Assembly: GCA_029263395.1 (NCBI GenBank)
Contig: JAJCXO010000221.1
Location: 124,001 to 188,000 of the forward strand
Length of the DNA: 64,000 bases
Direction: 5' to 3'
From: Acidobacteriota bacterium
GTDB taxonomy: Bacteria; Acidobacteriota; Thermoanaerobaculia; Multivoradales; J023
In this document: positions 1 to 64,000 of the stretch, in pieces
Position numbering within the stretch: position 1 is the stretch's first letter
How the letters are laid out: every line of letters starts with the position of its first letter
Made by a program: the position numbers and the translations under genes
The notes under the pieces: generated by a model
Databases searched by the model: none
Told to the model about the DNA's origin: nothing
The model's input: only the letters and a program-made list of their open reading frames with translations

Positions 1-40
1 GGACGGTATTTTACCAGATATGAAAGGGCGTCACCCAAAT

Positions 41-72
41 AACAAAACGCCGTCTCTCAATGAGAGACGGCG
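41..72 (-). terminator. Rho-independent terminator of the anti-sigma gene
   Basis: An 11-bp perfect GC-rich stem (48-58 with 62-72, 3-nt loop) is followed on the minus strand by TTTTGTT. It lies just past the stop of the 885-residue minus-strand gene and would end the sigma/anti-sigma transcript. Confidence 0.85.
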
Positions 73-98
73 CCACTAACCGGCGATCTGTCAGCGGT

Positions 99-2756
99 TT
101 ACAGGCCTTGGAATAGTTGCTCGAGACCCGCGGGGTTTTTCATTCCCAGCATGTAGAGCAAAACGGACGTCAACGCGTCATTCTCGCTCGACGCCGCGAC
201 CAGGATGCTACTTTCTTCACCATAAGCGTAGGCCAGCATCGGTGAGCCTTCATCCGTCAACGCATCGAGCGACCCTTGCTGCTCATCGTTGAGCTGACCC
301 TTGGCCAGGCGTTCAGCGACGCTTTGCATGATACTTCCGAGGTCCTGGTAGATCAACGCCGAGAAGTTGTTGCGGCCATCGGCTGGCATCAAGGTGGTGA
401 ACTTGCTCGAGTCAGCGATCGAGTAACCGGAATCGCGATGACGGATCGCTTTGTCCAACAAGGCGCGATTCGGTCCCAGCAACATGTAGCCCTCCACGAA
501 GGTGTAGTGGATGCCGATGCCTCGAGCCTCCAAGGAGTAGAACAAGCGGCCTGCAACTTCCTCTTGCATGATCTCGACCTGGGTTTCACCCTGTTCTTGA
601 AGATGCGTGTTGAGCTCGGCTACCGACTCTTCTAGTGCCCACTGCAGGCGCGCCGGATCGTAGACCTCGATCACTGCTTTCCAGGACGGAAACGGTAACA
701 AGGGGCCGTCGAGCGCCACTGCAAACTCACCACCGAGTGACTCTGCAACATCCCCTCTGAGGCTGAAGCCGAGGCTTTGCTCGAGGTCACTCAGTAGACT
801 GAGTTCACTTTGGTCCTCCACCAAGGCGTAGATGTCGTCCATCAATTGGACTGGATCCTTGAAGACGAAGGCACTGACTAGTTGGGCGTCGGGTGACACG
901 AAGTCGAGCGCACCCATCGGGGCGGGCGCCGCCAACCACGAAGCCAAGCCCTTACGTGCTTCATTGAAGCTCAAGGAGGCGCGATGATGGGTTTTGGAGC
1001 CGAGCTTCTTCTGCTCGACCAGCAGGTGCCGTACATCGAGGAACCCGAAGCGTTCGATCCGTTGCCTCTCGGTATCCGGCTCGCCGGCTATCGCAGTGTT
1101 GACGACGCCCTCGAGATCAGCGGCGACGATGATCTCGGTGCCGTCCTCGTACAGCGCGGCGATTGCGGCATGGAATTCCGAGTCGACGAAGGGGTTGTGC
1201 TCACCGTTGAGGACGATATTCGCCACCCGGGTAATCTGCGAGGCATCCACCGTCGCCACCGCCAGATCGTCAGCGAACCAGATGAAGACTCGGTCTTGGC
1301 CACTGGCGCCGGGGGCAAATGGGTCTTCGACGAACACCAAGTCAGCATGGTCATTGGCGCTCATGATCTCGGCGAGTTGACGCTCGACGAAATCTCTCAG
1401 GCCCGCGGAGTCGACGATCTCGGCTAGGACCAACGGGCCTTCGAAGTCGTCAGCATTGGCCGGCGCATCGTTGGCCTCGGTATAACCCATGACCGCAACC
1501 TCGTCGCCCAGAAAGTCGCCGAACTCGGACAACCGTGCGACAATTTCGTCCACGTGAGGGGCAAATTGTTCCGCATCCTGTGAACTCCACCACTCGGCGA
1601 GCACTTCGTTGTTTTCGATGCGCTCTTGGATCAAGCGGTGGGTGTCTTCGATGGTCTCCCCGAGGTTGGGCAGTGCGGCGTACAGCACGCTGTTGGCGGG
1701 TGCCAAGTCGAGCAGCCGGCTGCTGTAGCGCAACCCGGGACGGGTGACGTTCTGGCGCAGTTCATCGCGCAGCTGAGAGTACTCTTGCAGCAACGACAAA
1801 TAGCGGTTGACGTCGCGACTCCAGGAGATCTCGTCCGGCACATCGACCCCGTCGAGGTTGACGTTGGTGGCGACCTGCTGGCCGGGATGCAGTACGTGCT
1901 CCTCACCGGAGTGAGCCACCACAACTTCACCCTCGATCACCGAGACGCGGGAACCCTTGGTGCCATGATTGACCGAGAAAATGGTGCCGGTGACCGACAC
2001 TTCGCAGTCGTCCGTCGCCACGTAGAGGTGGCGTTGGCGTTGCTTGGCCGCCTGCACGATGACACTGCCGCGCTCCAGCGCAATCGTCGTGCCGCGACGG
2101 CCTTCCTGGATCCGTAGCTCTGACCGCTGCCGGACTTCGATCAACGAGCCGTCGGTGAGTCGTACAACCGAACTACCGTCGCGGCCGGTGCGGATCGTCT
2201 CGCCCTCGGCGATGACGTCACCTTCGACGATCGGAACGTGTGACGTTTCAGCGATTCGGAACAGGTCTCCGTCAATCTTGTGCACAACGGCACTGTCTTT
2301 GGAACCAAACGGCATCATTTCGCGGACGACGAATTGGGCCATGCCGATGCCAGCGATCAACGCCGCGGCAATCGCCCACCGTTTGTAAGACTGCCAGCTC
2401 GGCGTCGCGGTCTCGGCTTTTTGCCATGGCCGAGGAGTTTCGACATCACCCTCGCGCGCCATCTTGAGTGCTCGGCGACACGGTACACACTCCCGAGTGT
2501 GGTCTTCCAGCAACAGTTTGCGGGCTTCGGGCAGTGCGCCTTCCAGGTAAGCTGGAATCAAGGCTTGGAAGTCGTCACAGTTGCGGATCTCATCAACCTC
2601 GGCAGCCTGTGCCGCCGCGGTCGCCGAATCCGCGGAAAGACGACTCCACACTCGGTTAGCGGCTGCTTCGGACACAGCGGCATCGGGTTGGCAGTTGGCG
2701 ATTTGAGACGATGCGCGATCGAGCACCGCATCGAGATCATGATTTGGGTTGGACAT
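99..2756 (-). CDS. Zinc-finger anti-sigma/FecR-domain transmembrane protein with DUF3352-like C-terminus
   Basis: An 885-residue protein that probably acts as anti-sigma factor for the ECF sigma gene whose stop codon directly abuts its ATG (no gap). Seen in order: a zf-HC2-like segment at about residues 58-97 with the motif HTRECVPC, one transmembrane helix at about 126-146, and a FecR-type domain at about 157-295 (EGDVIAEGETIRTGRDGSSV, then SVTGTIFSV and GEVVVAH). A long C-terminal region of about 540 residues follows, resembling DUF3352 proteins (LAPANSVLYAALPN). The zinc finger would be cytoplasmic and the rest periplasmic. Fusion of all three parts in one chain is unusual; anti-sigma proteins are normally 200-300 residues. 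The DUF3352 assignment is by general resemblance only. Confidence 0.75.
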   Translation of the reverse strand: MSNPNHDLDAVLDRASSQIANCQPDAAVSEAAANRVWSRLSADSATAAAQAAEVDEIRNCDDFQALIPAYLEGALPEARKLLLEDHTRECVPCRRALKMAREGDVETPRPWQKAETATPSWQSYKRWAIAAALIAGIGMAQFVVREMMPFGSKDSAVVHKIDGDLFRIAETSHVPIVEGDVIAEGETIRTGRDGSSVVRLTDGSLIEVRQRSELRIQEGRRGTTIALERGSVIVQAAKQRQRHLYVATDDCEVSVTGTIFSVNHGTKGSRVSVIEGEVVVAHSGEEHVLHPGQQVATNVNLDGVDVPDEISWSRDVNRYLSLLQEYSQLRDELRQNVTRPGLRYSSRLLDLAPANSVLYAALPNLGETIEDTHRLIQERIENNEVLAEWWSSQDAEQFAPHVDEIVARLSEFGDFLGDEVAVMGYTEANDAPANADDFEGPLVLAEIVDSAGLRDFVERQLAEIMSANDHADLVFVEDPFAPGASGQDRVFIWFADDLAVATVDASQITRVANIVLNGEHNPFVDSEFHAAIAALYEDGTEIIVAADLEGVVNTAIAGEPDTERQRIERFGFLDVRHLLVEQKKLGSKTHHRASLSFNEARKGLASWLAAPAPMGALDFVSPDAQLVSAFVFKDPVQLMDDIYALVEDQSELSLLSDLEQSLGFSLRGDVAESLGGEFAVALDGPLLPFPSWKAVIEVYDPARLQWALEESVAELNTHLQEQGETQVEIMQEEVAGRLFYSLEARGIGIHYTFVEGYMLLGPNRALLDKAIRHRDSGYSIADSSKFTTLMPADGRNNFSALIYQDLGSIMQSVAERLAKGQLNDEQQGSLDALTDEGSPMLAYAYGEESSILVAASSENDALTSVLLYMLGMKNPAGLEQLFQGL

Positions 2757-3305
2757 TTAGTTTTCTCCTACGAAGCTGGCCATCTCTTGCTTGACTTGGT
2801 TGCGGGCGCGGTGAAGCGCGACACCCACCGCGGCCTGTGACATGTCCAGGACCTCCGCGATCTCGCGATTGGGTGTGCCGTCCAGGAACCGCATGCTGAA
2901 AATGGTGGCGTTCTTCGGCGATAGCTGAAGAATCGCTCGGCGTAAGCCGCGTCGCATTTCGCGATCGTGCTGTCGACGGTCTGGGTCGTTCTGCTCGCCT
3001 TCGACGGGCGGTGCGTCCAGATCGTCTAGGGGTACCGATCGCGACCTCGAGCGGGCGCGCAGTAGATCGAGCGCCGCATTCACCGCTGCGCGGTGGAGGT
3101 AGCCTCCGGGGCTCGGTGCCAGGTCGGTCTGGCCGTGACGCCGCAGCAGGCGGAGAAAAACCGTCTGAAGACAGTCTTCGGCATCCTGCGCGCTGCCCGT
3201 CACCCGATAGGCCGACGCGAACACCCTCGAGCTATGTTGCTCGAAGATGCGCTCCAGGGCTGGTGAGGGCCCGGGAATTGATGGACTGTTGGTGTCTGCT
3301 AACAA
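2757..3305 (-). CDS. ECF-type RNA polymerase sigma factor
   Basis: Sigma-70 family member of the extracytoplasmic-function type. Region 2 is visible (FEQHSSRVFASAYRVTGSAQDAEDCLQTVFLRLLR) and region 4 carries a helix-turn-helix (NREIAEVLDMSQAAVGVALHRAR). The open frame extends upstream to 3458, but a strong Shine-Dalgarno (AAGGAGG) stands 8 nt before a TTG at 3305, giving 182 residues, the normal ECF length, so I chose that start. Its stop TAA touches the ATG of the anti-sigma gene, so the two are co-transcribed and translationally coupled. Target promoters cannot be read from this window. Confidence 0.85.
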   Translation of the reverse strand: MLADTNSPSIPGPSPALERIFEQHSSRVFASAYRVTGSAQDAEDCLQTVFLRLLRRHGQTDLAPSPGGYLHRAAVNAALDLLRARSRSRSVPLDDLDAPPVEGEQNDPDRRQHDREMRRGLRRAILQLSPKNATIFSMRFLDGTPNREIAEVLDMSQAAVGVALHRARNQVKQEMASFVGEN

Positions 3306-3479
3306 AGCTTCTTCCTCCTTACAGCGGTCTTCAGCTCGTATCGGTGCAAGGGTTTGCCTCTGAGAGAGCGGGCTCCGAGGACCCTCGTACAAGATAGAAC
3401 GACGCCAATGAGGATCTATTACATGGAATCTATCCAAACTCGATGACCGTGACCTCAATGATCGTGACGTCGACGAGCG

Positions 3480-4244
3480 TCACGTCGACAGGACCTGGTC
3501 GGCGTGCCGGTAGGCCTCCGGTGATCCTACGTGCAGACGGTCGCCCCACACAGGGTGGGCATAAAGCGGCTCTCGCGACGTGAGGTAGGCCACGAAACGG
3601 CCGATCTCGTCATGGGACTCGGTTGCGGCCATGTAGCTTGGGAGCCGTGCGAGGGCCGAGGGTTGCAAGCAGTAGAGCGATGGACAAGCCCAGGTTGACG
3701 GTGGCTCCGCTGGCTTCTCGTGGAGCCGAAGCACGCGGTGGTCCGGCGCCAGCTCGAGGACGCCGGTGCGGCGCAACTTCTCAGGGTTTTGTTCCTCGAG
3801 TCCCAGGACGCAGCTGTTCCCGGACTCGACAAACTGCCGCCACAGGGGTCGCAGCGAGAAGCGAAAGATGTTGTCACCGGCCGCGACAAGCGCTCCCGTG
3901 GGGGCGTCCAGCCGCTGGGTGACGAAGGACAAATCACCGATCGCCCCCAACCGGTCGTCGTTCGAGGTGCTGCCGTCGTTGTGGACGATGATCTCGCGGC
4001 CCGTCAGTTGACGGTGGACCTTTTTGTGGACCTCCCCCCAGGCTTGAAAGGCTTCGATGTGCCGGGCGTTCGAAACGACGTGGATCGTCCGCAGTCCGTC
4101 GAGCTCGAGCAGTTGATCCAGCAGATAGTCCAACATCGGCTTGCCGCCGACCGGCAACAGAGGCTTGGGGGTAGTCTTGGTCAGAGCGCCCATGCGGGTG
4201 CCGTAGCCGGCGCAGAGCAGAATGGCGATGTGTTGATCCGTCAT
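3480..4244 (-). CDS. Sugar-phosphate nucleotidyltransferase (NTP_transferase family)
   Basis: A 254-residue nucleotidyltransferase. The N-terminal signature LCAGYGTRMGALTKTTPKPL with following LPVGGKP is the nucleotide-binding loop of GlmU/RfbA/GalU-type enzymes, which join a sugar-1-phosphate to an NTP. There is no hexapeptide-repeat acetyltransferase tail, so it is a single-domain transferase rather than GlmU. The substrate is unknown. It reads in the same direction as the downstream sigma gene but is separated by about 170 bp containing short repeats of GTGACGTCGAC, so co-transcription is uncertain. Confidence 0.8.
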   Translation of the reverse strand: MTDQHIAILLCAGYGTRMGALTKTTPKPLLPVGGKPMLDYLLDQLLELDGLRTIHVVSNARHIEAFQAWGEVHKKVHRQLTGREIIVHNDGSTSNDDRLGAIGDLSFVTQRLDAPTGALVAAGDNIFRFSLRPLWRQFVESGNSCVLGLEEQNPEKLRRTGVLELAPDHRVLRLHEKPAEPPSTWACPSLYCLQPSALARLPSYMAATESHDEIGRFVAYLTSREPLYAHPVWGDRLHVGSPEAYRHADQVLST

Positions 4245-4663
4245 GGGGCCATTTTTGCGGTTTCAGTCGAGGTTGCAAAGTCCCAGAGAAATTCCCAGCG
4301 TGACGCCAGACATCGAATGATCTGTAGCCATTGTGCGTCCAACTCGATCGAGGTGTCGAATGACTGTGGACAAGGCAAGTTTCGATACGGTGCGAGGAAT
4401 TCTTGGCAGCTGACACGCCTTGTGCTTCATGCTCTACCCTGCGCTGTCGGAGGGCTCCTACCGAGTTGTTAGCTAAGTCGGAAGGCTCCTACGCGCCCGC
4501 GGCTGGAGGCACCTGTTTTCTGCTTATAGGAGATGCATGCTTCCTTGGCAGAGGAATGATTCATAAAAAGTCCTAAGCGTCTGCCGTATCGTTATCTTGT
4601 TGTAACACTTTGTGTGCTAAGTTTTGCGACCCCGCCGAAAACCAACAACGGAGCGAGCCCTCG
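4245..4663. promoter_or_regulatory. Divergent control region upstream of the gas-vesicle operon
   Basis: A 419-bp gap between the minus-strand nucleotidyltransferase and the plus-strand PYP-like gene. It must hold the operon promoter. I see a 15-bp direct repeat TCGGAGGGCTCCTAC (4447-4461) and TCGGAAGGCTCCTAC (4479-4493), 32 bp apart, each with a short dyad (GGAG/CTCC). The 3' part is AT-richer (about 4555-4620), but I could not settle on a convincing -35/-10 pair. Confidence 0.45.
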
Positions 4664-5644
4664 ATGAGTGAGCAATTAGTCGGATTGAGTAGTCAAGAGA
4701 TCGATCAGCTTCCTTTCGGATATATCGCCCTCGATTCGGCGGGCAACGTTCTAAAATACAATCGATACGAAGCTGAATTAGCTCGCTTGGAGCAGGAAAG
4801 TGTCCTCGGTAAAAACTTCTTCACCGAGGTGGCGCCGTGTACTCAGGTCAAGGAGTTCGAAGGCCGTTTCAAGGAATTGGCGGAAGGGCGTGCCGACACG
4901 TCGACGTTGTCGTTTGATTTCGTTTTCAAGTTCCGACACGGTGCGCAGAACGTCCGGATCGGCTTCATACGCTCGCCGCTGAACGATGAAATCATCGTGA
5001 CGGTGAATCGTCTGCGCATGGAGCAGATGGCGCTGTCGACCGCAATGGAATTCGAAGATACCACCGGCGAAGTGCGAGATTCGGCAGGTAATCGGATTGT
5101 CTTCAGTGGCAAGGATCTGTGGCGCAGTCTGGCGACTGCGTTGCCCGCAGCCACCGGCGAACAGATGGCCAAGATTTTGTTTCGGGTCGGCTTGCAGTGG
5201 GGTCTGCAGCATGCCCAGCGGGCTGACAATCTGGTGCAGCGCGAGCAGACGTCAACGCTAAGAGATACTGGCTTACAAGCCGCTATCGGTCTGCTGTCCC
5301 AGTCGATCGGAGTGTTGGGTTTGGGGTCCTTCGAGGCCGACTTCTCCCATCGGGACGCCGGTTTGATTGTGATTCGCCACGGCAGTAGCCCATTTATCGA
5401 GTTTTTCCCAGAGTACGAAAAAAGCTCGTGCGGCTTGCTGGCCGGAGTCCATGCCGGTCTCTTCACTCACCTGTCGAACCAAAACTTGACCTGCCGCGAG
5501 GCCTCGTGCAGCCAACGCAGCGAGGATCAGTGTGTCTTCATTATCGGCACCGAGAAGCGCCTCGATCGTCTGTTCGAAGATCCGGCGGATGCCAACTTGC
5601 TGCAAGAGATCGCAAACTTAGGCTTGGCGGCTGAGCAGGGGTGA
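4664..5644 (+). CDS. PYP-like PAS photosensor domain fused to a V4R domain
   Basis: A 326-residue protein starting at the ATG after GGAGCGAG; an upstream in-frame ATG at 4610 lacks a good ribosome site. Residues about 12-110 match photoactive yellow protein closely, including GKNFFTEVAPCT. With PYP numbering the chromophore Cys69 is C59 here, Tyr42 is Y32 and Glu46 is E36, at identical spacing (27 residues from Tyr to Cys); Thr50 and Arg52 are not kept (A40, L42). Residues about 150-310 form a V4R (vinyl-4-reductase/DmpR-type) small-molecule domain with the cysteine pattern SSCGLL...CREASC...DQC. It opens the gas-vesicle operon, 16 bp before the next gene. A blue-light or ligand sensor is inferred. 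Whether p-coumarate is bound cannot be seen. Confidence 0.8.
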   Translation: MSEQLVGLSSQEIDQLPFGYIALDSAGNVLKYNRYEAELARLEQESVLGKNFFTEVAPCTQVKEFEGRFKELAEGRADTSTLSFDFVFKFRHGAQNVRIGFIRSPLNDEIIVTVNRLRMEQMALSTAMEFEDTTGEVRDSAGNRIVFSGKDLWRSLATALPAATGEQMAKILFRVGLQWGLQHAQRADNLVQREQTSTLRDTGLQAAIGLLSQSIGVLGLGSFEADFSHRDAGLIVIRHGSSPFIEFFPEYEKSSCGLLAGVHAGLFTHLSNQNLTCREASCSQRSEDQCVFIIGTEKRLDRLFEDPADANLLQEIANLGLAAEQG

Positions 5645-5660
5645 GAAAGGGTGAGTCGTT

Positions 5661-6968
5661 GTGCAAGGCAAGACTGTACTGATTGTTCACAGTGAAGAAC
5701 TGCTGGCCAGCCTGCTGGCTCAGAATCTTCAAGATGCAGGATTGCGAGCCTTGCAGGCGCCCAATCTGGCGCAGGCCGCTGCAACTTTCAGGTACTTCGA
5801 GCCAGATTTGGTCTTGGCGGAGTTGCAGCCATTGAGCCGAGCGAGCCCTGACGCCCGAGACCTGTTGATGGGAGGGAGTACAGGAAGGCCAATTCCGGTC
5901 GTTGCTTTGGTCACGGTTGGCGACGATGAAACGGCCCTTGAAGGTCTCGGAGTCAGCGGTGTGGTTCGTGTGCCCTTCAAGAGCGTGGAATTGATTGCGC
6001 TGATTCGTCAACATCTTGAACCGACGCCTGAGCGAGGCTTGTCCGGTGACCTAGGTCGACTGGGTGTGACGGATATTTTGACAATGTTTGACATGGGCAA
6101 GCGCAGTGGTCGAGTCGATCTCGACGATGGGCAGCGGAAGGCCTGGTTGGACTTTCGTTCCGGCGAGGTCGTAGATGGTGGCTTTGGCACCACTTCCTCC
6201 GGGCCTGAAGTCATCGACGAATTGATCGATTGGCAACAGGGAAACTTCGAGGTGGCGTTTGAAACCCCGGCTGATGGAACCCCGGTAGATGGAATTCAGA
6301 CTGAGTCTGGGAGTTCTCCGGATTCGGGGGGCGCTTTCGGCTCGCCTGATGCGACTTCGGTAACTGACCTTACGGCGACCAACGATTTTTCCATCGCTAG
6401 CGATGATCGAGCTTTTCTTAAGCAGCTTCTGGACCAGCCACCAAGACCCTCTAGCCCTTCGGTGGATGTCCCCGCGGCCACGATCGATAGCGGTTCTTCG
6501 CTGGTCAGTCCCCCTTCGGTCGTCGGTGCCCCTGTCGAGAGCAGTCCTAGCGATAGAAGTGAACCCACTGAAGGCGGCCAGGCAGCACATCATGCACTGA
6601 CTCTGCTTAATACAGTGGCGTCATATGCTTCCGGTTTTGCCGAGAAGCAGCTATTACAAAGGCGGCTCGAGGGTGTCCGCCAGCGATTGGTGAAGAGCCA
6701 TGGTGGTCTCAGCGCTTTCGAGGTGTCTCCCGACGCCTCCGTTGGGCTTCGCAGCCATCTGGACCCAATCACGCTGAATAGCCGATCTATTGTCGAAGCC
6801 ACGGCCGAATGGCTGATCGCTTTCTCGCTAGAGATCGATCGGACGTTTCCTGGCAGTATGCCGCGAGCCACGCTCCACATCCTGGTGGAGTCGATCGGTG
6901 ACGGTCCCGAAAATTTTGGCTTCATGAAGGCCCTTGGATTTGGTGGTGGAGATGATCCGTGGAGCTGA
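5661..6968 (+). CDS. Pseudo-receiver/DUF4388 (PatA-like) signalling protein
   Basis: A 435-residue protein starting at GTG. Residues 4-115 have a response-regulator receiver fold (KTVLIVHSEE...PDLVLAELQPL...VVRVPFK), but the acidic pair is H10/S11, the phospho-acceptor Asp is replaced by E54 and the conserved Lys is absent, so it should not be phosphorylated normally. Residues about 122-200 match DUF4388/PatA N-terminal domains (LSGDLGRLGVTDILTMFDMGKRSGRV...AWLDFRSGEVVDG). A low-complexity Ser/Pro linker follows to about 310, then an unrecognised helical C-terminus. It sits 16 bp after the PYP-V4R gene and overlaps the next gene, so it is an operon member and probable signal relay. Confidence 0.75.
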   Translation: MQGKTVLIVHSEELLASLLAQNLQDAGLRALQAPNLAQAAATFRYFEPDLVLAELQPLSRASPDARDLLMGGSTGRPIPVVALVTVGDDETALEGLGVSGVVRVPFKSVELIALIRQHLEPTPERGLSGDLGRLGVTDILTMFDMGKRSGRVDLDDGQRKAWLDFRSGEVVDGGFGTTSSGPEVIDELIDWQQGNFEVAFETPADGTPVDGIQTESGSSPDSGGAFGSPDATSVTDLTATNDFSIASDDRAFLKQLLDQPPRPSSPSVDVPAATIDSGSSLVSPPSVVGAPVESSPSDRSEPTEGGQAAHHALTLLNTVASYASGFAEKQLLQRRLEGVRQRLVKSHGGLSAFEVSPDASVGLRSHLDPITLNSRSIVEATAEWLIAFSLEIDRTFPGSMPRATLHILVESIGDGPENFGFMKALGFGGGDDPWS

Positions 6969-7531
6969 ACCCAGGCTGCAGAAGCCCACGCAGCAGCCTG
7001 GGGCCCCGGGATATCTGGTCGATCCTTCAAGAGCTCGGCACCGGTCTCGAGTCTGCGGAAGCCAGCAAGCTGCACCGTCGGCTGGGTCATCTGTGGGGGC
7101 AGAGAGCGCTTGTGGCCTTGGCTGAGCTTTTTGGCCGGGAATTTGGTCAGACGATCGCCGAGGCCCGCCTGGTATCGGTCGTCGAGGCCTTGGGAGATCT
7201 GTGCGAGCAAGCTGATTTGGGGCGCGTGGCTCTAGATTTCGAGGATGCTGACAAGGGCCTGGTCCATATCTGGCAGTACTCGTGTCCATTGGCAGAGTCA
7301 GGCAACCTGGGGAAGTTCGCGGCAGGTTTTCTGGAGAGTTTTCATGCCACCGTCCTGGGGCGACTCGCTGGCCATCGACTCGGCGTCAAATGGCTTGCGA
7401 CCGATCCTCGCAATCGAGTACTGCGGTTTCTCATGGGTGCCCAGTCGCGGTTGGCGCTGTGGGATTGGACCCTGGTCGGTGAAGACGGATTAGCGCATTC
7501 GATGACCCTTGCCGCAAGGGAGACAGTGTGA
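6959..7531 (+). CDS. Second V4R-like protein of the gas-vesicle operon
   Basis: A 190-residue protein. The GTG start overlaps the previous gene by 10 bp and has GGTGGTGGAG upstream. The segment RLGHLWGQRALVALAELFG and the C-terminal helix-strand layout (FAAGFLESFHATVLGRLAGHR then RLALWDW) resemble V4R domains, but the clustered cysteines of the first V4R protein are missing. It may bind a ligand or dimerise with the V4R part of the PYP-like sensor. The V4R call rests on pattern resemblance and needs a profile search; an unknown operon-specific family is the alternative. Confidence 0.5.
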   Translation: MELNPGCRSPRSSLGPRDIWSILQELGTGLESAEASKLHRRLGHLWGQRALVALAELFGREFGQTIAEARLVSVVEALGDLCEQADLGRVALDFEDADKGLVHIWQYSCPLAESGNLGKFAAGFLESFHATVLGRLAGHRLGVKWLATDPRNRVLRFLMGAQSRLALWDWTLVGEDGLAHSMTLAARETV

Positions 7532-8295
7532 CCAGGATTATTGCCGTAACCAATCAAAAGGGTGGTGTTGGAAAGACCACCACGGCCCTCAACCTGGGGG
7601 CTGCGTTGGCGCTCGAAGGCAGCCCAACCTGGATGATCGATTTGGATCCACAAGCCTCGATGACCGCGTCTCTTGGCCTAGATCCTTACAACCTCGAATT
7701 GGATGTGAGGTCTGTCCTCGATTCTTCTGACGTCCCGATGCACGAAGCAACGGTGCGTGTCGAGCGCAATTTATACCTGCTTCCGGGCAGCGTTAGCCTT
7801 CCGGGTGGCCCTCTGGCCTCTGACGAACCGATGGATATCGATACCGGTCGGCTAAAGCATTTGCTGTATCGCTATCGGCTGCCATTCGAGTTCGTATTGA
7901 TCGATACGCCGCCAACCCTTGGCCAGCTGACGCTCAATGCATTAATGGCAGCAGGAGAGATTTTGGTTCCTGTGCAATGCCAATACTTGGCCATGCACGG
8001 AGTCCGCGCGTTGTTCGAGAAGGTGCGGCGATTGCGCGAGGGAGCCAATCCCAACCTGGCCTTGACCGGAATTATCGCAACCATGTTCGAACCTGGTTCG
8101 CGTCTCGATGAAGAAGTGGTTGCGGAACTCAAAGCCACTCTTGGCGCGGAGCGAGTGCGGGCCGTGATCGAGCGTGATCCGGCGGTGGCCGCGGCACCTG
8201 TTGCCGGCCGGCCCTTGGTGCATCTCTATCCCAACAGCTCAGCAGCCCAAGCCTACAGATCCCTAGCGAAGGAGCTTCGAAATGAGCGATTCTGA
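7528..8295 (+). CDS. parA: ParA/MinD-family positioning ATPase
   Basis: A 255-residue ParA-type ATPase with the deviant Walker A motif QKGGVGKTTTALNLG at residues 9-23, the A' motif MIDLDPQAS at about 37-45 and Walker B FVLIDTPPTLG. It overlaps the preceding gene by 4 bp (GTGA) and the following small gene by 14 bp, in the middle of a gas-vesicle operon and far from any parB or parS. Related ATPases distribute plasmids, chemoreceptor clusters and carboxysomes over the nucleoid, and ParA homologues occur in some other gas-vesicle clusters. I infer that it spaces or segregates gas vesicles. Confidence 0.9.
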   Translation: MTRIIAVTNQKGGVGKTTTALNLGAALALEGSPTWMIDLDPQASMTASLGLDPYNLELDVRSVLDSSDVPMHEATVRVERNLYLLPGSVSLPGGPLASDEPMDIDTGRLKHLLYRYRLPFEFVLIDTPPTLGQLTLNALMAAGEILVPVQCQYLAMHGVRALFEKVRRLREGANPNLALTGIIATMFEPGSRLDEEVVAELKATLGAERVRAVIERDPAVAAAPVAGRPLVHLYPNSSAAQAYRSLAKELRNERF

Positions 8296-8539
8296 ACCGA
8301 TTTCGATCCGCGGCCGTGGTCGCACCACCTTGCTTCCAGAAGGCGGCTTGCCGTTCGGAGATATGCCGCAAGCTCGGCCTGCCGCGACCCCTGAAGCTTT
8401 TCTGAGATTGTCGGTGACCGAAGCGTTCGCCGCCATCGACTGGGAGGGGCAAGCGGCCAAAAAGCAAGCGCAGCTGGATCTCAGCAAGCTGACGGTTGAA
8501 GAGTTCTTCGAACGGTTTCGTTGGGACCCGATGGCATGA
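8282..8539 (+). CDS. Small candidate ParA partner (cargo adaptor)
   Basis: An 85-residue protein overlapping parA by 14 bp at its start and gvpH by 4 bp at its end. The N-terminus contains a basic stretch (SIRGRGRTT), the kind of positively charged tail with which ParB, MipZ and McdB-type partners stimulate their ParA ATPase. The C-terminus is helical and ends in FFERFRWDPMA. No family is recognised. Position directly behind a lone parA is the main reason for proposing it as the adaptor between ParA and gas vesicles; that role is inference. Confidence 0.65.
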   Translation: MSDSEPISIRGRGRTTLLPEGGLPFGDMPQARPAATPEAFLRLSVTEAFAAIDWEGQAAKKQAQLDLSKLTVEEFFERFRWDPMA

Positions 8540-9270
8540 GCCGACGGTCGCCTGGCGACAAGACCCAAGGGCAGAGCACCCCGCCGTTGGATTCGGAGAG
8601 TGTGCAAGGCGCCGTCGATGGGATCTTCGGAGGCCTCGGCAAGTTGTCAGCCCGGCTCGGTGAAGTTGCGGAGTTGGCGGGAACTGCCATCGAAGAAGCA
8701 AAACGTCGCCAGGAAGCAGGGGAGACCAGCAATCAGTCGGGCGTCGTCTACGATGTTTCCGTCCGTATGGGTTTAGGGGATCCTCTGGATCGTCCACAAT
8801 CGCCTGCTGCATCCCGCGGGCCAGATGTCTCCAAACACCAGGTCTCCAAACACCAAGTATCTAGACACGGGGCCACCAAGAATCGTGCCTCCAGCAACCG
8901 CGACCCCAAGGTGAGCAGCGGAGTCAGCACGTCGCCCCCGCCAGCTGTGAGTTCGACCGACCCGTCGTCCGCCCGTGAGCCCTATTCGGAGGTGACAGTC
9001 GACGGCGAGAAGTCGATCATCATTCTCGACATGCCTGGGGTCAAGGCGTCGGACGTCGAGGTTCGGCAATCCCCGAATCGCTTAGAGGTCGAGGCCCAAG
9101 GTTCTGGCCGGAACTGGTTCAAGCGGCTGGACGTGCCCGGTTTGTCGGCCGAGGACACCGTCTATGTGACAGCGACAAACGGCCTCGTTCGCTTAGAGAC
9201 CTGCCCGTCCTCTTCGGCGCTGGTGTCGTCGATCTCGAAGAAGGACAGCGAGTCCGGCAGCGGTTCCTGA
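8536..9270 (+). CDS. gvpH: Gas vesicle protein GvpH (Hsp20-like)
   Basis: A 244-residue protein starting at the ATG that overlaps the previous stop (ATGA). The N-terminus (VQGAVDGIFGGLGKLSARLGEVAELAG) matches GvpH proteins. The C-terminal third is an alpha-crystallin/Hsp20-like domain (EVTVDGEKSIIILDMPGVKASDVEV). A variable linker between them carries a short repeat (VSKHQVSKHQVSRH). GvpH acts as a small chaperone or modulator in gas-vesicle formation in haloarchaea. It precedes the AAA ATPase by only 1 bp, so the two are likely produced together. Confidence 0.8.
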   Translation: MSRRSPGDKTQGQSTPPLDSESVQGAVDGIFGGLGKLSARLGEVAELAGTAIEEAKRRQEAGETSNQSGVVYDVSVRMGLGDPLDRPQSPAASRGPDVSKHQVSKHQVSRHGATKNRASSNRDPKVSSGVSTSPPPAVSSTDPSSAREPYSEVTVDGEKSIIILDMPGVKASDVEVRQSPNRLEVEAQGSGRNWFKRLDVPGLSAEDTVYVTATNGLVRLETCPSSSALVSSISKKDSESGSGS

Positions 9271-9271
9271 G

Positions 9272-11371
9272 ATGGTCGACTCCAGCTACTTGGTTGTCGC
9301 GGAGTCTGACTCCGGATCGCCAACACTTCAGACCGCCGCTCGCTTCCACCGTGAAGATCTGGCGAAGTTAGGGCTCGAAATGGGCGACGCGGTCGAGATC
9401 TCGTCGAAACAGTGGCAGGTCGTAGCGCGTGTTTTTCCCGCGCTAGCTTCCTCAGGCCCGGGAGCTATCGCACTGAGTCGTCCGTTGATCGAGCGCCTTG
9501 GTGTCGATGTCGGTGGTCATGTCGCAATCCGCCCGACGGAGCTCCAGGCCGCTAGTCGAGTGCGGGTCAGGGCGAGCTGGGAGGAAGGTTCTCAGCTGCA
9601 CACCTGGCGCCCAACGCTCGATGGCGTGGTCGCGACTTCCGGAGATCGTTGGACGATCGGTGAAGAGCAGGTCCTGGAGGTCCTGGAGGTGAGGCCGCGC
9701 GGCTGGGTCATGGTGGATCCCGCAACCGAGGTCGTGTTGGCAGACGAGGCCAGCTCCGGCACCGGGCGGGGAGCCGCCACGCGAGGCTTCGAAGATATCG
9801 GTGGTCTGGACGCTCAGTTGGCGCAGATTCGCGAGTTGGTCGAGGTGCCGTTGCGACACCCGGAAGTGTTTCGCTGGCTAGGGACGGAGCCGCCGAAGGG
9901 AGTACTGCTGCATGGCCCCCCAGGGTGTGGCAAAACGCTGATTGCTCGGACGCTGGCTCGCGAAAGTGAGGCAAGCTTCTTCCATGTCGCCGGGCCCGAA
10001 ATTGTGCACAAGTTCTATGGCGAAAGTGAGGCCGCCCTGCGTGGGATCTTCGAGCAGGCTGAACGCGAGCAGCCAAGTTTGATTTTTCTCGACGAAATCG
10101 ACGCCATTGCTCCGCGACGCGACAAGGTCCAAGGTGATGTCGAACGGCGTATTGTTGCGCAGTTGCTGACGCTGCTGGACGGGCTCGAGGAGCGGCAAGG
10201 GGTGATGGTGCTGGCAGCGACTAATTTGCCCGATATGCTCGATCCAGCGTTGAGACGTCCCGGGCGTCTAGATCGTGAGATTGTGATCCCGGTGCCAGAC
10301 CTGCATGGTCGGCGCCAGATCCTGGCGGTACATAGTCGCGACATGCCATTGGCTTCGGGCGTTGACCTGGACGGTTTGGCCGACCGAACCCACGGCTTTG
10401 TCGGCGCCGATCTTCAGGCTTTGTGCCGTGAAGCTGCGATGTCTCGCCTGCGCCGTCACCGAGCCTCGGGTCAAGCCCTTTCCGAGGCCCAGTGGCAGAC
10501 GCTGGAAGTTGATCTCGAGGACTTCGAGCAAGCGTTACTCGATGTTCGGCCCTCGGCCCTGCGCGAGCTTTTTGTCGAGATCCCGCAAGTCCGTATGGAT
10601 CAGGTTGGTGGTCTCGATGCAGTGAAAGAGGTTTTGCGGCAAGCGATCGACTGGCCCCTTGAGCATCCTGAGTTGTTGCGGCGGGCCGGCCTGCGATCGG
10701 CCCGGGGAGTGCTGCTGGCCGGGCCGCCAGGAGTGGGAAAGACACTGCTTGCGAAGGCCCTGGCCACCGAGTCTGGCGTCAGTTTCCTGTCGATTCAGGG
10801 TGCGCAACTCTTATCGCGTTATGTCGGCGATTCCGAGGCCGCGGTGCGGGAGGTGTTCGCAGTCGCCAGGCGGGCATCGCCAACCATTCTCTTCTTCGAC
10901 GAGATCGATGCGCTGGTGTCGAAGCGGTCAACCGAGTCGGCTGGTGACGGCGGTGTTGCCGTGCGAGTGCTAACCCAATTCTTGATCGAGCTGGATGGGA
11001 TCGACGAACTCAGGGGTGTGGTAGTTCTGGCGGCGACCAACCGTCTCGATCGTCTCGATCCCGCAATCTTGAGACCCGGAAGATTCGATCAGATTGTCGA
11101 GTTGCCGCTCCCCGGGCACCAGGCGAGGCAGAAGATTTTTGATGTCCACTTGCGGGACAGGCCGTTAGCCTTCGAGCCCGACTTGGCCACTTTGGCGTCA
11201 CACGCCGACGGCCTGTCTGGAGCGGATATTGCCGAGCTGTGTCGTCTTGCTGCATTGCGCGCCGTCGGGCGCGCCGTCGCTGAGGGCTCTGATCAGCCGA
11301 TGATCTTGTCTGAAGATCTGGAAACCGTGCTGGCTGACCGGACGTTGCTGGATCAAGGAGGTGCCTCATGA
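9272..11371 (+). CDS. CDC48/VAT-type AAA ATPase with two ATPase domains
   Basis: A 699-residue protein: an N-terminal beta-barrel-like substrate domain (about residues 1-160) and two AAA modules. The first has Walker A GPPGCGKT (about 214) and Walker B LIFLDEIDA (about 270); the second has GPPGVGKT (about 483) and ILFFDEIDAL (about 540). Each is followed by an arginine-finger segment (RRPGRLDR, LRPGRFDQ). Cdc48-family proteins unfold or remodel complexes. Located between GvpH and GvpF/L, it overlaps the next gene by 4 bp, so it probably acts on gas-vesicle proteins. It is distinct from GvpN, which is also present. Confidence 0.85.
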   Translation: MVDSSYLVVAESDSGSPTLQTAARFHREDLAKLGLEMGDAVEISSKQWQVVARVFPALASSGPGAIALSRPLIERLGVDVGGHVAIRPTELQAASRVRVRASWEEGSQLHTWRPTLDGVVATSGDRWTIGEEQVLEVLEVRPRGWVMVDPATEVVLADEASSGTGRGAATRGFEDIGGLDAQLAQIRELVEVPLRHPEVFRWLGTEPPKGVLLHGPPGCGKTLIARTLARESEASFFHVAGPEIVHKFYGESEAALRGIFEQAEREQPSLIFLDEIDAIAPRRDKVQGDVERRIVAQLLTLLDGLEERQGVMVLAATNLPDMLDPALRRPGRLDREIVIPVPDLHGRRQILAVHSRDMPLASGVDLDGLADRTHGFVGADLQALCREAAMSRLRRHRASGQALSEAQWQTLEVDLEDFEQALLDVRPSALRELFVEIPQVRMDQVGGLDAVKEVLRQAIDWPLEHPELLRRAGLRSARGVLLAGPPGVGKTLLAKALATESGVSFLSIQGAQLLSRYVGDSEAAVREVFAVARRASPTILFFDEIDALVSKRSTESAGDGGVAVRVLTQFLIELDGIDELRGVVVLAATNRLDRLDPAILRPGRFDQIVELPLPGHQARQKIFDVHLRDRPLAFEPDLATLASHADGLSGADIAELCRLAALRAVGRAVAEGSDQPMILSEDLETVLADRTLLDQGGAS

Positions 11372-12168
11372 CGGAGACCTCGAAGTTGAACGACCCGGCG
11401 ATCAGCGTGTTCTGCTTCGCTCCGGCAGCAGAGCTCGAGCAGCGAATGGACAAACTGCAGCTCGCAGCCGCCGAGATCGAGACCGTCGAAGGTGTCGGAG
11501 TCGTGTTCCAGTGGGTTGATGCCGCAGACTACACCGGGGATCGAGGCACGAAGCAGCTGGCGGACCTCGAATGGTTGGTGCCACGAGCCGAGCTCCATCA
11601 GGAGACGGTTGCCAAGGTGAGTTCAACGTCGACGATCCTGCCGGTCAGGTTCGGCACCCTGTTTTCGGATTGGTCAAAAGTAGGTGCCTGGATAAACCCT
11701 CGTCGCCCCGAGATCATCGAAGCTTTCGAACGGCTCGAGGGGCGCGAGGAGTGGGGCGTCCGACTGCTCGAGACGCCGCACAACCAGCGGGTTGTGTCCC
11801 CCGAGACTAGTTCTGGCAGCTCCTATCTGATGGCTCGGAAGAAAGTACGGGACGAAGAGGCTTCCCGGCTCGAAACCCTGGGAGTAACAGTCCAGGATTT
11901 TGGCGTCGAACTCGCATCTATCTGTGCGGGTCTGACGAAACTCCCGGTACGCAGTTATGACCGGCCACTAAGGCAAGCGGAAGGCGACACCAGAGTCACG
12001 ATCGCCAACTGGGCAACCTTGATCGAGCGATCAGGGCGCGACGCGTTTCGGCATCAGTTGCAGGCGCTGGCGGCAGCCAAGCTTGGCCACCATGCCGAAG
12101 CAGAGCTGTCGGGACCCTGGCCACCCTACAATTTTTGTCCGTCCTTCAAGTGCCCATCGATTCAATAG
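11368..12168 (+). CDS. Gas vesicle protein GvpF/GvpL family (copy 1)
   Basis: A 266-residue member of the GvpL/GvpF family. Visible signatures are [10 protein letters not shown], the conserved central motif, and the closing SGPWPPYNF that mirrors the family's GPWPPYSF. GvpF and GvpL interact with GvpA and act in early assembly. The ATG overlaps the AAA gene stop by 4 bp. A second copy lies at 14578-15321; the two are divergent, as expected for distinct F and L roles, but I cannot say which is which. Confidence 0.9.
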
Positions 12169-12322
12169 TGGAGCAAGTTCAATACACGAGTGTGTTCGAG
12201 TCTGCGGTGGGGTTTCTACCGTGGTCGTTTTCGCCGGGGCCGTGCCCCAAAGTACTGGCGTTTCTCGGGGCCTTTGGACGGTTCTCGGAAGTCGGTTTAC
12301 CAACAAAGAAGGAGATATAGAA
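12169..12322 (+). promoter_or_regulatory. Leader between gvpF/L and gvpA
   Basis: The first real gap (154 bp) inside the operon lies just before the major structural gene and ends with the strongest ribosome site in the cluster, AAGGAGATAT at 12309-12318. An internal promoter for high gvpA expression would fit here, but I see no convincing -35/-10 pair. Confidence 0.35.
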
Positions 12323-12547
12323 ATGGCGCAAGTGAACAAAGCCACGGACTCATCGAGTCTGGCCGAGGTTGTCGATCGGATTCTCGACAAGGGTGTCGTT
12401 ATCGATATCTGGGCCAAGGTTTCGCTCGTTGGCATCGAGCTGATTGCTATCGAGGCGCGGATCGTGATCGCGTCGGTCGAGACCTACCTGAAGTATGCAG
12501 AGGCTATCGGTCTAACAGCCCCAGCGGCTGCGCCGGTCGCCGCCTAG
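12323..12547 (+). CDS. gvpA: Gas vesicle major structural protein GvpA
   Basis: A 74-residue GvpA, the hydrophobic protein that forms the ribs of the gas-vesicle wall. It shows the family core [21 protein letters not shown] then [33 protein letters not shown], with an Ala/Pro-rich end. The ATG follows the Shine-Dalgarno AAGGAGATAT, the best in the operon, as expected for the most abundant product. It is followed by a hairpin at 12558-12593 that could lower transcription into later genes. Confidence 0.97.
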
Positions 12548-12557
12548 CGCGCAAATG

Positions 12558-12593
12558 GATGCCGGGTTGGCCCACACAAGTCGACCCGGCGTC
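12558..12593 (+). terminator. Hairpin after gvpA (possible partial terminator)
   Basis: A 10-bp stem (GATGCCGGGT, 12558-12567, with ACCCGGCGTC, 12584-12593, one G-U pair) with a 16-nt loop lies 10 bp after the gvpA stop. The downstream tract TCTCCTTGTCC is only weakly T-rich, so it is more likely an attenuator or mRNA stabiliser than a full stop. Confidence 0.5.
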
Positions 12594-12680
12594 TCCTTGT
12601 CCGATGCCAAGAGCCCGTAGTCGTGGACTGACTCCAAACGGAGTGGTCCAAGAAAGAACATCAGAAATAAGGAACTCGCC

Positions 12681-13316
12681 ATGGGAAGTTTGACTCGAGA
12701 TATTGGGCGGTTGGCTGAGGACATTCGCCGTGGTCGTGAGCAGCGCCAGCAGGGTGCCCGTCATCTGCGCGCCGATGAGGCGGCCCGCAAACAGTCCGCG
12801 TTCGAAGCTGCGCAGCAGCGGACGGTGGTGGTCGAAAGGCGTCGCAACGAAGTTCGCAGCAGTCTTGAGAGCAGTCGCGCCAAGTTGGAAACCGAAACTT
12901 CCCAACTGCGGGATAACCTGCGTTCGTTTGCCGATGGCTTGAAGAGTGAGGTCTCGGCGTTTCGGACCGAAGTACAGCAAGACTTACAAGGAGCTCGGGC
13001 TGCTTGGCATGGATCGACGGGCGCCACCGTGGTTCGAGATGGTGCATCGAAGTCGGCGAAGTCGGCGAAGTCGGCAACGGATGCGTCAGACGCCGCCGGG
13101 GATAAAAACACGGCTGCAGACGACTTGACCTCGATCTCCGGAATTGGACCCGGTATTCAAGAGCGGTTGAACAATGCGGGCATTTTGAGCTTTGTGCAGT
13201 TGGCGACGAAACCGGTCGACGAAATCCGAGACGTGCTTGGAGAGCTCAATCGGCTGGCCCACGTCGAGGATTGGGTTCTCGAGGCCAAAAGTAGAGTCAG
13301 TGGAAGCAAAACGTGA
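12681..13316 (+). CDS. GvpC-like coiled-coil protein with C-terminal helix-hairpin-helix domain
   Basis: A 211-residue protein. Residues about 1-115 are charged, helical and coiled-coil-like (VVERRRNEVRSSLESSRAKL, LRSFADGLKSEVSAFRTEV, DLQGARAAW), reminiscent of the helical repeats of GvpC that brace the outside of the vesicle. A Ser/Ala/Lys linker with repeated AKSAKSA follows. Residues about 150-205 look like a helix-hairpin-helix domain (ISGIGPGIQERLNNAGILSF...LATKPVDEI), normally a DNA- or protein-binding module of the topoisomerase/radical-SAM-associated type. It stands between gvpA and gvpN, the classical gvpC position, and overlaps gvpN by 4 bp. The GvpC identity is inference. Confidence 0.6.
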   Translation: MGSLTRDIGRLAEDIRRGREQRQQGARHLRADEAARKQSAFEAAQQRTVVVERRRNEVRSSLESSRAKLETETSQLRDNLRSFADGLKSEVSAFRTEVQQDLQGARAAWHGSTGATVVRDGASKSAKSAKSATDASDAAGDKNTAADDLTSISGIGPGIQERLNNAGILSFVQLATKPVDEIRDVLGELNRLAHVEDWVLEAKSRVSGSKT

Positions 13317-14281
13317 GCACGACGCAGACACATCAGCGGTCTCAGTCGGTCGCCCAGACCCGAGAGCAAAGTTCTCATATCACTGCCCTGCCCAGTGACT
13401 CGTTTGTCGTAACCGACGAGATCGATCAAATTTGTGAGCGAGCACTCTCTTATTTGGAAATTGGCTATCCGGTGCATCTGGCCGGTTATGCCGGTACCGG
13501 TAAGACGACACTGGCGCTTCATCTGGCCGCTTTACTCGGTCGCCCGGTGATGCTGATTCATGGCGACGATGCCTATTCCAGTGCCGATCTTGTGGGTCGG
13601 GATTCGGGATACCGCAAAAGCACTCTGGTCGATAATTACGTCCATTCGGTGTTGAAAACGGAAGAAGAAGCCCGCGTCTTCTGGGCCGAGAATCGGCTGA
13701 CTACGGCGTGCCGTCAGGGATATACCTTGATTTACGACGAGTTCACCCGGTCGCGTCCCGAAGCCAACAATGCGCTGTTGGCTGTCCTCTCAGAAGGGTT
13801 GTTGCCGCTACCGCCGGTGGCTGGCAACGACCAAGGGTATTTGCGAGTCCACCCGGAATTTCGTGCCATCTTCACTTCGAACCCTGCCGAGTACACCGCG
13901 ACCCACAAGACGCAGGATGCGTTGCGTGATCGTTTGGTGACTCTGCAGCTATCCGAGTTGGAGCGCGAGACTCAGATCGCCATTACCCGGCGCCGAGGGG
14001 AAATCAGTGAAGACGCCGCCGAGCTCATTGTGGATATCGTCGGTGCTCTCTACCATGAGCTATCGCCGGATCGTCCAATCTCTCTTCGTGGTGCGATTGG
14101 TATCGCGAGACTCATGAGCCATCGGCAGGAAGCTGTTTCTCGAGATAGCAAGTGGCTGCGCTGGGCGTGTTGCGACATTCTTGGGACCAGTCTGCAAGGT
14201 GAGCTGTCAACCCGGCAGCTCGGTCAACAAGTGGACGCCGTAATCGATCGGCTGCTCGACGCCAGATCCGAGAGGAGTTGA
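13313..14281 (+). CDS. gvpN: Gas vesicle protein GvpN (AAA ATPase, MoxR-like)
   Basis: A 322-residue GvpN. It has Walker A GYAGTGKTTLALH (about residues 58-68), the GvpN-typical GDDAYSSADLVGRDSGYRK, and Walker B YTLIYDEFTRSRPEANNALLAVLSEG. GvpN binds and hydrolyses ATP and is needed for vesicles to grow to full width and length. The GTG start overlaps the previous stop (GTGA). Length and order agree with the family. Confidence 0.95.
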   Translation: MSTTQTHQRSQSVAQTREQSSHITALPSDSFVVTDEIDQICERALSYLEIGYPVHLAGYAGTGKTTLALHLAALLGRPVMLIHGDDAYSSADLVGRDSGYRKSTLVDNYVHSVLKTEEEARVFWAENRLTTACRQGYTLIYDEFTRSRPEANNALLAVLSEGLLPLPPVAGNDQGYLRVHPEFRAIFTSNPAEYTATHKTQDALRDRLVTLQLSELERETQIAITRRRGEISEDAAELIVDIVGALYHELSPDRPISLRGAIGIARLMSHRQEAVSRDSKWLRWACCDILGTSLQGELSTRQLGQQVDAVIDRLLDARSERS

Positions 14282-14283
14282 CA

Positions 14284-14568
14284 ATGCGAGCGCGACGCCG
14301 CGGTCTAAACGAGATTCGAACGTTGGGTCATCGAAGCAAGGCGGAAGGTGATCAGAAAGCCCTGCTGCGGGCCTCGGTTGTCGAGGCGGAAATGCAGAGG
14401 TTGCGTCAGGAACGCCGCTTACTCGAGCAGCGCCTGGCTTTGATCGACGACAGGTTGTCCAAATTGGGTGATGAACGGGATCAACTCATTGGAAGCTTGA
14501 ACATTCATCGGTCGGGAGATGTTGCCCGCAGGCCGGGCGATGACCGGACGTTTCACCTCAGATATTGA
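14284..14568 (+). CDS. Small coiled-coil protein of the gas-vesicle operon
   Basis: A 94-residue basic protein starting at ATG after GAGAGGAG, 2 bp past the gvpN stop. The N-terminus is Arg-rich (MRARRRGLNEIRTLGHRSK). The centre is a heptad-like helix (VVEAEMQRLRQERRLLEQRL...DDRLSKLGDERDQL). No family is recognised. GvpG, GvpC and GvpO are unlikely by sequence. Its place between gvpN and the second gvpF/L marks it as a probable assembly factor of unknown role. Confidence 0.7.
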   Translation: MRARRRGLNEIRTLGHRSKAEGDQKALLRASVVEAEMQRLRQERRLLEQRLALIDDRLSKLGDERDQLIGSLNIHRSGDVARRPGDDRTFHLRY

Positions 14569-14577
14569 GTTCTCGAG

Positions 14578-15321
14578 ATGGCGCTTTATTTATATGCATT
14601 TACCCGAGCTTCTGAAGTGGCGGAGCTATGGGGTCTCGACAAAGCTCCGATTCGGCTGATTACCGAAGGTTCGGTGGCGGCCCTGGCCAGCAAATACGAT
14701 CATCCACGGGTCCGGCCCCGGCGCCGACATCTGCTGGCCCACGATCGAGCAATTCGTTCTCTGATGCAAACACAAAGTATCCTGCCGATCAGCTTCGGTA
14801 CGTTGGCCGCGTCTAGGAACGAGGTGATCTCGCTGTTGGAAAGTCACGCTGAGAGCATCTCGGCTAATCTGGATCGCCTGGATGGCCGGGTCGAGATGGT
14901 CGCTCGAACCAAAGTAGCGGCAACCAATCTCTTTGAACGTTATGTTGAGGGTTATCCCATTTTGCGTGAGGCAAGGGATCGTATGCTGGCGGACGGTGCG
15001 AGCAAAGATCGCCACCGGATGCTCGAAATCGGTAAGCTTTTCGAAAGCCTCAGGGAGCGCGAGCGAGGTGATGTTACGGAGCGGTTTCTCGCCGGTCTTG
15101 GATCGTCTTTCGATGACGTGCGAAAGAACGAGCCCAAGCAGGATGAGCAGATATTCGACTTGGCGTTCTTGATCCAACGGGATGCCGTCGCGGCGTGGGA
15201 ATCTGCGGTCGAAAAGGTGGCGGCTGATCTCGACAATGATCTGGTGATCGATCTTGCGGGGCCCTTGCCGCCCTACAGCTTCTCGACTTTGCGCCTGGCG
15301 CTCGAGCCGGCTGTTGGGTAA
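14578..15321 (+). CDS. Gas vesicle protein GvpF/GvpL family (copy 2)
   Basis: A 247-residue member of the GvpL/GvpF family opening with MALYLYAFTRASEV, the family's typical first strand. It contains ILPISFGTLAAS (the conserved PxxFGT motif) and ends GPLPPYSFSTLRL. It starts 9 bp after the coiled-coil gene and is followed within 15 bp by gvpG, the usual partner in bacterial F-G-J-K gene order. Confidence 0.92.
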   Translation: MALYLYAFTRASEVAELWGLDKAPIRLITEGSVAALASKYDHPRVRPRRRHLLAHDRAIRSLMQTQSILPISFGTLAASRNEVISLLESHAESISANLDRLDGRVEMVARTKVAATNLFERYVEGYPILREARDRMLADGASKDRHRMLEIGKLFESLRERERGDVTERFLAGLGSSFDDVRKNEPKQDEQIFDLAFLIQRDAVAAWESAVEKVAADLDNDLVIDLAGPLPPYSFSTLRLALEPAVG

Positions 15322-15335
15322 AGAGATGGCACCCG

Positions 15336-15539
15336 GTGGTTTTCCGTTCTCTTCTATGGTTGGCGCGCGAAGTCGAGAAGGCTGCCCAAGAGGAGCAGGC
15401 GAACGATCGCGAAGCCATCCTGGCCCAGATTCGCCATCACATGGCGCAGCTCGAAGCTGGAGAGATCGACGAAGAGACCTACGAGCGACTCGAAGACGAG
15501 CTTTTGGATCGCCTGGACAGAATCAATGACGACTCCTAG
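15336..15539 (+). CDS. gvpG: Gas vesicle protein GvpG
   Basis: A 67-residue GvpG. The start is GTG, 10 nt after AAAGAGA. The N-terminal SLLWLAREVEKAAQEE matches the family's hydrophobic-then-acidic helix and the C-terminus is acidic (GEIDEETYERLEDELLDRLD). It is a minor accessory protein of vesicle assembly. It overlaps the next gene by 14 bp. Confidence 0.88.
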   Translation: MVFRSLLWLAREVEKAAQEEQANDREAILAQIRHHMAQLEAGEIDEETYERLEDELLDRLDRINDDS

Positions 15540-15759
15540 CAGTTCGACACCCGTTGCGCTGGCTCCCACCTCCAGCCTCTGTGACTTGCTCGATCGGGTT
15601 TTGGATCGAGGGGTGGTGATCGAGGGGGACATCGTCATTTCGGTGGCGGGCGTCGACTTGATCTACTTGCGCCTGGAGGCGCTCTTGTCGTCGGTTGCAA
15701 CCGCGATCGAAGCTGGAGCGTTTCCCAAGTCTGTCGACCCCTTGGAGGCTCGGTCGTGA
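15526..15759 (+). CDS. gvpJ: GvpA-family minor protein (GvpJ type, copy 1)
   Basis: A 77-residue GvpA paralogue: SLCDLLDRVLDRGVVIEGDI followed by VISVAGVDLIYLRLEALLSSVATAIEAG. The Gly-Asp after the first helix and the extended C-terminus separate it from the major GvpA and fit GvpJ/GvpM-type minor proteins thought to form vesicle tips or nuclei. It overlaps gvpG and gvpK. Confidence 0.85.
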   Translation: MTTPSSSTPVALAPTSSLCDLLDRVLDRGVVIEGDIVISVAGVDLIYLRLEALLSSVATAIEAGAFPKSVDPLEARS

Positions 15760-16112
15760 GCGGAGCGGAACGTCAACTCGACGACACCGAAGCGGCATTA
15801 CGATCGGTGATCGGCCGTATCGAGTTGCAGCCGATCAACTCAGCCGAAACGGCTGGCGCTGCCGGTCAAGGCGGTACCCCAGAACGCGGACTCACTCAGC
15901 TGGTATTGACCTTGGTTCGTCTCATTCACGAGCTGCTGGAGCGGCAAGCGATCCACCGTTTGGAAGCTGGCACGTTGAGTGACGACGAGATCGAGAGGGT
16001 CGGTTCGGCACTCCAGGCGCAAGCGCAAGAGCTGGATCGTTTGTGTGAAACTTTGGGGATCGACTTCGAGCAACTCAACCTGGATCTTGGCCCGCTTGGC
16101 CGGCTGCTCTGA
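15756..16112 (+). CDS. gvpK: Gas vesicle protein GvpK
   Basis: A 118-residue GvpK. Characteristic segments are GLTQLVLTLVRLIHELLERQAIHRLEAG, LSDDEIERVGSALQAQAQELDRLCETLGI and the closing LNLDLGPLGRLL. GvpK is essential for gas-vesicle formation in most bacteria, in an early assembly step. The GTG start overlaps the previous stop by 4 bp. Confidence 0.95.
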   Translation: MSGAERQLDDTEAALRSVIGRIELQPINSAETAGAAGQGGTPERGLTQLVLTLVRLIHELLERQAIHRLEAGTLSDDEIERVGSALQAQAQELDRLCETLGIDFEQLNLDLGPLGRLL

Positions 16113-16245
16113 GCTGCCGATAAGAATGATTAACCCATCTCGAGTTCGATCCTGCAGGGTAGGCCGGCCGCACACCGCCTTCATGCCCGACCGGTTTCAA
16201 CTCGTTGAGGTGGGATCCAACAAGATCAACTAGGATCGGAACGAT

Positions 16246-16620
16246 ATGACTGGAACCACCCGTTCGTCCCCCACCCACTCTCTGCAGTCGACCAACCTCG
16301 CCGACATCCTCGACCGGGTGCTCGACAAAGGTATTGTGATTGCTGGAGACATCAAGATTCGTATCGTTGACGTCGAGCTGTTGACGTTGCAGATTCGGCT
16401 AGTGATTTGTTCTGTAGATCGTGCGGTAGATATGGGGATCGACTGGTGGCGCCGGGATCCTCACCTGCTCGGAGCGGCTGCCCAAGACAGCCTGCCGGCC
16501 GGTTCCGATCAACTGGCCGAGCTCAAAGCCAAGGTGCAAGAGCTCGAAGCCCGTCTGGAAGCGTCCGATTCAGCAATGGTGCCAGTGCCCGATGCCAACG
16601 CCAATGCAGAGGTGAGCTGA
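16246..16620 (+). CDS. GvpA-family minor protein (GvpJ/S type, copy 2) with coiled-coil tail
   Basis: A 124-residue GvpA paralogue: NLADILDRVLDKGIVIAGDI, then KIRIVDVELLTLQIRLVICSVDRAVDMGIDWW. A tail of about 50 residues containing a short coiled coil (DQLAELKAKVQELEARLEA) follows. This is the last recognisable gas-vesicle gene, 133 bp after gvpK, in a gap with no visible signal. Confidence 0.85.
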   Translation: MTGTTRSSPTHSLQSTNLADILDRVLDKGIVIAGDIKIRIVDVELLTLQIRLVICSVDRAVDMGIDWWRRDPHLLGAAAQDSLPAGSDQLAELKAKVQELEARLEASDSAMVPVPDANANAEVS

Positions 16621-16716
16621 TTTTTAGTTTGTCAGGGGTGTGTCCTGGCCCGTGACCCTGCCAGCATAACCTGCTCGCGGTGGTCGATTCAGCCGTGCGA
16701 CCACTAAACTCTGCTG

Positions 16717-17457
16717 ATGTCGAATCGAATCGTCCTTCTCGGCACTGGCACCTGCCAGCTCCAGCCGCACCGTATGGGCTCGTCGGTGCTTGTCGAACTC
16801 GGTGACACGAGGCTGGTGTTCGATTTTGGTCGTGGTATCACCCATCGGCTGGTCGAGCAGGGTCTAGAGCAAGACGACGTCGAGCACATCGTGCTGTCGC
16901 ACTTCCATCCCGATCATCTCTCGGACCTGATCCCTTACCTGCACGCCGCCGCCTGGTCACAAATAGACCCCCGCAACAAGGACCTCCACATCTACGGCCC
17001 GGTGGGCCTCGAAGTCCAGTTGATGCGACTGCTGAGTCTGTTTGGTCCGTCGACGATGAGTCGTGATGCGTTTGATGTCCACCTACACGAGATCCACGAC
17101 GATCACTTCACCCTCGCCGGTCGCAGGTTTGGCTTCGTCGATCTGCCGCCAGCCGACAATCACGGGCTCAGCTTCACCGTTGACGGCAAGGCCGTCGTGT
17201 TGACTGGCGACTCGTCATTTCACGAGCAGGAGGTAGCGTGCCTGCAAGACGTTGACCTGGCTGTGATCGACTCCGGTCATCTCGAGGACCACGAGCTGCT
17301 GGAGCTTGCCGTCCGCAGTCGAGCGGCTGTCATCGTTTGTTCCCATCTCTACCGAGAGCTCGACGAAGACGAGCTCAATGCCCAGGCTTCGGCTCGCGGT
17401 TACGCCGGACGTTTTATTGTCGGGCAGGACCTGATGCCGTTTGATCTCGGTGCGTAA
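16717..17457 (+). CDS. Metallo-beta-lactamase-fold hydrolase (RNase Z-like)
   Basis: A 246-residue MBL-fold protein. The metal-binding motif SHFHPDHLSD (HxHxDH) is intact, with the N-terminal LLGTGTCQLQPHRMGSS and VLTGDSSF in the right order. The fold matches arylsulfatase/RNase Z-type hydrolases, but the substrate is unknown. It starts 97 bp after the last gas-vesicle gene and may be a separate unit. Confidence 0.8.
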   Translation: MSNRIVLLGTGTCQLQPHRMGSSVLVELGDTRLVFDFGRGITHRLVEQGLEQDDVEHIVLSHFHPDHLSDLIPYLHAAAWSQIDPRNKDLHIYGPVGLEVQLMRLLSLFGPSTMSRDAFDVHLHEIHDDHFTLAGRRFGFVDLPPADNHGLSFTVDGKAVVLTGDSSFHEQEVACLQDVDLAVIDSGHLEDHELLELAVRSRAAVIVCSHLYRELDEDELNAQASARGYAGRFIVGQDLMPFDLGA

Positions 17458-17499
17458 CGATTGGCCGCGGTTCGGTCGTAGGGTAGGATGGGGACACCG

Positions 17500-17760
17500 A
17501 TGATCATTGGCATCAACACGATCTACGAGCACGATGGCAAGAAGTACCATCTGCAGGCCGAAGACCTAGGCGTCGAAACCGCAACCTACGAAGTGCGGAT
17601 TTACGACGAAGGCTCTGTGGTGTGGGTGAAGCGACTGTCGTACAGCGAGCTACAGGCCCAAAAACTGCCCAAGGCCGGACACGAGCAGGCCTTACGGGCG
17701 ACGATGGAGAAGACGCTCCTCACCGTCCAAGCCGCGATCAGCAAAGGCAAGATTGGCTGA
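17500..17760 (+). CDS. Hypothetical small protein
   Basis: An 86-residue protein of unknown function (MIIGINTIYEHDGKKYHLQA...). Secondary structure looks like beta strands followed by a C-terminal helix. The frame also allows ATG at 17488; I prefer 17500 because GGGG precedes it at a suitable distance. No family is recognised. Confidence 0.6.
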   Translation: MIIGINTIYEHDGKKYHLQAEDLGVETATYEVRIYDEGSVVWVKRLSYSELQAQKLPKAGHEQALRATMEKTLLTVQAAISKGKIG

Positions 17761-17857
17761 TCCAGTTTGCGCGGTTTGGGCGCTCGAGACGTTCGAAGAA
17801 TCGCCGGTCCGAAGATGTTGGACGTGCAGAACTCGTCGTGACGAGGCTATCTGGCGG

Positions 17858-18043
17858 CGTGGACAAACATCCGAACCGTCTACGAGCCCTCTTCTGCACC
17901 TTGGATGTGTATCCAAGCATTCTGCGAGGTGATTTCGGGGCTTGGACAAACATCCAAGCATCCGTTTCAGGCTCTTTTCACTGGCTCGAGTACGTCCAAG
18001 CTCCGTAAAGAGGCTCTTTTGGGTCCTTGGCCAAACGGCCAAG
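17858..18043. repeat. Array of about 42-bp degenerate repeats with CTTGGA...TCCAAG dyads
   Basis: Dyad cores recur at near-regular spacing: GGACAAACATCC (17861), CTTGGATGTGTATCCAAG (17900), CTTGGACAAACATCCAAG (17941), a decayed TACGTCCAAG (ending 18000) and CTTGGCCAAACGGCCAAG (18026). AGGCTCTTTT or similar stands between several units. No gene is visible here. Confidence 0.7.
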
Positions 18044-18254
18044 TGAGGTCGAAAGCAAATCTACTGGAAGATTAGAGAGCTTGTGGGATGTAACTTCCCG
18101 GGCAATTCCAAACACCCAACGCGACCTCTCGGTAATCACATAACATGGAAAAATGCTTTGTTGCCCCTCAGGATTCGCGCGCGAAGCGCGCTGAGTTCTA
18201 TAAACGAGCCAGTTGTCTAGGGGCTGCGTCGTAGTTTGATGCGTGGAATCACGA
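18044..18254. other. Non-coding stretch upstream of the LysE gene
   Basis: Together with the repeat array this makes a gene-free interval of about 490 bp. It contains a GC hairpin (GCGCGC, loop GAA, GCGCGC; 18177-18191). I see no convincing promoter or gene. Confidence 0.4.
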
Positions 18255-18878
18255 ATGACGACATTCTTAGTCGCTGGGATTGTCCTCGGGCTATCTGCCG
18301 GCCTCGCTCCCGGTCCGTTGCTGGCACTGGTGCTACGCCAGAGCCTGCAATACGGTCGACGTGAGGGCTTATGGGTCGCGGCCTCGCCGCTCGTCACGGA
18401 CGCGCCGATCATTGCGGGGTCGGTGTATCTCGCCCGACGGGCGCTCGACCTTGAAGGCCTTTTCGGTTGGGTGTCCTTGGCGGGGGCGGCGTATGTGTTG
18501 TACCTCGCCCTCGAAACCGCCCGGGCCCGCTTTCCGTCCACCGAGCCAGCTGAGCAAGCGCCGCGATCGTTGCTCACCGGAGTGCTGGTGAATCTCCTGT
18601 CACCCCATCCTTATCTGTTCTGGCTGACCGTTGGTGCCCCGACTGTCGTCACGGCCTGGAGTGAGCAAGGGCCGGGCGCTGCCGCCGGCTTCATCGCCGC
18701 CTTTTTCACGCTGCTCGTCGGTTCGAAGATGGCCTTGGCGATCCTGCTCGGCGGATCTCGTCAACGCATCTCGCCGCGGGCCTACCGAGCGATCATGGCA
18801 ATCCTCGGCGTTGCGTTGGCTATTTTTGCGGTGCTGTTGGCGATCGACGGTTTTCGTCAACTCGGGGTGTTAGCGTAA
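18255..18878 (+). CDS. LysE-family exporter
   Basis: A 207-residue membrane protein of the LysE/RhtB amino-acid exporter family. Start MTTFLVAGIVLGLSAGLAPGPLLALVLRQ carries the family's N-terminal G-xxPGP-x motif in the first helix; about six hydrophobic segments follow. Upstream GTG at 18243 is in frame, but the ATG agrees better with family starts. The exported substrate is unknown. It converges on the CoA-transferase gene. Confidence 0.85.
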   Translation: MTTFLVAGIVLGLSAGLAPGPLLALVLRQSLQYGRREGLWVAASPLVTDAPIIAGSVYLARRALDLEGLFGWVSLAGAAYVLYLALETARARFPSTEPAEQAPRSLLTGVLVNLLSPHPYLFWLTVGAPTVVTAWSEQGPGAAAGFIAAFFTLLVGSKMALAILLGGSRQRISPRAYRAIMAILGVALAIFAVLLAIDGFRQLGVLA

Positions 18879-18957
18879 TACGCGAGGCGTCCCGTGGCCC
18901 CCTTCGACGATCCGTACGCGGTCGGGAGGTCATGCGGTCAGACGTCATCTCGTGCTT

Positions 18958-20175
18958 TCAGATGATCTCGTCACGACGCAGCTGATCGATCTCGTCGGTC
19001 GATAGGCCGAGGAAATCGCCCAGGATCTCCTGAGTGTGCGAGCCCAGATCCGGCCCCGGCCATTCCGTCCGGCCCGGGGTCTGGGACAATTTGGGGGCGA
19101 TCGCCGGTACTTTCAAAGGACGGCCGCTGACCTCGACTTCTTCGAACATGCCGCGAGCCTGGAACTGTGGATCATTGATGATGTCAACCACGCTGTTGAT
19201 GGGCCCCGCTGCCACCTTGGCGTCATCGAGCAAGGTCAGCACCTCGGCCAGAGTGAGGGTCGCAGTCCAATCCGCCAGCGCGCGATCTACTTCGTCTTGA
19301 TACTTCACCCGGCCATCGTTGCTGGCTAGTCGCGGATCGTCGGCCAGGTCGGGCCGGCCAGCGGTGTTCATCAGCCGACGATAGATCGAGTCGCCGCTGC
19401 CACCGATGATCACGTATTTGTTGTCGCGACACAGGTAGGTGTTGGTCGGCACGATGCCGGTAATCGTCGAGCCCGAAGGCTCTCGGATGACGCCGCAGCG
19501 ATCGTACTCTGGCACGACGGCTTCCATCATGTTGAAAACCGACTCGGTGATGGTGGCGTCGATCATTTGGCCGCGGCCGCTGCGTTGACGCTCGAGGATT
19601 GCCAGCACGATCCCGAAGGCTGTGTGCAGCCCGGTGAGCGAATCACCGAGGCTAAGGTTCGGACGCATCGGTCGCTCACCGGGAATACCGTTGACATACC
19701 GCATACCGCCCACGCCTTCACAGACCGAGGCATAACCCGGCTTGGCGGAGTAAGGGCCGGTTTGGCCGTAGCCGGACACCCGGGCACAGATCAGCTCGGG
19801 ATTGGTCTTCTGGAGTTCCTCCGGGCCCAATCCCCAGCGTTCCAGCGTCCCCGGCCGAAAATTCTCCAGCAGCACGTCGCAACGCTCAGCCAACTGCCGG
19901 ACCAGCGCTCGGCCCTGCTCTTGCCTCAGATCGACTGTGATGCATTTCTTGTTGCGTCCGAGGGATCGCCACCACAAGGAGGTGCCGTCGTCGTCTATGA
20001 CTCGCCAGCGGCGGACCGCATCACCGGTCTTCGGTGGTTCGACCTTGATGACCTCGGCGCCAAAATAACCCAGGATAGTGCCAGCAAACGGACCGGCCAT
20101 CAGTTGGCCCAACTCGAGCACACGCACGCCGTCCAGGGGACGGGCGCCGGGAGCGGATTGTGGTTCGGAGGTCAT
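18958..20175 (-). CDS. Class III CoA-transferase (CaiB/BaiF family)
   Basis: A 405-residue class III CoA-transferase. Visible are PLDGVRVLELGQLMAGPFAG, GAEVIKVEPP and the central YGQTGPYSAKPGYASVCEGVGG, with the catalytic Asp region shortly after. Such enzymes move CoA between carboxylic acids, as in carnitine, oxalate or alpha-methyl-acyl metabolism. The frame extends to 20229, but GAGGAG seven bases before the ATG at 20175 sets the start. The upstream gap holds a possible acyl-CoA ligase remnant, consistent with a lost partner. Confidence 0.9.
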   Translation of the reverse strand: MTSEPQSAPGARPLDGVRVLELGQLMAGPFAGTILGYFGAEVIKVEPPKTGDAVRRWRVIDDDGTSLWWRSLGRNKKCITVDLRQEQGRALVRQLAERCDVLLENFRPGTLERWGLGPEELQKTNPELICARVSGYGQTGPYSAKPGYASVCEGVGGMRYVNGIPGERPMRPNLSLGDSLTGLHTAFGIVLAILERQRSGRGQMIDATITESVFNMMEAVVPEYDRCGVIREPSGSTITGIVPTNTYLCRDNKYVIIGGSGDSIYRRLMNTAGRPDLADDPRLASNDGRVKYQDEVDRALADWTATLTLAEVLTLLDDAKVAAGPINSVVDIINDPQFQARGMFEEVEVSGRPLKVPAIAPKLSQTPGRTEWPGPDLGSHTQEILGDFLGLSTDEIDQLRRDEII

Positions 20176-20495
20176 GCAGCTGCTCCTCGAAGGTACGGTC
20201 TGTCTGTGGGTTGGACCGAGTCTACGCAAAAGAATGGGGACAATACCTCACTTGGCGACAGGCGGTTGACCGAGCCAATCGATTGGCGCTCGCGCTGCGT
20301 CGGCGGGGGTGCCGATTCAGATCCAGGTCGGCCATTCGGCGCAGCAATAGTTGCCGAGGGTGGCGCAGCCGATGCTGCTCGACCGCGTCGCGCTCGACGT
20401 TCCCGAGTTGACGATTACCGGGCAGTGCTCCGAGGCTGCAAGGGTAATGACTCGAGGGGGTACAATAGCCAGTCAACTCCCCGGAGGCACGATCC
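20176..20495. other. Divergent intergenic region with possible acyl-CoA ligase remnant
   Basis: A 320-bp gap between divergent genes. On the plus strand about 20245-20310 reads YLTWRQAVDRANRLALALRRRG, close to the N-terminal region of AMP-binding acyl-CoA synthetases, then the similarity stops. No complete gene is present. Promoters for both flanking genes should lie here but are not obvious. Confidence 0.35.
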
Positions 20496-22133
20496 ATGAA
20501 GCGACTTCTCTTGACGGCCACGTTCACCGCCGCGTTGCTTGGTGCACTCCTCAGCGCACCCGTTTATGCCGATGCCGACACTCCAGGTGTTTATGTCATC
20601 CTCGATGGCTCAGGGTCGATGTGGGGCCAGTTGGCCGACGGCACCCACAAGATCACTGCCGCCAAAGAGGTCGTGAAGGGCTTCGCCGCGGACGACTACG
20701 CGGGGCGTGAGCTGGCTTTCCGGGTTTATGGTCACCGCCGAAAAGGAGACTGCACGGACAGCGAGTTGGTCGTCCCGTTCTCGTCGCCCGACAAAGCCAT
20801 TGCCGGGATGAATACCTTTGCTGATGGCGTCAATCCCAAGGGCAAAACACCGATCTCGCGCAGCCTACGAGCAGCATTAGAGGACTTTGGTGACCGCCCG
20901 GGGGAAATCGTTTTGATCTCCGATGGCATCGAGACCTGTGATGAGGATCCCTGCGCTCTGGTGCGTGAATGGCGGGCGCGCAATGTCGATATTCGGGTCC
21001 ATGTTGTCGGTCTGGGATTACAGGACAAAGAGCGCAAGGCGATGATGTGCATCTCCGATGCCGCTGGCACCGAGTATAAAGACGCCCAGTCGGCCGATGA
21101 CCTGGCCGCGGGTCTGAAGGAGATCCAAGAAGCCGTTGGCGAGCCCGGGGATAACACGCCTCCCGAGTGGCGAGTCCTCGACATTTTGGCGACGAATAGC
21201 GCTGGCGAGACGATGCGAGTCCAGGGGACAGCGCGCTGGGAGGGTGGCGAGCCAATTGCCGTCTCGAGCAATGGTCACAACAAAGTGCCCCAAGGTGAGG
21301 TTGAGGTCACAGTCGGTGTGCGCACCTGGAACGGCAATCTCTACCAGCCGGTGACCCACACCGTCACTGTGGCTGCTACTGGCGATACAGATCTCGAGAT
21401 CGTCGTTCCAGAGCCTCCGTCCGTGCGAGCCCGCTTCGTTGAGGGTGGCGAGGAGCATCGCGGCAGCCATGTCACGGGCCTACTAGACGGTGAGGAAGTT
21501 CTCGGTTTTCGAGCCAAAGACCGCGCCTACATCGACCCTGGCACCTACGAGTTCAGCAGCAAACCCAATGCGGATAATGAGCTGGCCGTCACCGAGAGTT
21601 TTGCCGACGGCGACCATAAAGAGATCCTCTTCGAGCTGGTCCAGACCGTGCACGTCAAGTTCGCCATGGTCTCCACCGACAGCGATATCGAGTTTGTCTC
21701 CAACTTCGAGCTCTGGCAGGGTGGCGAGTTGAAATACAAGGTGCATCGACGCAATGGGGTCCAAGCGTTACCGGGTACCTACGATTTGCGGCTGCCGCTC
21801 CTGCTGAGTCCCTATGTCCATGAAGGGCTTGTCATCACCACCGAGGATCCGCAGAAGCACCGGATCGAGGTGCCGGTCGGGCACGTGACGATCCACTATC
21901 GCAACGCTGACGGCTCAGCCGCCGAGGACGCACGGTGCTTTTTGTATCGCAAGAACGAAGAAGATCGGTGGGTGAAAGACAGGAATAGTCAAACCGGCCA
22001 GCGGATCCCATTGGTGCCCGGCGAGTACAAGCTCGAAGGCTGGAGCAACATTGGAAACTACGATGCGGTGCTCTTCGAGATGACGGTTGGCGAAGAGAAG
22101 GAGCTCAGCCTGCAAAACAAGGGTGACGGTTAG
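20496..22133 (+). CDS. Secreted von Willebrand factor A domain protein
   Basis: A 545-residue exported protein. The signal peptide is residues 1 to about 26 (LLLTATFTAALLGALLSAPVYADA). A VWA domain at about 30-215 carries the MIDAS motif DGSGSMW, the threonine in GKTPISRSL and VLISDGIET. The rest (about 230-540) is a series of beta-rich stretches without recognised domains. Ribosome site CCGGAGG precedes the ATG. Likely a periplasmic adhesion or scaffold protein. Confidence 0.8.
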   Translation: MKRLLLTATFTAALLGALLSAPVYADADTPGVYVILDGSGSMWGQLADGTHKITAAKEVVKGFAADDYAGRELAFRVYGHRRKGDCTDSELVVPFSSPDKAIAGMNTFADGVNPKGKTPISRSLRAALEDFGDRPGEIVLISDGIETCDEDPCALVREWRARNVDIRVHVVGLGLQDKERKAMMCISDAAGTEYKDAQSADDLAAGLKEIQEAVGEPGDNTPPEWRVLDILATNSAGETMRVQGTARWEGGEPIAVSSNGHNKVPQGEVEVTVGVRTWNGNLYQPVTHTVTVAATGDTDLEIVVPEPPSVRARFVEGGEEHRGSHVTGLLDGEEVLGFRAKDRAYIDPGTYEFSSKPNADNELAVTESFADGDHKEILFELVQTVHVKFAMVSTDSDIEFVSNFELWQGGELKYKVHRRNGVQALPGTYDLRLPLLLSPYVHEGLVITTEDPQKHRIEVPVGHVTIHYRNADGSAAEDARCFLYRKNEEDRWVKDRNSQTGQRIPLVPGEYKLEGWSNIGNYDAVLFEMTVGEEKELSLQNKGDG

Positions 22134-22286
22134 TCACGCTGTCCAAAACCCCACTCGAGCGTTGAGGAACCGTCAATCAAGCGTCGAACAAGGTTATTGG
22201 GTAGGCTGGTGGGTGCCGAGCTCGTGTTGACTCCTGATGGATTCGAAGTTAGCCTGTCTTACTTGGATCTTACTTAGGAGATTGGT

Positions 22287-22535
22287 GTGAACTCTAGACT
22301 CTCGACCAAAGGTCAACTCATTATTCCTAAGGAAATTCGCGAGCGTCATGGTTGGCGGACGGGTGCCGAGTTGGAGATCGAAGACCACGATGATTACATC
22401 GTCATCCGTTTGACTGATGTTGCCCCGGAAACGACCCTTGACGAGCTCTTCGGTTGTACTGGATACAAGGGGCCGCGGCGAAGCCTCGAGGACATGGAAG
22501 CCGCTATCGCAAGAGGGGCGCAAGAAAGTCATTGA
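22287..22535 (+). CDS. vapB: AbrB/VapB-type antitoxin
   Basis: An 82-residue SpoVT/AbrB-family DNA-binding antitoxin: STKGQLIIPKEIRERHGWRTGAELEIE is the swapped-hairpin signature. The GTG start follows AGGAGATTG. Its stop overlaps the TTG start of the PIN toxin gene, the standard vapBC arrangement. It should bind its own promoter and neutralise the toxin. Confidence 0.9.
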   Translation: MNSRLSTKGQLIIPKEIRERHGWRTGAELEIEDHDDYIVIRLTDVAPETTLDELFGCTGYKGPRRSLEDMEAAIARGAQESH

Positions 22536-22927
22536 TCTCACTCGACACCAATGTTGTCGTGAGGATCGTCACTCGAGATGATCCCGAGCAAGCTGAGGCG
22601 GCGCGGGAAGTTATTCAGCAAGCTGAACGCCTTTGGCTGTCCAAAACCGTAGTCCTCGAAACCGAGTGGGTTTTGCGCCACTGCTATCGCCTCAGCCGCG
22701 AAGTGATCCTGTTGGCGCTGTGGAAAATCCTCGGCTACCCACCCATGCGAGTTGAAGATCACAGCGCTGTCCAGCAGGCGCTCGAGTGGTATGCGGCTGG
22801 TCTTGATTTTGCTGACGCGCTGCACTTGGCTTCCAGTTCCGAAGCCGGCCGATTCGTCACATTCGATCGGAAGCTTGCGAAGATCGCACGCAAGGTTGCA
22901 GCGATTCCCGAGATCGAAATGCTCTAG
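22532..22927 (+). CDS. vapC: PIN-domain toxin (VapC family)
   Basis: A 131-residue PIN-domain ribonuclease starting at TTG (ISLDTNVVVRIVTRDD). The acidic residues of the active site are seen in LDTN, ETEWVLR, GLDFADALHL and TFDRKL. VapC toxins cleave RNA, often tRNA. Partner of the AbrB antitoxin directly upstream. Confidence 0.88.
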   Translation: MISLDTNVVVRIVTRDDPEQAEAAREVIQQAERLWLSKTVVLETEWVLRHCYRLSREVILLALWKILGYPPMRVEDHSAVQQALEWYAAGLDFADALHLASSSEAGRFVTFDRKLAKIARKVAAIPEIEML

Positions 22928-23189
22928 TCTTTTCCCCGGAAAACGCGGAGCCAACGGGTAGTCGATAGCGGGGAGAACCAAACTGCAGGTTCGCCTCAGA
23001 TATGACCCGCGGTTCGCTGACGATCTCGCCGCGATCGTAAATCCCTTCGCCGCGCCAAGGTTCAAGCTGTCGTTTTCCGGGGATCAATTACCTGCGCACT
23101 TGACTTATCCTCTGTCAGTCTTGGTGGGCGTTGTCAACCGCGAGTGTCGCAAGACACACACACCGCCAACCCGAACCGATGGAGGCTCC

Positions 23190-23549
23190 ATGAAACGAGT
23201 TCTTGTTCTTTCCTTCGCTGTCGCCCTCAGCCTCTCCGTAAGCATCTCCCTTGCCGCAGGTCCTGTCGATGTTCCGATTCCAGAACCGGCACCCGCGCCT
23301 GAGGTGATGGAGCCGGAGCCACTCGATCTCGACGTCAACACCTCCGGATCGGAGGCTTCCGAAGCCACCGAGCAAGCCTCGGAAGAGTTGGTCACGGAGC
23401 CGAGTGTCGAACGTTACGAAGCCTTGGGTTTAGAATCCGAGTTGCGTCAGAATCGCAGCTGCACCTATACCTGCTCGAACCCCTTGATGTGTCCGAACAT
23501 CATCGACCTGCCGCGAGCCAGCTGCGTCAACGGCTGTTGCGTCTGGTAG
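23190..23549 (+). CDS. Secreted small protein with cysteine-rich C-terminus
   Basis: A 119-residue protein starting at ATG after GGAGG. The signal peptide is residues 1 to about 23 (VLVLSFAVALSLSVSISLAAG). An acidic, Pro/Glu-rich middle is followed by a final 29-residue part with six cysteines (CTYTCSNPLMCPN...CVNGCCVW). No family is recognised. The short secreted layout with a Cys-rich end suggests a disulfide-stabilised peptide or a modified natural-product-like precursor, but no modification enzymes lie next to it. A strong terminator follows. Confidence 0.65.
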   Translation: MKRVLVLSFAVALSLSVSISLAAGPVDVPIPEPAPAPEVMEPEPLDLDVNTSGSEASEATEQASEELVTEPSVERYEALGLESELRQNRSCTYTCSNPLMCPNIIDLPRASCVNGCCVW

Positions 23550-23578
23550 AGACGCGCCGGTATCCGATAGCTATTTTG

Positions 23579-23607
23579 GCCGGCTCTCTTCCTTGAGAGC
23601 CGGCTTT
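23579..23607 (+). terminator. Rho-independent terminator
   Basis: A perfect 10-bp stem GCCGGCTCTC / GAGAGCCGGC (23579-23588 with 23595-23604), 6-nt loop TTCCTT, followed by TTT. It stands 30 bp after the stop of the cysteine-rich secreted protein. Confidence 0.8.
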
Positions 23608-23739
23608 GCCTCGTCTTGGCTCGAGGGTTTGGTCCTTTTAATGGCATGTCCCATCGCCGTGACCGACGGTGTAGGATTCGAAGATCTAATCAGCGTCCAC
23701 GAGTTACCCGATCTCTGGACGCCGAACTTCGAGCTCAAG

Positions 23740-26700
23740 ATGCTGCACTGCAACTTCATTGGGCGGTGGCATGTCCTGTGGAGTCTTCTGCTGGGCTCGC
23801 TGCTGCTTTCGACGTCCTTGTCGGCACAGGACGGGGCATTACGTTTCGATCGATTGACGGTCGAGGATGGGTTGTCCTACAGCACGATTTGGTCGATCCA
23901 CCAGGATAGCCAAGGGTTCATGTGGTTCGGTACCGGTGAGGGACTCAACCGCTACGACGGTTATCGCTTCAAGGTCTTCAAGCACGACCCCGAGGATCCG
24001 AAATCGCTCTCCGACGTCGGCGTCACCGCGATTGCCGAAGATAACCAGGTGCGGCTGTGGTTGGGTACCGTGAGTGGCGGCCTCAATCGGTTCCATCGCG
24101 ACGACGAAAGTTTCGAGCGCTTCCGGCACGATCCAGCAGACGAGCGTAGCTTGGCCGACAATGGCATCTACGATCTTTTAGTCGATCGCCATGGCACGTT
24201 GTGGGTTGCGACTCCCGCCGGCCTGGACCGTTTTGACGAGCCGACTGGGAGTTTCCAACACAACCCACAGGAGCCCACTCCGGCAGATCCCTCGATCAGT
24301 AGGTTAGTGATCGATATCTTTGAAGACAAAGATGGAGTCCTATGGCTCGGAACGGAGCACGGACTGGGTCGATTCGATCCTAGGACTGAATCGTTCACTC
24401 GTTTTAGTCATGACCCTGCCGATCCCAACAGTTTAAGCCAAGGCGCCACGTACAGCATCCAACAAGACGCTTCCGGAGATCTGTGGATCGCCAGTGAGGA
24501 CGGGTTGAATCGATTCGATCTCCTGACCGGAAAATTCACCCGTTACGTTCACAATCCGGACGATCCGGCGAGTCTGGGCCATAACAACATCGCCTCGATG
24601 GCTTTTGATGCCAGCGGCCAATTATGGGTGGGTACTGACAATCAGGGCTTGAGTCGACTCGATCCCCTCACCGGCCGATTCACGCACCATCGACAGGATC
24701 TGTCGGATTCGCGCAGCCTGCTCAGCGATCTGGTGACCGAGCTTTTTGTCGATCGCAATGGTCTGCTGTGGATCGGAAGTTACACGGGCATCAGCAAGTA
24801 CGATCCGCGGCGTGACGACTTCACGGTTTATCGCCAACAACAGTGGCGGCAGCCCACCCTGAGTGGAGTCAGTGCCTGGGCCGTCACTCAGGATCGCTCG
24901 GGAGTTCTTTGGCTGGGCACTGAGAAGGGCCTCGATCGATTCGACCGTCAGCGCGGCACCATCGAAAGCTTCCAACACGACCCGAATCAACCCGATGGCT
25001 TGCAGAGCGGGCCGATCGCTACGATGCTCGAAGATCGTTCGGGAACGTTGTGGGTCGGCACCTGGGGTGGACTCAGCCGGCTGGATGCCGAAAGTCAGCG
25101 ATTTGTCCACATCCCTAGTCACGACCCGGACGATCCCCAGACCCTGAGCAGTGACCTGATCCAGTTTTTGTACGAGGACAGCCGCGATCGTCTGTGGGTC
25201 GGGACCCTCGGTGGGCTCAACCAGCTCGACCGTGCCACCGGGCGTGTCGTTCGTTATCCGGCACAACCTGGCGATCCTGAAGCCCTAGGCGAAGACACGA
25301 TTTATTCGATCCTCGAAGACCACACCGGCACGTTGTGGATTGGAACTCGTGACCATGGTCTCTTTCGGTTCGATGAGGCTCCATCGCGTGCCTTCGTCCA
25401 ATACGAGGCGGACCCGAAGGATCCTGCGCAGTTGGGTAGTAACGACATCGCCTGTATGCATGAAGACGCGTCGGGCAATCTGTGGCTCGGGACGAATGGC
25501 GCAGGGCTCCACCGGCTTGATCCGGCACGCCAGGCATTCGTTCGCTATCGGCAGCAAGACGGGCTTAATAGCGATTCCATCGTAGGACTCTTGGAAGATG
25601 ATGACGGCTTCTTGTGGTTGAGTACCCACAGTGGTTTGAGTCGGTTTGATCCACAGACGGAGACGTTCCGCAACTACGATAGTGCCGACGGGCTGGCGAG
25701 CAACGACCACGCATTGGTCGCCTCCCATCGCGGCCTCCGGGGCGAGATGTTTTTCGGCAGCGTCGGTGGCCTGACGGCCTTTTTCCCCAATCGTGTGCGC
25801 GATGACGACCAGCCGCCGTCGGTTGTCATCACGGACTTCCAGCTGTTCAATCGTTCGGTGCAGCCACGGTCGATCGATCCCGACTCACCTTTGGAAGGCT
25901 CGGTTCTCGACGCCCGCCAGCTGACCCTCAGCCACCACGACTACGTTTTTGCCTTCGAATTCGCTGCGTTGCACTATGTTGATCCGCGCCAGAATCGTTA
26001 CGCCTATCGACTTGAGGGTTTTGACCGGGATTGGATCGAGACCGACGCCAGTCAGCGTTTTGCGCAGTATTCCAATCTGGCGGCTGGGGACTATGTCTTC
26101 AGAGTCAAGGCATCCAATGACGACGAAGTGTGGAACGAAGATGGTGCCGCGATTGCCGTCCACATCCTGCCGCCACCGTGGAAAACCTGGTGGGCCTACA
26201 CCCTCTACTTCTTGGCGTTGGCCGGTGCACTTTTTGCCTATGTCCGCTGGCAGGAGAGGAAAGTCGAGCGCGAGCGGGCGATCAACCATCGCTTACGCGA
26301 GGTCGATCGTCTCAAGGACGAGTTTTTGGCCAACACGTCTCACGAACTGAGGACACCGCTGTATGGCATTGTCGGTATTGCCGAATCGTTGATCAATGGC
26401 GCCGCTGGCGAGCCGTCCGAGGAGATCAAGTCGAACTTGGAGATGGTCGTCACCAGCGGTCGTCGGCTCGGTGGGTTGATCAACGACATCCTCGATTTCT
26501 CTCGGCTGACGGGCAAGAGCTTAGAGCTAGAGCGCCAGCCAGTGGATCTTAGGGCCCTGGTCGATGTGGTGTTGAATCTCTCTCGGCCTCTGGTCGGCGA
26601 CAAAGAGCTGACGTTGGACAACGACATCGATCCGTCTTTGCCGTCAGCTAACGCAGACGAGGATCGTCTGCAGCAGATCTTCCACAACCTCATTGGCAAC

Positions 26701-28419
26701 GCGGTCAAGTTCACCACGGCTGGGAAGATCGAAATCTCGGCGGTGGCTGGAGAGAAGCTTCTCGAGGTCCGGGTTGCGGACACCGGTCGCGGAATCTCGG
26801 ACGGTGATGTGGAACGCATCTTTGAGTCTTTCGAGCAAGGCGAAGGTTCGGCAATCCGAGAATTCGGCGGCACTGGTCTGGGCTTGGCCGTAACCAAGCA
26901 GCTTGTTTCCCTGCACGGCGGCAGCATCTGGGTCGAGTCGAAGGTGGGTGTCGGGACGACGTTTTTCTTCACGGTGCCTATGGCTGACCGGCCCGCATCA
27001 GACCGGCCCGCATCAGACCGTCCTGCATCAGACCGTCCCGTGTCAGACCGCCCGATCACGAGCGGATCGATCGCAGGCGCATCAGTTATGGGGGAGACTG
27101 CCACAGGTGGGCGCGAAGACACAGCAGGTGCGCCGACCCTCGATCTAGATCAATCATCCATCGATTCCATGGTCGAGGATCCCATCCGAGCGGCGGAACG
27201 TTCATTTGTCGAACCGCTGGCCCACGACGAACAGGACGCGGCCAAGTCCAAATCGACCTTGCTCATTGTTGACGACGAGCCAGTGATCCGCCAGGTGTTG
27301 TGGAATTATCTTGCCCAGGACTATCGTGTCGTGAGTGCTGCTAGCGGCCCTGAAGCTCTACAGATTCTCAGCGAGCAGCCGATCGATCTCGTGCTTCTGG
27401 ATGTCATGATGCCTAAAATGTCAGGTTATGAAGTGTGCCGCAGGCTGCGGCTGCAGCATGCCTTGGCACGGCTTCCGGTGCTTTTCTTGACCGCCAAGAG
27501 TCAAGCATCAGACCGGGTGGTCGGTTTGTCGGCTGGGGCCAACGACTACCTGACCAAACCGGTAGCCAGAGGTGAGCTGCTGGCGCGGGTTGCGACTCAC
27601 CTCGAACTGCGCTCCATCAACCGCGAACTATCTGAACTGGTCCACGAGAGGACCGTGCAGATCGAAGAGCGCGAACGCCTGCTGCGCGAGCGCGAGCGGC
27701 TCATTCTTCAGCTCGAAGCGCGCAATGATGAGTTGGCGCGTTTCAACTACACCGTTTCCCATGATCTCAAGAATCCGCTGACCACGATTCGTAACTACAT
27801 CGGCATTTTGAGTCGAGATGCGCACGCTGGTAATCAGGAGCGAGTGCAGCAAGATCTGCGACGTATCGACGCCGCCGCTTGCCAATTGACCCAATCACTC
27901 GATGAGCTTTATGAGTTCTCTCGGGTTGGCCAGCAACAAAACCCTCATCAGAATATTCCTTTTGTCGAGTTGGTCGAGGAGGTTCGAAGCCAACTCGTTG
28001 GTGCCATCACCGAACGCGGTGTCAACCTTGTCATCGTACCCAAACTGCCGATCGTCCGTGGTGATCGCCCTCGCCTACTCGAGGTCGTCCGGCACTTGCT
28101 GGACAATGCGATTCGCTACATGGGTGATCAACTAGAGCCACGGATCGAAATTGGAGTACGGACCGATCGCAGTAAGATGGGCTCGACGACTGGGGTGTTT
28201 TTTGTTCGCGACAATGGGCGCGGCATCAATCGGCGTTATCGCCAGAAAGTCTTCGAGCTCTTCGAACGTCTCGATCCCGAGGGCTCTGAAGGTACCGGTA
28301 TTGGACTCGCCCTGGTCAAACGGATCGTCGAACTACATGCCGGCCGTATTTGGGTCGAGTCAGCTGGCGACGCCCAAGGCTCGACCTTTTGCTTCACGCT
28401 GCCGGTGGTCGACGAGTAA
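23740..28419 (+). CDS. Giant hybrid sensor kinase: propeller sensor, two kinase modules, one receiver
   Basis: A 1,559-residue hybrid two-component protein. In order: signal peptide (about 1-28); two-component-regulator propeller repeats (W-x-G-T-x-x-G-L-x-R, about 14 copies, about 35-665); Y_Y_Y domain (about 700-800); one transmembrane helix (about 816-836); HisKA with H868 in NTSHELRTP; HATPase (NLIGNAVKF, GTGLGLAV); a Ser/Asp-Arg-Pro repeat (about 1083-1107); a receiver with phospho-acceptor D1221 in LLDVMMPK; a second HisKA with H1341 in TVSHDLKNP; and a second HATPase. I chose ATG 23740 because the signal peptide begins there. A one-protein phosphorelay for an extracellular signal, possibly a polysaccharide, is likely. 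Confidence 0.9.
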   Translation: MLHCNFIGRWHVLWSLLLGSLLLSTSLSAQDGALRFDRLTVEDGLSYSTIWSIHQDSQGFMWFGTGEGLNRYDGYRFKVFKHDPEDPKSLSDVGVTAIAEDNQVRLWLGTVSGGLNRFHRDDESFERFRHDPADERSLADNGIYDLLVDRHGTLWVATPAGLDRFDEPTGSFQHNPQEPTPADPSISRLVIDIFEDKDGVLWLGTEHGLGRFDPRTESFTRFSHDPADPNSLSQGATYSIQQDASGDLWIASEDGLNRFDLLTGKFTRYVHNPDDPASLGHNNIASMAFDASGQLWVGTDNQGLSRLDPLTGRFTHHRQDLSDSRSLLSDLVTELFVDRNGLLWIGSYTGISKYDPRRDDFTVYRQQQWRQPTLSGVSAWAVTQDRSGVLWLGTEKGLDRFDRQRGTIESFQHDPNQPDGLQSGPIATMLEDRSGTLWVGTWGGLSRLDAESQRFVHIPSHDPDDPQTLSSDLIQFLYEDSRDRLWVGTLGGLNQLDRATGRVVRYPAQPGDPEALGEDTIYSILEDHTGTLWIGTRDHGLFRFDEAPSRAFVQYEADPKDPAQLGSNDIACMHEDASGNLWLGTNGAGLHRLDPARQAFVRYRQQDGLNSDSIVGLLEDDDGFLWLSTHSGLSRFDPQTETFRNYDSADGLASNDHALVASHRGLRGEMFFGSVGGLTAFFPNRVRDDDQPPSVVITDFQLFNRSVQPRSIDPDSPLEGSVLDARQLTLSHHDYVFAFEFAALHYVDPRQNRYAYRLEGFDRDWIETDASQRFAQYSNLAAGDYVFRVKASNDDEVWNEDGAAIAVHILPPPWKTWWAYTLYFLALAGALFAYVRWQERKVERERAINHRLREVDRLKDEFLANTSHELRTPLYGIVGIAESLINGAAGEPSEEIKSNLEMVVTSGRRLGGLINDILDFSRLTGKSLELERQPVDLRALVDVVLNLSRPLVGDKELTLDNDIDPSLPSANADEDRLQQIFHNLIGNAVKFTTAGKIEISAVAGEKLLEVRVADTGRGISDGDVERIFESFEQGEGSAIREFGGTGLGLAVTKQLVSLHGGSIWVESKVGVGTTFFFTVPMADRPASDRPASDRPASDRPVSDRPITSGSIAGASVMGETATGGREDTAGAPTLDLDQSSIDSMVEDPIRAAERSFVEPLAHDEQDAAKSKSTLLIVDDEPVIRQVLWNYLAQDYRVVSAASGPEALQILSEQPIDLVLLDVMMPKMSGYEVCRRLRLQHALARLPVLFLTAKSQASDRVVGLSAGANDYLTKPVARGELLARVATHLELRSINRELSELVHERTVQIEERERLLRERERLILQLEARNDELARFNYTVSHDLKNPLTTIRNYIGILSRDAHAGNQERVQQDLRRIDAAACQLTQSLDELYEFSRVGQQQNPHQNIPFVELVEEVRSQLVGAITERGVNLVIVPKLPIVRGDRPRLLEVVRHLLDNAIRYMGDQLEPRIEIGVRTDRSKMGSTTGVFFVRDNGRGINRRYRQKVFELFERLDPEGSEGTGIGLALVKRIVELHAGRIWVESAGDAQGSTFCFTLPVVDE
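26986..27060 (+). repeat. Five tandem 15-bp repeats inside the hybrid kinase gene
   Basis: The unit GACCGGCCCGCATCA repeats five times with growing divergence and encodes Asp-Arg-Pro-Ala-Ser steps. It forms a flexible linker between the first kinase module and the receiver and may vary in copy number by slippage. Confidence 0.9.
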
Positions 28420-28799
28420 CGCTTCTCAGCATTTCGACCACAGCTCGAGCACGCCGAGTTCATCTTCCGACCGGCTCGGTCGACGCAGTTGGCGCTCTCA
28501 TACGACTGGATCTATTCTTTCTCCGGCGACACCACGAGCCCGGTGGGGCTACACCTTCGCCTCGGTTTCGAAGCTTTTTCAGGTCCCAATCGTTAGTCGT
28601 CACCATTCTGTTCTTCTTCATCTCGGAGTGAGTTGAGTGTTGGTGCGGCTCACGCGGGACTTGGTCCGTGAATGAGCTTGCGGCCCGCCGGTTCGATAGA
28701 GACCAGCTGGGCACGGCCATCGTCCGGCCGCCGGACCTTTCGGGCTAGACTGAGAACCCCAGCCTCTCACTCAACCAGCAGACATCGGAGACAATCTCG
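28420..28799. other. Intergenic region before the AraC-family gene
   Basis: A 380-bp gap with no gene that I can support. Open frames here are shadows without ribosome sites. No clear promoter, terminator or repeat is visible. Confidence 0.4.
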
Positions 28800-29633
28800 A
28801 TGGAATATGTTCCCCGTGTTCCGAACACCGAACCGCTGGTGGGTGCAGTCGAAGTCATGTTCTTGCTCGACGGCTACGCTCCCGATCATGTGCGGGAGCG
28901 TATTGTCCCCAATGGACGCATGACTCTGGTGATCGAGCTAGATGGGCGTCCACGGTACGTCTTCGACAACACATCAGGAGAAGTGCTTCAGGTCTGTCGG
29001 CATGCTTGGCTCTCCGGAGTTCACGAGCGTCACATCACGATCGGTGAGACGAGGCCTGTGAACAAGCTCATGGCCGTGCAGTTCGCTCCCGGAGCGAGCG
29101 TGCCGTTTACTCGTCGCCCTGCGAGTGAGTTTCGTAATGCGGTTGTGAATGGGGAGTTGGTCTTTGGGCCCTCCGTGCTCGAACTGCGCGAGATGTTGGT
29201 GGGTTTGGACAGCCCCAGTCGACAACTCGATGTTTTGGAGTCTTGGTTGGTCAACCAAGTCGATCCGACGTTGGCCGCTCCAGCACAACTCGTTCGAGCA
29301 ATCGAACGCCTGGTCGAGTCTCCTTCGGAAACGCGCATCGCAGAGCTTGCCGCCGAACAGGCCGACCTCTCGTCCAAGCACTTCATCGAGTTGTTCAGGC
29401 GGCACGTCGGAACCACGCCCAAGGTCTTTCAGCGGATTCTGCGCTTCTTTCAGATATTCGACGCGCTTCAGCGCTCGGAGAAGGTGAGCTGGGTGGACCT
29501 CAGCACGGACCTGGGTTTTGCGGATCAGTCTCACCTTCATCGCGAGTTCCAGCTCTTTTCGGGATATCGGCCTGGCGATTTCCGAAACCAGGATCACGAT
29601 CGGGTCAATTTTTTTGCCGACGACGAACCCTGA
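28800..29633 (+). CDS. AraC-family transcriptional regulator
   Basis: A 277-residue regulator. The C-terminal AraC helix-turn-helix pair is visible (RIAELAAEQADLSSKHFIEL, VSWVDLSTDLGFADQSHLHR). The N-terminal 110 residues form a cupin-like sensing part of the type found in DUF6597-like AraC regulators. It precedes an exported SRPBCC protein by 95 bp in the same direction and may control it. Confidence 0.85.
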   Translation: MEYVPRVPNTEPLVGAVEVMFLLDGYAPDHVRERIVPNGRMTLVIELDGRPRYVFDNTSGEVLQVCRHAWLSGVHERHITIGETRPVNKLMAVQFAPGASVPFTRRPASEFRNAVVNGELVFGPSVLELREMLVGLDSPSRQLDVLESWLVNQVDPTLAAPAQLVRAIERLVESPSETRIAELAAEQADLSSKHFIELFRRHVGTTPKVFQRILRFFQIFDALQRSEKVSWVDLSTDLGFADQSHLHREFQLFSGYRPGDFRNQDHDRVNFFADDEP

Positions 29634-29728
29634 CGGGGACAGGTAAGAATTCTTCAAGACGACCGCTTCGATAGTGCGCGACGATGCTGCTTCGCCACGA
29701 TCCTCAAACCTGTTCCAAGGAGGAATCC

Positions 29729-30343
29729 ATGATGAAGCGCCTCTCGATCGTTCTCGTCCTTGCCCTCGCGTCGTCGCTCACGTTTGGAGCACCGAGCGCC
29801 GTTGCCGCTGACCTTCAGGGCGAGGCAGCGGAGCCGTTCGCCAAAATTTCAAGCCGGGTCGAGATAGATGATTCTGGCGGGCGCGCCGTGATCGAGGAGG
29901 TCCTCGTCGATGCGCCGGTTGAAACGGTTTGGGATGCCTACTCGACCAGCAAGGGCTGGATGGCCTGGGTGGCGCCAGTCGCCAAAGTCGACCTCCGGCT
30001 CGGCGGGAGTATTCGGACGCACTACAACGCGGACGCCAAAATTGGTGATCCGGGAACCAACGTGCTACATATCGTGAACTTTGTTCCCCGAAGGATCCTG
30101 ACGCTACAAGCCGAGTTACAGGACAACTGGCCGGAGATCATGAAGCGTGATGCCGAGCACTTGATGAACGTCATCGTCTTCGACGCTTTGCCCGATCAGA
30201 GAACGCGGATCAAGTCCTACGGTGTCGGGTATGGTGCATCGCCGGAGTACGACAAGATGCTCGCGTTTTTCGTGGAGGCGAACAAGGGTTTATACGAGAA
30301 GCTCATCGAATACGCCGAGGCCGTTGACGCAAATGTGGACTAG
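29729..30343 (+). CDS. Secreted SRPBCC-fold protein (AHSA1-like)
   Basis: A 204-residue protein starting at ATG after AAGGAGG, with a signal peptide (about 1-27, VLVLALASSLTFG...AVAAD) and a START/SRPBCC ligand-binding domain (VIEEVLVDAPVETVWDAYSTSKGWMAW, typical of AHSA1 proteins). Such proteins bind hydrophobic small molecules; an exported form is less common. Function unknown. Confidence 0.75.
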   Translation: MMKRLSIVLVLALASSLTFGAPSAVAADLQGEAAEPFAKISSRVEIDDSGGRAVIEEVLVDAPVETVWDAYSTSKGWMAWVAPVAKVDLRLGGSIRTHYNADAKIGDPGTNVLHIVNFVPRRILTLQAELQDNWPEIMKRDAEHLMNVIVFDALPDQRTRIKSYGVGYGASPEYDKMLAFFVEANKGLYEKLIEYAEAVDANVD

Positions 30344-30536
30344 CCAAGCTGCTCAACCCGAAGATGTGAGGGGCATCGAGCCCAAACCTGCGGTGGACGC
30401 TCCGGGTGGTGGGTTGCGATTCGTGACAGCGGCAACATTCCGCGGGAAAAGGCAGCAGTCGACTCGCCATTGCGTGGCCTGGTCTCCGATGCTATCTTTG
30501 CGATAACACCATACATCGGAAACAAGGAGGCGGAGT

Positions 30537-31493
30537 ATGATCAGAAACGAGCGTACGAGAAGTCGTCGCATTGTGTCGGGGACCACTTTGGGTACCACCG
30601 TGTTGGTAGGCCTGTGCTGTAGTGGCATGGCACTGGCTCAAACCGCCGACGAGGCGTCTGCTACCGCCTGGCCTCAGGGTGGCTCGGGAGTGGTGGCGAT
30701 CGAGCGCGGGGTACCGGCGCTCGACGGGCTGCTGTTCGTCGGGACGTGTACGAACATCAACGATCCAGCTGCGACCGCCAATGATGTGTTCACTGTGGAT
30801 CCGGCGATGGATGTATCGACCAGCGTCTTGTCCGGCGTGCAAGTCTGGGGGGCGACGGCGGATATCGCAAACGAGCGCGTTCTGTTCACCCGTGCAAGTG
30901 GTTTGGTGCCACCAGACGGCGAGATCGGCGGTGGCGACGAGCTTTTTGCCGTTCCTTTCTCAGGCGGTGCTCCAGTCTCCCTCGGGCGCATTACGAGCCC
31001 TGCTGGAGGGTTTCGTGTGGATGGATTAGCCATCTCTGGTGGGGTGCTGTATGGCGTCAATGCCGGGGCCGGGCCCGGTAATGGCCTCTATTCGATCGAC
31101 CAGACGACGCTTGTCGTGACGGAGATCGCATTGTTTGTCGACAGCATCGGTGGACTAGATGCGGACCCGGATACCGGCATTATTTACGGTGTCAACGACA
31201 CGACCGGCCAGTTGGTGACGATCGCAACGGATGGCACGATCACCAATGTCATCGCCTATCCGGCAGGGTTTACGGATGTCGATGGTCTGGCGGTAGGCGG
31301 TGGATTCGCCTATCTCGTGACCGATGAGGGCGGAACCTTTGCGGTGTACGACATCGGAGGAGGCACTTTCGGAACCCCATTGACGTCGCCGTTCGCGGCC
31401 GCCGACACCTTCTCGGGTGCGGCTGTGGTGATCAGTTCGGGGTCGATTTTCGCGGACGGTTTCGAGTCTGGCACGACGGGTGCCTGGTCGTAG
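30537..31493 (+). CDS. Secreted beta-propeller-like protein with C-terminal DGFESG tag
   Basis: A 318-residue exported protein. Signal peptide about 1-35 (GTTVLVGLCCSGMALAQ). The body consists of repeating strands with DG/GG turns (FTVDPAMDVST, VDGLAISGGVLYGVNAG, GLDADPDTGIIYGVND), resembling a six- or seven-bladed propeller. It ends FADGFESGTTGAWS, a conserved C-terminal tag found on many secreted proteins of Acidobacteriota and Gammaproteobacteria. The exact ligand is unknown. Confidence 0.7.
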   Translation: MIRNERTRSRRIVSGTTLGTTVLVGLCCSGMALAQTADEASATAWPQGGSGVVAIERGVPALDGLLFVGTCTNINDPAATANDVFTVDPAMDVSTSVLSGVQVWGATADIANERVLFTRASGLVPPDGEIGGGDELFAVPFSGGAPVSLGRITSPAGGFRVDGLAISGGVLYGVNAGAGPGNGLYSIDQTTLVVTEIALFVDSIGGLDADPDTGIIYGVNDTTGQLVTIATDGTITNVIAYPAGFTDVDGLAVGGGFAYLVTDEGGTFAVYDIGGGTFGTPLTSPFAAADTFSGAAVVISSGSIFADGFESGTTGAWS

Positions 31494-31633
31494 ATAACAC
31501 TGTTCTCGCCTTGCGGGTCGCCGCCGTCGTTGCGATAGACGACGGTGGCGCCCGGATCGAAAGAATCGCGCCTGATTTGCGATCGCTTGCTCCATGTCCT
31601 CGAGGGTGAGCGGTTCGATATCTGCGGGACGTG
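31494..31633 (-). pseudogene. Degraded coding remnant behind the VOC fragment
   Basis: On the minus strand fragments such as DIEPLTLEDMEQAIANQARFF and FDPGATVVYRNDGG appear in different frames, which looks like a coding sequence broken by indels. Its identity is not recognised. Confidence 0.3.
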
Positions 31634-31864
31634 TCAGTCGAGGATTTCGGTGGTGAGGTTGTGGGTCAAGCCGAGGACGTTGGGGCCCGGCTCTTTGCTG
31701 GCGCCTTCGTGTTCGATGTAAGGCTGGCAACCCAGCGTCTCGGTGTAGAAGGCAAAGCTGGCCTCGAAGTCGCGCACGACTTGGGTCGAGTTGAAGATGT
31801 GGCTCATCTGCCGCAGATTGGGCCAGCCTTCGAGAGTCGGCTGCTCGTAACTTGGCGCGGTCAT
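31634..31864 (-). pseudogene. Truncated VOC-family (glyoxalase-fold) fragment
   Basis: A 76-residue frame starting MTAPSYEQPT and reading SHIFNSTQVVRDFEASFAFYTETLGCQPY, the first half-module of a vicinal-oxygen-chelate protein. It stops after ASKEPGPNVLGLTHNLTTEI, about half the usual length. It follows amine-oxidase remnants on the same strand in a decayed locus. Confidence 0.6.
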
Positions 31865-31869
31865 TAACC

Positions 31870-32300
31870 TTGGTGGTTTCCCACGCGCCTCGGGAGTACA
31901 CCTTGTGCTCGGAGACCACGGCGCAGATGCGTTATGGTGCGTGCACTCACGTCCTCTTCACTGGCGCCCGAGTGCACCGACACCGGTGCCGTTGATCCAG
32001 CCGACGAGTTGGCGGCGTGGGCCTTCGAAGCCCTTCGAGATGTCGAAATAACGCTCAGAGGGCCATCGGTCCAGATCGCATTCGAGCCCGTTTCGTCGCG
32101 CCAGGAACGGGTCCGAGCCTGGATGAAGGTTTTGCTGATCTGGGTGTAGGCGAGATCGCGGATGATCCGGGTTCGCGCTTCTGGTAGCCCCGGCATTTCA
32201 ATGTTCCGCAACGCGGTGAACGGTAACGTGACGATCACCGCGTCACCTCCGATCTCGTTCGCCAGGCCACGCTGTTCGACGCTGAGCAGCTCTTAAGGTC
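31870..32300 (-). pseudogene. Flavin amine-oxidase remnant, central and C-terminal part
   Basis: Minus-strand frames, joined over frameshifts, read LLSVEQRGLANEIGGDAVIV, TLPFTALRNIEMPGLPEART and RIIRDLAYTQISKTFIQART, then after a one-base shift RYFDISKGFEGPRRQLVGW, then another shift. This is the core of monoamine-oxidase-type FAD enzymes (TxPFxxLR ... LxYTxxxxxFxQxR). At least two frameshifts and no start codon mean it is not functional. Confidence 0.65.
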
Positions 32301-32481
32301 GTGTCGGGCATCCCTCTCGCAGTCCTCGCCGACACATTTGGCGCTCTCCGAGGCCTCGCGCAATTGCCGGGGAGCGACGTCAACGTCGCCTATCACTTTT
32401 GTGACCGTTGCCGAGATCTAACGAGCTTGCCGAAGAAACCGTGCAAGCGGTGCGTTGGCGAAGGCGTACCCCCCAACGCTT

Positions 32482-32910
32482 TCATGCACTTGGATCGAAC
32501 ACGGTCAGCCCCTCGTTCGCACCTGCCTCGAGGAGTCGCTTGTCGCTGGTAGCAAAGTGGACTTGGACTCTTTGATGCTGGAGCATGAGACAAGCAGCGA
32601 GTTGGATGGCATCAGCTCCTCGCAAAGGATGGTTCTTGCAGAGACCCGGAATGAAGGCCAAAACCTCGTTGGACACGGGGATTTGAAGCACGGCCTCCCA
32701 GTCGCCTTCGAAGCGGTCGCTCAGCACCTGATGCTCGGTTGCGGTCAGTAACCCTTCACGCCGCCTGCGGGCAAAGGTGGCATGAGTCTCGGCATAGGTC
32801 AACTGGGATAGAGCGACCTGCTGGCCGGAAATTCTCTGCTGAATAGCTTCGGAGCCTGGCTCGGCGATATAGATCTTAACAAGGGCGCTGGTGTCGAGAA
32901 GCAGGATCAA
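32482..32910 (-). CDS. PIN-domain toxin (VapC-like)
   Basis: A 142-residue PIN-domain protein: ILLLDTSALVKIYIAEPGSE carries the first active-site Asp, with YAETHATFARRR, LRGADAIQLAACL and TSDKRLLEA holding the others. Its ATG overlaps the stop of the upstream antitoxin by 4 bp. Probably a ribonuclease toxin kept in check by the Phd-like protein. Confidence 0.85.
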   Translation of the reverse strand: MILLLDTSALVKIYIAEPGSEAIQQRISGQQVALSQLTYAETHATFARRRREGLLTATEHQVLSDRFEGDWEAVLQIPVSNEVLAFIPGLCKNHPLRGADAIQLAACLMLQHQRVQVHFATSDKRLLEAGANEGLTVFDPSA

Positions 32911-33194
32911 CGCCGATCCTCACGCACCATCTCGGAAGCGAGCTTGCCGCGTGCGGGAACAGTCGGTCTCTGAAAGGATCGGCTCTCCAAGCCTCTTTTG
33001 GGCCGCGTCACCAGGCCACGAGATTCGAGCGCTGCGAGCCGCACGGCCTCATCTTGCTCCTGAACGTCATGGAGCGAAACGAGCGCCGCGATAGGCTTAC
33101 CACCACGCAGCACGATAATTCGCTCGCCGTTTTCAACACGATGTAAGTAGCTAGAGAGCTGATCTTTCAAGATACGGGTGCTCACGCTCGTCAT
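32907..33194 (-). CDS. Phd/YefM-type antitoxin
   Basis: A 95-residue antitoxin of the prevent-host-death family: STRILKDQLSSYLHRVENGERIIVLRGGKPIAALVSL is the family signature. Of two in-frame starts the ATG at 33194 is preferred because AGGAGG lies 8 nt before it; the GTG at 33200 is too close. It forms a toxin-antitoxin pair with the following PIN gene, inside the decayed amine-oxidase locus. Confidence 0.85.
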   Translation of the reverse strand: MTSVSTRILKDQLSSYLHRVENGERIIVLRGGKPIAALVSLHDVQEQDEAVRLAALESRGLVTRPKRGLESRSFQRPTVPARGKLASEMVREDRR

Positions 33195-33329
33195 CGGCAC
33201 GACCTCCTATGGCCATTGTAGCCACACTTGCTGGAGTCTTCAAACTGTCATCTATGGATACAACTGTCCGTCGAGGAAGCTGAAGGGTGGAACGTCCGAG
33301 GAGATCTGGAATACTAGTTCGTCGCTGGT

Positions 33330-33465
33330 GATGAGGTCGGGCGCGTGGGCCGCCGCCGCTCTTCGAGATGTCGAAGTAACGATCGCCGCGTCGACCCCCG
33401 CCTTGTGAAGCTCCCAGCCGGTCGTCAGCCCGCTAGGCCGGCGCCTGCGACCAATACCCATTTGG
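33330..33465 (-). pseudogene. Flavin amine-oxidase remnant, N-terminal FAD-binding part
   Basis: Minus-strand reading gives WVLVAGAGLAG, then one base out of frame LTTGWELHKAGVD, together the GxGxxG dinucleotide-binding start of FAD amine oxidases. It ends in a segment (CGTTACTTCGACATCTCGAAG) nearly identical to one in the central remnant about 1.3 kb away. The toxin-antitoxin module separates the two halves. Confidence 0.5.
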
Positions 33466-33683
33466 GCGGCGATGCCATCAACGACCGTGGAGCAAGTGCC
33501 TGACCAGGCTGATCGACAGGGCCTCGAGCCACCTCCTATCAGAGCTTGCCCCGCTAGCAGGTGGCACCTTCTCAGCTGATCGAGACCGTCGGTTGGTCTG
33601 CACGCCTGCTGGTATGATCCTGGTCTCACACGGACGCTGTTTGCCGCCGTGTGCAACAGGCATCAAAGGTTGGGAGACGCTGC

Positions 33684-34493
33684 ATGATCAGTTTGGGGAA
33701 ACGCTTTGTTCTCAGTGTGTGTATGGCCATCTTGGCCGCTGCCCCTGTGGCAGCCCAAAAGGGATTGAGCGCGCTTGCAGAGCGCTCCCTGGGAGCGGTT
33801 GTTCTCTTACAGATCTACGATCTGACCGATCGGCAAATCGGCAACGGTAGCGGCTTCTTCGTCGGCCCCGACCAGATCGTCTCCAATCAACACGTCGTAG
33901 CTGATGCCCATCGGGTTGTCGCTTTGCTGGCGGACGGTACCGAGGTCGAAGTCACCGGCGTAATCGCCCGGGACGAGCTCAACGATCTGGTCGTTTTACA
34001 GTCGTCGAGCCCCAATGGTTCGACGCTGAAGGTCACGCCGGGTGATGATCTGGTGGTGGGAGAAGACATTGTGGTCCTCGGCAGTCCGGCCGGCTTGGCG
34101 GGGACCCTTTCGGATGGCATCGTCTCGGCGGTCCGGCCCGAAGGTTTGGGGACGCATCTCACACAAGGAGAACCGACGCCACCGATCTTTCAAATCTCCG
34201 CCCCGATTTCGCCGGGCTCGTCTGGGTCGCCGGTGATGAATCTAGAGGGTGAAGTGATCGGGGTAGCGGTCAGCCAAGTCAACTTTGGCCAGAACCTCAA
34301 CTTCGCCGTACCGCCTGGGCCCCTCCGCGACATCATTCGTCTATCCGAAGGTGCAGAGCTGCTGACGACCTACGGCCAGATCACCTCGGTGTCCACTCAG
34401 ATCTACGCTCGTAACCTCGGGATCTCGTTCTTGTTCTTTGGGGGCCTCTACTGGACGCTGATCCGGAAGAAGAAGCCGCAGAAGGCCAGGTAG
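33684..34493 (+). CDS. Trypsin-like serine protease (S1C/HtrA-type, no PDZ) with C-terminal membrane anchor
   Basis: A 269-residue exported protease. Signal peptide about 1-25; catalytic His in SNQHVV, Asp in NDLVVLQ and Ser in SPGSSGSPV are all present and in order. No PDZ domain follows; instead a transmembrane helix (LGISFLFFGGLYWTLI) with a basic tail (RKKKPQKAR) anchors the C-terminus. The start is the ATG after TGGGAGA rather than 33651. Likely a periplasmic quality-control protease. Confidence 0.85.
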   Translation: MISLGKRFVLSVCMAILAAAPVAAQKGLSALAERSLGAVVLLQIYDLTDRQIGNGSGFFVGPDQIVSNQHVVADAHRVVALLADGTEVEVTGVIARDELNDLVVLQSSSPNGSTLKVTPGDDLVVGEDIVVLGSPAGLAGTLSDGIVSAVRPEGLGTHLTQGEPTPPIFQISAPISPGSSGSPVMNLEGEVIGVAVSQVNFGQNLNFAVPPGPLRDIIRLSEGAELLTTYGQITSVSTQIYARNLGISFLFFGGLYWTLIRKKKPQKAR

Positions 34494-34531
34494 GGCAAGC
34501 GTCTGATGCGGCTCCGGAAAGCCGCCCCTAT

Positions 34532-36127
34532 TCACTGCTCCGACAACAGCTCAAAAATCGGCTCCGGCAGGGTGATACGACAGCTCTCGATCTTCTCGCC
34601 GCGCAAGAAAGCTTGCAACAGGTCGCGATATTCGGGCGACATCAATTCGCGGCTCTCGTGACCGGCGTTTTCGACTATGACGTGGACCGCGTTGGGCATA
34701 CCGACGAGGATCTCTTCGACGTTTTCAGGGGGCGTGCGGACGTCGAGGGTGCCGCTGGTGAAGAGGACGGGGACGTTGCTGTCGAGCCGGCCGCGGAAGG
34801 TGTCGTCGAGGGTGGCGTTGTGTACTCGATGACAGGCTTCGGGATAAAACGGTGCCATGATCGCGTCGGCGAGCAGGTTGTTGGGATCGCGGGTCTCGGA
34901 TTCGATCCGAAGTTGACGGGCCGCTGAGGCGGCAGAGGCACAGTCCATCATCAAGGTCATGGCGGGGATACCGAGCTGGCGGTTCTCGTGAACCGCGTCG
35001 GCCAACTCGCTCCAGTCACCCTGCTCGAGCCGAAGGAGGGATCCCGGTATGCTGGCCACAGTGTTGGAACTCGCCAGAGCCCGCGACAGTTCGATCTGCA
35101 GGTCGTGTGGACCCAGAGTCACCGCGGGCTTGTCGCCGTCTGCGGCGACCGTTACCGGAGACTCGCTCAGCTGTCGCAGGAGTCGACGGATCGTGCCTTG
35201 AAGGTCGGGCAGCTCCGTAGCAACGGCGGGGTCATCTGCGGCTTGGTGATGGAGGTGCTCGAGGCTCCGCTGGACGGTGCTTGGTAACTTCCAAGAATGG
35301 TCTGGCCCTTCAACCTTGGACAGGACGGCGCGGTCAACGTGCTCGCTGTGCTGCCGGAGGTAGGCCAGTGCGAGGTGGGAGCCGTAGCTCGATCCATAGA
35401 GGATGATTTTTTCGAGACCGAGGGCACGACGTACAGCGTCGACGTCGTCCGCACTTTCGATCGAGTTGTAGGCTGACAAGTCGACCCCTTGATCTCGCCA
35501 GTGAGCCACCATACGGCGAACCGCATCGTCGAGCGCCACAATGTATTCAGTGCGATCGAAAGAGTGGTCGAGGGGTAGGTAGACCTCGGTTTCGGGCTCC
35601 ATCAGATTGGGCACGGTGAGGCCGGTCCCCCGCTGATCCACACCGATGACGTCACTGTGCTCGAGCAGGCGGATCTGGGGATGGGTGGCGACCAGCGCGG
35701 CAAACTCAACCCCGGAGCCCCCGGGGCCGCCGATCAGGAAGAAGATCGGCGGGCCGGGATTCGGGTGGCTGGTGCGGTAACGAACAAACGCCAGCTCGAT
35801 CGTCGACCCGGTCGGACGGCGTCGATTCTCCGGTACCCGCAAGCGTCCAAGCTCGCCTTCGATTGGGCGGCCACCGACGGCGGTCCCGGTGTAGGGCTGC
35901 CATTGGATCTCCTGGGCGGTGGAAGCGTCCGCGGTTTCGGCTGATCGTGCGATCGGAACGACCAAGAGGCTGGCGAGAACGGCTAACCCGAGAACCGCGA
36001 AACCCCACGCGACGTCGTTCCCAGCATGACTCGGAGAATCCCGAGTCAAGGCCCTCTTAGTCCCGTAGGGACTACATCGCATAGCGAGGGACTTCAGTCC
36101 CTCGCGGCGTTGCCGACGAGTCGTCAT
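34532..36127 (-). CDS. Alpha/beta-hydrolase of the tripeptidyl/proline-iminopeptidase type
   Basis: A 531-residue hydrolase. Membrane or signal segment about 45-65 (GFAVLGLAVLASLLVVPIARS). Oxyanion motif IGGPGGSG, nucleophile elbow GSSYGSH, and C-terminal TAP-like acid and histidine in FTSGTLDVRTPPEN and ENAGHES are all seen, so it is probably active on peptides. The start has GAGGAG six bases upstream and lies 10 bp after the permease stop, so it is the last gene of the PadR operon. The N-terminal 40 residues overlie a 9-bp inverted repeat and look like an insertion of repeat DNA. Confidence 0.8.
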   Translation of the reverse strand: MTTRRQRREGLKSLAMRCSPYGTKRALTRDSPSHAGNDVAWGFAVLGLAVLASLLVVPIARSAETADASTAQEIQWQPYTGTAVGGRPIEGELGRLRVPENRRRPTGSTIELAFVRYRTSHPNPGPPIFFLIGGPGGSGVEFAALVATHPQIRLLEHSDVIGVDQRGTGLTVPNLMEPETEVYLPLDHSFDRTEYIVALDDAVRRMVAHWRDQGVDLSAYNSIESADDVDAVRRALGLEKIILYGSSYGSHLALAYLRQHSEHVDRAVLSKVEGPDHSWKLPSTVQRSLEHLHHQAADDPAVATELPDLQGTIRRLLRQLSESPVTVAADGDKPAVTLGPHDLQIELSRALASSNTVASIPGSLLRLEQGDWSELADAVHENRQLGIPAMTLMMDCASAASAARQLRIESETRDPNNLLADAIMAPFYPEACHRVHNATLDDTFRGRLDSNVPVLFTSGTLDVRTPPENVEEILVGMPNAVHVIVENAGHESRELMSPEYRDLLQAFLRGEKIESCRITLPEPIFELLSEQ

Positions 36128-36137
36128 TCCATACTCC

Positions 36138-38573
36138 TCAAGACGTTGCAAAGGACGCTCCTCTCATTTTGGCGAACCACCACGCGCCGACATAAACCAC
36201 CAGCGGCAGGCCAACCACGATGATCGGCAAATCGACCCAAGGGACGACAAAATCCAAGGGAAAGTTGACGGCGCCGGTGAGCGCAGCGGCGGACAACAAT
36301 CCGGCGGGAATTGCCAAACAACATCCCAGCAAAGCCAGGTAGCCAGCGCGAGCGGCGAAATGACTTCGCATCATGCTGGGCGCGGCACCCAAGGTGTGCA
36401 ACGCACGTTCATCCGGCGCCGATTCGGCGGCCGAAAGCGCGGTAGCGGCGACCACCACCAGGACGCCTGTGAGGGCGCAGATCAGGGTGATGACGAAGTA
36501 GAACTCACGAAACTTGTTGCCGTAGAGCAACTGAGCATCAACCGAGGTGCGGACCGATCCCGCAGCCAGTGTTCGTGCCTGCTCCAACAACTCTGGAGTG
36601 ACGGGTTCAGAAGTCCGCACCAACCAAGGCATTAGGCTCGATCGCGGTGGCGGGCCGGTTTCCAGCTCGAGGTTGGCCAACGCTCCAGTGCCGAGCACAT
36701 ACGCCGGCTCCCTCAACATCTGGCCGGTGGTGATGCGTTCCACCTCGGGGTCAACCACCGAGCGTTTACTCACCCACGAGGTGAGCTCCATTTGCTCGAA
36801 GTTTTGCCTCGGGTCGAGCACCAACAGGCGACCCTGTCGCAGTCCGTCGAGACCAGACTCGGCGCCGAGGGCGAGCATGAGCTCTTCGTCGCCAACCGCA
36901 ATCCAGCCCGCACGTCGCTCGGCGTCCACGCCATCCGGACGGGCGCGCACCGGCTCACCATGGAAGTAGACGGCAGTCAACGGCGCCGCCGCCAGGACGG
37001 GAAGCTGGTTGGCGATGGCACGGGCCGCTCCCTCGGCGCCAGGCCCCTGGATCAACAGTTGATCGTCGCGGTAGACCCCGGGAAAGTCCGCCATCGAAGT
37101 TTCGAGGCTCGCGACCAGAGCGGCGAACGTCACACTCATCGCCATGCCAGCGAGCACGGCGGTGACCACTGCGCCGTTGCGTTCGCGAAAACGACCGGCG
37201 TCGCGTACCGCCAGCCGCCAAGCCAACGGCAGGGGAGCAGCTCGTTGCGCCGACCAGTCGAGTAGCCAAGGTGAACAGGCGCCAAACCCAATAATGCCGA
37301 GGATCGGCCCTAAAACGACGCCTAGGGCTCGTGCCACCGGTTCTTGACGGGAGGCCAAGGCCAACAGACAGACACCCGCCATCACCATCAATAAACCGGC
37401 AATGAGCCACGCCTGGGAGCGTTCGGTGGTCGGCCGACGCCCGGAGAGCGCTTGGCGTACCGGGAGGCGAGCCGCGCTGCGGGCCGGCAGCGCGGCGGCC
37501 AGCACCGCGGCGACACAACCGAGGAAAATCGCCGCTGCCACCTGGATTGGATCGATCGTCAACGGACCGCTGATACGGTTCATCCATCCGTCGAGCCATG
37601 GATACACAGCCGCGACGCCGACATATCCGAGGACAGTCCCGGTGATACCCGCCAGCAGCGCCTGAATTGCCGCCGAGATCAGCAACGAGCTGGTAATGCC
37701 GCGCACTGTTGCTCCGGTTGATCCCAGTAGCCCAATCTCGACCTGACGTCGACGAAGGCCAACGGCAAACGCGGCGGAAATCACCAACGCGGCTTCGAAC
37801 AGGCCGATGCTGCCGAGGGCAAACACCGCCGCCGTGACCGCTTCGTCTCGCACCGCCGTCTCGGTGCGGGTTAGGACGCTGAAGTCGGCCTCTTGCAGGT
37901 CGGAGACGATTCGGTTCGAGACGACGGAACTTTCGTCGCCAGCTGGAAGGTCGATCAGCAGAGAGTGGCGACCCGGGTGTTCGGCCCTAGCAGGGATCCG
38001 CAAGACCACGGGCAGTTCGAGATCCTCCGGGTCGACCACCATGCCGGTGATGGTGCGGGCGGCGCCGTATTCCAGAGTGACCGTCCCGCCCAACGTCCGA
38101 TCCAGGCCAGTGAGCAGGGAGGGTGAAAGTGCAACTTCACCCGAGTTCACTGGCAGTCGCCCTTCGATCAGACGCACGATACCGATTGCCAGGGCGGGGG
38201 TGTCCGCGGTTGGTTCGAGGGTTGCCGGCTCGAGCGCAAGAAGCCTGGCACGCAGCCGCCGGCCAGGCACGCTGACCCGTTCCAGGCCTTCGAAGGCTCG
38301 CTGAACAACAGCGTCCTCGGGCAGCAGCTCTCGAATCTTGGTGAAGTCTTCCCAGCGGTGGATACCGTCGATTCGGAGATCCGCCTGCCCCATCGCTTGT
38401 CTGGCACGGTCTTCCGGCCCCGGCTGGGTGATGCTCACCAGGCTGCTGCCGGCAACAATGGCTGCCACCGGCACCGCAATCAACGCCAGGACAAGCAGTG
38501 AGCGGCTCGGATGTTGCCAAAGCTGCCGCCACTCGATCCGCACCAAGGCGCGCATCGCACGGAAGGTCTTCAC
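36138..38573 (-). CDS. ABC transporter permease (FtsX-like, MacB/LolE type)
   Basis: An 811-residue permease with two FtsX-type blocks. First helix about 25-45 (LLVLALIAVPVAAIVAGSSL), large extracytoplasmic domain, then repeated membrane segments around the middle (IGLFEAALVISAAFAVGLRRRQVEIGLLG) and at the end (VITLICALTGVLVVVAATAL...LALLGCCLAIPAGLL). The GTG start overlaps the ATPase stop (GTGTGA); ATG at 38555 is an alternative. Together with the neighbouring ATPase it forms a lipoprotein/drug/peptide-type exporter. Confidence 0.8.
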   Translation of the reverse strand: MKTFRAMRALVRIEWRQLWQHPSRSLLVLALIAVPVAAIVAGSSLVSITQPGPEDRARQAMGQADLRIDGIHRWEDFTKIRELLPEDAVVQRAFEGLERVSVPGRRLRARLLALEPATLEPTADTPALAIGIVRLIEGRLPVNSGEVALSPSLLTGLDRTLGGTVTLEYGAARTITGMVVDPEDLELPVVLRIPARAEHPGRHSLLIDLPAGDESSVVSNRIVSDLQEADFSVLTRTETAVRDEAVTAAVFALGSIGLFEAALVISAAFAVGLRRRQVEIGLLGSTGATVRGITSSLLISAAIQALLAGITGTVLGYVGVAAVYPWLDGWMNRISGPLTIDPIQVAAAIFLGCVAAVLAAALPARSAARLPVRQALSGRRPTTERSQAWLIAGLLMVMAGVCLLALASRQEPVARALGVVLGPILGIIGFGACSPWLLDWSAQRAAPLPLAWRLAVRDAGRFRERNGAVVTAVLAGMAMSVTFAALVASLETSMADFPGVYRDDQLLIQGPGAEGAARAIANQLPVLAAAPLTAVYFHGEPVRARPDGVDAERRAGWIAVGDEELMLALGAESGLDGLRQGRLLVLDPRQNFEQMELTSWVSKRSVVDPEVERITTGQMLREPAYVLGTGALANLELETGPPPRSSLMPWLVRTSEPVTPELLEQARTLAAGSVRTSVDAQLLYGNKFREFYFVITLICALTGVLVVVAATALSAAESAPDERALHTLGAAPSMMRSHFAARAGYLALLGCCLAIPAGLLSAAALTGAVNFPLDFVVPWVDLPIIVVGLPLVVYVGAWWFAKMRGASFATS

Positions 38574-39364
38574 ACTGGACTCAGAGGTTGTGGCTGACTG
38601 TGTTGTGCCGGGTTCTGTTGTACCTGTCCAGGAAGACCGTGCTGCGTTGCACCGGTGCTGTCGATCGCCACGGTTTCGTCGACGATGTGGCCGTCGCGCA
38701 AGAAGAGCACACGATCGGCCCAGGCGGCATGGGCAGCGTCGTGGGTGACCAACACCACGGTCCGTCCGCGGGCACACTGCGACTTGAGCAACCGCATCAC
38801 CGCTTCGCCGGTGACCGAATCCAGAGCCCCGGTGGGCTCGTCGGCAAGCAGCAGATGCCGTGGCCCGACAAACGCTCTGGCGATCGCCACACGCTGTTGT
38901 TCACCCCCCGAGAGGTTGTCTGGAAAACGATGTGCAAGATCTTTCAGCCCAACCCGCTCGAGCTCTTCGAGGGCTCTGGTGCGGGTTTCTTCGAGTGGGC
39001 TGCCGTCGAGCTCGAGCGGCAAGGCGACGTTTTCGAGCGCGGTCAGGCCGGGCAGCAGATTGAGATCCTGGAACACAAAACCGATCACCCGGCGTCGCAA
39101 GGCGGCGAGCTCTGCCAAGGACAGGTCCGCTAGATCTCGACCCTCGATCAAGACCTTACCCTCCGTCGGTCGATCGAGGGCACCCGCGAGAGACAGCAGG
39201 GTCGATTTGCCCGAGCCCGAAGGACCCATGATGGCGACCAGCTCGCCTGGAAAGATGTCGAGACTGACCGGCCCAAGGGCACGGACCGCCTGTGGACCTT
39301 CACCGTGTAGTCGACTGGCGTCGACGAGGGAAAGTGTTGGCTCCGTCTGGTGGGTCGACGTCAT
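38570..39364 (-). CDS. ABC transporter ATP-binding protein (LolD/MacB type)
   Basis: A 264-residue ATPase with Walker A GPSGSGKST, Q-loop FVFQDLNLLPGL, signature LSGGEQQRVAIARA and Walker B LLLADEPTGALD. The mix is typical of MacB/LolD ATPases that pair with FtsX-like permeases. It overlaps both neighbours by 4 bp: the PadR gene before and the permease after. Confidence 0.92.
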   Translation of the reverse strand: MTSTHQTEPTLSLVDASRLHGEGPQAVRALGPVSLDIFPGELVAIMGPSGSGKSTLLSLAGALDRPTEGKVLIEGRDLADLSLAELAALRRRVIGFVFQDLNLLPGLTALENVALPLELDGSPLEETRTRALEELERVGLKDLAHRFPDNLSGGEQQRVAIARAFVGPRHLLLADEPTGALDSVTGEAVMRLLKSQCARGRTVVLVTHDAAHAAWADRVLFLRDGHIVDETVAIDSTGATQHGLPGQVQQNPAQHSQPQPLSPV

Positions 39365-39879
39365 GATGCGGCGCTCGCTTGCAGCCGTTGCTCACACTGA
39401 TCCAGCCAACGGATCTCGGCCTCGGCGCGCAGGATCATGGCATCGAGCAGCATCAAGTCGGGCAGCTCGGAGTCTGGGGGCGCCGCAATCTTGTGGCGAG
39501 TGAACTCCTGCAGTCGTCGCATGGTGGCGGCGCGCTGGGTTTGCAGCACCCGGTCCATATCGCGTTCCCCTGCCGCGACCGCCACTAACACCTTGATTAC
39601 CAACTCGTCACGATTCGAGCGATTGTCGACCGGGGTGTCGTACCAAGACGCCACGGCGGCCTGCCCATCGTCGGTAATGCTCCAGGAGCGGCGCTCTGGC
39701 GAGTCAGCCTCGGAAGATTGAATCAACCCGTCCCGTTCGAGACGAGAGAGCGTCGAATAGACCTGGCCGGCGTTCAAGCGCCAGGCACCACCGGTGCTGG
39801 CCTCGAAGCTCGACTTGAGGCCGTAACCGTGCGCCGGGTGGGCCGCGAGGATGGTGAGGAAGCTGTTTCGAATGATCAT
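39361..39879 (-). CDS. PadR-family transcriptional repressor
   Basis: A 172-residue regulator with a winged helix (FLTILAAHPAHGYGLKSSFE...AGQVYSTLSRLERDGLI) and a PadR/Vir C-terminal helix for dimerisation. The frame opens at 39933, but the ATG at 39879 fits the family start. It is the first gene of the operon PadR-ATPase-permease-hydrolase and is preceded by a palindromic operator, so it probably represses itself and the transporter until an inducer is present. Confidence 0.9.
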   Translation of the reverse strand: MIIRNSFLTILAAHPAHGYGLKSSFEASTGGAWRLNAGQVYSTLSRLERDGLIQSSEADSPERRSWSITDDGQAAVASWYDTPVDNRSNRDELVIKVLVAVAAGERDMDRVLQTQRAATMRRLQEFTRHKIAAPPDSELPDLMLLDAMILRAEAEIRWLDQCEQRLQASAAS

Positions 39880-39960
39880 CGTTGGGTCCGCCTCTTGTTG
39901 CTGGTCGTTCGCACGGTATTGATCGGAGGGCACACCGCGCGACTAGTTACTCAGTAACTA

Positions 39961-39994
39961 TTCTCAGTATGCATACTGAGAAACTAGTTGTCAA
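39961..39994 (-). promoter_or_regulatory. PadR operon promoter with 22-bp palindromic operator
   Basis: A perfect 22-bp palindrome (half-site TTCTCAGTATG) spans 39961-39982. On the minus strand TTGACA (39994-39989) followed by an 18-bp spacer and CATACT gives a plausible promoter whose -10 lies inside the palindrome. Flanking ACTAGTT repeats (39942, 39983) add symmetry. Confidence 0.7.
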
Positions 39995-40094
39995 ACAGCA
40001 ATCGGCTCCGCATCCAACGATTGCCCGTGAGCAATTTGGATGGAAACCATCGCTCAACGGCGGCGTAGAAGCTGCCACGGGTTGACCCCCGAGG

Positions 40095-40502
40095 CTACCG
40101 GAAGCCGCCCTCTGGTTCGACGGTGTCCTCGTCTCCGTAGAGCGTCTGCTCCACTCTCTCCAGCCGTTCACGCAGCTCTCGGACCGCGTCAACGCCGACG
40201 CCGTAGACGCCAATGATCGAGCGATCGATGGCGAGGGCGGCCTCGAGGGCCGGATGTGGACGTTCACCCAGTTTCGGCCCCGGCAACGGAAACGCACCGG
40301 CGAAGAAGGTCTGCGGCGAGCATTTGATGGCGTCGAGGATAACGATCAGATGTCGGTACTTGAGATCGATATGGCCGGCCAAAAGCTGCGAGAGATAACC
40401 CGAGGCATGTCCCAGGTGCTCGTCGATGTCAGATCGCGGAACATCGGAGTCTTCCACCACGTCACGGAGGTGATCGAGAAGCTGCTGGAGATCGGTTCGC
40501 AT
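40095..40502 (-). CDS. XRE-like helix-turn-helix protein
   Basis: A 135-residue protein with an N-terminal Cro/CI-type helix-turn-helix (PRSDIDEHLGHASGYLSQLLAGHIDLKYRHLIVIL) and a C-terminal coiled coil (VDAVRELRERLERVEQTLYG). Target genes are unknown. An 18-bp inverted repeat lies about 50 bp before the start and may be its own operator. Confidence 0.75.
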   Translation of the reverse strand: MRTDLQQLLDHLRDVVEDSDVPRSDIDEHLGHASGYLSQLLAGHIDLKYRHLIVILDAIKCSPQTFFAGAFPLPGPKLGERPHPALEAALAIDRSIIGVYGVGVDAVRELRERLERVEQTLYGDEDTVEPEGGFR

Positions 40503-40553
40503 AGATCTGGCAAATTAAATCTTAGGGAAATTTCTCTCATATTAACGCAGTGA

Positions 40554-40571
40554 ATCCTATCAGGATAGGAT
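40554..40571. promoter_or_regulatory. Inverted repeat upstream of the XRE gene
   Basis: ATCCTATC, 2-nt centre, GATAGGAT: a perfect 8-bp inverted repeat 52-69 bp before the XRE start codon, positioned like an autoregulatory operator. Confidence 0.5.
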
Positions 40572-40657
40572 ATCCCGTTCGAGTGGCCGCTTCAGGCCAT
40601 TTTCCCGAGCCCGGAGGGCGGCATCCGCCGCCTCGGGTGTCAACCCGTGGCAGCTTC

Positions 40658-41218
40658 TTATTCAGCCAGCGCGCGATCGTACAGCGCACCCGGGCTGACG
40701 TACTCGACCATCGCCTCGACTCCAAGCCTCAGTACCGAACCGTCGAACAGGCGGCTCTTTTCGCCGGGGGTGAGCTCGTTGCCGTTCAAACCGGTGCCAT
40801 TGGTGGAGCCGTGGTCGGTGAAGGCCCAGCCGCCGCCATCACGGACCAGGTAGCCGTGGACTTTGGAGACCGAGTCGACAGCGATCGTGATGTCGTTGTT
40901 GGCCGAGCGGCCGACGGAAATGAGGTGAGCGTAGGGGTTCCCGGGGCGTTTGGCGATGAAGGCCAGTTTGCCCAAGTAACGCAGGATCGCGGTGCTCTTG
41001 ATCGAGACCGTCATCAGCTGGATGCCAGCATCCTGGGCGTCGAGAGCATCACCACCATGCGTTGGGCCGGCGCCGCCGAACAGCACCATCAACGCGGGGA
41101 CGGGAAACGCTTCGACAAATTGCTCACGGGTCAGCCTTGTCGCTTTCTCCTTGATGAGGTCGAAGGCAACAAAACCATTCTCGTCGGCATCTGGGTTGTG
41201 CCAGGTGGGGCTATTCAT
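40658..41218 (-). CDS. FHA-domain protein
   Basis: A 186-residue protein whose C-terminal half is a forkhead-associated domain (ISVGRSANNDITIAVDSVSKVHGYLVRDGGGWAFTDHGSTNGTGLNG); the phosphothreonine-binding Arg, Ser and Asn are present. The N-terminal half is unrecognised. It should read Ser/Thr phosphorylation; no Ser/Thr kinase is in this window. Confidence 0.85.
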   Translation of the reverse strand: MNSPTWHNPDADENGFVAFDLIKEKATRLTREQFVEAFPVPALMVLFGGAGPTHGGDALDAQDAGIQLMTVSIKSTAILRYLGKLAFIAKRPGNPYAHLISVGRSANNDITIAVDSVSKVHGYLVRDGGGWAFTDHGSTNGTGLNGNELTPGEKSRLFDGSVLRLGVEAMVEYVSPGALYDRALAE

Positions 41219-41337
41219 GATGAGTTTTCCGAGTTGATGAGGGTGTCACTTTACCATGTTGATGTTTCAATGGCTGCCGGGGTTACAGTCACCGACCCGA
41301 TCCGGATGGGCGGTCGAGATCCGTTACAATCTTTGCC

Positions 41338-43989
41338 ATGCGAGCATCTGTCTTTCGGGTCTTCCCGCTGTGCCTTGTCGTTCTCCTGTGGCTGACCGCG
41401 GGGCAATCGTTACCGGCCGCGGCGCCGACCGACGTTCGACCTCTCGAACCCGCATCGACCGGTGGTTTGGCGGCGCTCGATCGAGCGCTGGTGCGGTTGT
41501 CGACCCATCATCGTCTATTGATGATTGCCGCCCATCCGGATGACGAGAGCACGACGCTGTTGACCTGGGTTGCCCGTGGTCTGGGCGGTGAAGCGGCTTA
41601 TTTGTCATTGAGCCGGGGTGACGGCGGGCAGAATCTGATCGGCTCTGAGCTTGGGCCGGATCTCGGGCTGTTGCGTTCCCGCGAATTGGAGTCGGCGCGG
41701 CGGATCGACGGTGCTCGCCAGTTCTTCACCCGCGCCTATGATTTTGGTTATACCCGTTCGCTGGACGAGACTTTGCAACGCTGGCCAAAGGAAGAGTTGC
41801 TCGAAGATGCGATGCGGGTGGTGCGGCGGTTCAAACCGCAGGTGTTGATGGCCGTTTTTCGGCCGACGGCGGACGCCGGGCACGGTCAACATCGTGCGTC
41901 GGGATGGGTGGCACAAGAGATATTTAGGCTGTCCTCTGACCCGGAGGCGTTCCCCCAGCTCGCTGCTGAGGGCCTGCCGCCGTGGGCGATTTCGTCGTTC
42001 TACCGCTCGCCGCGGCGCGATCCAGACGCGGAGTTCATGGAGCTGCCCTTGGGCTCGATCGAGCCGTTCAGTGGCCGCTCGATCCTGCAGATTGCGCTTG
42101 CCAGCCGCTCACAACACCTCTGCCAAGATATGGGCTCGTTGCAGCCGTTAGGTGACGCCACCGGTCGCCTCGCTTGGGTTGCTGGAGTTGGTGGCCCAGA
42201 GGCGACCTCGCCGTTTGACGGCATTGACACCTCACTGGCATCAATCGCGGACTTGGTGCCGGCCGGTGAGTTGCAACGCCAGACGGCGATCCGTCTGCAA
42301 CAGGTGGCGGAGATTGCCACCGCAACCCGCAAACAGCTCGCCGCGGCTGACCCGGGGCGCGCCGCCGAACCGATACTCGAGATCGTCCGCACCCTGCAGG
42401 AGCTGCTCGACGATCTCGCCACGGTGCCCGCTGCCCAACCGGCTCACGAACTGATCGCCGAGAAGCTCGAGATTGCCTATGAAGGTTTGGCGACCGCGGC
42501 CCAGGTGGCGGCTGACGCGGTCACGACTCACCAGACGGTGTTGATCGGAGCCACCTTCGAAGCCCGTTCGATCTTCTGGAATGCCGGCGAGTTGCCGGTC
42601 GAATCGCTCGAGGTCACGGTTGAAAGCCCGGTGGGCTGGCAGCTGACGGCCCGTCAACCGACCGAGCCCCGGCGTTCACGGTTCACCGTCCAACCGAGTG
42701 ACGACCAGCAGCTGACGATTGCGGTCCCGGCGACCAGCAAGTCGACCATGCCCTATTTCCATCTTCAGCCTCGGGTTGGTGATCTCTACGACTGGAACGA
42801 GGTGCCGCTCGAAACTCGCGGTGAGCCGTTTGATCCACCGCCGGCCAGCGTGCGTTTTGACTTCACCCTCGGCGGCGTGCCGATTTCGCTCCGGCGCGAG
42901 ATCGTCTATCGCGTCGGCGATCAAGCGATCGGTGAAGTGCGTCGGCCGATCCGGGCGGTGCCAGCGTTGGAAGTGTCGGTCGAGCCGGGGCAGGTGGTAT
43001 GGCCGCTGGGCGCCCTCGAGGATCGCACCTTAGAGGTAGAGGTGAGCTCAAACAAGGAGGGTCCGGTGACGGCGCGGCTTGAAGTGAGCCTACCGGAAGG
43101 CTGGCCGGCGATCGAGCCGGTTGAGGTTGAGCTCAGTCCAGCACGTCGCCGTCGAACCGTCGAGTTGACCCTGCGGGCGCCGCAAAACCTGGGGCCCGGT
43201 CGTCATGTGATCGAGCTGGCGTTGCGTGACGTCGCCGGAGGTCGCTTTACCGAGGCGTTTCCGGTGATCGACTATCCGCATGTGCGCCCCACACCTCGGC
43301 CACGTCCCGCCCGGGTGGAGGTGAGCGCTGCCAACATCCAGCTGCCCGAGCTTGGGCGGTTGGGTTACATCCGCGGCGCCTCGGACCGCATGCCGGAGCA
43401 TCTGCGCGGCATTGGCTTGCCAGTTGAGGTGCTCGCCGGTGCTGACCTTGCTAATCAGGATCTCTCGGCCTTTGATGCGATTGTTGTGGGTAGTCGCGCC
43501 TACGAGATCGACTCGGCCCTGGTGGCGGCGAGCCCTCGGCTGCTCGACTACGCTCGTGCCGGTGGCCTGTTGATCGTGCAGTATCAGCAATATCAATTCA
43601 CCCGCGGTGGCTACGCTCCGTATCCACTCGAGATTCGCCGGCCTCATGATCGGATCACCGATGAAACGGCGGCAGTGACGCTGCTTGAACCACAACATCC
43701 GGTGTTCACCACTCCGAACCGCCTCGACGCGGTGGATTGGCAGGGCTGGGTGCAGGAGCGCGGGCTATATTTTGCCGGCACCTGGGACGGCGCTTACCGG
43801 CCACTGTTGGCGATGGCGGATCCCGGTGGAGACGAGAAACGCGGGGCGTTGCTGGTCGCCGAGTTCGGCAAGGGCCACTACATCTACACCGGACTGGCGT
43901 TCTTCCGGCAGCTGCCGGCAGGCGTCACCGGAGCCTACCGTCTATTCGCCAATCTGCTGGCGCTGAGCGATTCTGGCGCAGAGGACTGA
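41338..43989 (+). CDS. Secreted PIG-L-family deacetylase with large C-terminal extension
   Basis: An 883-residue exported protein. Signal peptide about 1-28. The PIG-L/LmbE zinc motif AAHPDDE is at about 61-67, followed by LSRGDGGQN and DAGHGQHRASG, so the N-terminal about 300 residues are a metal-dependent N-acetylglucosamine or acyl deacetylase. The remaining 550 residues contain beta-rich domains and a C-terminal part resembling a glutamine-amidotransferase-like fold (IVGSRAYEID, LIVQYQQYQF, HYIYTGLAFFRQLPAGVTGAYRLF). Substrate unknown. Confidence 0.8.
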   Translation: MRASVFRVFPLCLVVLLWLTAGQSLPAAAPTDVRPLEPASTGGLAALDRALVRLSTHHRLLMIAAHPDDESTTLLTWVARGLGGEAAYLSLSRGDGGQNLIGSELGPDLGLLRSRELESARRIDGARQFFTRAYDFGYTRSLDETLQRWPKEELLEDAMRVVRRFKPQVLMAVFRPTADAGHGQHRASGWVAQEIFRLSSDPEAFPQLAAEGLPPWAISSFYRSPRRDPDAEFMELPLGSIEPFSGRSILQIALASRSQHLCQDMGSLQPLGDATGRLAWVAGVGGPEATSPFDGIDTSLASIADLVPAGELQRQTAIRLQQVAEIATATRKQLAAADPGRAAEPILEIVRTLQELLDDLATVPAAQPAHELIAEKLEIAYEGLATAAQVAADAVTTHQTVLIGATFEARSIFWNAGELPVESLEVTVESPVGWQLTARQPTEPRRSRFTVQPSDDQQLTIAVPATSKSTMPYFHLQPRVGDLYDWNEVPLETRGEPFDPPPASVRFDFTLGGVPISLRREIVYRVGDQAIGEVRRPIRAVPALEVSVEPGQVVWPLGALEDRTLEVEVSSNKEGPVTARLEVSLPEGWPAIEPVEVELSPARRRRTVELTLRAPQNLGPGRHVIELALRDVAGGRFTEAFPVIDYPHVRPTPRPRPARVEVSAANIQLPELGRLGYIRGASDRMPEHLRGIGLPVEVLAGADLANQDLSAFDAIVVGSRAYEIDSALVAASPRLLDYARAGGLLIVQYQQYQFTRGGYAPYPLEIRRPHDRITDETAAVTLLEPQHPVFTTPNRLDAVDWQGWVQERGLYFAGTWDGAYRPLLAMADPGGDEKRGALLVAEFGKGHYIYTGLAFFRQLPAGVTGAYRLFANLLALSDSGAED

Positions 43990-43994
43990 TTACG

Positions 43995-45143
43995 ATGCAA
44001 TGCAACCGACGACAAAACGCCGTCCGAGAACTCACGCCTTTCCAGTCCCCCCTCTCCCGGGAGGGTGTGAAGGGTGGGCGGGAGAGGGGGTTAGGGGGTG
44101 AGGGGCCTGCGACTCGCGCTGCCCAACTGCTGACCACCATCCTAGTCATGGGCCTCCTCACTGGCTGTGGCGATGGCCGAACACCGCTGACGATCTACTC
44201 GCCCCATGGTCGCGATCTGTTGCAACTGGTGGAGGAGACCTTCGAAGCCGCCAATCCGACCATCGACGTCCGCTGTCTCGATATGGGATCGCAGGAGGTC
44301 TACGAGCGGGTACGGTCGGAGGCTGCCAATCCCCAGTGTGATGTCTGGTTCGGTGGGCCTGCGACCATCCTCGGCCGAGGTGCGCGGGATGGTCTGCTTG
44401 AAGCCTTTCGCCCGTCGTGGGCCGACGCTCTGCCGGCGGCGAGTCAACATCCTGGGAATCTCTACTTTGGGCTCTATCGCACGCCGCCGCTGTTGGTTTA
44501 CAACGAGGCGGTGGTGTCTGAAGAAGACGCCCCGCGCGACTGGGACGATTTGCTCGACGAACGCTGGCGTGACCAGGTGTTGATTCGGGATCCCGTGGCC
44601 AGTGGCACGATGCGGACCATCTTTGGCATGGTGCTGGCGAAGTCGGTGGCTGAGACCGGGTCCACCGATCGTGGTTTCGAATGGCTGGGTCGTCTCGACG
44701 CTCAAACCAAGGAGTACGTCCACAACCCGGCACTCTTGCATCAGAAGATGGTGCGGCAAGAGGGTCTGGTGACGATGTGGGAGCTGACCGATATCCTCTT
44801 TCAACGGCTGCGTGGTGCGCCGTTGGGGTACCGTTTTCCGGCCAGTGGTTCGCCGGTGATCAACGATTCGATCGCTTTGGTGAAGGGCTCCGATCAAGCG
44901 GACGCGGCGCGTGCTTTCATCGAGTGGGTGGGCAGTCGCGAGGCGCTGCTGTTAGCGGCAGAGAACGCGTTCCGCCTACCGGCTCGTGGTGACTTGCCGG
45001 CGGAGGAGCTTCCCGAGTGGGCGCGCCAGGCGTTGGCTGAGCTGGTGACAGCAGAGGTGGATTGGGATCTGATCGAGACCGAGGGTGCGGAGTGGATGAA
45101 CACTTGGGATCGCACCGTGCGCGGGCAGGGATCGAAGCCGTGA
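43995..45143 (+). CDS. ABC transporter substrate-binding lipoprotein
   Basis: A 382-residue extracellular solute-binding protein of family 1 (iron(III), thiamine or phosphonate-type). Lipobox LLTGC at about residue 57 is preceded by LLTTILVMG; TIYSPHGRDLLQLVEETFEA and DVWFGGP match AfuA/FbpA-like binders. The ATG has GAGGA nine bases upstream, 5 bp after the PIG-L stop. An unusual 40-residue cytoplasmic N-terminus is encoded by a GC-rich inverted repeat. Confidence 0.82.
   Translation: MQCNRRQNAVRELTPFQSPLSREGVKGGRERGLGGEGPATRAAQLLTTILVMGLLTGCGDGRTPLTIYSPHGRDLLQLVEETFEAANPTIDVRCLDMGSQEVYERVRSEAANPQCDVWFGGPATILGRGARDGLLEAFRPSWADALPAASQHPGNLYFGLYRTPPLLVYNEAVVSEEDAPRDWDDLLDERWRDQVLIRDPVASGTMRTIFGMVLAKSVAETGSTDRGFEWLGRLDAQTKEYVHNPALLHQKMVRQEGLVTMWELTDILFQRLRGAPLGYRFPASGSPVINDSIALVKGSDQADAARAFIEWVGSREALLLAAENAFRLPARGDLPAEELPEWARQALAELVTAEVDWDLIETEGAEWMNTWDRTVRGQGSKP
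44041..44105. repeat. GC-rich inverted repeat of the CCCTCTCCC...GGGAGAGGG type inside a coding region
   Basis: An 11-bp perfect stem (CCCCCTCTCCC, 44048-44058, with GGGAGAGGGGG, 44080-44090) followed by TTAGGGGGTGAGGGG. The same sort of element is scattered through many bacterial genomes between genes. Here it encodes the SPLSREGVKGGRERGLGGEG part of the lipoprotein N-terminus. Confidence 0.65.
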
Positions 45144-46417
45144 CGAAGGCCGCTGATACAGCCGCGGGAGACGACACGACTGGCGAGGGTGCGGTAGACG
45201 GTGGTACGTCGCCACAGTCGGCGTATCTCGAACTGCGGCATCTAGACAAGAGTTTCGGCGATGTTCATGTGTTGCGGGATCTTTCCCTCGAACTTGCTGA
45301 AGGAGAGATCCTGGCATTGGTCGGGCTGTCCGGCAGTGGCAAGACCACCGCGCTGAGATTGCTCGCCGGCTTCGAACGTCCGGATCGAGGTGAGATTCTG
45401 GTGGATGGTGACGATGTGGCCTCCCTCGAGCCGGCGCGTCGTGGTTTTGGCATGGTGTTTCAGCACTACGCCCTGTTCCCGCACATGACGGTGTTCGACA
45501 ATGTGGCGTTTGGGCTGCAAGCCCAGTCTAAGACAGTCGGCTTGGCGGAGCGGGTGGCGACCATGCTCGAGTTGGTCGACTTGCAGGACTTTGGTGATCG
45601 TAAGGTCAGTGAAATTTCAGGCGGCCAGCAACAGCGGGTGGCCTTGGCTCGAGCCCTCGCTCCAGAGCCACGGGTGCTGCTGCTCGATGAGCCGTTGTCG
45701 AATCTCGATCCGTCGTTGCGTGAGCGGACCCGTCGCGAGCTCAAAGCAGCGGTTCGCAAGGTTGGCATCACGACGGTGTTGGTAACCCACGAACAAGAAG
45801 AGGCGTTCCATGTCGGCGATCGGGTGGCGGTCCTCAATGATGGACGTCTGGAGCAGATCGGCACCGCGTCGGAGCTTTACCGGACGCCAACCAGCCGGTT
45901 CGTCGCCTCTTTTATCGGCCGCGCCAGTCGCTTGCGTGGCTTTACTGACGAGGCGTCGACCCCGCGTCGAGGGCTCAATGATGGCCACGAGGCCTGGGTC
46001 GCCTTGGGACAAGTCCAAGACATCGCAGTGTGTTGGGCCGGGGTTTCGTTGCAGCCAATGGCTGAAGGCGAGCGGGTGGAGCTGATCGTCAAGCCGGAGT
46101 CGTTGCGGCTGGCCTCGTCCGAGACCGGTGGTGCGTTGCCAGGGCGGGTCGTCGAGCTGCGATTCACAGGACCTTTGACCTATGGCGTCATCCGCCTGAT
46201 GGGCGGCGAAGAGGTGGAAGTGCTGGTGGATGATGATTCGGCCAGCAAAAAGGGCGCAAGCCGAGTGCCTAAAGTCCATGAGGACGTTTTTGTTGCGCCG
46301 CGTGAAGGCGGGTTGAAGCCCCGCGTCTTCCCTCTCGAGGACGGTGTTTCTCGGGAAGGCGGAGTTTCTGGAGACACCTCTCGGAAAGACGTCTCTCGGG
46401 AAGAGGTCGACGAATGA
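45140..46417 (+). CDS. ABC transporter ATP-binding protein (FbpC/PotA type)
   Basis: A 425-residue ATPase with Walker A GLSGSGKTT, Q-loop MVFQHYALFPHMTV, signature ISGGQQQRVALARA, Walker B VLLLDEPLSNLD and a C-terminal TOBE-like domain (VELIVKPESLRL...VEVLVDD). GTG start overlaps the binding-protein stop by 4 bp. The C-terminal tail contains repeated Ser-Arg-Glu-Gly/Asp units (VSREGGVSGDTSRKDVSREE). It powers import of the ligand captured by the upstream lipoprotein. Confidence 0.9.
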   Translation: MTKAADTAAGDDTTGEGAVDGGTSPQSAYLELRHLDKSFGDVHVLRDLSLELAEGEILALVGLSGSGKTTALRLLAGFERPDRGEILVDGDDVASLEPARRGFGMVFQHYALFPHMTVFDNVAFGLQAQSKTVGLAERVATMLELVDLQDFGDRKVSEISGGQQQRVALARALAPEPRVLLLDEPLSNLDPSLRERTRRELKAAVRKVGITTVLVTHEQEEAFHVGDRVAVLNDGRLEQIGTASELYRTPTSRFVASFIGRASRLRGFTDEASTPRRGLNDGHEAWVALGQVQDIAVCWAGVSLQPMAEGERVELIVKPESLRLASSETGGALPGRVVELRFTGPLTYGVIRLMGGEEVEVLVDDDSASKKGASRVPKVHEDVFVAPREGGLKPRVFPLEDGVSREGGVSGDTSRKDVSREEVDE

Positions 46418-48069
46418 AACCGACGCTGCAGTCGCGGCGTCTCGCTTACGGTATTGCGCTCGGGTTGGTGTGGCTGGTGACCTACCCGCTGCTGCTGACT
46501 CTGCTGGAAGCATTGGGCGGTGCTGGTGCCTGGACGCTAGAACATTTTGCGGAGTTTGCCCGCCGCGGTGACGAGTGGCGGGCGCTGTGGCGTAGCCTGT
46601 GGATTTCGACCGCGTCCGTGGTGCTGGCGGGATTAGTGGGAGTGCCGCTGGCCTTCGTTTTCGAGCGCACCGAGTTTCCGGGCCGTCGGGTCCTAGGGGC
46701 TTTGGTCGCCTTGCCAGTGGCGCTGCCGCCGTTGGTCGGAGTGATCGCCTTCCTCTTTCTTTATGGCGAGAGCGGTTTTGTGTCGCGTTTGGTGCAAACG
46801 GTACTTGGCCTCGACCAGCCTCCATGGCGATTACACGGTCCAGGGGCGATTCTGCTCGTCCACACTTATTCAATGTACGTCTATTTTTACCTCTTTGCCC
46901 GCGCCGCCCTCGCTCGGCTCGACGGCTCGATGTTGGAGGCGGCGGCGGTTTTAGGTGCTGGCCGTTGGCGAACCCTGTGGAAGGTCACCTTGCCCCAGTT
47001 GCGACCGGCGCTCCTGGGGGCGGCGTTGCTCACCTTCATGACATCTTTGGGGTCGTTTTCGGCACCTTACATTTTTGCTGGCGGTTATCGGGTGATGACA
47101 ACCCAGATCGTCGCCTCCCGGGTCAATGGCCAATACGCGCTGGCCCAAGTCGAGGCGATCGTTCTGGCTTTGATGGCATTGGGTGCACTGTGGATGATCC
47201 GTCGCATGCAGAGTGACGAGACGGTGACATCGGCCCACGGTGTTGCCCCCTCGAGGCAGCGGATCGTCAGCCCCCTGGCACGTTGGGGCTTCGCGGTCAT
47301 CGGCTGGAGTCTCGCCGGCTTCATGCTCCTGCCGCACGCCACCTTGTTGCTTATCTCACTGGTTCCGCACAGCACTTGGACGGTGGAGTTGTGGCCGCCG
47401 GTGCTGAACTTTTCGAATTACCACGAGTTGCTGTCTGAGCCTGAGCGGTTGCGTCCGATGCTCAATTCGTTGTGGATGGCGGTGGTCGCCACCGGTGGCG
47501 CGGTGGTCCTCGGATTGTTGGCAGCACGTCAGTCGCTGCGGCATGGTGGCCGAATGGGGGCTGCCCTCGAGGGTTTGGTGGCGTTGCCATGGGCCATTCC
47601 CGGGACGGTCTTCGCTATTGCCTTGGGTACCGCGTTCAGCGTCCACGCGCCTTATATCGGTCGGTTTGTGTGGATCGGCACGCCGATCATCTTGCCGTTG
47701 GCCTATTTGGTGCGGTGTCTGCCGATCACTGGCCGGGCCGCTCTTGCCGGCTTGCGTCAGCTCGATCCGGCACTCGAGGAGGCGGCGCACAGTCTCGGTG
47801 CTGGGCCGATGCGTGCCTTCCGGCGGGTGACATTGCCGCTGGTGCGTCCAGCGGTGGTGGCGGGACTCGGTCTCGCCTTTATCACCGCGCTCGGTGACTT
47901 CGTAACCTCGATTGTGCTGTACACCTACGAAACTCGGCCGATCTCGATCGAGATCCAGTCTGCGCTGCGCGTCCAGGAATTCGGCGTGGCGGCGGTTTAT
48001 GGCGTCCTGTTGATGATCCTGAGTGCTGCCGCCTTCCTAGTTTGGGGACGCGGGGAGGCCGGCCGCTGA
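46414..48069 (+). CDS. ABC transporter permease, fused two-domain type
   Basis: A 551-residue permease with two halves of about six membrane helices each, and two EAA loops (EAAAVLGAGRWRTLWKVTLP, EEAAHSLGAGPMRAFRRVTLP). This duplicated form is typical of FbpB/AfuB iron(III) and of thiamine or phosphonate importers. The ATG overlaps the ATPase stop by 4 bp. The substrate remains undecided between these groups. Confidence 0.9.
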   Translation: MKPTLQSRRLAYGIALGLVWLVTYPLLLTLLEALGGAGAWTLEHFAEFARRGDEWRALWRSLWISTASVVLAGLVGVPLAFVFERTEFPGRRVLGALVALPVALPPLVGVIAFLFLYGESGFVSRLVQTVLGLDQPPWRLHGPGAILLVHTYSMYVYFYLFARAALARLDGSMLEAAAVLGAGRWRTLWKVTLPQLRPALLGAALLTFMTSLGSFSAPYIFAGGYRVMTTQIVASRVNGQYALAQVEAIVLALMALGALWMIRRMQSDETVTSAHGVAPSRQRIVSPLARWGFAVIGWSLAGFMLLPHATLLLISLVPHSTWTVELWPPVLNFSNYHELLSEPERLRPMLNSLWMAVVATGGAVVLGLLAARQSLRHGGRMGAALEGLVALPWAIPGTVFAIALGTAFSVHAPYIGRFVWIGTPIILPLAYLVRCLPITGRAALAGLRQLDPALEEAAHSLGAGPMRAFRRVTLPLVRPAVVAGLGLAFITALGDFVTSIVLYTYETRPISIEIQSALRVQEFGVAAVYGVLLMILSAAAFLVWGRGEAGR

Positions 48070-49313
48070 CCCACCATCCATCCACGGAAGACGGACCGAC
48101 CGAGCACAAGCTGTCGCTTTCGCGCCTCTGGGTGCTGATGGTGACGGCCTTCGTCGACATGATCGGTTTCGCCCTGTTATTGCCGCTGATGCCGCTGTAC
48201 GCTCAGCGTTTCGGCGCTGACCCGTTTACCATCGGGCTGCTGATCTCGTCTTTCGCCCTCGCCCAGATGATCGCCGCGCCGTTCTGGGGACGGCTTTCGG
48301 ATCGTTTGGGCCGTCGGCCGATGATTTTGGCGTCGCTGGCACTGTCAGCGGTTTCGTTCCTGATCTTCGCGTTTGCCGACACGGTAGCGTTGTTGCTGCT
48401 CTGCCGCCTGATGCAGGGGGCCGGCGGCGGCAACATGAGCGTCTTGTCGGCTTATATCAGCGACGCGGTGGGTCCCGAGGAGCGGGCCAAGGGACTGGGC
48501 TGGATCACCGCCTGCACCAGTGCTGGAGTGATGATCGGGCCGGCGATTGGGTCGCTGGCGATCGGCGCCGGACTGGGGCCAGCCTCTCCTGGACTCATTG
48601 CCGCTGGGCTGTGCGTGCTCAACATTCTGTTTGCTTGGCGCTGGTTGCCGGAGTCGTCGTCCGCTGCTGAGCGTGCAAAACCACGACCCAAGCGCCGCAT
48701 CCGTCAACAGATTGCGGCGGTCTTGGGGCATCCCAACGTTCCAGCCCACAGCCTGGTGTGGATTTATTCGGCGGCCATGATGGCTTTCATGGCCATGAAT
48801 GGCGTCCTTGCCCTCTATTTGGCCCATCGTTTCAAAATCCACGAGGGTAATATCGGCTGGTTCTACTTCACCATCGGCCTGGTTTCGGTGATCATGCGCG
48901 CTGTGGTGCTGGGCTGGGCAGTGCGACGGTTCGGCGAAGTCCGGGTGTTGCGTCTCGGTGCTCTGATGGTCGGCGTCGGCATGATCTTGATGCCGTTCGG
49001 CACTAATCTCTGGTTATTCATGGCGGCAGCGCTATTCATCCCCACCGGAACATCGTTGCTCTTCCCCTCCACCACCTCGTTGATCTCGCGATACGCGGAT
49101 CCCCGTGAGGTCGGACAGACCTTGGGAGTACAGCAGGCTTTTGGCGGCATGAGCCGCCTGCTCGGTCCGATCTGGGGCGGTGCTGTATTTCAGCAGATTG
49201 GCCCCGGAGTTCCGTTTTGGATCGGTGGTGGCTTAGTGCTCTTGACCACACTCTTCGCTTTCCGTCTCCAGCCCGGCGAAGCCCGCCGCCGTCCACCGCG
49301 AGCCAAAGCCTAG
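48042..49313 (+). CDS. Major facilitator superfamily transporter
   Basis: A 423-residue MFS protein with twelve predicted membrane segments. The loop 2-3 motif GRLSDRLGRRPMI is the MFS signature and MVTAFVDMIGFALLLPLMPLYA resembles TetA/drug-efflux types. The first codon given (TTG, 48042) overlaps the permease end by 28 bp; the true start may be downstream, for example near ATG 48137. A terminator follows. Confidence 0.85.
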   Translation: MGTRGGRPLTHHPSTEDGPTEHKLSLSRLWVLMVTAFVDMIGFALLLPLMPLYAQRFGADPFTIGLLISSFALAQMIAAPFWGRLSDRLGRRPMILASLALSAVSFLIFAFADTVALLLLCRLMQGAGGGNMSVLSAYISDAVGPEERAKGLGWITACTSAGVMIGPAIGSLAIGAGLGPASPGLIAAGLCVLNILFAWRWLPESSSAAERAKPRPKRRIRQQIAAVLGHPNVPAHSLVWIYSAAMMAFMAMNGVLALYLAHRFKIHEGNIGWFYFTIGLVSVIMRAVVLGWAVRRFGEVRVLRLGALMVGVGMILMPFGTNLWLFMAAALFIPTGTSLLFPSTTSLISRYADPREVGQTLGVQQAFGGMSRLLGPIWGGAVFQQIGPGVPFWIGGGLVLLTTLFAFRLQPGEARRRPPRAKA

Positions 49314-49330
49314 ATCCATGGGAGCAAAAC

Positions 49331-49361
49331 AAAAAAGCCAGGCTTGGAGCCTGGCTTTTTC
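49331..49361. terminator. Bidirectional Rho-independent terminator
   Basis: Stem AGCCAGGCT / AGCCTGGCT (49336-49344 with 49348-49356), loop TGG, flanked by A-run and T-run, so it works on both strands: for the MFS gene on plus and the tRNA on minus. Confidence 0.9.
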
Positions 49362-49394
49362 GTGACCGTTTACATCTTGCGGTCTATCGGACGA

Positions 49395-49475
<81 letters not shown>

Positions 49476-49544
49476 CCATTCTTTGCAATTCTGTTTTCAA
49501 AGCGATCGTGTTTTCAAGACTGGGCCCTCCCAGGCAGGAGCGGG

Positions 49545-49573
49545 AGAATGCCACAATCAATTGAAGGTGTCAA
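49545..49573 (-). promoter_or_regulatory. Likely promoter of the initiator tRNA
   Basis: On the minus strand TTGACA (49573-49568), 17-bp spacer, CATTCT (49550-49545), then a GC-rich discriminator (CCCGCTCC) as in stringently controlled stable-RNA promoters. It lies about 70 bp before the tRNA 5' end. Confidence 0.5.
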
Positions 49574-49757
49574 TAGTTTTCTGCTGCGTCGAGGTTGTCG
49601 TGATTGGGCCGCGAACGATATCCTTTGGTCTTCAAGCTTGGGGTTACTATCCTCTAGACTTCCAGTAGCTGCGTCGCGAAGATCGTGATTAGAGGATCTC
49701 CGCAATTCCTCTACACCCTTCCTTCAAAATCCTTCCTTCAAAAATTCTGGAGACTGA

Positions 49758-51565
<1,808 letters not shown>

Positions 51566-51701
51566 CCTCGAACGTCTCCCGCTCTGACTTCGACCTGTTC
51601 CGTGTGAGACCTGTTCCGTGTGAGACCCTGCCTTGTCATGAGACCTTGCCTCTTATTCCAACTCTTTAGCTTGTAGCCTGTTTTTTTGAACGTTGCCTCC
51701 C

Positions 51702-54700
51702 ATGGCTGAATCCATGGCTTCTTCCCCCATCTCCTCTGCCCAAAGTCTTTGGCAGACGTCCGCTCGGACGTTGCGTGCCAGTGCGCCTTATTGTGCTCTC
51801 CGCCAGGATCTTGGCGAGGTGGTACGACTGCCGGTCACCGCCGCTGCATGGGTTCTGGACTTGATCTCACACGATCTCGGTCGGCCATTGCTGGTGGTGG
51901 TACCGCACGAGATCGATGCTTACGCTTGGCTCGAAGCGTCGCGCCTCTTCAGCACCCAGAAGGGGGCGGTCTACTTTCCGGCACCGTCGCTCAGTCCTTA
52001 TCAGGAAGCCGAGATCTCGCTGCTGGTGAGAGCCGAGGAGTCGTTGGCGGTCGATCGCATCGCCCGTCGTGATATCTCGACGGTGATCACGACACCGCGG
52101 GCACTTTTTCGCAGGCTACCGACGGCGGCTGACGTCACCGCTGCGCGTCTCGATATTTTGCCCGACGCAGACCATCCGATCGACGACCTGATCGACCACT
52201 TGATGCGTTGGGGTTACCATCGCAGCGATCTGGTCTACGAAGTTGGGCAGTTCGCTAGTCGGGGAGGCGTGTTCGACCTTTTTCCCCCGGGGTACTCGAT
52301 GCCGGTTCGGCTGGATCTTTTCGGCGATACCGTCGAGTCGATCCGTACCTTTGAGCCCCAGAGTCAGCGCTCCCAAGACAGCCTTGAACAGCTCGAAGTG
52401 TTGCCGCTGTCGCTTTACTCTCAAGGGGCTGCCGAGGCTCAGCTGATCGCCGATCTGATGGCGGATCAGGCGGGGCCGCAGCTCAGCCCAGAAACTGCTG
52501 AGCGAATTACCGCCTTGCGCGAAAACGGCCGCTTTGATGGCTGGGAGCATTTTCTGCCCTTGCTGGCTCTCGAAACCGTCAGTTTGCCCGATCTGATGGA
52601 GAATCCTCTGATCGTCACTCTCGATCCGACCTCGTTGGGCCAAGAGGTTGAGCACCATGGTGAGATCCTGCAAACAGATTTTGCCTCCCGGGTCGAGCAA
52701 CAGCGGCCGGCGGTCCCCCCAGAGTTGCTCGAGCATCCGGTCGAAGAGGTGGCCCGTTGGGTTGACGGGGCCGAGGTGCGGCTGGGCGATCTTTTTGTCA
52801 AGACATCCGCGGCGATCGATTTTGGCGCCACGCTCACCGATCTACTGCACGACAAGTTGCAGCTGTTTCCGCGTGAGGTAGAGCTCGCTCGGGCGCGGGG
52901 TGATCGGATTGCGTTGGTGGTGCCAGAGGACCATCGAGCGAAGATTGGCGAGTTGCTCGAAGGACGCGACATCGAGCTCGGGCCGACGGGGGTCGACCTG
53001 GTCAGTGGCGACTTGCAACGCGGCTTCTATTTGCCGGCCGCCGGCCTGACGATTTTTGGCGAACGTCAGCTCCTGCGACGTAGTCCTCTGGTGCGCCGTG
53101 CGGTGAAAAAGAAGAAGGGGTTTGGCCCCTTCCTGTCTTCGCTGCGGGATCTCAAGATTGGCGACTATGTGGTCCATTCGGATCACGGAATCGGCCAGTT
53201 CATGGCGTTGCGCAGTATCGGCGATGACGCGGGTGAACGGACCGATTTGCCGCCTGCCCTGGCCGAAGCAATGCCCGAGCGTGCGGCTGGCGTCGAGGTT
53301 ATGGAGATTGCCTACGCCACTGGCAAACGTCTGTTGCTGCCCCTCAGTCGCCTCGATCAAGTGCAGAAGTACAGTGGTATCGAGGGCGTCGCGCCGCGCC
53401 TCGATCGCCTTGGCGGCACATCTTGGAACCGTACCAAGAGCCGGATCAAGAAGGGTATGCGGGATATGGCGGAGGAGCTGCTCAAGCTCTATGCCCAGCG
53501 GCAGCTGGCCGAGGCCCCGCAAATCACCGGCAGCAGCGACATGCAACAGCAATTCGAAGCCGCCTTCGAATATGACGAGACTCCAGATCAGCTCGACGCC
53601 ATCCAGGCGATTGCGGACGACCTCACCCAAAAGCGACCGATGGATCGTCTGTTATGCGGCGATGTTGGTTTCGGCAAGACAGAAGTTGCGATGCGTGCGG
53701 CATTGATGGTGGTTGACGGTGGTTATCAGGTGGCGGTCTTGGCGCCGACGACAATTCTCGCCGACCAGCATCTAGAAACCTTCAAGCTTCGGTTCGCCGG
53801 CACACCGGTAGAGATAGAGATGATCTCCCGTTTTCGAACGGTCGCTCAGGCCCGCGACATCGAACAGCGGGTGAACGACGGCAAGATCGACATTCTGATC
53901 GGCACCCACCGCCTGCTCGGTCGCAAAATCAACTTTCCCAAACTCGGCCTGGTCATCATCGACGAAGAACAACGCTTCGGTGTAGCGCACAAGGAGCGCC
54001 TCAAGAAGTTGCGCAAAGATGTCCACGTCCTGGCGATGTCGGCCACGCCGGTGCCTCGTACCCTGCAGCTGTCCCTGGCCGGGGTGCGTGACTTGTCGTT
54101 GATCGAGACACCGCCGCGGGACCGGATGGCGATCGAGACCGCAATTCTGCCGTTCGAGCCGCAGCTCATTCGCGAAGCGATCGAATACGAGATGGACCGC
54201 AACGGGCAGGTGTACTACGTCTACAACCGAGTAGAAACGATCGACAAGATGGCCGCCTACTTGCGAGAAGTGGTGCCATCTGCCCGAGTCACCGTCGGTC
54301 ACGGCCAACTCGACGAAAAAGAGCTGTCGCAGCGCATGCACGCGTTTACCGACCACAAATACGACGTGCTGCTAGCGACTACGATCATCGAGAACGGTAT
54401 CGACATCCCCAACGTCAACACCATGATCGTCCACCGCGCTGATCGTTTCGGCTTGTCGCAGCTCTACCAGCTGCGAGGTCGGGTCGGTCGCAGCGACCAG
54501 CTGGCATTTTGTTACCTACTGGTCTCCGCTGATCGGATCCTTACCCAAGAAGCGCGCAAGCGGCTCGATGCGATCCGTGAATTTACCGAACTCGGGGCGG
54601 GTTTTCGTGTTGCGGGGCGCGATCTCGAGATCCGTGGAGCCGGCAATCTACTGGGTGCCCAGCAGAGTGGCCACATCGCGGCTGTGGGTATCGAGACGTA

Positions 54701-55196
54701 CCTCAAGATGCTCGAGGAGACGGTGGCGGAGCTCAAAGGAGAAGCCCCAGAGGAGGCGCCGACGGTCACGCTTGATCTGCCGGTGGCCATGTCGATCCCC
54801 GAAGACTACGTCGGCGATCCCAATCTGCGCATGGAGGTCTACCGTCGCCTGGCGGCTGAAGACGAAGCCGAGGCTGACGTACTCGCCGAGCTGCGGGATC
54901 GTTTCGGGCCGCCGCCCGAAGGTGTGCGCACTCTGATTCGCGTGGCGGCCCTCAAGCGGCTTGCGGAATCGCTGCGCATGCAGTCGATCTCGGCCCGCGG
55001 CAGTCGTCTGACGATCCGCCTGCGTCAAGACGCCCAGGTGGATCCAGATCGACTGATCAGTCTGGTATCGCAACGCCCGGGGTCCCGTTTCAGCCCGTCT
55101 GGCGCCCTGACCCTCGACGGCGTTTTGGCGGCCGACGCGATCGAGACGGCACAAGAGGTGATGACCTATCTGAGCGCCACTGAGGCGAGTTCATGA
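51702..55196 (+). CDS. mfd: Transcription-repair coupling factor
   Basis: An 1,164-residue Mfd, which removes RNA polymerase stalled at DNA damage and recruits UvrA. UvrB-like N-terminal domains, a CarD-like RNA-polymerase-interacting domain (LKIGDYVVHSDHGIGQFMALR), helicase motifs GDVGFGKTEVAMRAAL and DEEQRF, SATPVPRTLQ, the RecG/TRG-type segment QLRGRVGRS, and the C-terminal TRCF domain are all present. A TTG 9 bp upstream and an ATG 12 bp downstream are alternative starts. Confidence 0.97.
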   Translation: MAESMASSPISSAQSLWQTSARTLRASAPYCALRQDLGEVVRLPVTAAAWVLDLISHDLGRPLLVVVPHEIDAYAWLEASRLFSTQKGAVYFPAPSLSPYQEAEISLLVRAEESLAVDRIARRDISTVITTPRALFRRLPTAADVTAARLDILPDADHPIDDLIDHLMRWGYHRSDLVYEVGQFASRGGVFDLFPPGYSMPVRLDLFGDTVESIRTFEPQSQRSQDSLEQLEVLPLSLYSQGAAEAQLIADLMADQAGPQLSPETAERITALRENGRFDGWEHFLPLLALETVSLPDLMENPLIVTLDPTSLGQEVEHHGEILQTDFASRVEQQRPAVPPELLEHPVEEVARWVDGAEVRLGDLFVKTSAAIDFGATLTDLLHDKLQLFPREVELARARGDRIALVVPEDHRAKIGELLEGRDIELGPTGVDLVSGDLQRGFYLPAAGLTIFGERQLLRRSPLVRRAVKKKKGFGPFLSSLRDLKIGDYVVHSDHGIGQFMALRSIGDDAGERTDLPPALAEAMPERAAGVEVMEIAYATGKRLLLPLSRLDQVQKYSGIEGVAPRLDRLGGTSWNRTKSRIKKGMRDMAEELLKLYAQRQLAEAPQITGSSDMQQQFEAAFEYDETPDQLDAIQAIADDLTQKRPMDRLLCGDVGFGKTEVAMRAALMVVDGGYQVAVLAPTTILADQHLETFKLRFAGTPVEIEMISRFRTVAQARDIEQRVNDGKIDILIGTHRLLGRKINFPKLGLVIIDEEQRFGVAHKERLKKLRKDVHVLAMSATPVPRTLQLSLAGVRDLSLIETPPRDRMAIETAILPFEPQLIREAIEYEMDRNGQVYYVYNRVETIDKMAAYLREVVPSARVTVGHGQLDEKELSQRMHAFTDHKYDVLLATTIIENGIDIPNVNTMIVHRADRFGLSQLYQLRGRVGRSDQLAFCYLLVSADRILTQEARKRLDAIREFTELGAGFRVAGRDLEIRGAGNLLGAQQSGHIAAVGIETYLKMLEETVAELKGEAPEEAPTVTLDLPVAMSIPEDYVGDPNLRMEVYRRLAAEDEAEADVLAELRDRFGPPPEGVRTLIRVAALKRLAESLRMQSISARGSRLTIRLRQDAQVDPDRLISLVSQRPGSRFSPSGALTLDGVLAADAIETAQEVMTYLSATEASS

Positions 55197-56158
55197 CCAC
55201 AGGGTGGTCGAGTTGGCGCTCGGCAAACCATACAGGTGTGCACTGGTTCGGACGCCCTGCCCCTTTTCGACGGCCTGTCCCGTCCGGGCGTCAGACGGGT
55301 GAACGCCTGAATGTAGTGGTTTGTTTGTCCGTCAGTCTGTTGTGGTTGGCCTTCGCTGGCTGCCAAAAGCCGCCGGTCAGCGGTGCTGACGTCGCCGTCC
55401 GCATCGACGGCGAAGAGATCCACTATGGCGAGTTCGAAGTCTACTTGCGAGACAACATGTCGGGCGGTGATTCGGCGCTCGACAACTTGGTCCAGAGTGA
55501 GCTTTTCGACCAGTTTTTGGATGCTCAGCTGTTGTTTCGGCTAGCGATCGAGCGCGGGCTGGTCGAGCCTGAAGCCGATTTGCGGCAAGCGCTCGAGCTG
55601 TTGCTCAGTGACTATCCGCGGCAGATTCCGACCGAAGCCCAGATCAAGGCCTATTACGAAGTACACAAAGCGAAGTATCAGCATTCGGAGGAGGTCCATC
55701 TGCGCCAAATCCTGGTGGCGGATCGTTCCGCTGCTGAAGAGGCCCAGCAAGCGATTGCCGAGGGAGAGGATTTTGCCCAGGTCGCGGCACGGATCTCGCA
55801 GGAGCCTCGGGCGCACCTGGGTGGTGATCAAGGGAGACTGGCGAGAGAAGATCTCCCGGTCACCTTTGTCGACGCTATTTTCGAGCTTGCTCCCGGCGAG
55901 GTCACCGACATCATCTCCGCCGACTATGGCTTTCATCTATTCCAAGTCGTGGCGGCTTTTCCCGCCGAAACAGTGCCATTGGAACAGGTGAGCAGCGAGA
56001 TTAGCGCCGCGCTGGAGCGCTTACATCTGGACGAGCTGGTAGACGGATTTATCCTCGAGGCGCGCGAGCGGTACAATACCGCAGTCTTCCCGACCAACTT
56101 CCCATTTGACTACCAAGGTTATTATGCGCAGCAAAACACTCCGTCCCGTACCGACTAG
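55193..56158 (+). CDS. Parvulin-type peptidyl-prolyl isomerase lipoprotein
   Basis: A 321-residue frame overlapping the mfd stop by 4 bp (ATGA). A lipobox LAFAGC at about residue 57 suggests that translation may really begin at an internal GTG just before VCLSVSLLWLAFAGC. A SurA-like N-domain and a parvulin rotamase domain follow (EEVHLRQILVADRSAAEEAQQ, LGGDQGRLAREDLP, DYGFHLFQV). A periplasmic chaperone for outer-membrane protein folding is likely. Confidence 0.82.
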   Translation: MTTGWSSWRSANHTGVHWFGRPAPFRRPVPSGRQTGERLNVVVCLSVSLLWLAFAGCQKPPVSGADVAVRIDGEEIHYGEFEVYLRDNMSGGDSALDNLVQSELFDQFLDAQLLFRLAIERGLVEPEADLRQALELLLSDYPRQIPTEAQIKAYYEVHKAKYQHSEEVHLRQILVADRSAAEEAQQAIAEGEDFAQVAARISQEPRAHLGGDQGRLAREDLPVTFVDAIFELAPGEVTDIISADYGFHLFQVVAAFPAETVPLEQVSSEISAALERLHLDELVDGFILEARERYNTAVFPTNFPFDYQGYYAQQNTPSRTD

Positions 56159-57326
56159 CCGTTTCGCGACCGACCCGAGAGCAGCCATGGCGCTGCGGGC
56201 AGGGCTTCGCCCAGCCGTGAAGTCCCAAACCAAGGTGGCTGGGCTGGCGGTCGCCTTCGGGCTGGTGGTGGCGGGCCTGGCCGGGGCACCGGTTTTTGCC
56301 GAGGATGTCAATCGGATTGTCCTAAGGGTCAACGAGGAGATCCTCACGCTGCACGAGTACGAAGCCCGCAAGGCCAGCGAGATCTCGGCGATTCTCTCCA
56401 ACACAGGGCTCGATTCCAGCCAGCGCCAGGGTCGGCTCGAGGAGGTGGGCCAGGTGGTGGTTCAGAACATCTTCAGCGAAATGTTGCTGCTTTCTTACGC
56501 TAACCAGCATTCCATTCGTGTCACCGATGCCGAAGTCGGGGAAGCGGTGCAGGGGATGGTGGAACGGCAAGGCATCGAGAGCGAAGAGCAGTTGCAACAG
56601 GCGCTCATCAGCTCAGGGATGACGCTCGAACAGCTACGCGAGAACGCTCGCCGAGAACTGTTGTGGCAGCAGGTGGTGGGTCGCGAGGTGCAGCCCAAGG
56701 TCCAGATTGACGAGGAAGAGCTGCGTGCCTACTACCGCAACAACCAGGAACAGTTCCGCACCCCGGAACAGCGGCGACTGAAAGAAGTCATCATTCTCGA
56801 ATCCAGTGGTCTTGATGATGCTGAACTGCAGAGGGTCGCGGGTGAGGTCCACCAGGCGTTGGCTGCTGGCGATCCCCCGGAAGACGTCGTAGCTCCATTG
56901 AAGGAAAACGGCGTTACGACCGGGCTGATCGACCTCGACTGGCTGCGCAAAGACGAGCTGGAGGAATCCCTAGCGGCCGCCGCTTGGGGTCTGAAGCCGG
57001 GAGAGTTCTCGGCGCCGGTGGCGGCCCGTGGCGGGTATCACATCGTTCATGTCGAAGATCTCAAAGAGGCCGAAGTCAAGCCGCTTTCCGAGGTCCAAGA
57101 TCTGATCGCCCGCCGCGAGTACAACTCGCGTTTCAATCGCGAGCTGCGCGAATTCCTGAATACGCTCGAGGAGAATGCCTACATTCAGGAGAGTCTTCCA
57201 ACCGAGGCGGTCGGTTATCGGGCGCTGGCTCCTGAATACGAGAAGGAAGACGAGCTCGAGCTCTTCCGAGCGCCTATTCTGGAGAAAGAAGACGAGTCCG
57301 CAGAAGCGCCGGAAGTTGCTGGCTGA
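56124..57326 (+). CDS. SurA-like periplasmic chaperone/peptidyl-prolyl isomerase
   Basis: A 400-residue exported protein. Signal peptide at about 30-60 (KVAGLAVAFGLVVAGLAGAPVFAED), SurA N-terminal domain (RIVLRVNEEILTLHEYE, ILLLSYANQHSIRVTDAEV-like helices) and one parvulin domain (RRLKEVIILESSG...PEDVVAPLKENG...GYHIVHVEDLKEA). It overlaps the previous isomerase gene by 35 bp, so the two are a pair for outer-membrane protein assembly. The upstream TTG at 56106 is less likely than ATG with AAGG. Confidence 0.85.
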   Translation: MRSKTLRPVPTSRFATDPRAAMALRAGLRPAVKSQTKVAGLAVAFGLVVAGLAGAPVFAEDVNRIVLRVNEEILTLHEYEARKASEISAILSNTGLDSSQRQGRLEEVGQVVVQNIFSEMLLLSYANQHSIRVTDAEVGEAVQGMVERQGIESEEQLQQALISSGMTLEQLRENARRELLWQQVVGREVQPKVQIDEEELRAYYRNNQEQFRTPEQRRLKEVIILESSGLDDAELQRVAGEVHQALAAGDPPEDVVAPLKENGVTTGLIDLDWLRKDELEESLAAAAWGLKPGEFSAPVAARGGYHIVHVEDLKEAEVKPLSEVQDLIARREYNSRFNRELREFLNTLEENAYIQESLPTEAVGYRALAPEYEKEDELELFRAPILEKEDESAEAPEVAG

Positions 57327-57673
57327 GCGCTGAAATCGAAGGCTCGAGCCCGAGGCGTTCAACGCCAGCGGCGGCTTTCACGAGTGTCTGGGAGGAAGGT
57401 CCATTTGGGCCTGACCGCTACATATTGTGGTGGTTTAATCTGTTACTTCAATATAGTGTGGTCTGAATGAAAGAAGTGGTGAAAAACCCTTCCTTTAGTC
57501 ATCTCGCCGCACAGCTATCTGGGTGGGCCCCTGGGCTCAACCTGACCTGTCGTCGACAACAACTCGAGCCGCGAAACACCTGATTCCAAAGCGCTCGAGA
57601 GCGTTCGAACTCGTTGGCGATCTGTGCGTCATGTCGCTTGTAGGGGCGCTCGGCGGGGCTTGGTGGAGTCCGT
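57327..57673. other. Intergenic region before the division/cell-wall cluster
   Basis: The 5' part of a 444-bp gap. An AT-richer section lies at 57420-57470 and should contain the dcw promoter. I do not see a convincing -35/-10 pair. No gene is supported here. Confidence 0.35.
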
Positions 57674-57718
57674 TGGTCAACTTGGGGTCACAAGTGGACA
57701 AAAGTGGACAAGAGTGGG
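57674..57718 (+). promoter_or_regulatory. MraZ-box-like direct repeats
   Basis: GTGG(A/G) occurs at 57694, 57704 and 57714 with exact 10-bp spacing; TTGGGG (57682) and TTGG (57673) continue the series upstream. MraZ of E. coli binds TGGGN repeats at 10-bp period before its own gene, so this is a likely autoregulatory operator, about 55-95 bp before mraZ. Confidence 0.65.
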
Positions 57719-57770
57719 CCTGAATGATAGCCTTTCAAGAATATTCCTCGAACGAGGCGGAAGAAGGCTC

Positions 57771-58211
57771 ATGTTCCGTGGTAGTGCTCCAGCGAAGATC
57801 GATAGCAAGGGACGCCTCAAAGTCCCGACGGAATTTCGTCGTCTCCTAGAGGAGAGCCACGGGCCGGATGTCTTCATCACCTCGATCGTAGGTCAGTCGG
57901 CGATGCTCTATCCCCTCTCTGTTTGGGAAGGAATAGAGCGGAAGTTGGCTGATGTTCCCTCTTCGGATCGGTCCAAACAACGGTTTCTAGAACGGGTCAA
58001 CTACTTTGGGCAGCAGTTGCGTCTCGATGCCCAGGGTCGGGTCGTTATTCCACAGATTCTGCGTGAGCGGGCGGAGATGATCGGGGACGTGGTGGTGAGC
58101 GGTCGTATCGAGCATCTCGAGATCTGGAACCATGAGCGGTTCGGTCAGAAGCTGCTCGAAGAACCGTTCTCTGATGAAGATTTTCAGGCCTTGGCAGAGC
58201 GCGGAATCTGA
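57771..58211 (+). CDS. mraZ: Transcriptional regulator MraZ
   Basis: A 146-residue MraZ with two AbrB-like half domains: FRGSAPAKIDSKGRLKVPTEFRRLL and LRLDAQGRVVIPQILRERAEM. It represses the division and cell-wall cluster that it heads. The ATG after GGCGGAAGAAGG is chosen over upstream frames because it gives the standard N-terminus. rsmH follows after 11 bp. Confidence 0.95.
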   Translation: MFRGSAPAKIDSKGRLKVPTEFRRLLEESHGPDVFITSIVGQSAMLYPLSVWEGIERKLADVPSSDRSKQRFLERVNYFGQQLRLDAQGRVVIPQILRERAEMIGDVVVSGRIEHLEIWNHERFGQKLLEEPFSDEDFQALAERGI

Positions 58212-58222
58212 TCGGAGGCATT

Positions 58223-59134
58223 GTGCATCTGCCGGTCTTGCGCGCTGAGGCGCTTCGTTTTTTGGAGCCGTCGCGAGGCGGTTGTTTCGTGGATTGCACG
58301 GTAGGCCTCGGTGGGCACGCTGCGGCGATCCTGGAGAGTTCATCAACAGCAACGGTATTGGGCATCGACCGCGACCGGCGAGCTCTCGAGCTGGCCGGCG
58401 AACGGCTCGTCGATTTCGGCGACCGGGTTCAGTTGATGGCCGGACGTTTTGACGGTTTAGAAGACAATCTGGCCGAACAAGGGATCTCAAAAGTGAGCGG
58501 TGTGCTCGCTGATCTCGGTGTTTCATCCATGCAGCTCGAGGTAGCCGAACGCGGATTTTCCTTCATGAACGACGGTCCACTCGACATGAGAATGGGGGCT
58601 GGTGAGGTCACGGCCCGGGATGTCGTCAATCAGTACCGGGAGGATGAGTTGGTCAAAATCTTCAGTGAGTACGGCGAAGAGAGACACTCGCGACGTGTGG
58701 CGCGTGCGATTGACCGAGCGCGCCTGGAGAAACCTATTGAGACCACAGGTGAACTGCGACAAGTGATCGAGCGCGCCAAGCCTAACGTTGGTCGGCAGCG
58801 CATTCATCCTGCAACGAAGGTTTTCCAGGCACTACGTATAGAAGTCAACCAGGAGCTCGAGCAGCTTCGTAGCCTGCTCGATCAGTCGGTACGCATGTTG
58901 GAGCGTGATGGCCGGTTAGTGGTGATCTCGTACCACAGCCTCGAGGATCGCATGGTCAAACATACCTTGCGGGATCTGGCGACCGGTGAGATCGAGCCCG
59001 TTACTGGACGCCCGAGAGCCGAAACCCGAGTGATCGAAGTGCTGACGCGCAAGCCGGTCCGTCCAACGCCCGAAGAGGTGGCGGCGAATCCCCGGTCGCG
59101 ATCGGCGCGGCTGCGTGCGGCCCGCAGACTGTAA
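58223..59134 (+). CDS. rsmH: 16S rRNA m4C1402 methyltransferase RsmH
   Basis: A 303-residue RsmH (MraW) that methylates N4 of C1402 in 16S rRNA. Motifs are HLPVLRAEALRFL, FVDCTVGLGGHAAAILE (SAM binding), GVLADLGVSSMQLEVAERGFS, RMGAGEVTARDVVN and VVISYHSLEDRMVK. GTG start after GGAGGC. Classical place after mraZ. Confidence 0.97.
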   Translation: MHLPVLRAEALRFLEPSRGGCFVDCTVGLGGHAAAILESSSTATVLGIDRDRRALELAGERLVDFGDRVQLMAGRFDGLEDNLAEQGISKVSGVLADLGVSSMQLEVAERGFSFMNDGPLDMRMGAGEVTARDVVNQYREDELVKIFSEYGEERHSRRVARAIDRARLEKPIETTGELRQVIERAKPNVGRQRIHPATKVFQALRIEVNQELEQLRSLLDQSVRMLERDGRLVVISYHSLEDRMVKHTLRDLATGEIEPVTGRPRAETRVIEVLTRKPVRPTPEEVAANPRSRSARLRAARRL

Positions 59135-59202
59135 ACCCAAGACTGTAGTACCTGACCGAAGACCTGGCTCCAACTGATTTTTAGACATTAGACCTCAGAG
59201 CG

Positions 59203-59550
59203 ATGCACAATCCCTACACGATCCACCGTCAGGTCGATAATGCGTACCTGGTTCGCGAGCGCGACCGGCGCTTGTTGCGCGAGCTGCTGGGCGTGGTGGC
59301 TGTTGTGTTGGTGCTGGGTGGCGGCCTCCTCGCCTACACCTGGGTCCATATCGAGATCCTCGAGACCGGATACCGGATCGACGATTCCGAGAAGCAGCTG
59401 CACCAGCTGCTGGAAGAGGAACGTCGGCAGCGGCTCGAGGTGGCCTATCTCGCCCACCCGGAGCGCATCTACCAGCGCGCCCAGAGTGATCTCGGCATGC
59501 ATCCACCGACCATGGCTCAGACGCTCTTCTACGAGGAGCTGGTGCGGTGA
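59203..59550 (+). CDS. ftsL: Cell-division protein FtsL
   Basis: A 115-residue bitopic protein between rsmH and the PBP gene, the standard FtsL place. Cytoplasmic start, one membrane helix (LLGVVAVVLVLGGGLLAYTWVHI), then a coiled coil (DSEKQLHQLLEEERRQRLEVAYLA) and a short end (ERIYQRAQSDLGM). FtsL joins FtsB in the divisome complex that activates FtsWI. It overlaps ftsI by 4 bp. Confidence 0.88.
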   Translation: MHNPYTIHRQVDNAYLVRERDRRLLRELLGVVAVVLVLGGGLLAYTWVHIEILETGYRIDDSEKQLHQLLEEERRQRLEVAYLAHPERIYQRAQSDLGMHPPTMAQTLFYEELVR

Positions 59551-61553
59551 AGCAGTTTCGTTTGGTGATGCTGTCGGTGTTGGCAGGAGCTTGGATCTGC
59601 GCCATCGCGTTGCGTTTGTACGACCTGCAGGTCCGCAAGCACGACCACTATCTGGAACGGGCGACCAGACAGCAGCAACGGGTTGTGATGCTGTATCCGC
59701 CGCGTGGCACCATCTTCGATGCACGTGGTCGGGAACTTGCAGTGTCGGTGGAGGTGAGTTCGGTGGCCGCCGACCCTTCGATGATCGAGGATCCGACGGA
59801 GACAATTCGAGCTTTGGGTGGGTTGGTCGATCCCGATCACCTGAAAAAAGTCCTGGCGTCGGATCGAGAATTTGCCTGGATAGAGCGCAAGCTTGATCTG
59901 CCGCGAGCCAATGCTTACCGTGAGGCTGCCACCAAGGGTATTTTCTTCCTCCAAGAGTCCAAACGCTATTACCCGCTGCGAAGTTTGGCAGCGCAAGTTC
60001 TGGGCTACGTCGGGACCGACAATGGTGGTCTTGCGGGTCTCGAGTTTCTTTACGACCGAGTCGTCACCAGCGAACCTGGCCAACGTACCGTGGTGCGCGA
60101 CGCTCGCCTTGGCACGGTGCTTCATCCCGGCCTAAAGAAAGAGAAAGCGAAACCCGGCCAGAATCTCTATCTGACGCTGGACGCTGCCATTCAGCATTTG
60201 GTGGAACGTGAGCTTGCCAAGGCAATTGCTTCCAGTGGGGCTCGCAAGGGCATGATCGTGGTGCTCGAACCCAACACTGGCGCTGTCCTCGCGATGGCGT
60301 CGTACCCGACGTTCGACCCTAATGATTTCGGCGCCGCGCCACCGAGCCATTGGCGAAATCAAGTAGTCCAGGACGCCTACGAGCCTGGTTCGACGTTCAA
60401 AATGGTCACCTTGGCAGCGGCTCTGGAGACCGGGGTTGTCGATCCGTTGGAAACCATCGACTGCGAGATGGGTGGCATCCGTCTGGCCGGGGTTCGAATT
60501 TCGGATCACCATCCCTTCGGCGAGCTGACGGCACGACAGATCATGGCCAAGTCGAGCAACGTCGGTGCGATCAAGCTGGGCCTTGCTGCCGGCCGTGAGC
60601 AGCTCTTCGGCACCATCCGAAAGTTTGGCTTCGGTCAACCGACCGGTATCGATCTGCCGAGCGAGAGCTCAGGTATTTTGCGGCCGCTCGAGCGTTGGTC
60701 GCCGCTGTCTCCGGCTTATATCTCATTTGGCCAAGCCTTGTCCGTCACTGCGCTTCAGCTCACCAACGCCTTCGGCGCGATCGCCAATGGTGGTCGATTG
60801 CTCGAGCCTTACATTGTCGAATCGATCGGGGCAGAAGAACGTCGCCGACAGCCACGAAAAGTGGCCGGTTTGACGATATCGCCGTCGTCTGTACGGCAGG
60901 TCCGCAGCATGTTGGAGAGCGTGGTGCTGGAAGGTACTGCCAAAGCAGCGGCGGTGCCGGGTTATCGAGTGGCAGGGAAAACCGGCACCGCACAGAAGGC
61001 AATTGCAGGCAAAGGTTATGCCGCCAACAAGTTCATCGCTAGTTTTGTTGGATTCGCGCCGGTCAAGAATCCCGCCTTGGTGGCGGCGGTAGTTCTCGAT
61101 GAACCTTGGCCGAGGTATCACGGTGGCGAGGTTGCTGCACCTGTCTTCCAGGCCATCGCCAGTCAAATCCTGCTGTATTTGGGCGTGCGGCCAGACCGTG
61201 AAGGTGATGCGCTCTGGCCCGAGTCGCCGGCTCCTCAACAGCGGCGGCGAGGTACCCCTGCTGCATCTCCCGCAATCCGCGTTGCGCGGCTCGACTCCGA
61301 GGGCGTTAGAGAGACGTCGGTAGATGGAATGTCGGTTGATGTATCAACATCCGAGGTCACTCCCCAGGGAACAGTGCCAGATTTTGCTGGCCTCTCGGCC
61401 CGTCAGGCGGTTGCGTTGTCGGCCGATATCGGGCTCCAAGTTGGCTTGAATGGCCACGGCTTCGTCCGTCGCCAGTCGCCAGCTCCTGGAACGCCGTTGG
61501 AAGTTGTCAATGACACCGTCGAAGTCTGGCTCGGCCATCCGGGGGTGATGTGA
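59547..61553 (+). CDS. ftsI: Penicillin-binding protein 3 / FtsI with PASTA domain
   Basis: A 668-residue septal transpeptidase. N-terminal membrane helix (LVMLSVLAGAWICAIALRLYDL), PBP dimerisation domain (RGTIFDARGRELAVS), active-site serine in GSTFKMVTL (about residue 281), KSSNVG and KTGTAQKA triad motifs. A C-terminal PASTA domain (GTVPDFAGLSARQAVALSADIGLQVG) is present; this occurs in Gram-positive PBPs and some other phyla but not in E. coli FtsI. GTG overlaps the ftsL stop. Confidence 0.95.
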   Translation: MKQFRLVMLSVLAGAWICAIALRLYDLQVRKHDHYLERATRQQQRVVMLYPPRGTIFDARGRELAVSVEVSSVAADPSMIEDPTETIRALGGLVDPDHLKKVLASDREFAWIERKLDLPRANAYREAATKGIFFLQESKRYYPLRSLAAQVLGYVGTDNGGLAGLEFLYDRVVTSEPGQRTVVRDARLGTVLHPGLKKEKAKPGQNLYLTLDAAIQHLVERELAKAIASSGARKGMIVVLEPNTGAVLAMASYPTFDPNDFGAAPPSHWRNQVVQDAYEPGSTFKMVTLAAALETGVVDPLETIDCEMGGIRLAGVRISDHHPFGELTARQIMAKSSNVGAIKLGLAAGREQLFGTIRKFGFGQPTGIDLPSESSGILRPLERWSPLSPAYISFGQALSVTALQLTNAFGAIANGGRLLEPYIVESIGAEERRRQPRKVAGLTISPSSVRQVRSMLESVVLEGTAKAAAVPGYRVAGKTGTAQKAIAGKGYAANKFIASFVGFAPVKNPALVAAVVLDEPWPRYHGGEVAAPVFQAIASQILLYLGVRPDREGDALWPESPAPQQRRRGTPAASPAIRVARLDSEGVRETSVDGMSVDVSTSEVTPQGTVPDFAGLSARQAVALSADIGLQVGLNGHGFVRRQSPAPGTPLEVVNDTVEVWLGHPGVM

Positions 61554-63052
61554 TGGACCTCCATCAATTGTTGGGCGGCCTCCCCGGGGCACGATTGCCG
61601 GCGGAGAGTCCCGACGTCACCAGCATCCACCACGACTCACGCCAGATCGATCCGGGTAGTCTCTACGTCGCGATCGTCGGAGAACGTTTCGATGGTCGGT
61701 CTTTCGCCGCCGAGGCTGCGGATCGAGGTGCAGTGGCGGTGATCGGGCCAGGCCCGGTACCGCAAGGCGTTGATCTACCGTGGGTAGAAGTTGCTGAGCC
61801 ACGGCTGCTGCTCGGGCCGCTGGCGGCGCGCCTTTATGGCAATCCGCATGAGCATCTGACCATGGTCGGGATCACCGGTACCAACGGCAAGTCGACCGTA
61901 ACGGCCATCCTAGCAAGCCTGCTCCAAGCAGCTGGCCATCCGGCGGGCACCCTTGGCACGCTCGGTCGCCATTTTGGCAAGATCGACTACGCTCCGGGGC
62001 GCACAACCCCCGAGGCGGATGATGTCTTCCGTACCTTGGAGGAGATGCGTGCCGATGGCGCTCGAGCAGCGGTGATGGAGGTCTCGTCTCACGCCTTGGA
62101 AATGGGCCGGGTGTCCGGAGCGCGCTACGACGTTGCGGTATTCACCAACCTGACCCGCGACCATCTCGACTTCCATGGTGATCTGGAATCGTATTTCGCC
62201 GCTAAGTGTAGATTGTTCGATCAACTCAAACCTGGCGGTCGATCGGTCATCTCCCTTGGCGACGAGTATGGCCGCAGGCTGGCAGCGCGTCTCGACGACC
62301 CGATGACCTTCGGAACGGGCGGCAAGGTTGCGGTCGATGACGTCGAGCTCGACTTCGCCGGTATTCGCGGCACGATGGTCACGCCGCGTGGCAAGTTGCG
62401 GTTCGAATCTAGGCTGATCGGTCGTTACAATCTCGAGAATCTGTTGGCGGCAGTAGCGGCAGCGGAGGCCCTGGAGCTTCCGCATGCGGCAGTCGCCGCC
62501 GGGATTGCCGCCCGAGGTCCGGTGCCCGGCCGGCTTGAGTCGGTGGATGCAGGTCAACCGTTCCCGGTGTTGATCGATTTCGCCCATACTCCCGCTGCCT
62601 TGGAAGCAACGCTACGCTCGGTCCGAGAGTTGACGGATCGCGATGTTGTGCTCGTCTTCGGCTGTGGCGGCGGCAAGGATGCAGGCAAGCGACCCATGAT
62701 GGGTAAGATCGCTGGCGAGCTGGCGGCACTGGTTGTGGTCACTTCCGACAATCCTCGGACTGAAGATCCGCAGGCGATTATGCTCGAGGTCGAGAAGGGC
62801 CTGCGTGCCAGCGGCGCGACCGAGTACCGGATGGTGCCAGATCGACGCGAGGCCATTCGCCGCGCTGCTGCAGTGGGGGCCAATGGCAACTGGGTCGTAT
62901 TGGTGGCGGGGCGAGGCCACGAGGAATTCCAGCTGGTCGGCCACCAGAGGATCCCGCTCAGTGACCGAGCCGAGCTCGTAGCAGCCCTAACGAAGACCTG
63001 GGGTGACGGCCAAGGCTCGGCAGCAAACACTGTGGAGGCTCGCCGTGGTTGA
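61550..63052 (+). CDS. murE: UDP-N-acetylmuramyl-tripeptide synthetase MurE
   Basis: A 500-residue Mur ligase adding the third amino acid of the peptidoglycan stem. ATP-binding GITGTNGKST (about 107-116), carbamylated-Lys region, and SDNPRTEDP: the DNPR motif is typical of meso-diaminopimelate-adding enzymes, not lysine-adding ones. Start GTG at 61550 or ATG at 61553; both overlap the ftsI stop. Confidence 0.96.
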   Translation: MMDLHQLLGGLPGARLPAESPDVTSIHHDSRQIDPGSLYVAIVGERFDGRSFAAEAADRGAVAVIGPGPVPQGVDLPWVEVAEPRLLLGPLAARLYGNPHEHLTMVGITGTNGKSTVTAILASLLQAAGHPAGTLGTLGRHFGKIDYAPGRTTPEADDVFRTLEEMRADGARAAVMEVSSHALEMGRVSGARYDVAVFTNLTRDHLDFHGDLESYFAAKCRLFDQLKPGGRSVISLGDEYGRRLAARLDDPMTFGTGGKVAVDDVELDFAGIRGTMVTPRGKLRFESRLIGRYNLENLLAAVAAAEALELPHAAVAAGIAARGPVPGRLESVDAGQPFPVLIDFAHTPAALEATLRSVRELTDRDVVLVFGCGGGKDAGKRPMMGKIAGELAALVVVTSDNPRTEDPQAIMLEVEKGLRASGATEYRMVPDRREAIRRAAAVGANGNWVVLVAGRGHEEFQLVGHQRIPLSDRAELVAALTKTWGDGQGSAANTVEARRG

Positions 63053-64000
63053 GCGCAACGCCAGCGTTGCTGCCGAGGCGATGGGCGGCGAGGTATTCGC
63101 TGGTGATCCAGCAACGTTGTGGAGTGGTGCGGCGATCGACACCCGTCGCATCGGTGGTGGCGAGATCTTCTTCGCCCTGCCCGGCGAACGCACGGACGGC
63201 CATGCCTTTCTATCTCAGGCGATCGCTGCCGGCGCCGCCGTCGTGGTCGTCCACCGCGACTCGACACTGGCCGATGCCGGCAGCGCCGCCTGGATCCGGG
63301 TTGACGATACTTATCGCGGATTACATGCGTTGACCCGTGCGGTGCGCGCCCAGGTGCCCGAGCGACTCGTGGCCATCACCGGTTCGGCCGGTAAGACCAC
63401 CACCAAAGAGATCCTGGCGGCGATGCTCAGGCGCCGTTTCCGCACCGAGCGCAGCCCAGGCAACCTGAACAACCTCTACGGCTTTCCCCTGTCGCTGTTG
63501 AATATCCAAGACGGCTGCGAATGGATGGTCGCCGAGATGGGGATGTCGACCCCTGGTGAGCTTCGTCAGGTCAGCCAATTGGGCGCCCCGGATGCCGCGG
63601 TTTTTACCAACGTGCGTCCGGCCCATCTCGAGAACTTTCGTCATCTGCGGGATATCGCCGACGCTAAATCGGAATTGCTCGCCGGTCTCGCAGAGGGTGG
63701 CTTGGTGGTCGCTAATGCCGACGACCCCGAAGTAATGTACCTCGTCGAGAGGCACCGAGAGCGAGCGGCAGGTCATCAACAAGCTCCCGAGCAACGGGCC
63801 GAAGGAACGCCCAGCACACGTTATGTGACCTACGGTACCGCCTCGGCGGCCGATGTCACCGCGAACTCGGTGCAGGCGTTGTCCGGTGAACGGCCCGGTA
63901 GTCGTTTCGAGCTGACGGTTACAGACCCCGAGACCTCCAAAGCAGCTTCGGTCAACGTTGACCTGCCGCTTCATGGCACCTACAACGTCGAGAATTGTCT
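63045..64000 (+). CDS. murF: UDP-MurNAc-tripeptide D-Ala-D-Ala ligase MurF (partial)
   Basis: The first 318 residues of MurF, which adds D-Ala-D-Ala to complete the peptidoglycan precursor. GTG start after GGAGG, overlapping murE by 8 bp. Visible are IDTRRIGGGEIFFALPGERTDGHAFL, the ATP loop ITGSAGKTTTKEI, RSPGNLNNLYGFPLSLL and EMGMSTPGELRQ. The frame continues past the window end. Confidence 0.95.
   Translation, partial: MVERNASVAAEAMGGEVFAGDPATLWSGAAIDTRRIGGGEIFFALPGERTDGHAFLSQAIAAGAAVVVVHRDSTLADAGSAAWIRVDDTYRGLHALTRAVRAQVPERLVAITGSAGKTTTKEILAAMLRRRFRTERSPGNLNNLYGFPLSLLNIQDGCEWMVAEMGMSTPGELRQVSQLGAPDAAVFTNVRPAHLENFRHLRDIADAKSELLAGLAEGGLVVANADDPEVMYLVERHRERAAGHQQAPEQRAEGTPSTRYVTYGTASAADVTANSVQALSGERPGSRFELTVTDPETSKAASVNVDLPLHGTYNVENC

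Follow-up and report, generated by a model that had tools for sequence, protein, structure and literature searches.

A photoactive yellow protein-V4R sensor and a receiver-PATAN protein at the head of an acidobacterial gas-vesicle operon

We analyzed a stretch of 64,000 nucleotides, hereafter the window, from an Acidobacteriota bacterium of the class Thermoanaerobaculia (GCA_029263395.1, contig JAJCXO010000221.1, positions 124,001 to 188,000), in which a gene for a presumable photoreceptor heads a gas-vesicle operon. PMC12826048 names the downstream partner of photoactive yellow protein (PYP) as a gap in current knowledge. The gene of interest occupies positions 4664–5644 on the plus strand of the window and encodes 326 residues, comprising a PYP domain (residues ~1–117, with Tyr32, Glu36, and Cys59) and an aromatic-sensor/V4R region (residues ~124–310, with Cys256-Glu279-Cys282-Cys290).

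The N-terminal domain matches the PYPs in the PDB with E-values of 5e-18 to 1e-16. As the earlier note on this DNA had claimed, Tyr32, Glu36, and Cys59, located inside GKNFFTEVAPCT, align exactly with Tyr42, Glu46, and Cys69 of the Halorhodospira (Hhal) PYP. Cys59 lies within VAPCT, the APCT-type motif of the chromophore-bearing Cys69. The window protein retains all nine published chromophore-pocket positions (including Tyr42, Glu46, 31, 62, 66–68, and 96) as well as all 17 family-conserved positions. The profile alignment that the note had proposed gave a match to NCBIfam TIGR02373 with 88.4 bits (E = 3.7e-25), though below the full-length equivalog cut-off of 143 bits, and four other orthologues described below score 94–98 bits. 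Because all of them miss this cut-off, the protein should not be classed as an equivalog PYP; it carries a PYP domain inside a fusion. The same note had pointed to the replacement of Thr50 and Arg52. This is no departure from PYP, since Ala50 and Leu52 of the window protein (PYP numbering) are the consensus among 984 PYPs (PMC12826048), and their presence is no defect. Judged from these alignments, positions 4664–5644 encode a genuine PYP domain.

The claimed fusion with a V4R domain was also confirmed, as PF02830 matches with 35.9 bits, above the cut-off of 31. Residues ~124–310 correspond to an XylR_N-like region followed by V4R, in which the putative zinc ligands Cys256, Glu279, Cys282, and Cys290 have the 23-3-8 spacing of MopR. 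The predicted model has low confidence but matches PYP and, separately, the MopR/DmpR phenol-sensor structures; the models were computed from two-row alignments (pLDDT 61 and 52) and used for fold matches only. The window protein thus resembles the MopR/DmpR aromatic-sensor domain in its fold, its XylR_N-like and V4R composition, and its Cys-Glu-Cys-Cys ligands. Unlike MopR/DmpR, it has neither an AAA nor a DNA-binding domain, and the phenol-anchoring His/Trp pair is not found at the aligned places in the weak MopR alignment (E = 0.7), suggesting that the ligand of the V4R half is probably not phenol.

The PYP-V4R gene is the first of a continuous gas-vesicle operon, in agreement with the earlier note, and all window genes described here lie on the plus strand. 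Genes 1–8 (4664–12168) are separated by −19 to +16 nucleotides. Gene 2 (5661–6968) encodes a 435-residue protein composed of a pseudo-receiver, a PATAN (DUF4388) domain, and a C-terminal helical domain, in which the phospho-acceptor Asp and the conserved Lys are absent. It is followed by a degenerate V4R paralogue that has no PYP domain and has lost the zinc ligands (6959–7531), a ParA/MinD-type ATPase likely involved in vesicle or cluster positioning (7528–8295), an 85-residue protein with AFAAIDWEG and EEFFERFRWDP motifs (gene 5, 8282–8539), and a 249-residue protein lacking a Pfam match (8521–9270), which may be GvpH/Hsp20-like as judged by position and reading only. Genes 7 and 8 encode a CDC48-type AAA ATPase (9272–11371), also present in the Methylosinus/Methylocella gvp clusters, and GvpL/GvpF (11368–12168, Pfam). 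Farther downstream reside GvpA, the main shell protein of 74 residues (12323–12547, Pfam), GvpN, a MoxR-type AAA protein recognized by its match to annotated gvpN genes (13313–14281), a second GvpL/GvpF (14578–15321, Pfam), a GvpA/J/S-family protein (15526–15759, domain search), GvpK (15756–16112, Pfam), and a GvpA/J-family protein (16246–16620, domain search). The cluster includes gvpA, gvpF/L, gvpN, and gvpK. A gap of 151 nucleotides precedes gvpA, which could therefore possess its own promoter; scans of the DNA for promoters and terminators remained at chance level. We also observed a direct repeat, GGCTCCTAC (4453–4492), with copies ~31 nucleotides apart and ~170–210 nucleotides upstream of the PYP-V4R start, which is a possible operator but may be due to chance. 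The overlap of the ParA ATPase gene with the small gene downstream (7528–8539) is a layout typical of cargo-positioning ParA systems.

Sensory genes within gvp operons are not unusual, given that the plasmid-borne clusters of Methylosinus/Methylocella likewise contain a PAS or histidine-kinase protein and a response regulator among GvpN and CDC48. However, those clusters carry kinase/regulator pairs of the classical type plus a sigma-54 regulator, with no PYP or V4R annotated, and it is the PYP that makes the window operon unusual.

We surveyed 149 genomes of the class for related proteins. Full-length PYP-V4R orthologues with 48–51% identity occur in four other genomes, and nine genomes of one family encode a protein of 700–790 residues bearing the same PAS-V4R as its C-terminal end. 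Sampling 396 genomes from the phylum yielded no additional full-length match outside the class, and the plasmid and viral collections contained no PYP-V4R fusion. At all five short loci, including the window, the PYP-V4R gene adjoins a gene for a receiver-PATAN protein homologous to gene 2 (34.3 bits for DUF4388/PATAN in gene 2, cut-off 25). The fused family has receiver-PATAN and PAS-V4R on one chain, as directly read in seven of the nine genomes, and the tree separates the short and fused clades cleanly. The 13 other module genomes (four with orthologues and nine with the fusion) all lack gvpA, which confines the gas-vesicle link to one locus, and other gvp clusters of the class, where examined, contain no sensor-pair genes. 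From this gene order, the conserved partner of PYP-V4R is the receiver-PATAN protein and not the gas vesicle, and the two sensor genes recur in the class as a signalling module, whose placement in a buoyancy operon is seen in the window genome only. Across the class, PYP and gvpA show a weakly positive association (Fisher, 0.03), which was dropped as support because one family drives it and the genes are unlinked in the genomes.

The receiver domain of the partner appears degenerated. In all readable sequences, Asp57 is replaced by Glu, Ala, Gln, or Pro, and Lys109 is missing, as read by eye from alignment columns shifted by one or two; one sequence (G091) could not be aligned. The domain does not classify as a phosphorylatable receiver by the rule for PATAN response regulators. 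The loss of Asp in the readable sequences makes input by phosphorylation unlikely and contact with a partner likely.

Does the PYP domain bind a chromophore? Cys59, on whose conservation the earlier note had made its proposal depend, is present in all five short orthologues; only the fused family of nine genomes has lost it. Within the short clade, eight of the nine pocket positions are identical to the Hhal PYP, compared with 25 of 100 PYP positions overall (hypergeometric, 4e-5). The note had also proposed a search for tyrosine ammonia-lyase (TAL) and 4-coumarate-CoA ligase. TAL was not found in the window genome (G000), where the only lyase of this kind is HutH beside urocanate hydratase and a HutC-like regulator. 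Nor did we find a close relative of the pyp-linked CoA ligase: the best match to the Caballeronia enzyme (44 bits) covers only the C-terminal part and stands among dozens of AMP-binding domains, the search being swamped by NRPS and ligase domains. However, the checked class members with ordinary PYPs likewise possess only HAL-type lyases, except for three genomes with an ACGDL-type lyase, and a simple motif test revealed no obvious ligase gene in the PYP neighborhoods read. TAL is present in only 5% of pyp operons. The TAL result is therefore not discriminating and provides no argument against a chromophore; p-coumarate could be taken up or activated by a general ligase. The lyases of the three PYP-bearing genomes (L110, L111, and L112) are aromatic ammonia-lyases with ACGDL instead of ASGDL, which might supply p-coumarate or a different product.

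The domain might alternatively be an ordinary PAS domain that binds another ligand or serves dimerization only, with the V4R ligand as the real input. Besides the missing TAL, such a reading could draw on the replacement of Met100 by His and Trp119 by Ile (PYP numbering) in the short clade. It also agrees with the fused family, whose PAS domain has lost the equivalents of Cys69 and Glu46, yet whose V4R zinc ligands are kept in the two members aligned. Since the module persists there without the Cys, the module in itself does not depend on light. Yet Cys, Tyr, Glu, and the pocket are retained in five orthologues of ~50% identity, and the ordinary PYPs of the class share the lack of TAL and of an obvious adjoining ligase, so that we regard a chromophore-free sensor as rather doubtful. 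For the PYP half, p-coumarate binding at Cys59 and a blue-light response seem most likely from the conserved pocket, light binding by the domain is likely, and on balance we lean toward a function in light sensing.

Reading short frames revealed a further component of the module. A protein of 63–77 residues with two Trp motifs (L-D-x3-W-D-Y ... F-x2-F-P-W-E) is encoded directly downstream of PAS-V4R in all 11 other loci read (L039:2780–3010, L040:9925–10133, L041:11077–11280, L042 near 14380–14570 on the minus strand, and after the fused genes at L043–L049), and in most loci its start overlaps the upstream stop by 3–8 nucleotides. A profile search matched 12 of the 13 module genomes and, elsewhere in 147 genomes, gave only one weak match; G053, the 13th module genome, was outside the genomes of that search, and the protein was seen at its locus. 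The member tested has no Pfam match. The profile did not detect the protein in the window genome, where gene 5, the top-ranking window ORF (E = 0.28), carries comparable motifs and is a possible counterpart. With gvpA in none of the 13 genomes and the two-Trp protein accompanying the module, the conserved unit is a three-part signalling module, and the window contains an altered copy of it within a gas-vesicle operon.

Such a free-standing module could have landed upstream of the gvp operon, where it would be co-transcribed accidentally and act on another target. The four other genomes with the pair and the nine with the fusion, all devoid of gvpA, are in line with this idea, as are the gvp clusters of the class examined without such genes. 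However, up to gene 8 the genes are tightly packed and have overlapping starts, and they include those for GvpF and the CDC48 ATPase common to other gvp clusters; moreover, the usual two-Trp partner is undetectable in the window genome, which suggests rewiring. We therefore consider an accidental arrival somewhat unlikely.

The explanation we prefer is that a light-plus-ligand sensor contacts a receiver-PATAN adaptor, recruited here to gas vesicles; taken as a whole, it is about evenly poised between right and wrong. PYP-V4R would be a two-input sensor without an output domain of its own, whose V4R half, an aromatic-sensor-type zinc fold, probably binds a small ligand. The lack of an output domain, the phospho-dead receiver-PATAN neighbor, and the natural fusion of the two point to signalling by direct contact, as between PixD and PixE, and we infer a contact between the products of genes 1 and 2 with high confidence. 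In Synechocystis, PixD (BLUF) and PixE (PATAN-CheY) form a complex in the dark and come apart in the light, and PixE is termed non-phosphorylatable (PMC5812497). Both systems thus combine a putative or known blue-light receptor devoid of an output domain with a non-phosphorylatable PATAN-receiver protein. They differ in that PixD has the BLUF and not the PYP fold and no V4R, that the domain order in the window is receiver then PATAN, and that PixD-PixE concerns pili and not gas vesicles.

Located at the head of the operon together with the ParA ATPase, the pair would be co-expressed with the vesicles and would probably tune or position them; co-expression with ParA suggests an effect on vesicle number or position. 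A role in gas vesicles nevertheless seems to us slightly less probable than its absence. The light- or ligand-controlled buoyancy suggested by the earlier note is possible but has little support, because the four other intact orthologues reside in genomes without gvpA and have a different conserved neighbor, the receiver-PATAN gene; buoyancy control would be deduced from a single locus, that of the window. The full reading, in which a PYP with a second, chemical input controls vesicles via a phospho-dead receiver-PATAN protein, giving light-gated buoyancy by a pre-existing module moved before a gvp operon, is unlikely in all its parts together. Action of the pair through the ParA ATPase on vesicle localization or on the whole operon, and not on vesicle assembly itself, is improbable, for although the ParA gene lies two places downstream of the pair and overlaps its neighbors, and cyanobacterial PATAN-receiver proteins have been connected with motility and with the pilus machinery, the domain search found no DNA-binding domain in genes 1–3, and ParA homologues abound in the genome with none found beside the module elsewhere.

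The earlier note had considered the PYP-V4R fusion itself undescribed, but 20 such fusions have been reported (Dohmen et al., 2025; PMC12826048). These also consist of an N-terminal Cys69-type PYP followed by V4R without an output domain, whereas the text names neither an operon partner nor gas vesicles, and the window has a receiver-PATAN partner and a gvp operon. Among 5.4 million open-access papers, three contain both terms, and by title and abstract none of these appears to connect PYP with gas vesicles. New, to the extent searched, are the receiver-PATAN partner, the clade of fusions without the Cys, the two-Trp protein, and the location in a gvp operon. The receiver-PATAN gene, which in the class always adjoins PYP-V4R and in nine genomes is fused to a PAS-V4R relative, offers a concrete candidate for a PYP partner that can be tested, and the fused clade lacking the Cys provides a natural control. 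Should the gvp link prove functional, this would be, per the literature searched, the first case of a dedicated photoreceptor associated with a gas-vesicle operon in a heterotrophic-type bacterium, possibly of use in light-controlled acoustic reporters.

Several minor observations concern related genes. Among loci of sufficient length, the fused genes at L043, L046, and L047 lie in a chemotaxis-type cluster (CheA/CheW/CheB/CheR-like and CheX-like, by reading). One short contig (L051, G005:C164) bears three stand-alone PYP genes, and another locus (L050, G141:C644) has two PYPs near a stand-alone V4R protein. Proteins at L052:7818–8999 and L055:10545–11681 carry a C-terminal PYP behind what looks, on reading alone, like a divergent EAL-like domain. 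On plasmid pREC2 of Acaryochloris marina (L094:5914–9212), two V4R proteins adjoin a 2Fe-2S protein and an allophycocyanin gene, and one of the two matches the V4R half of the window protein with ~24% identity.
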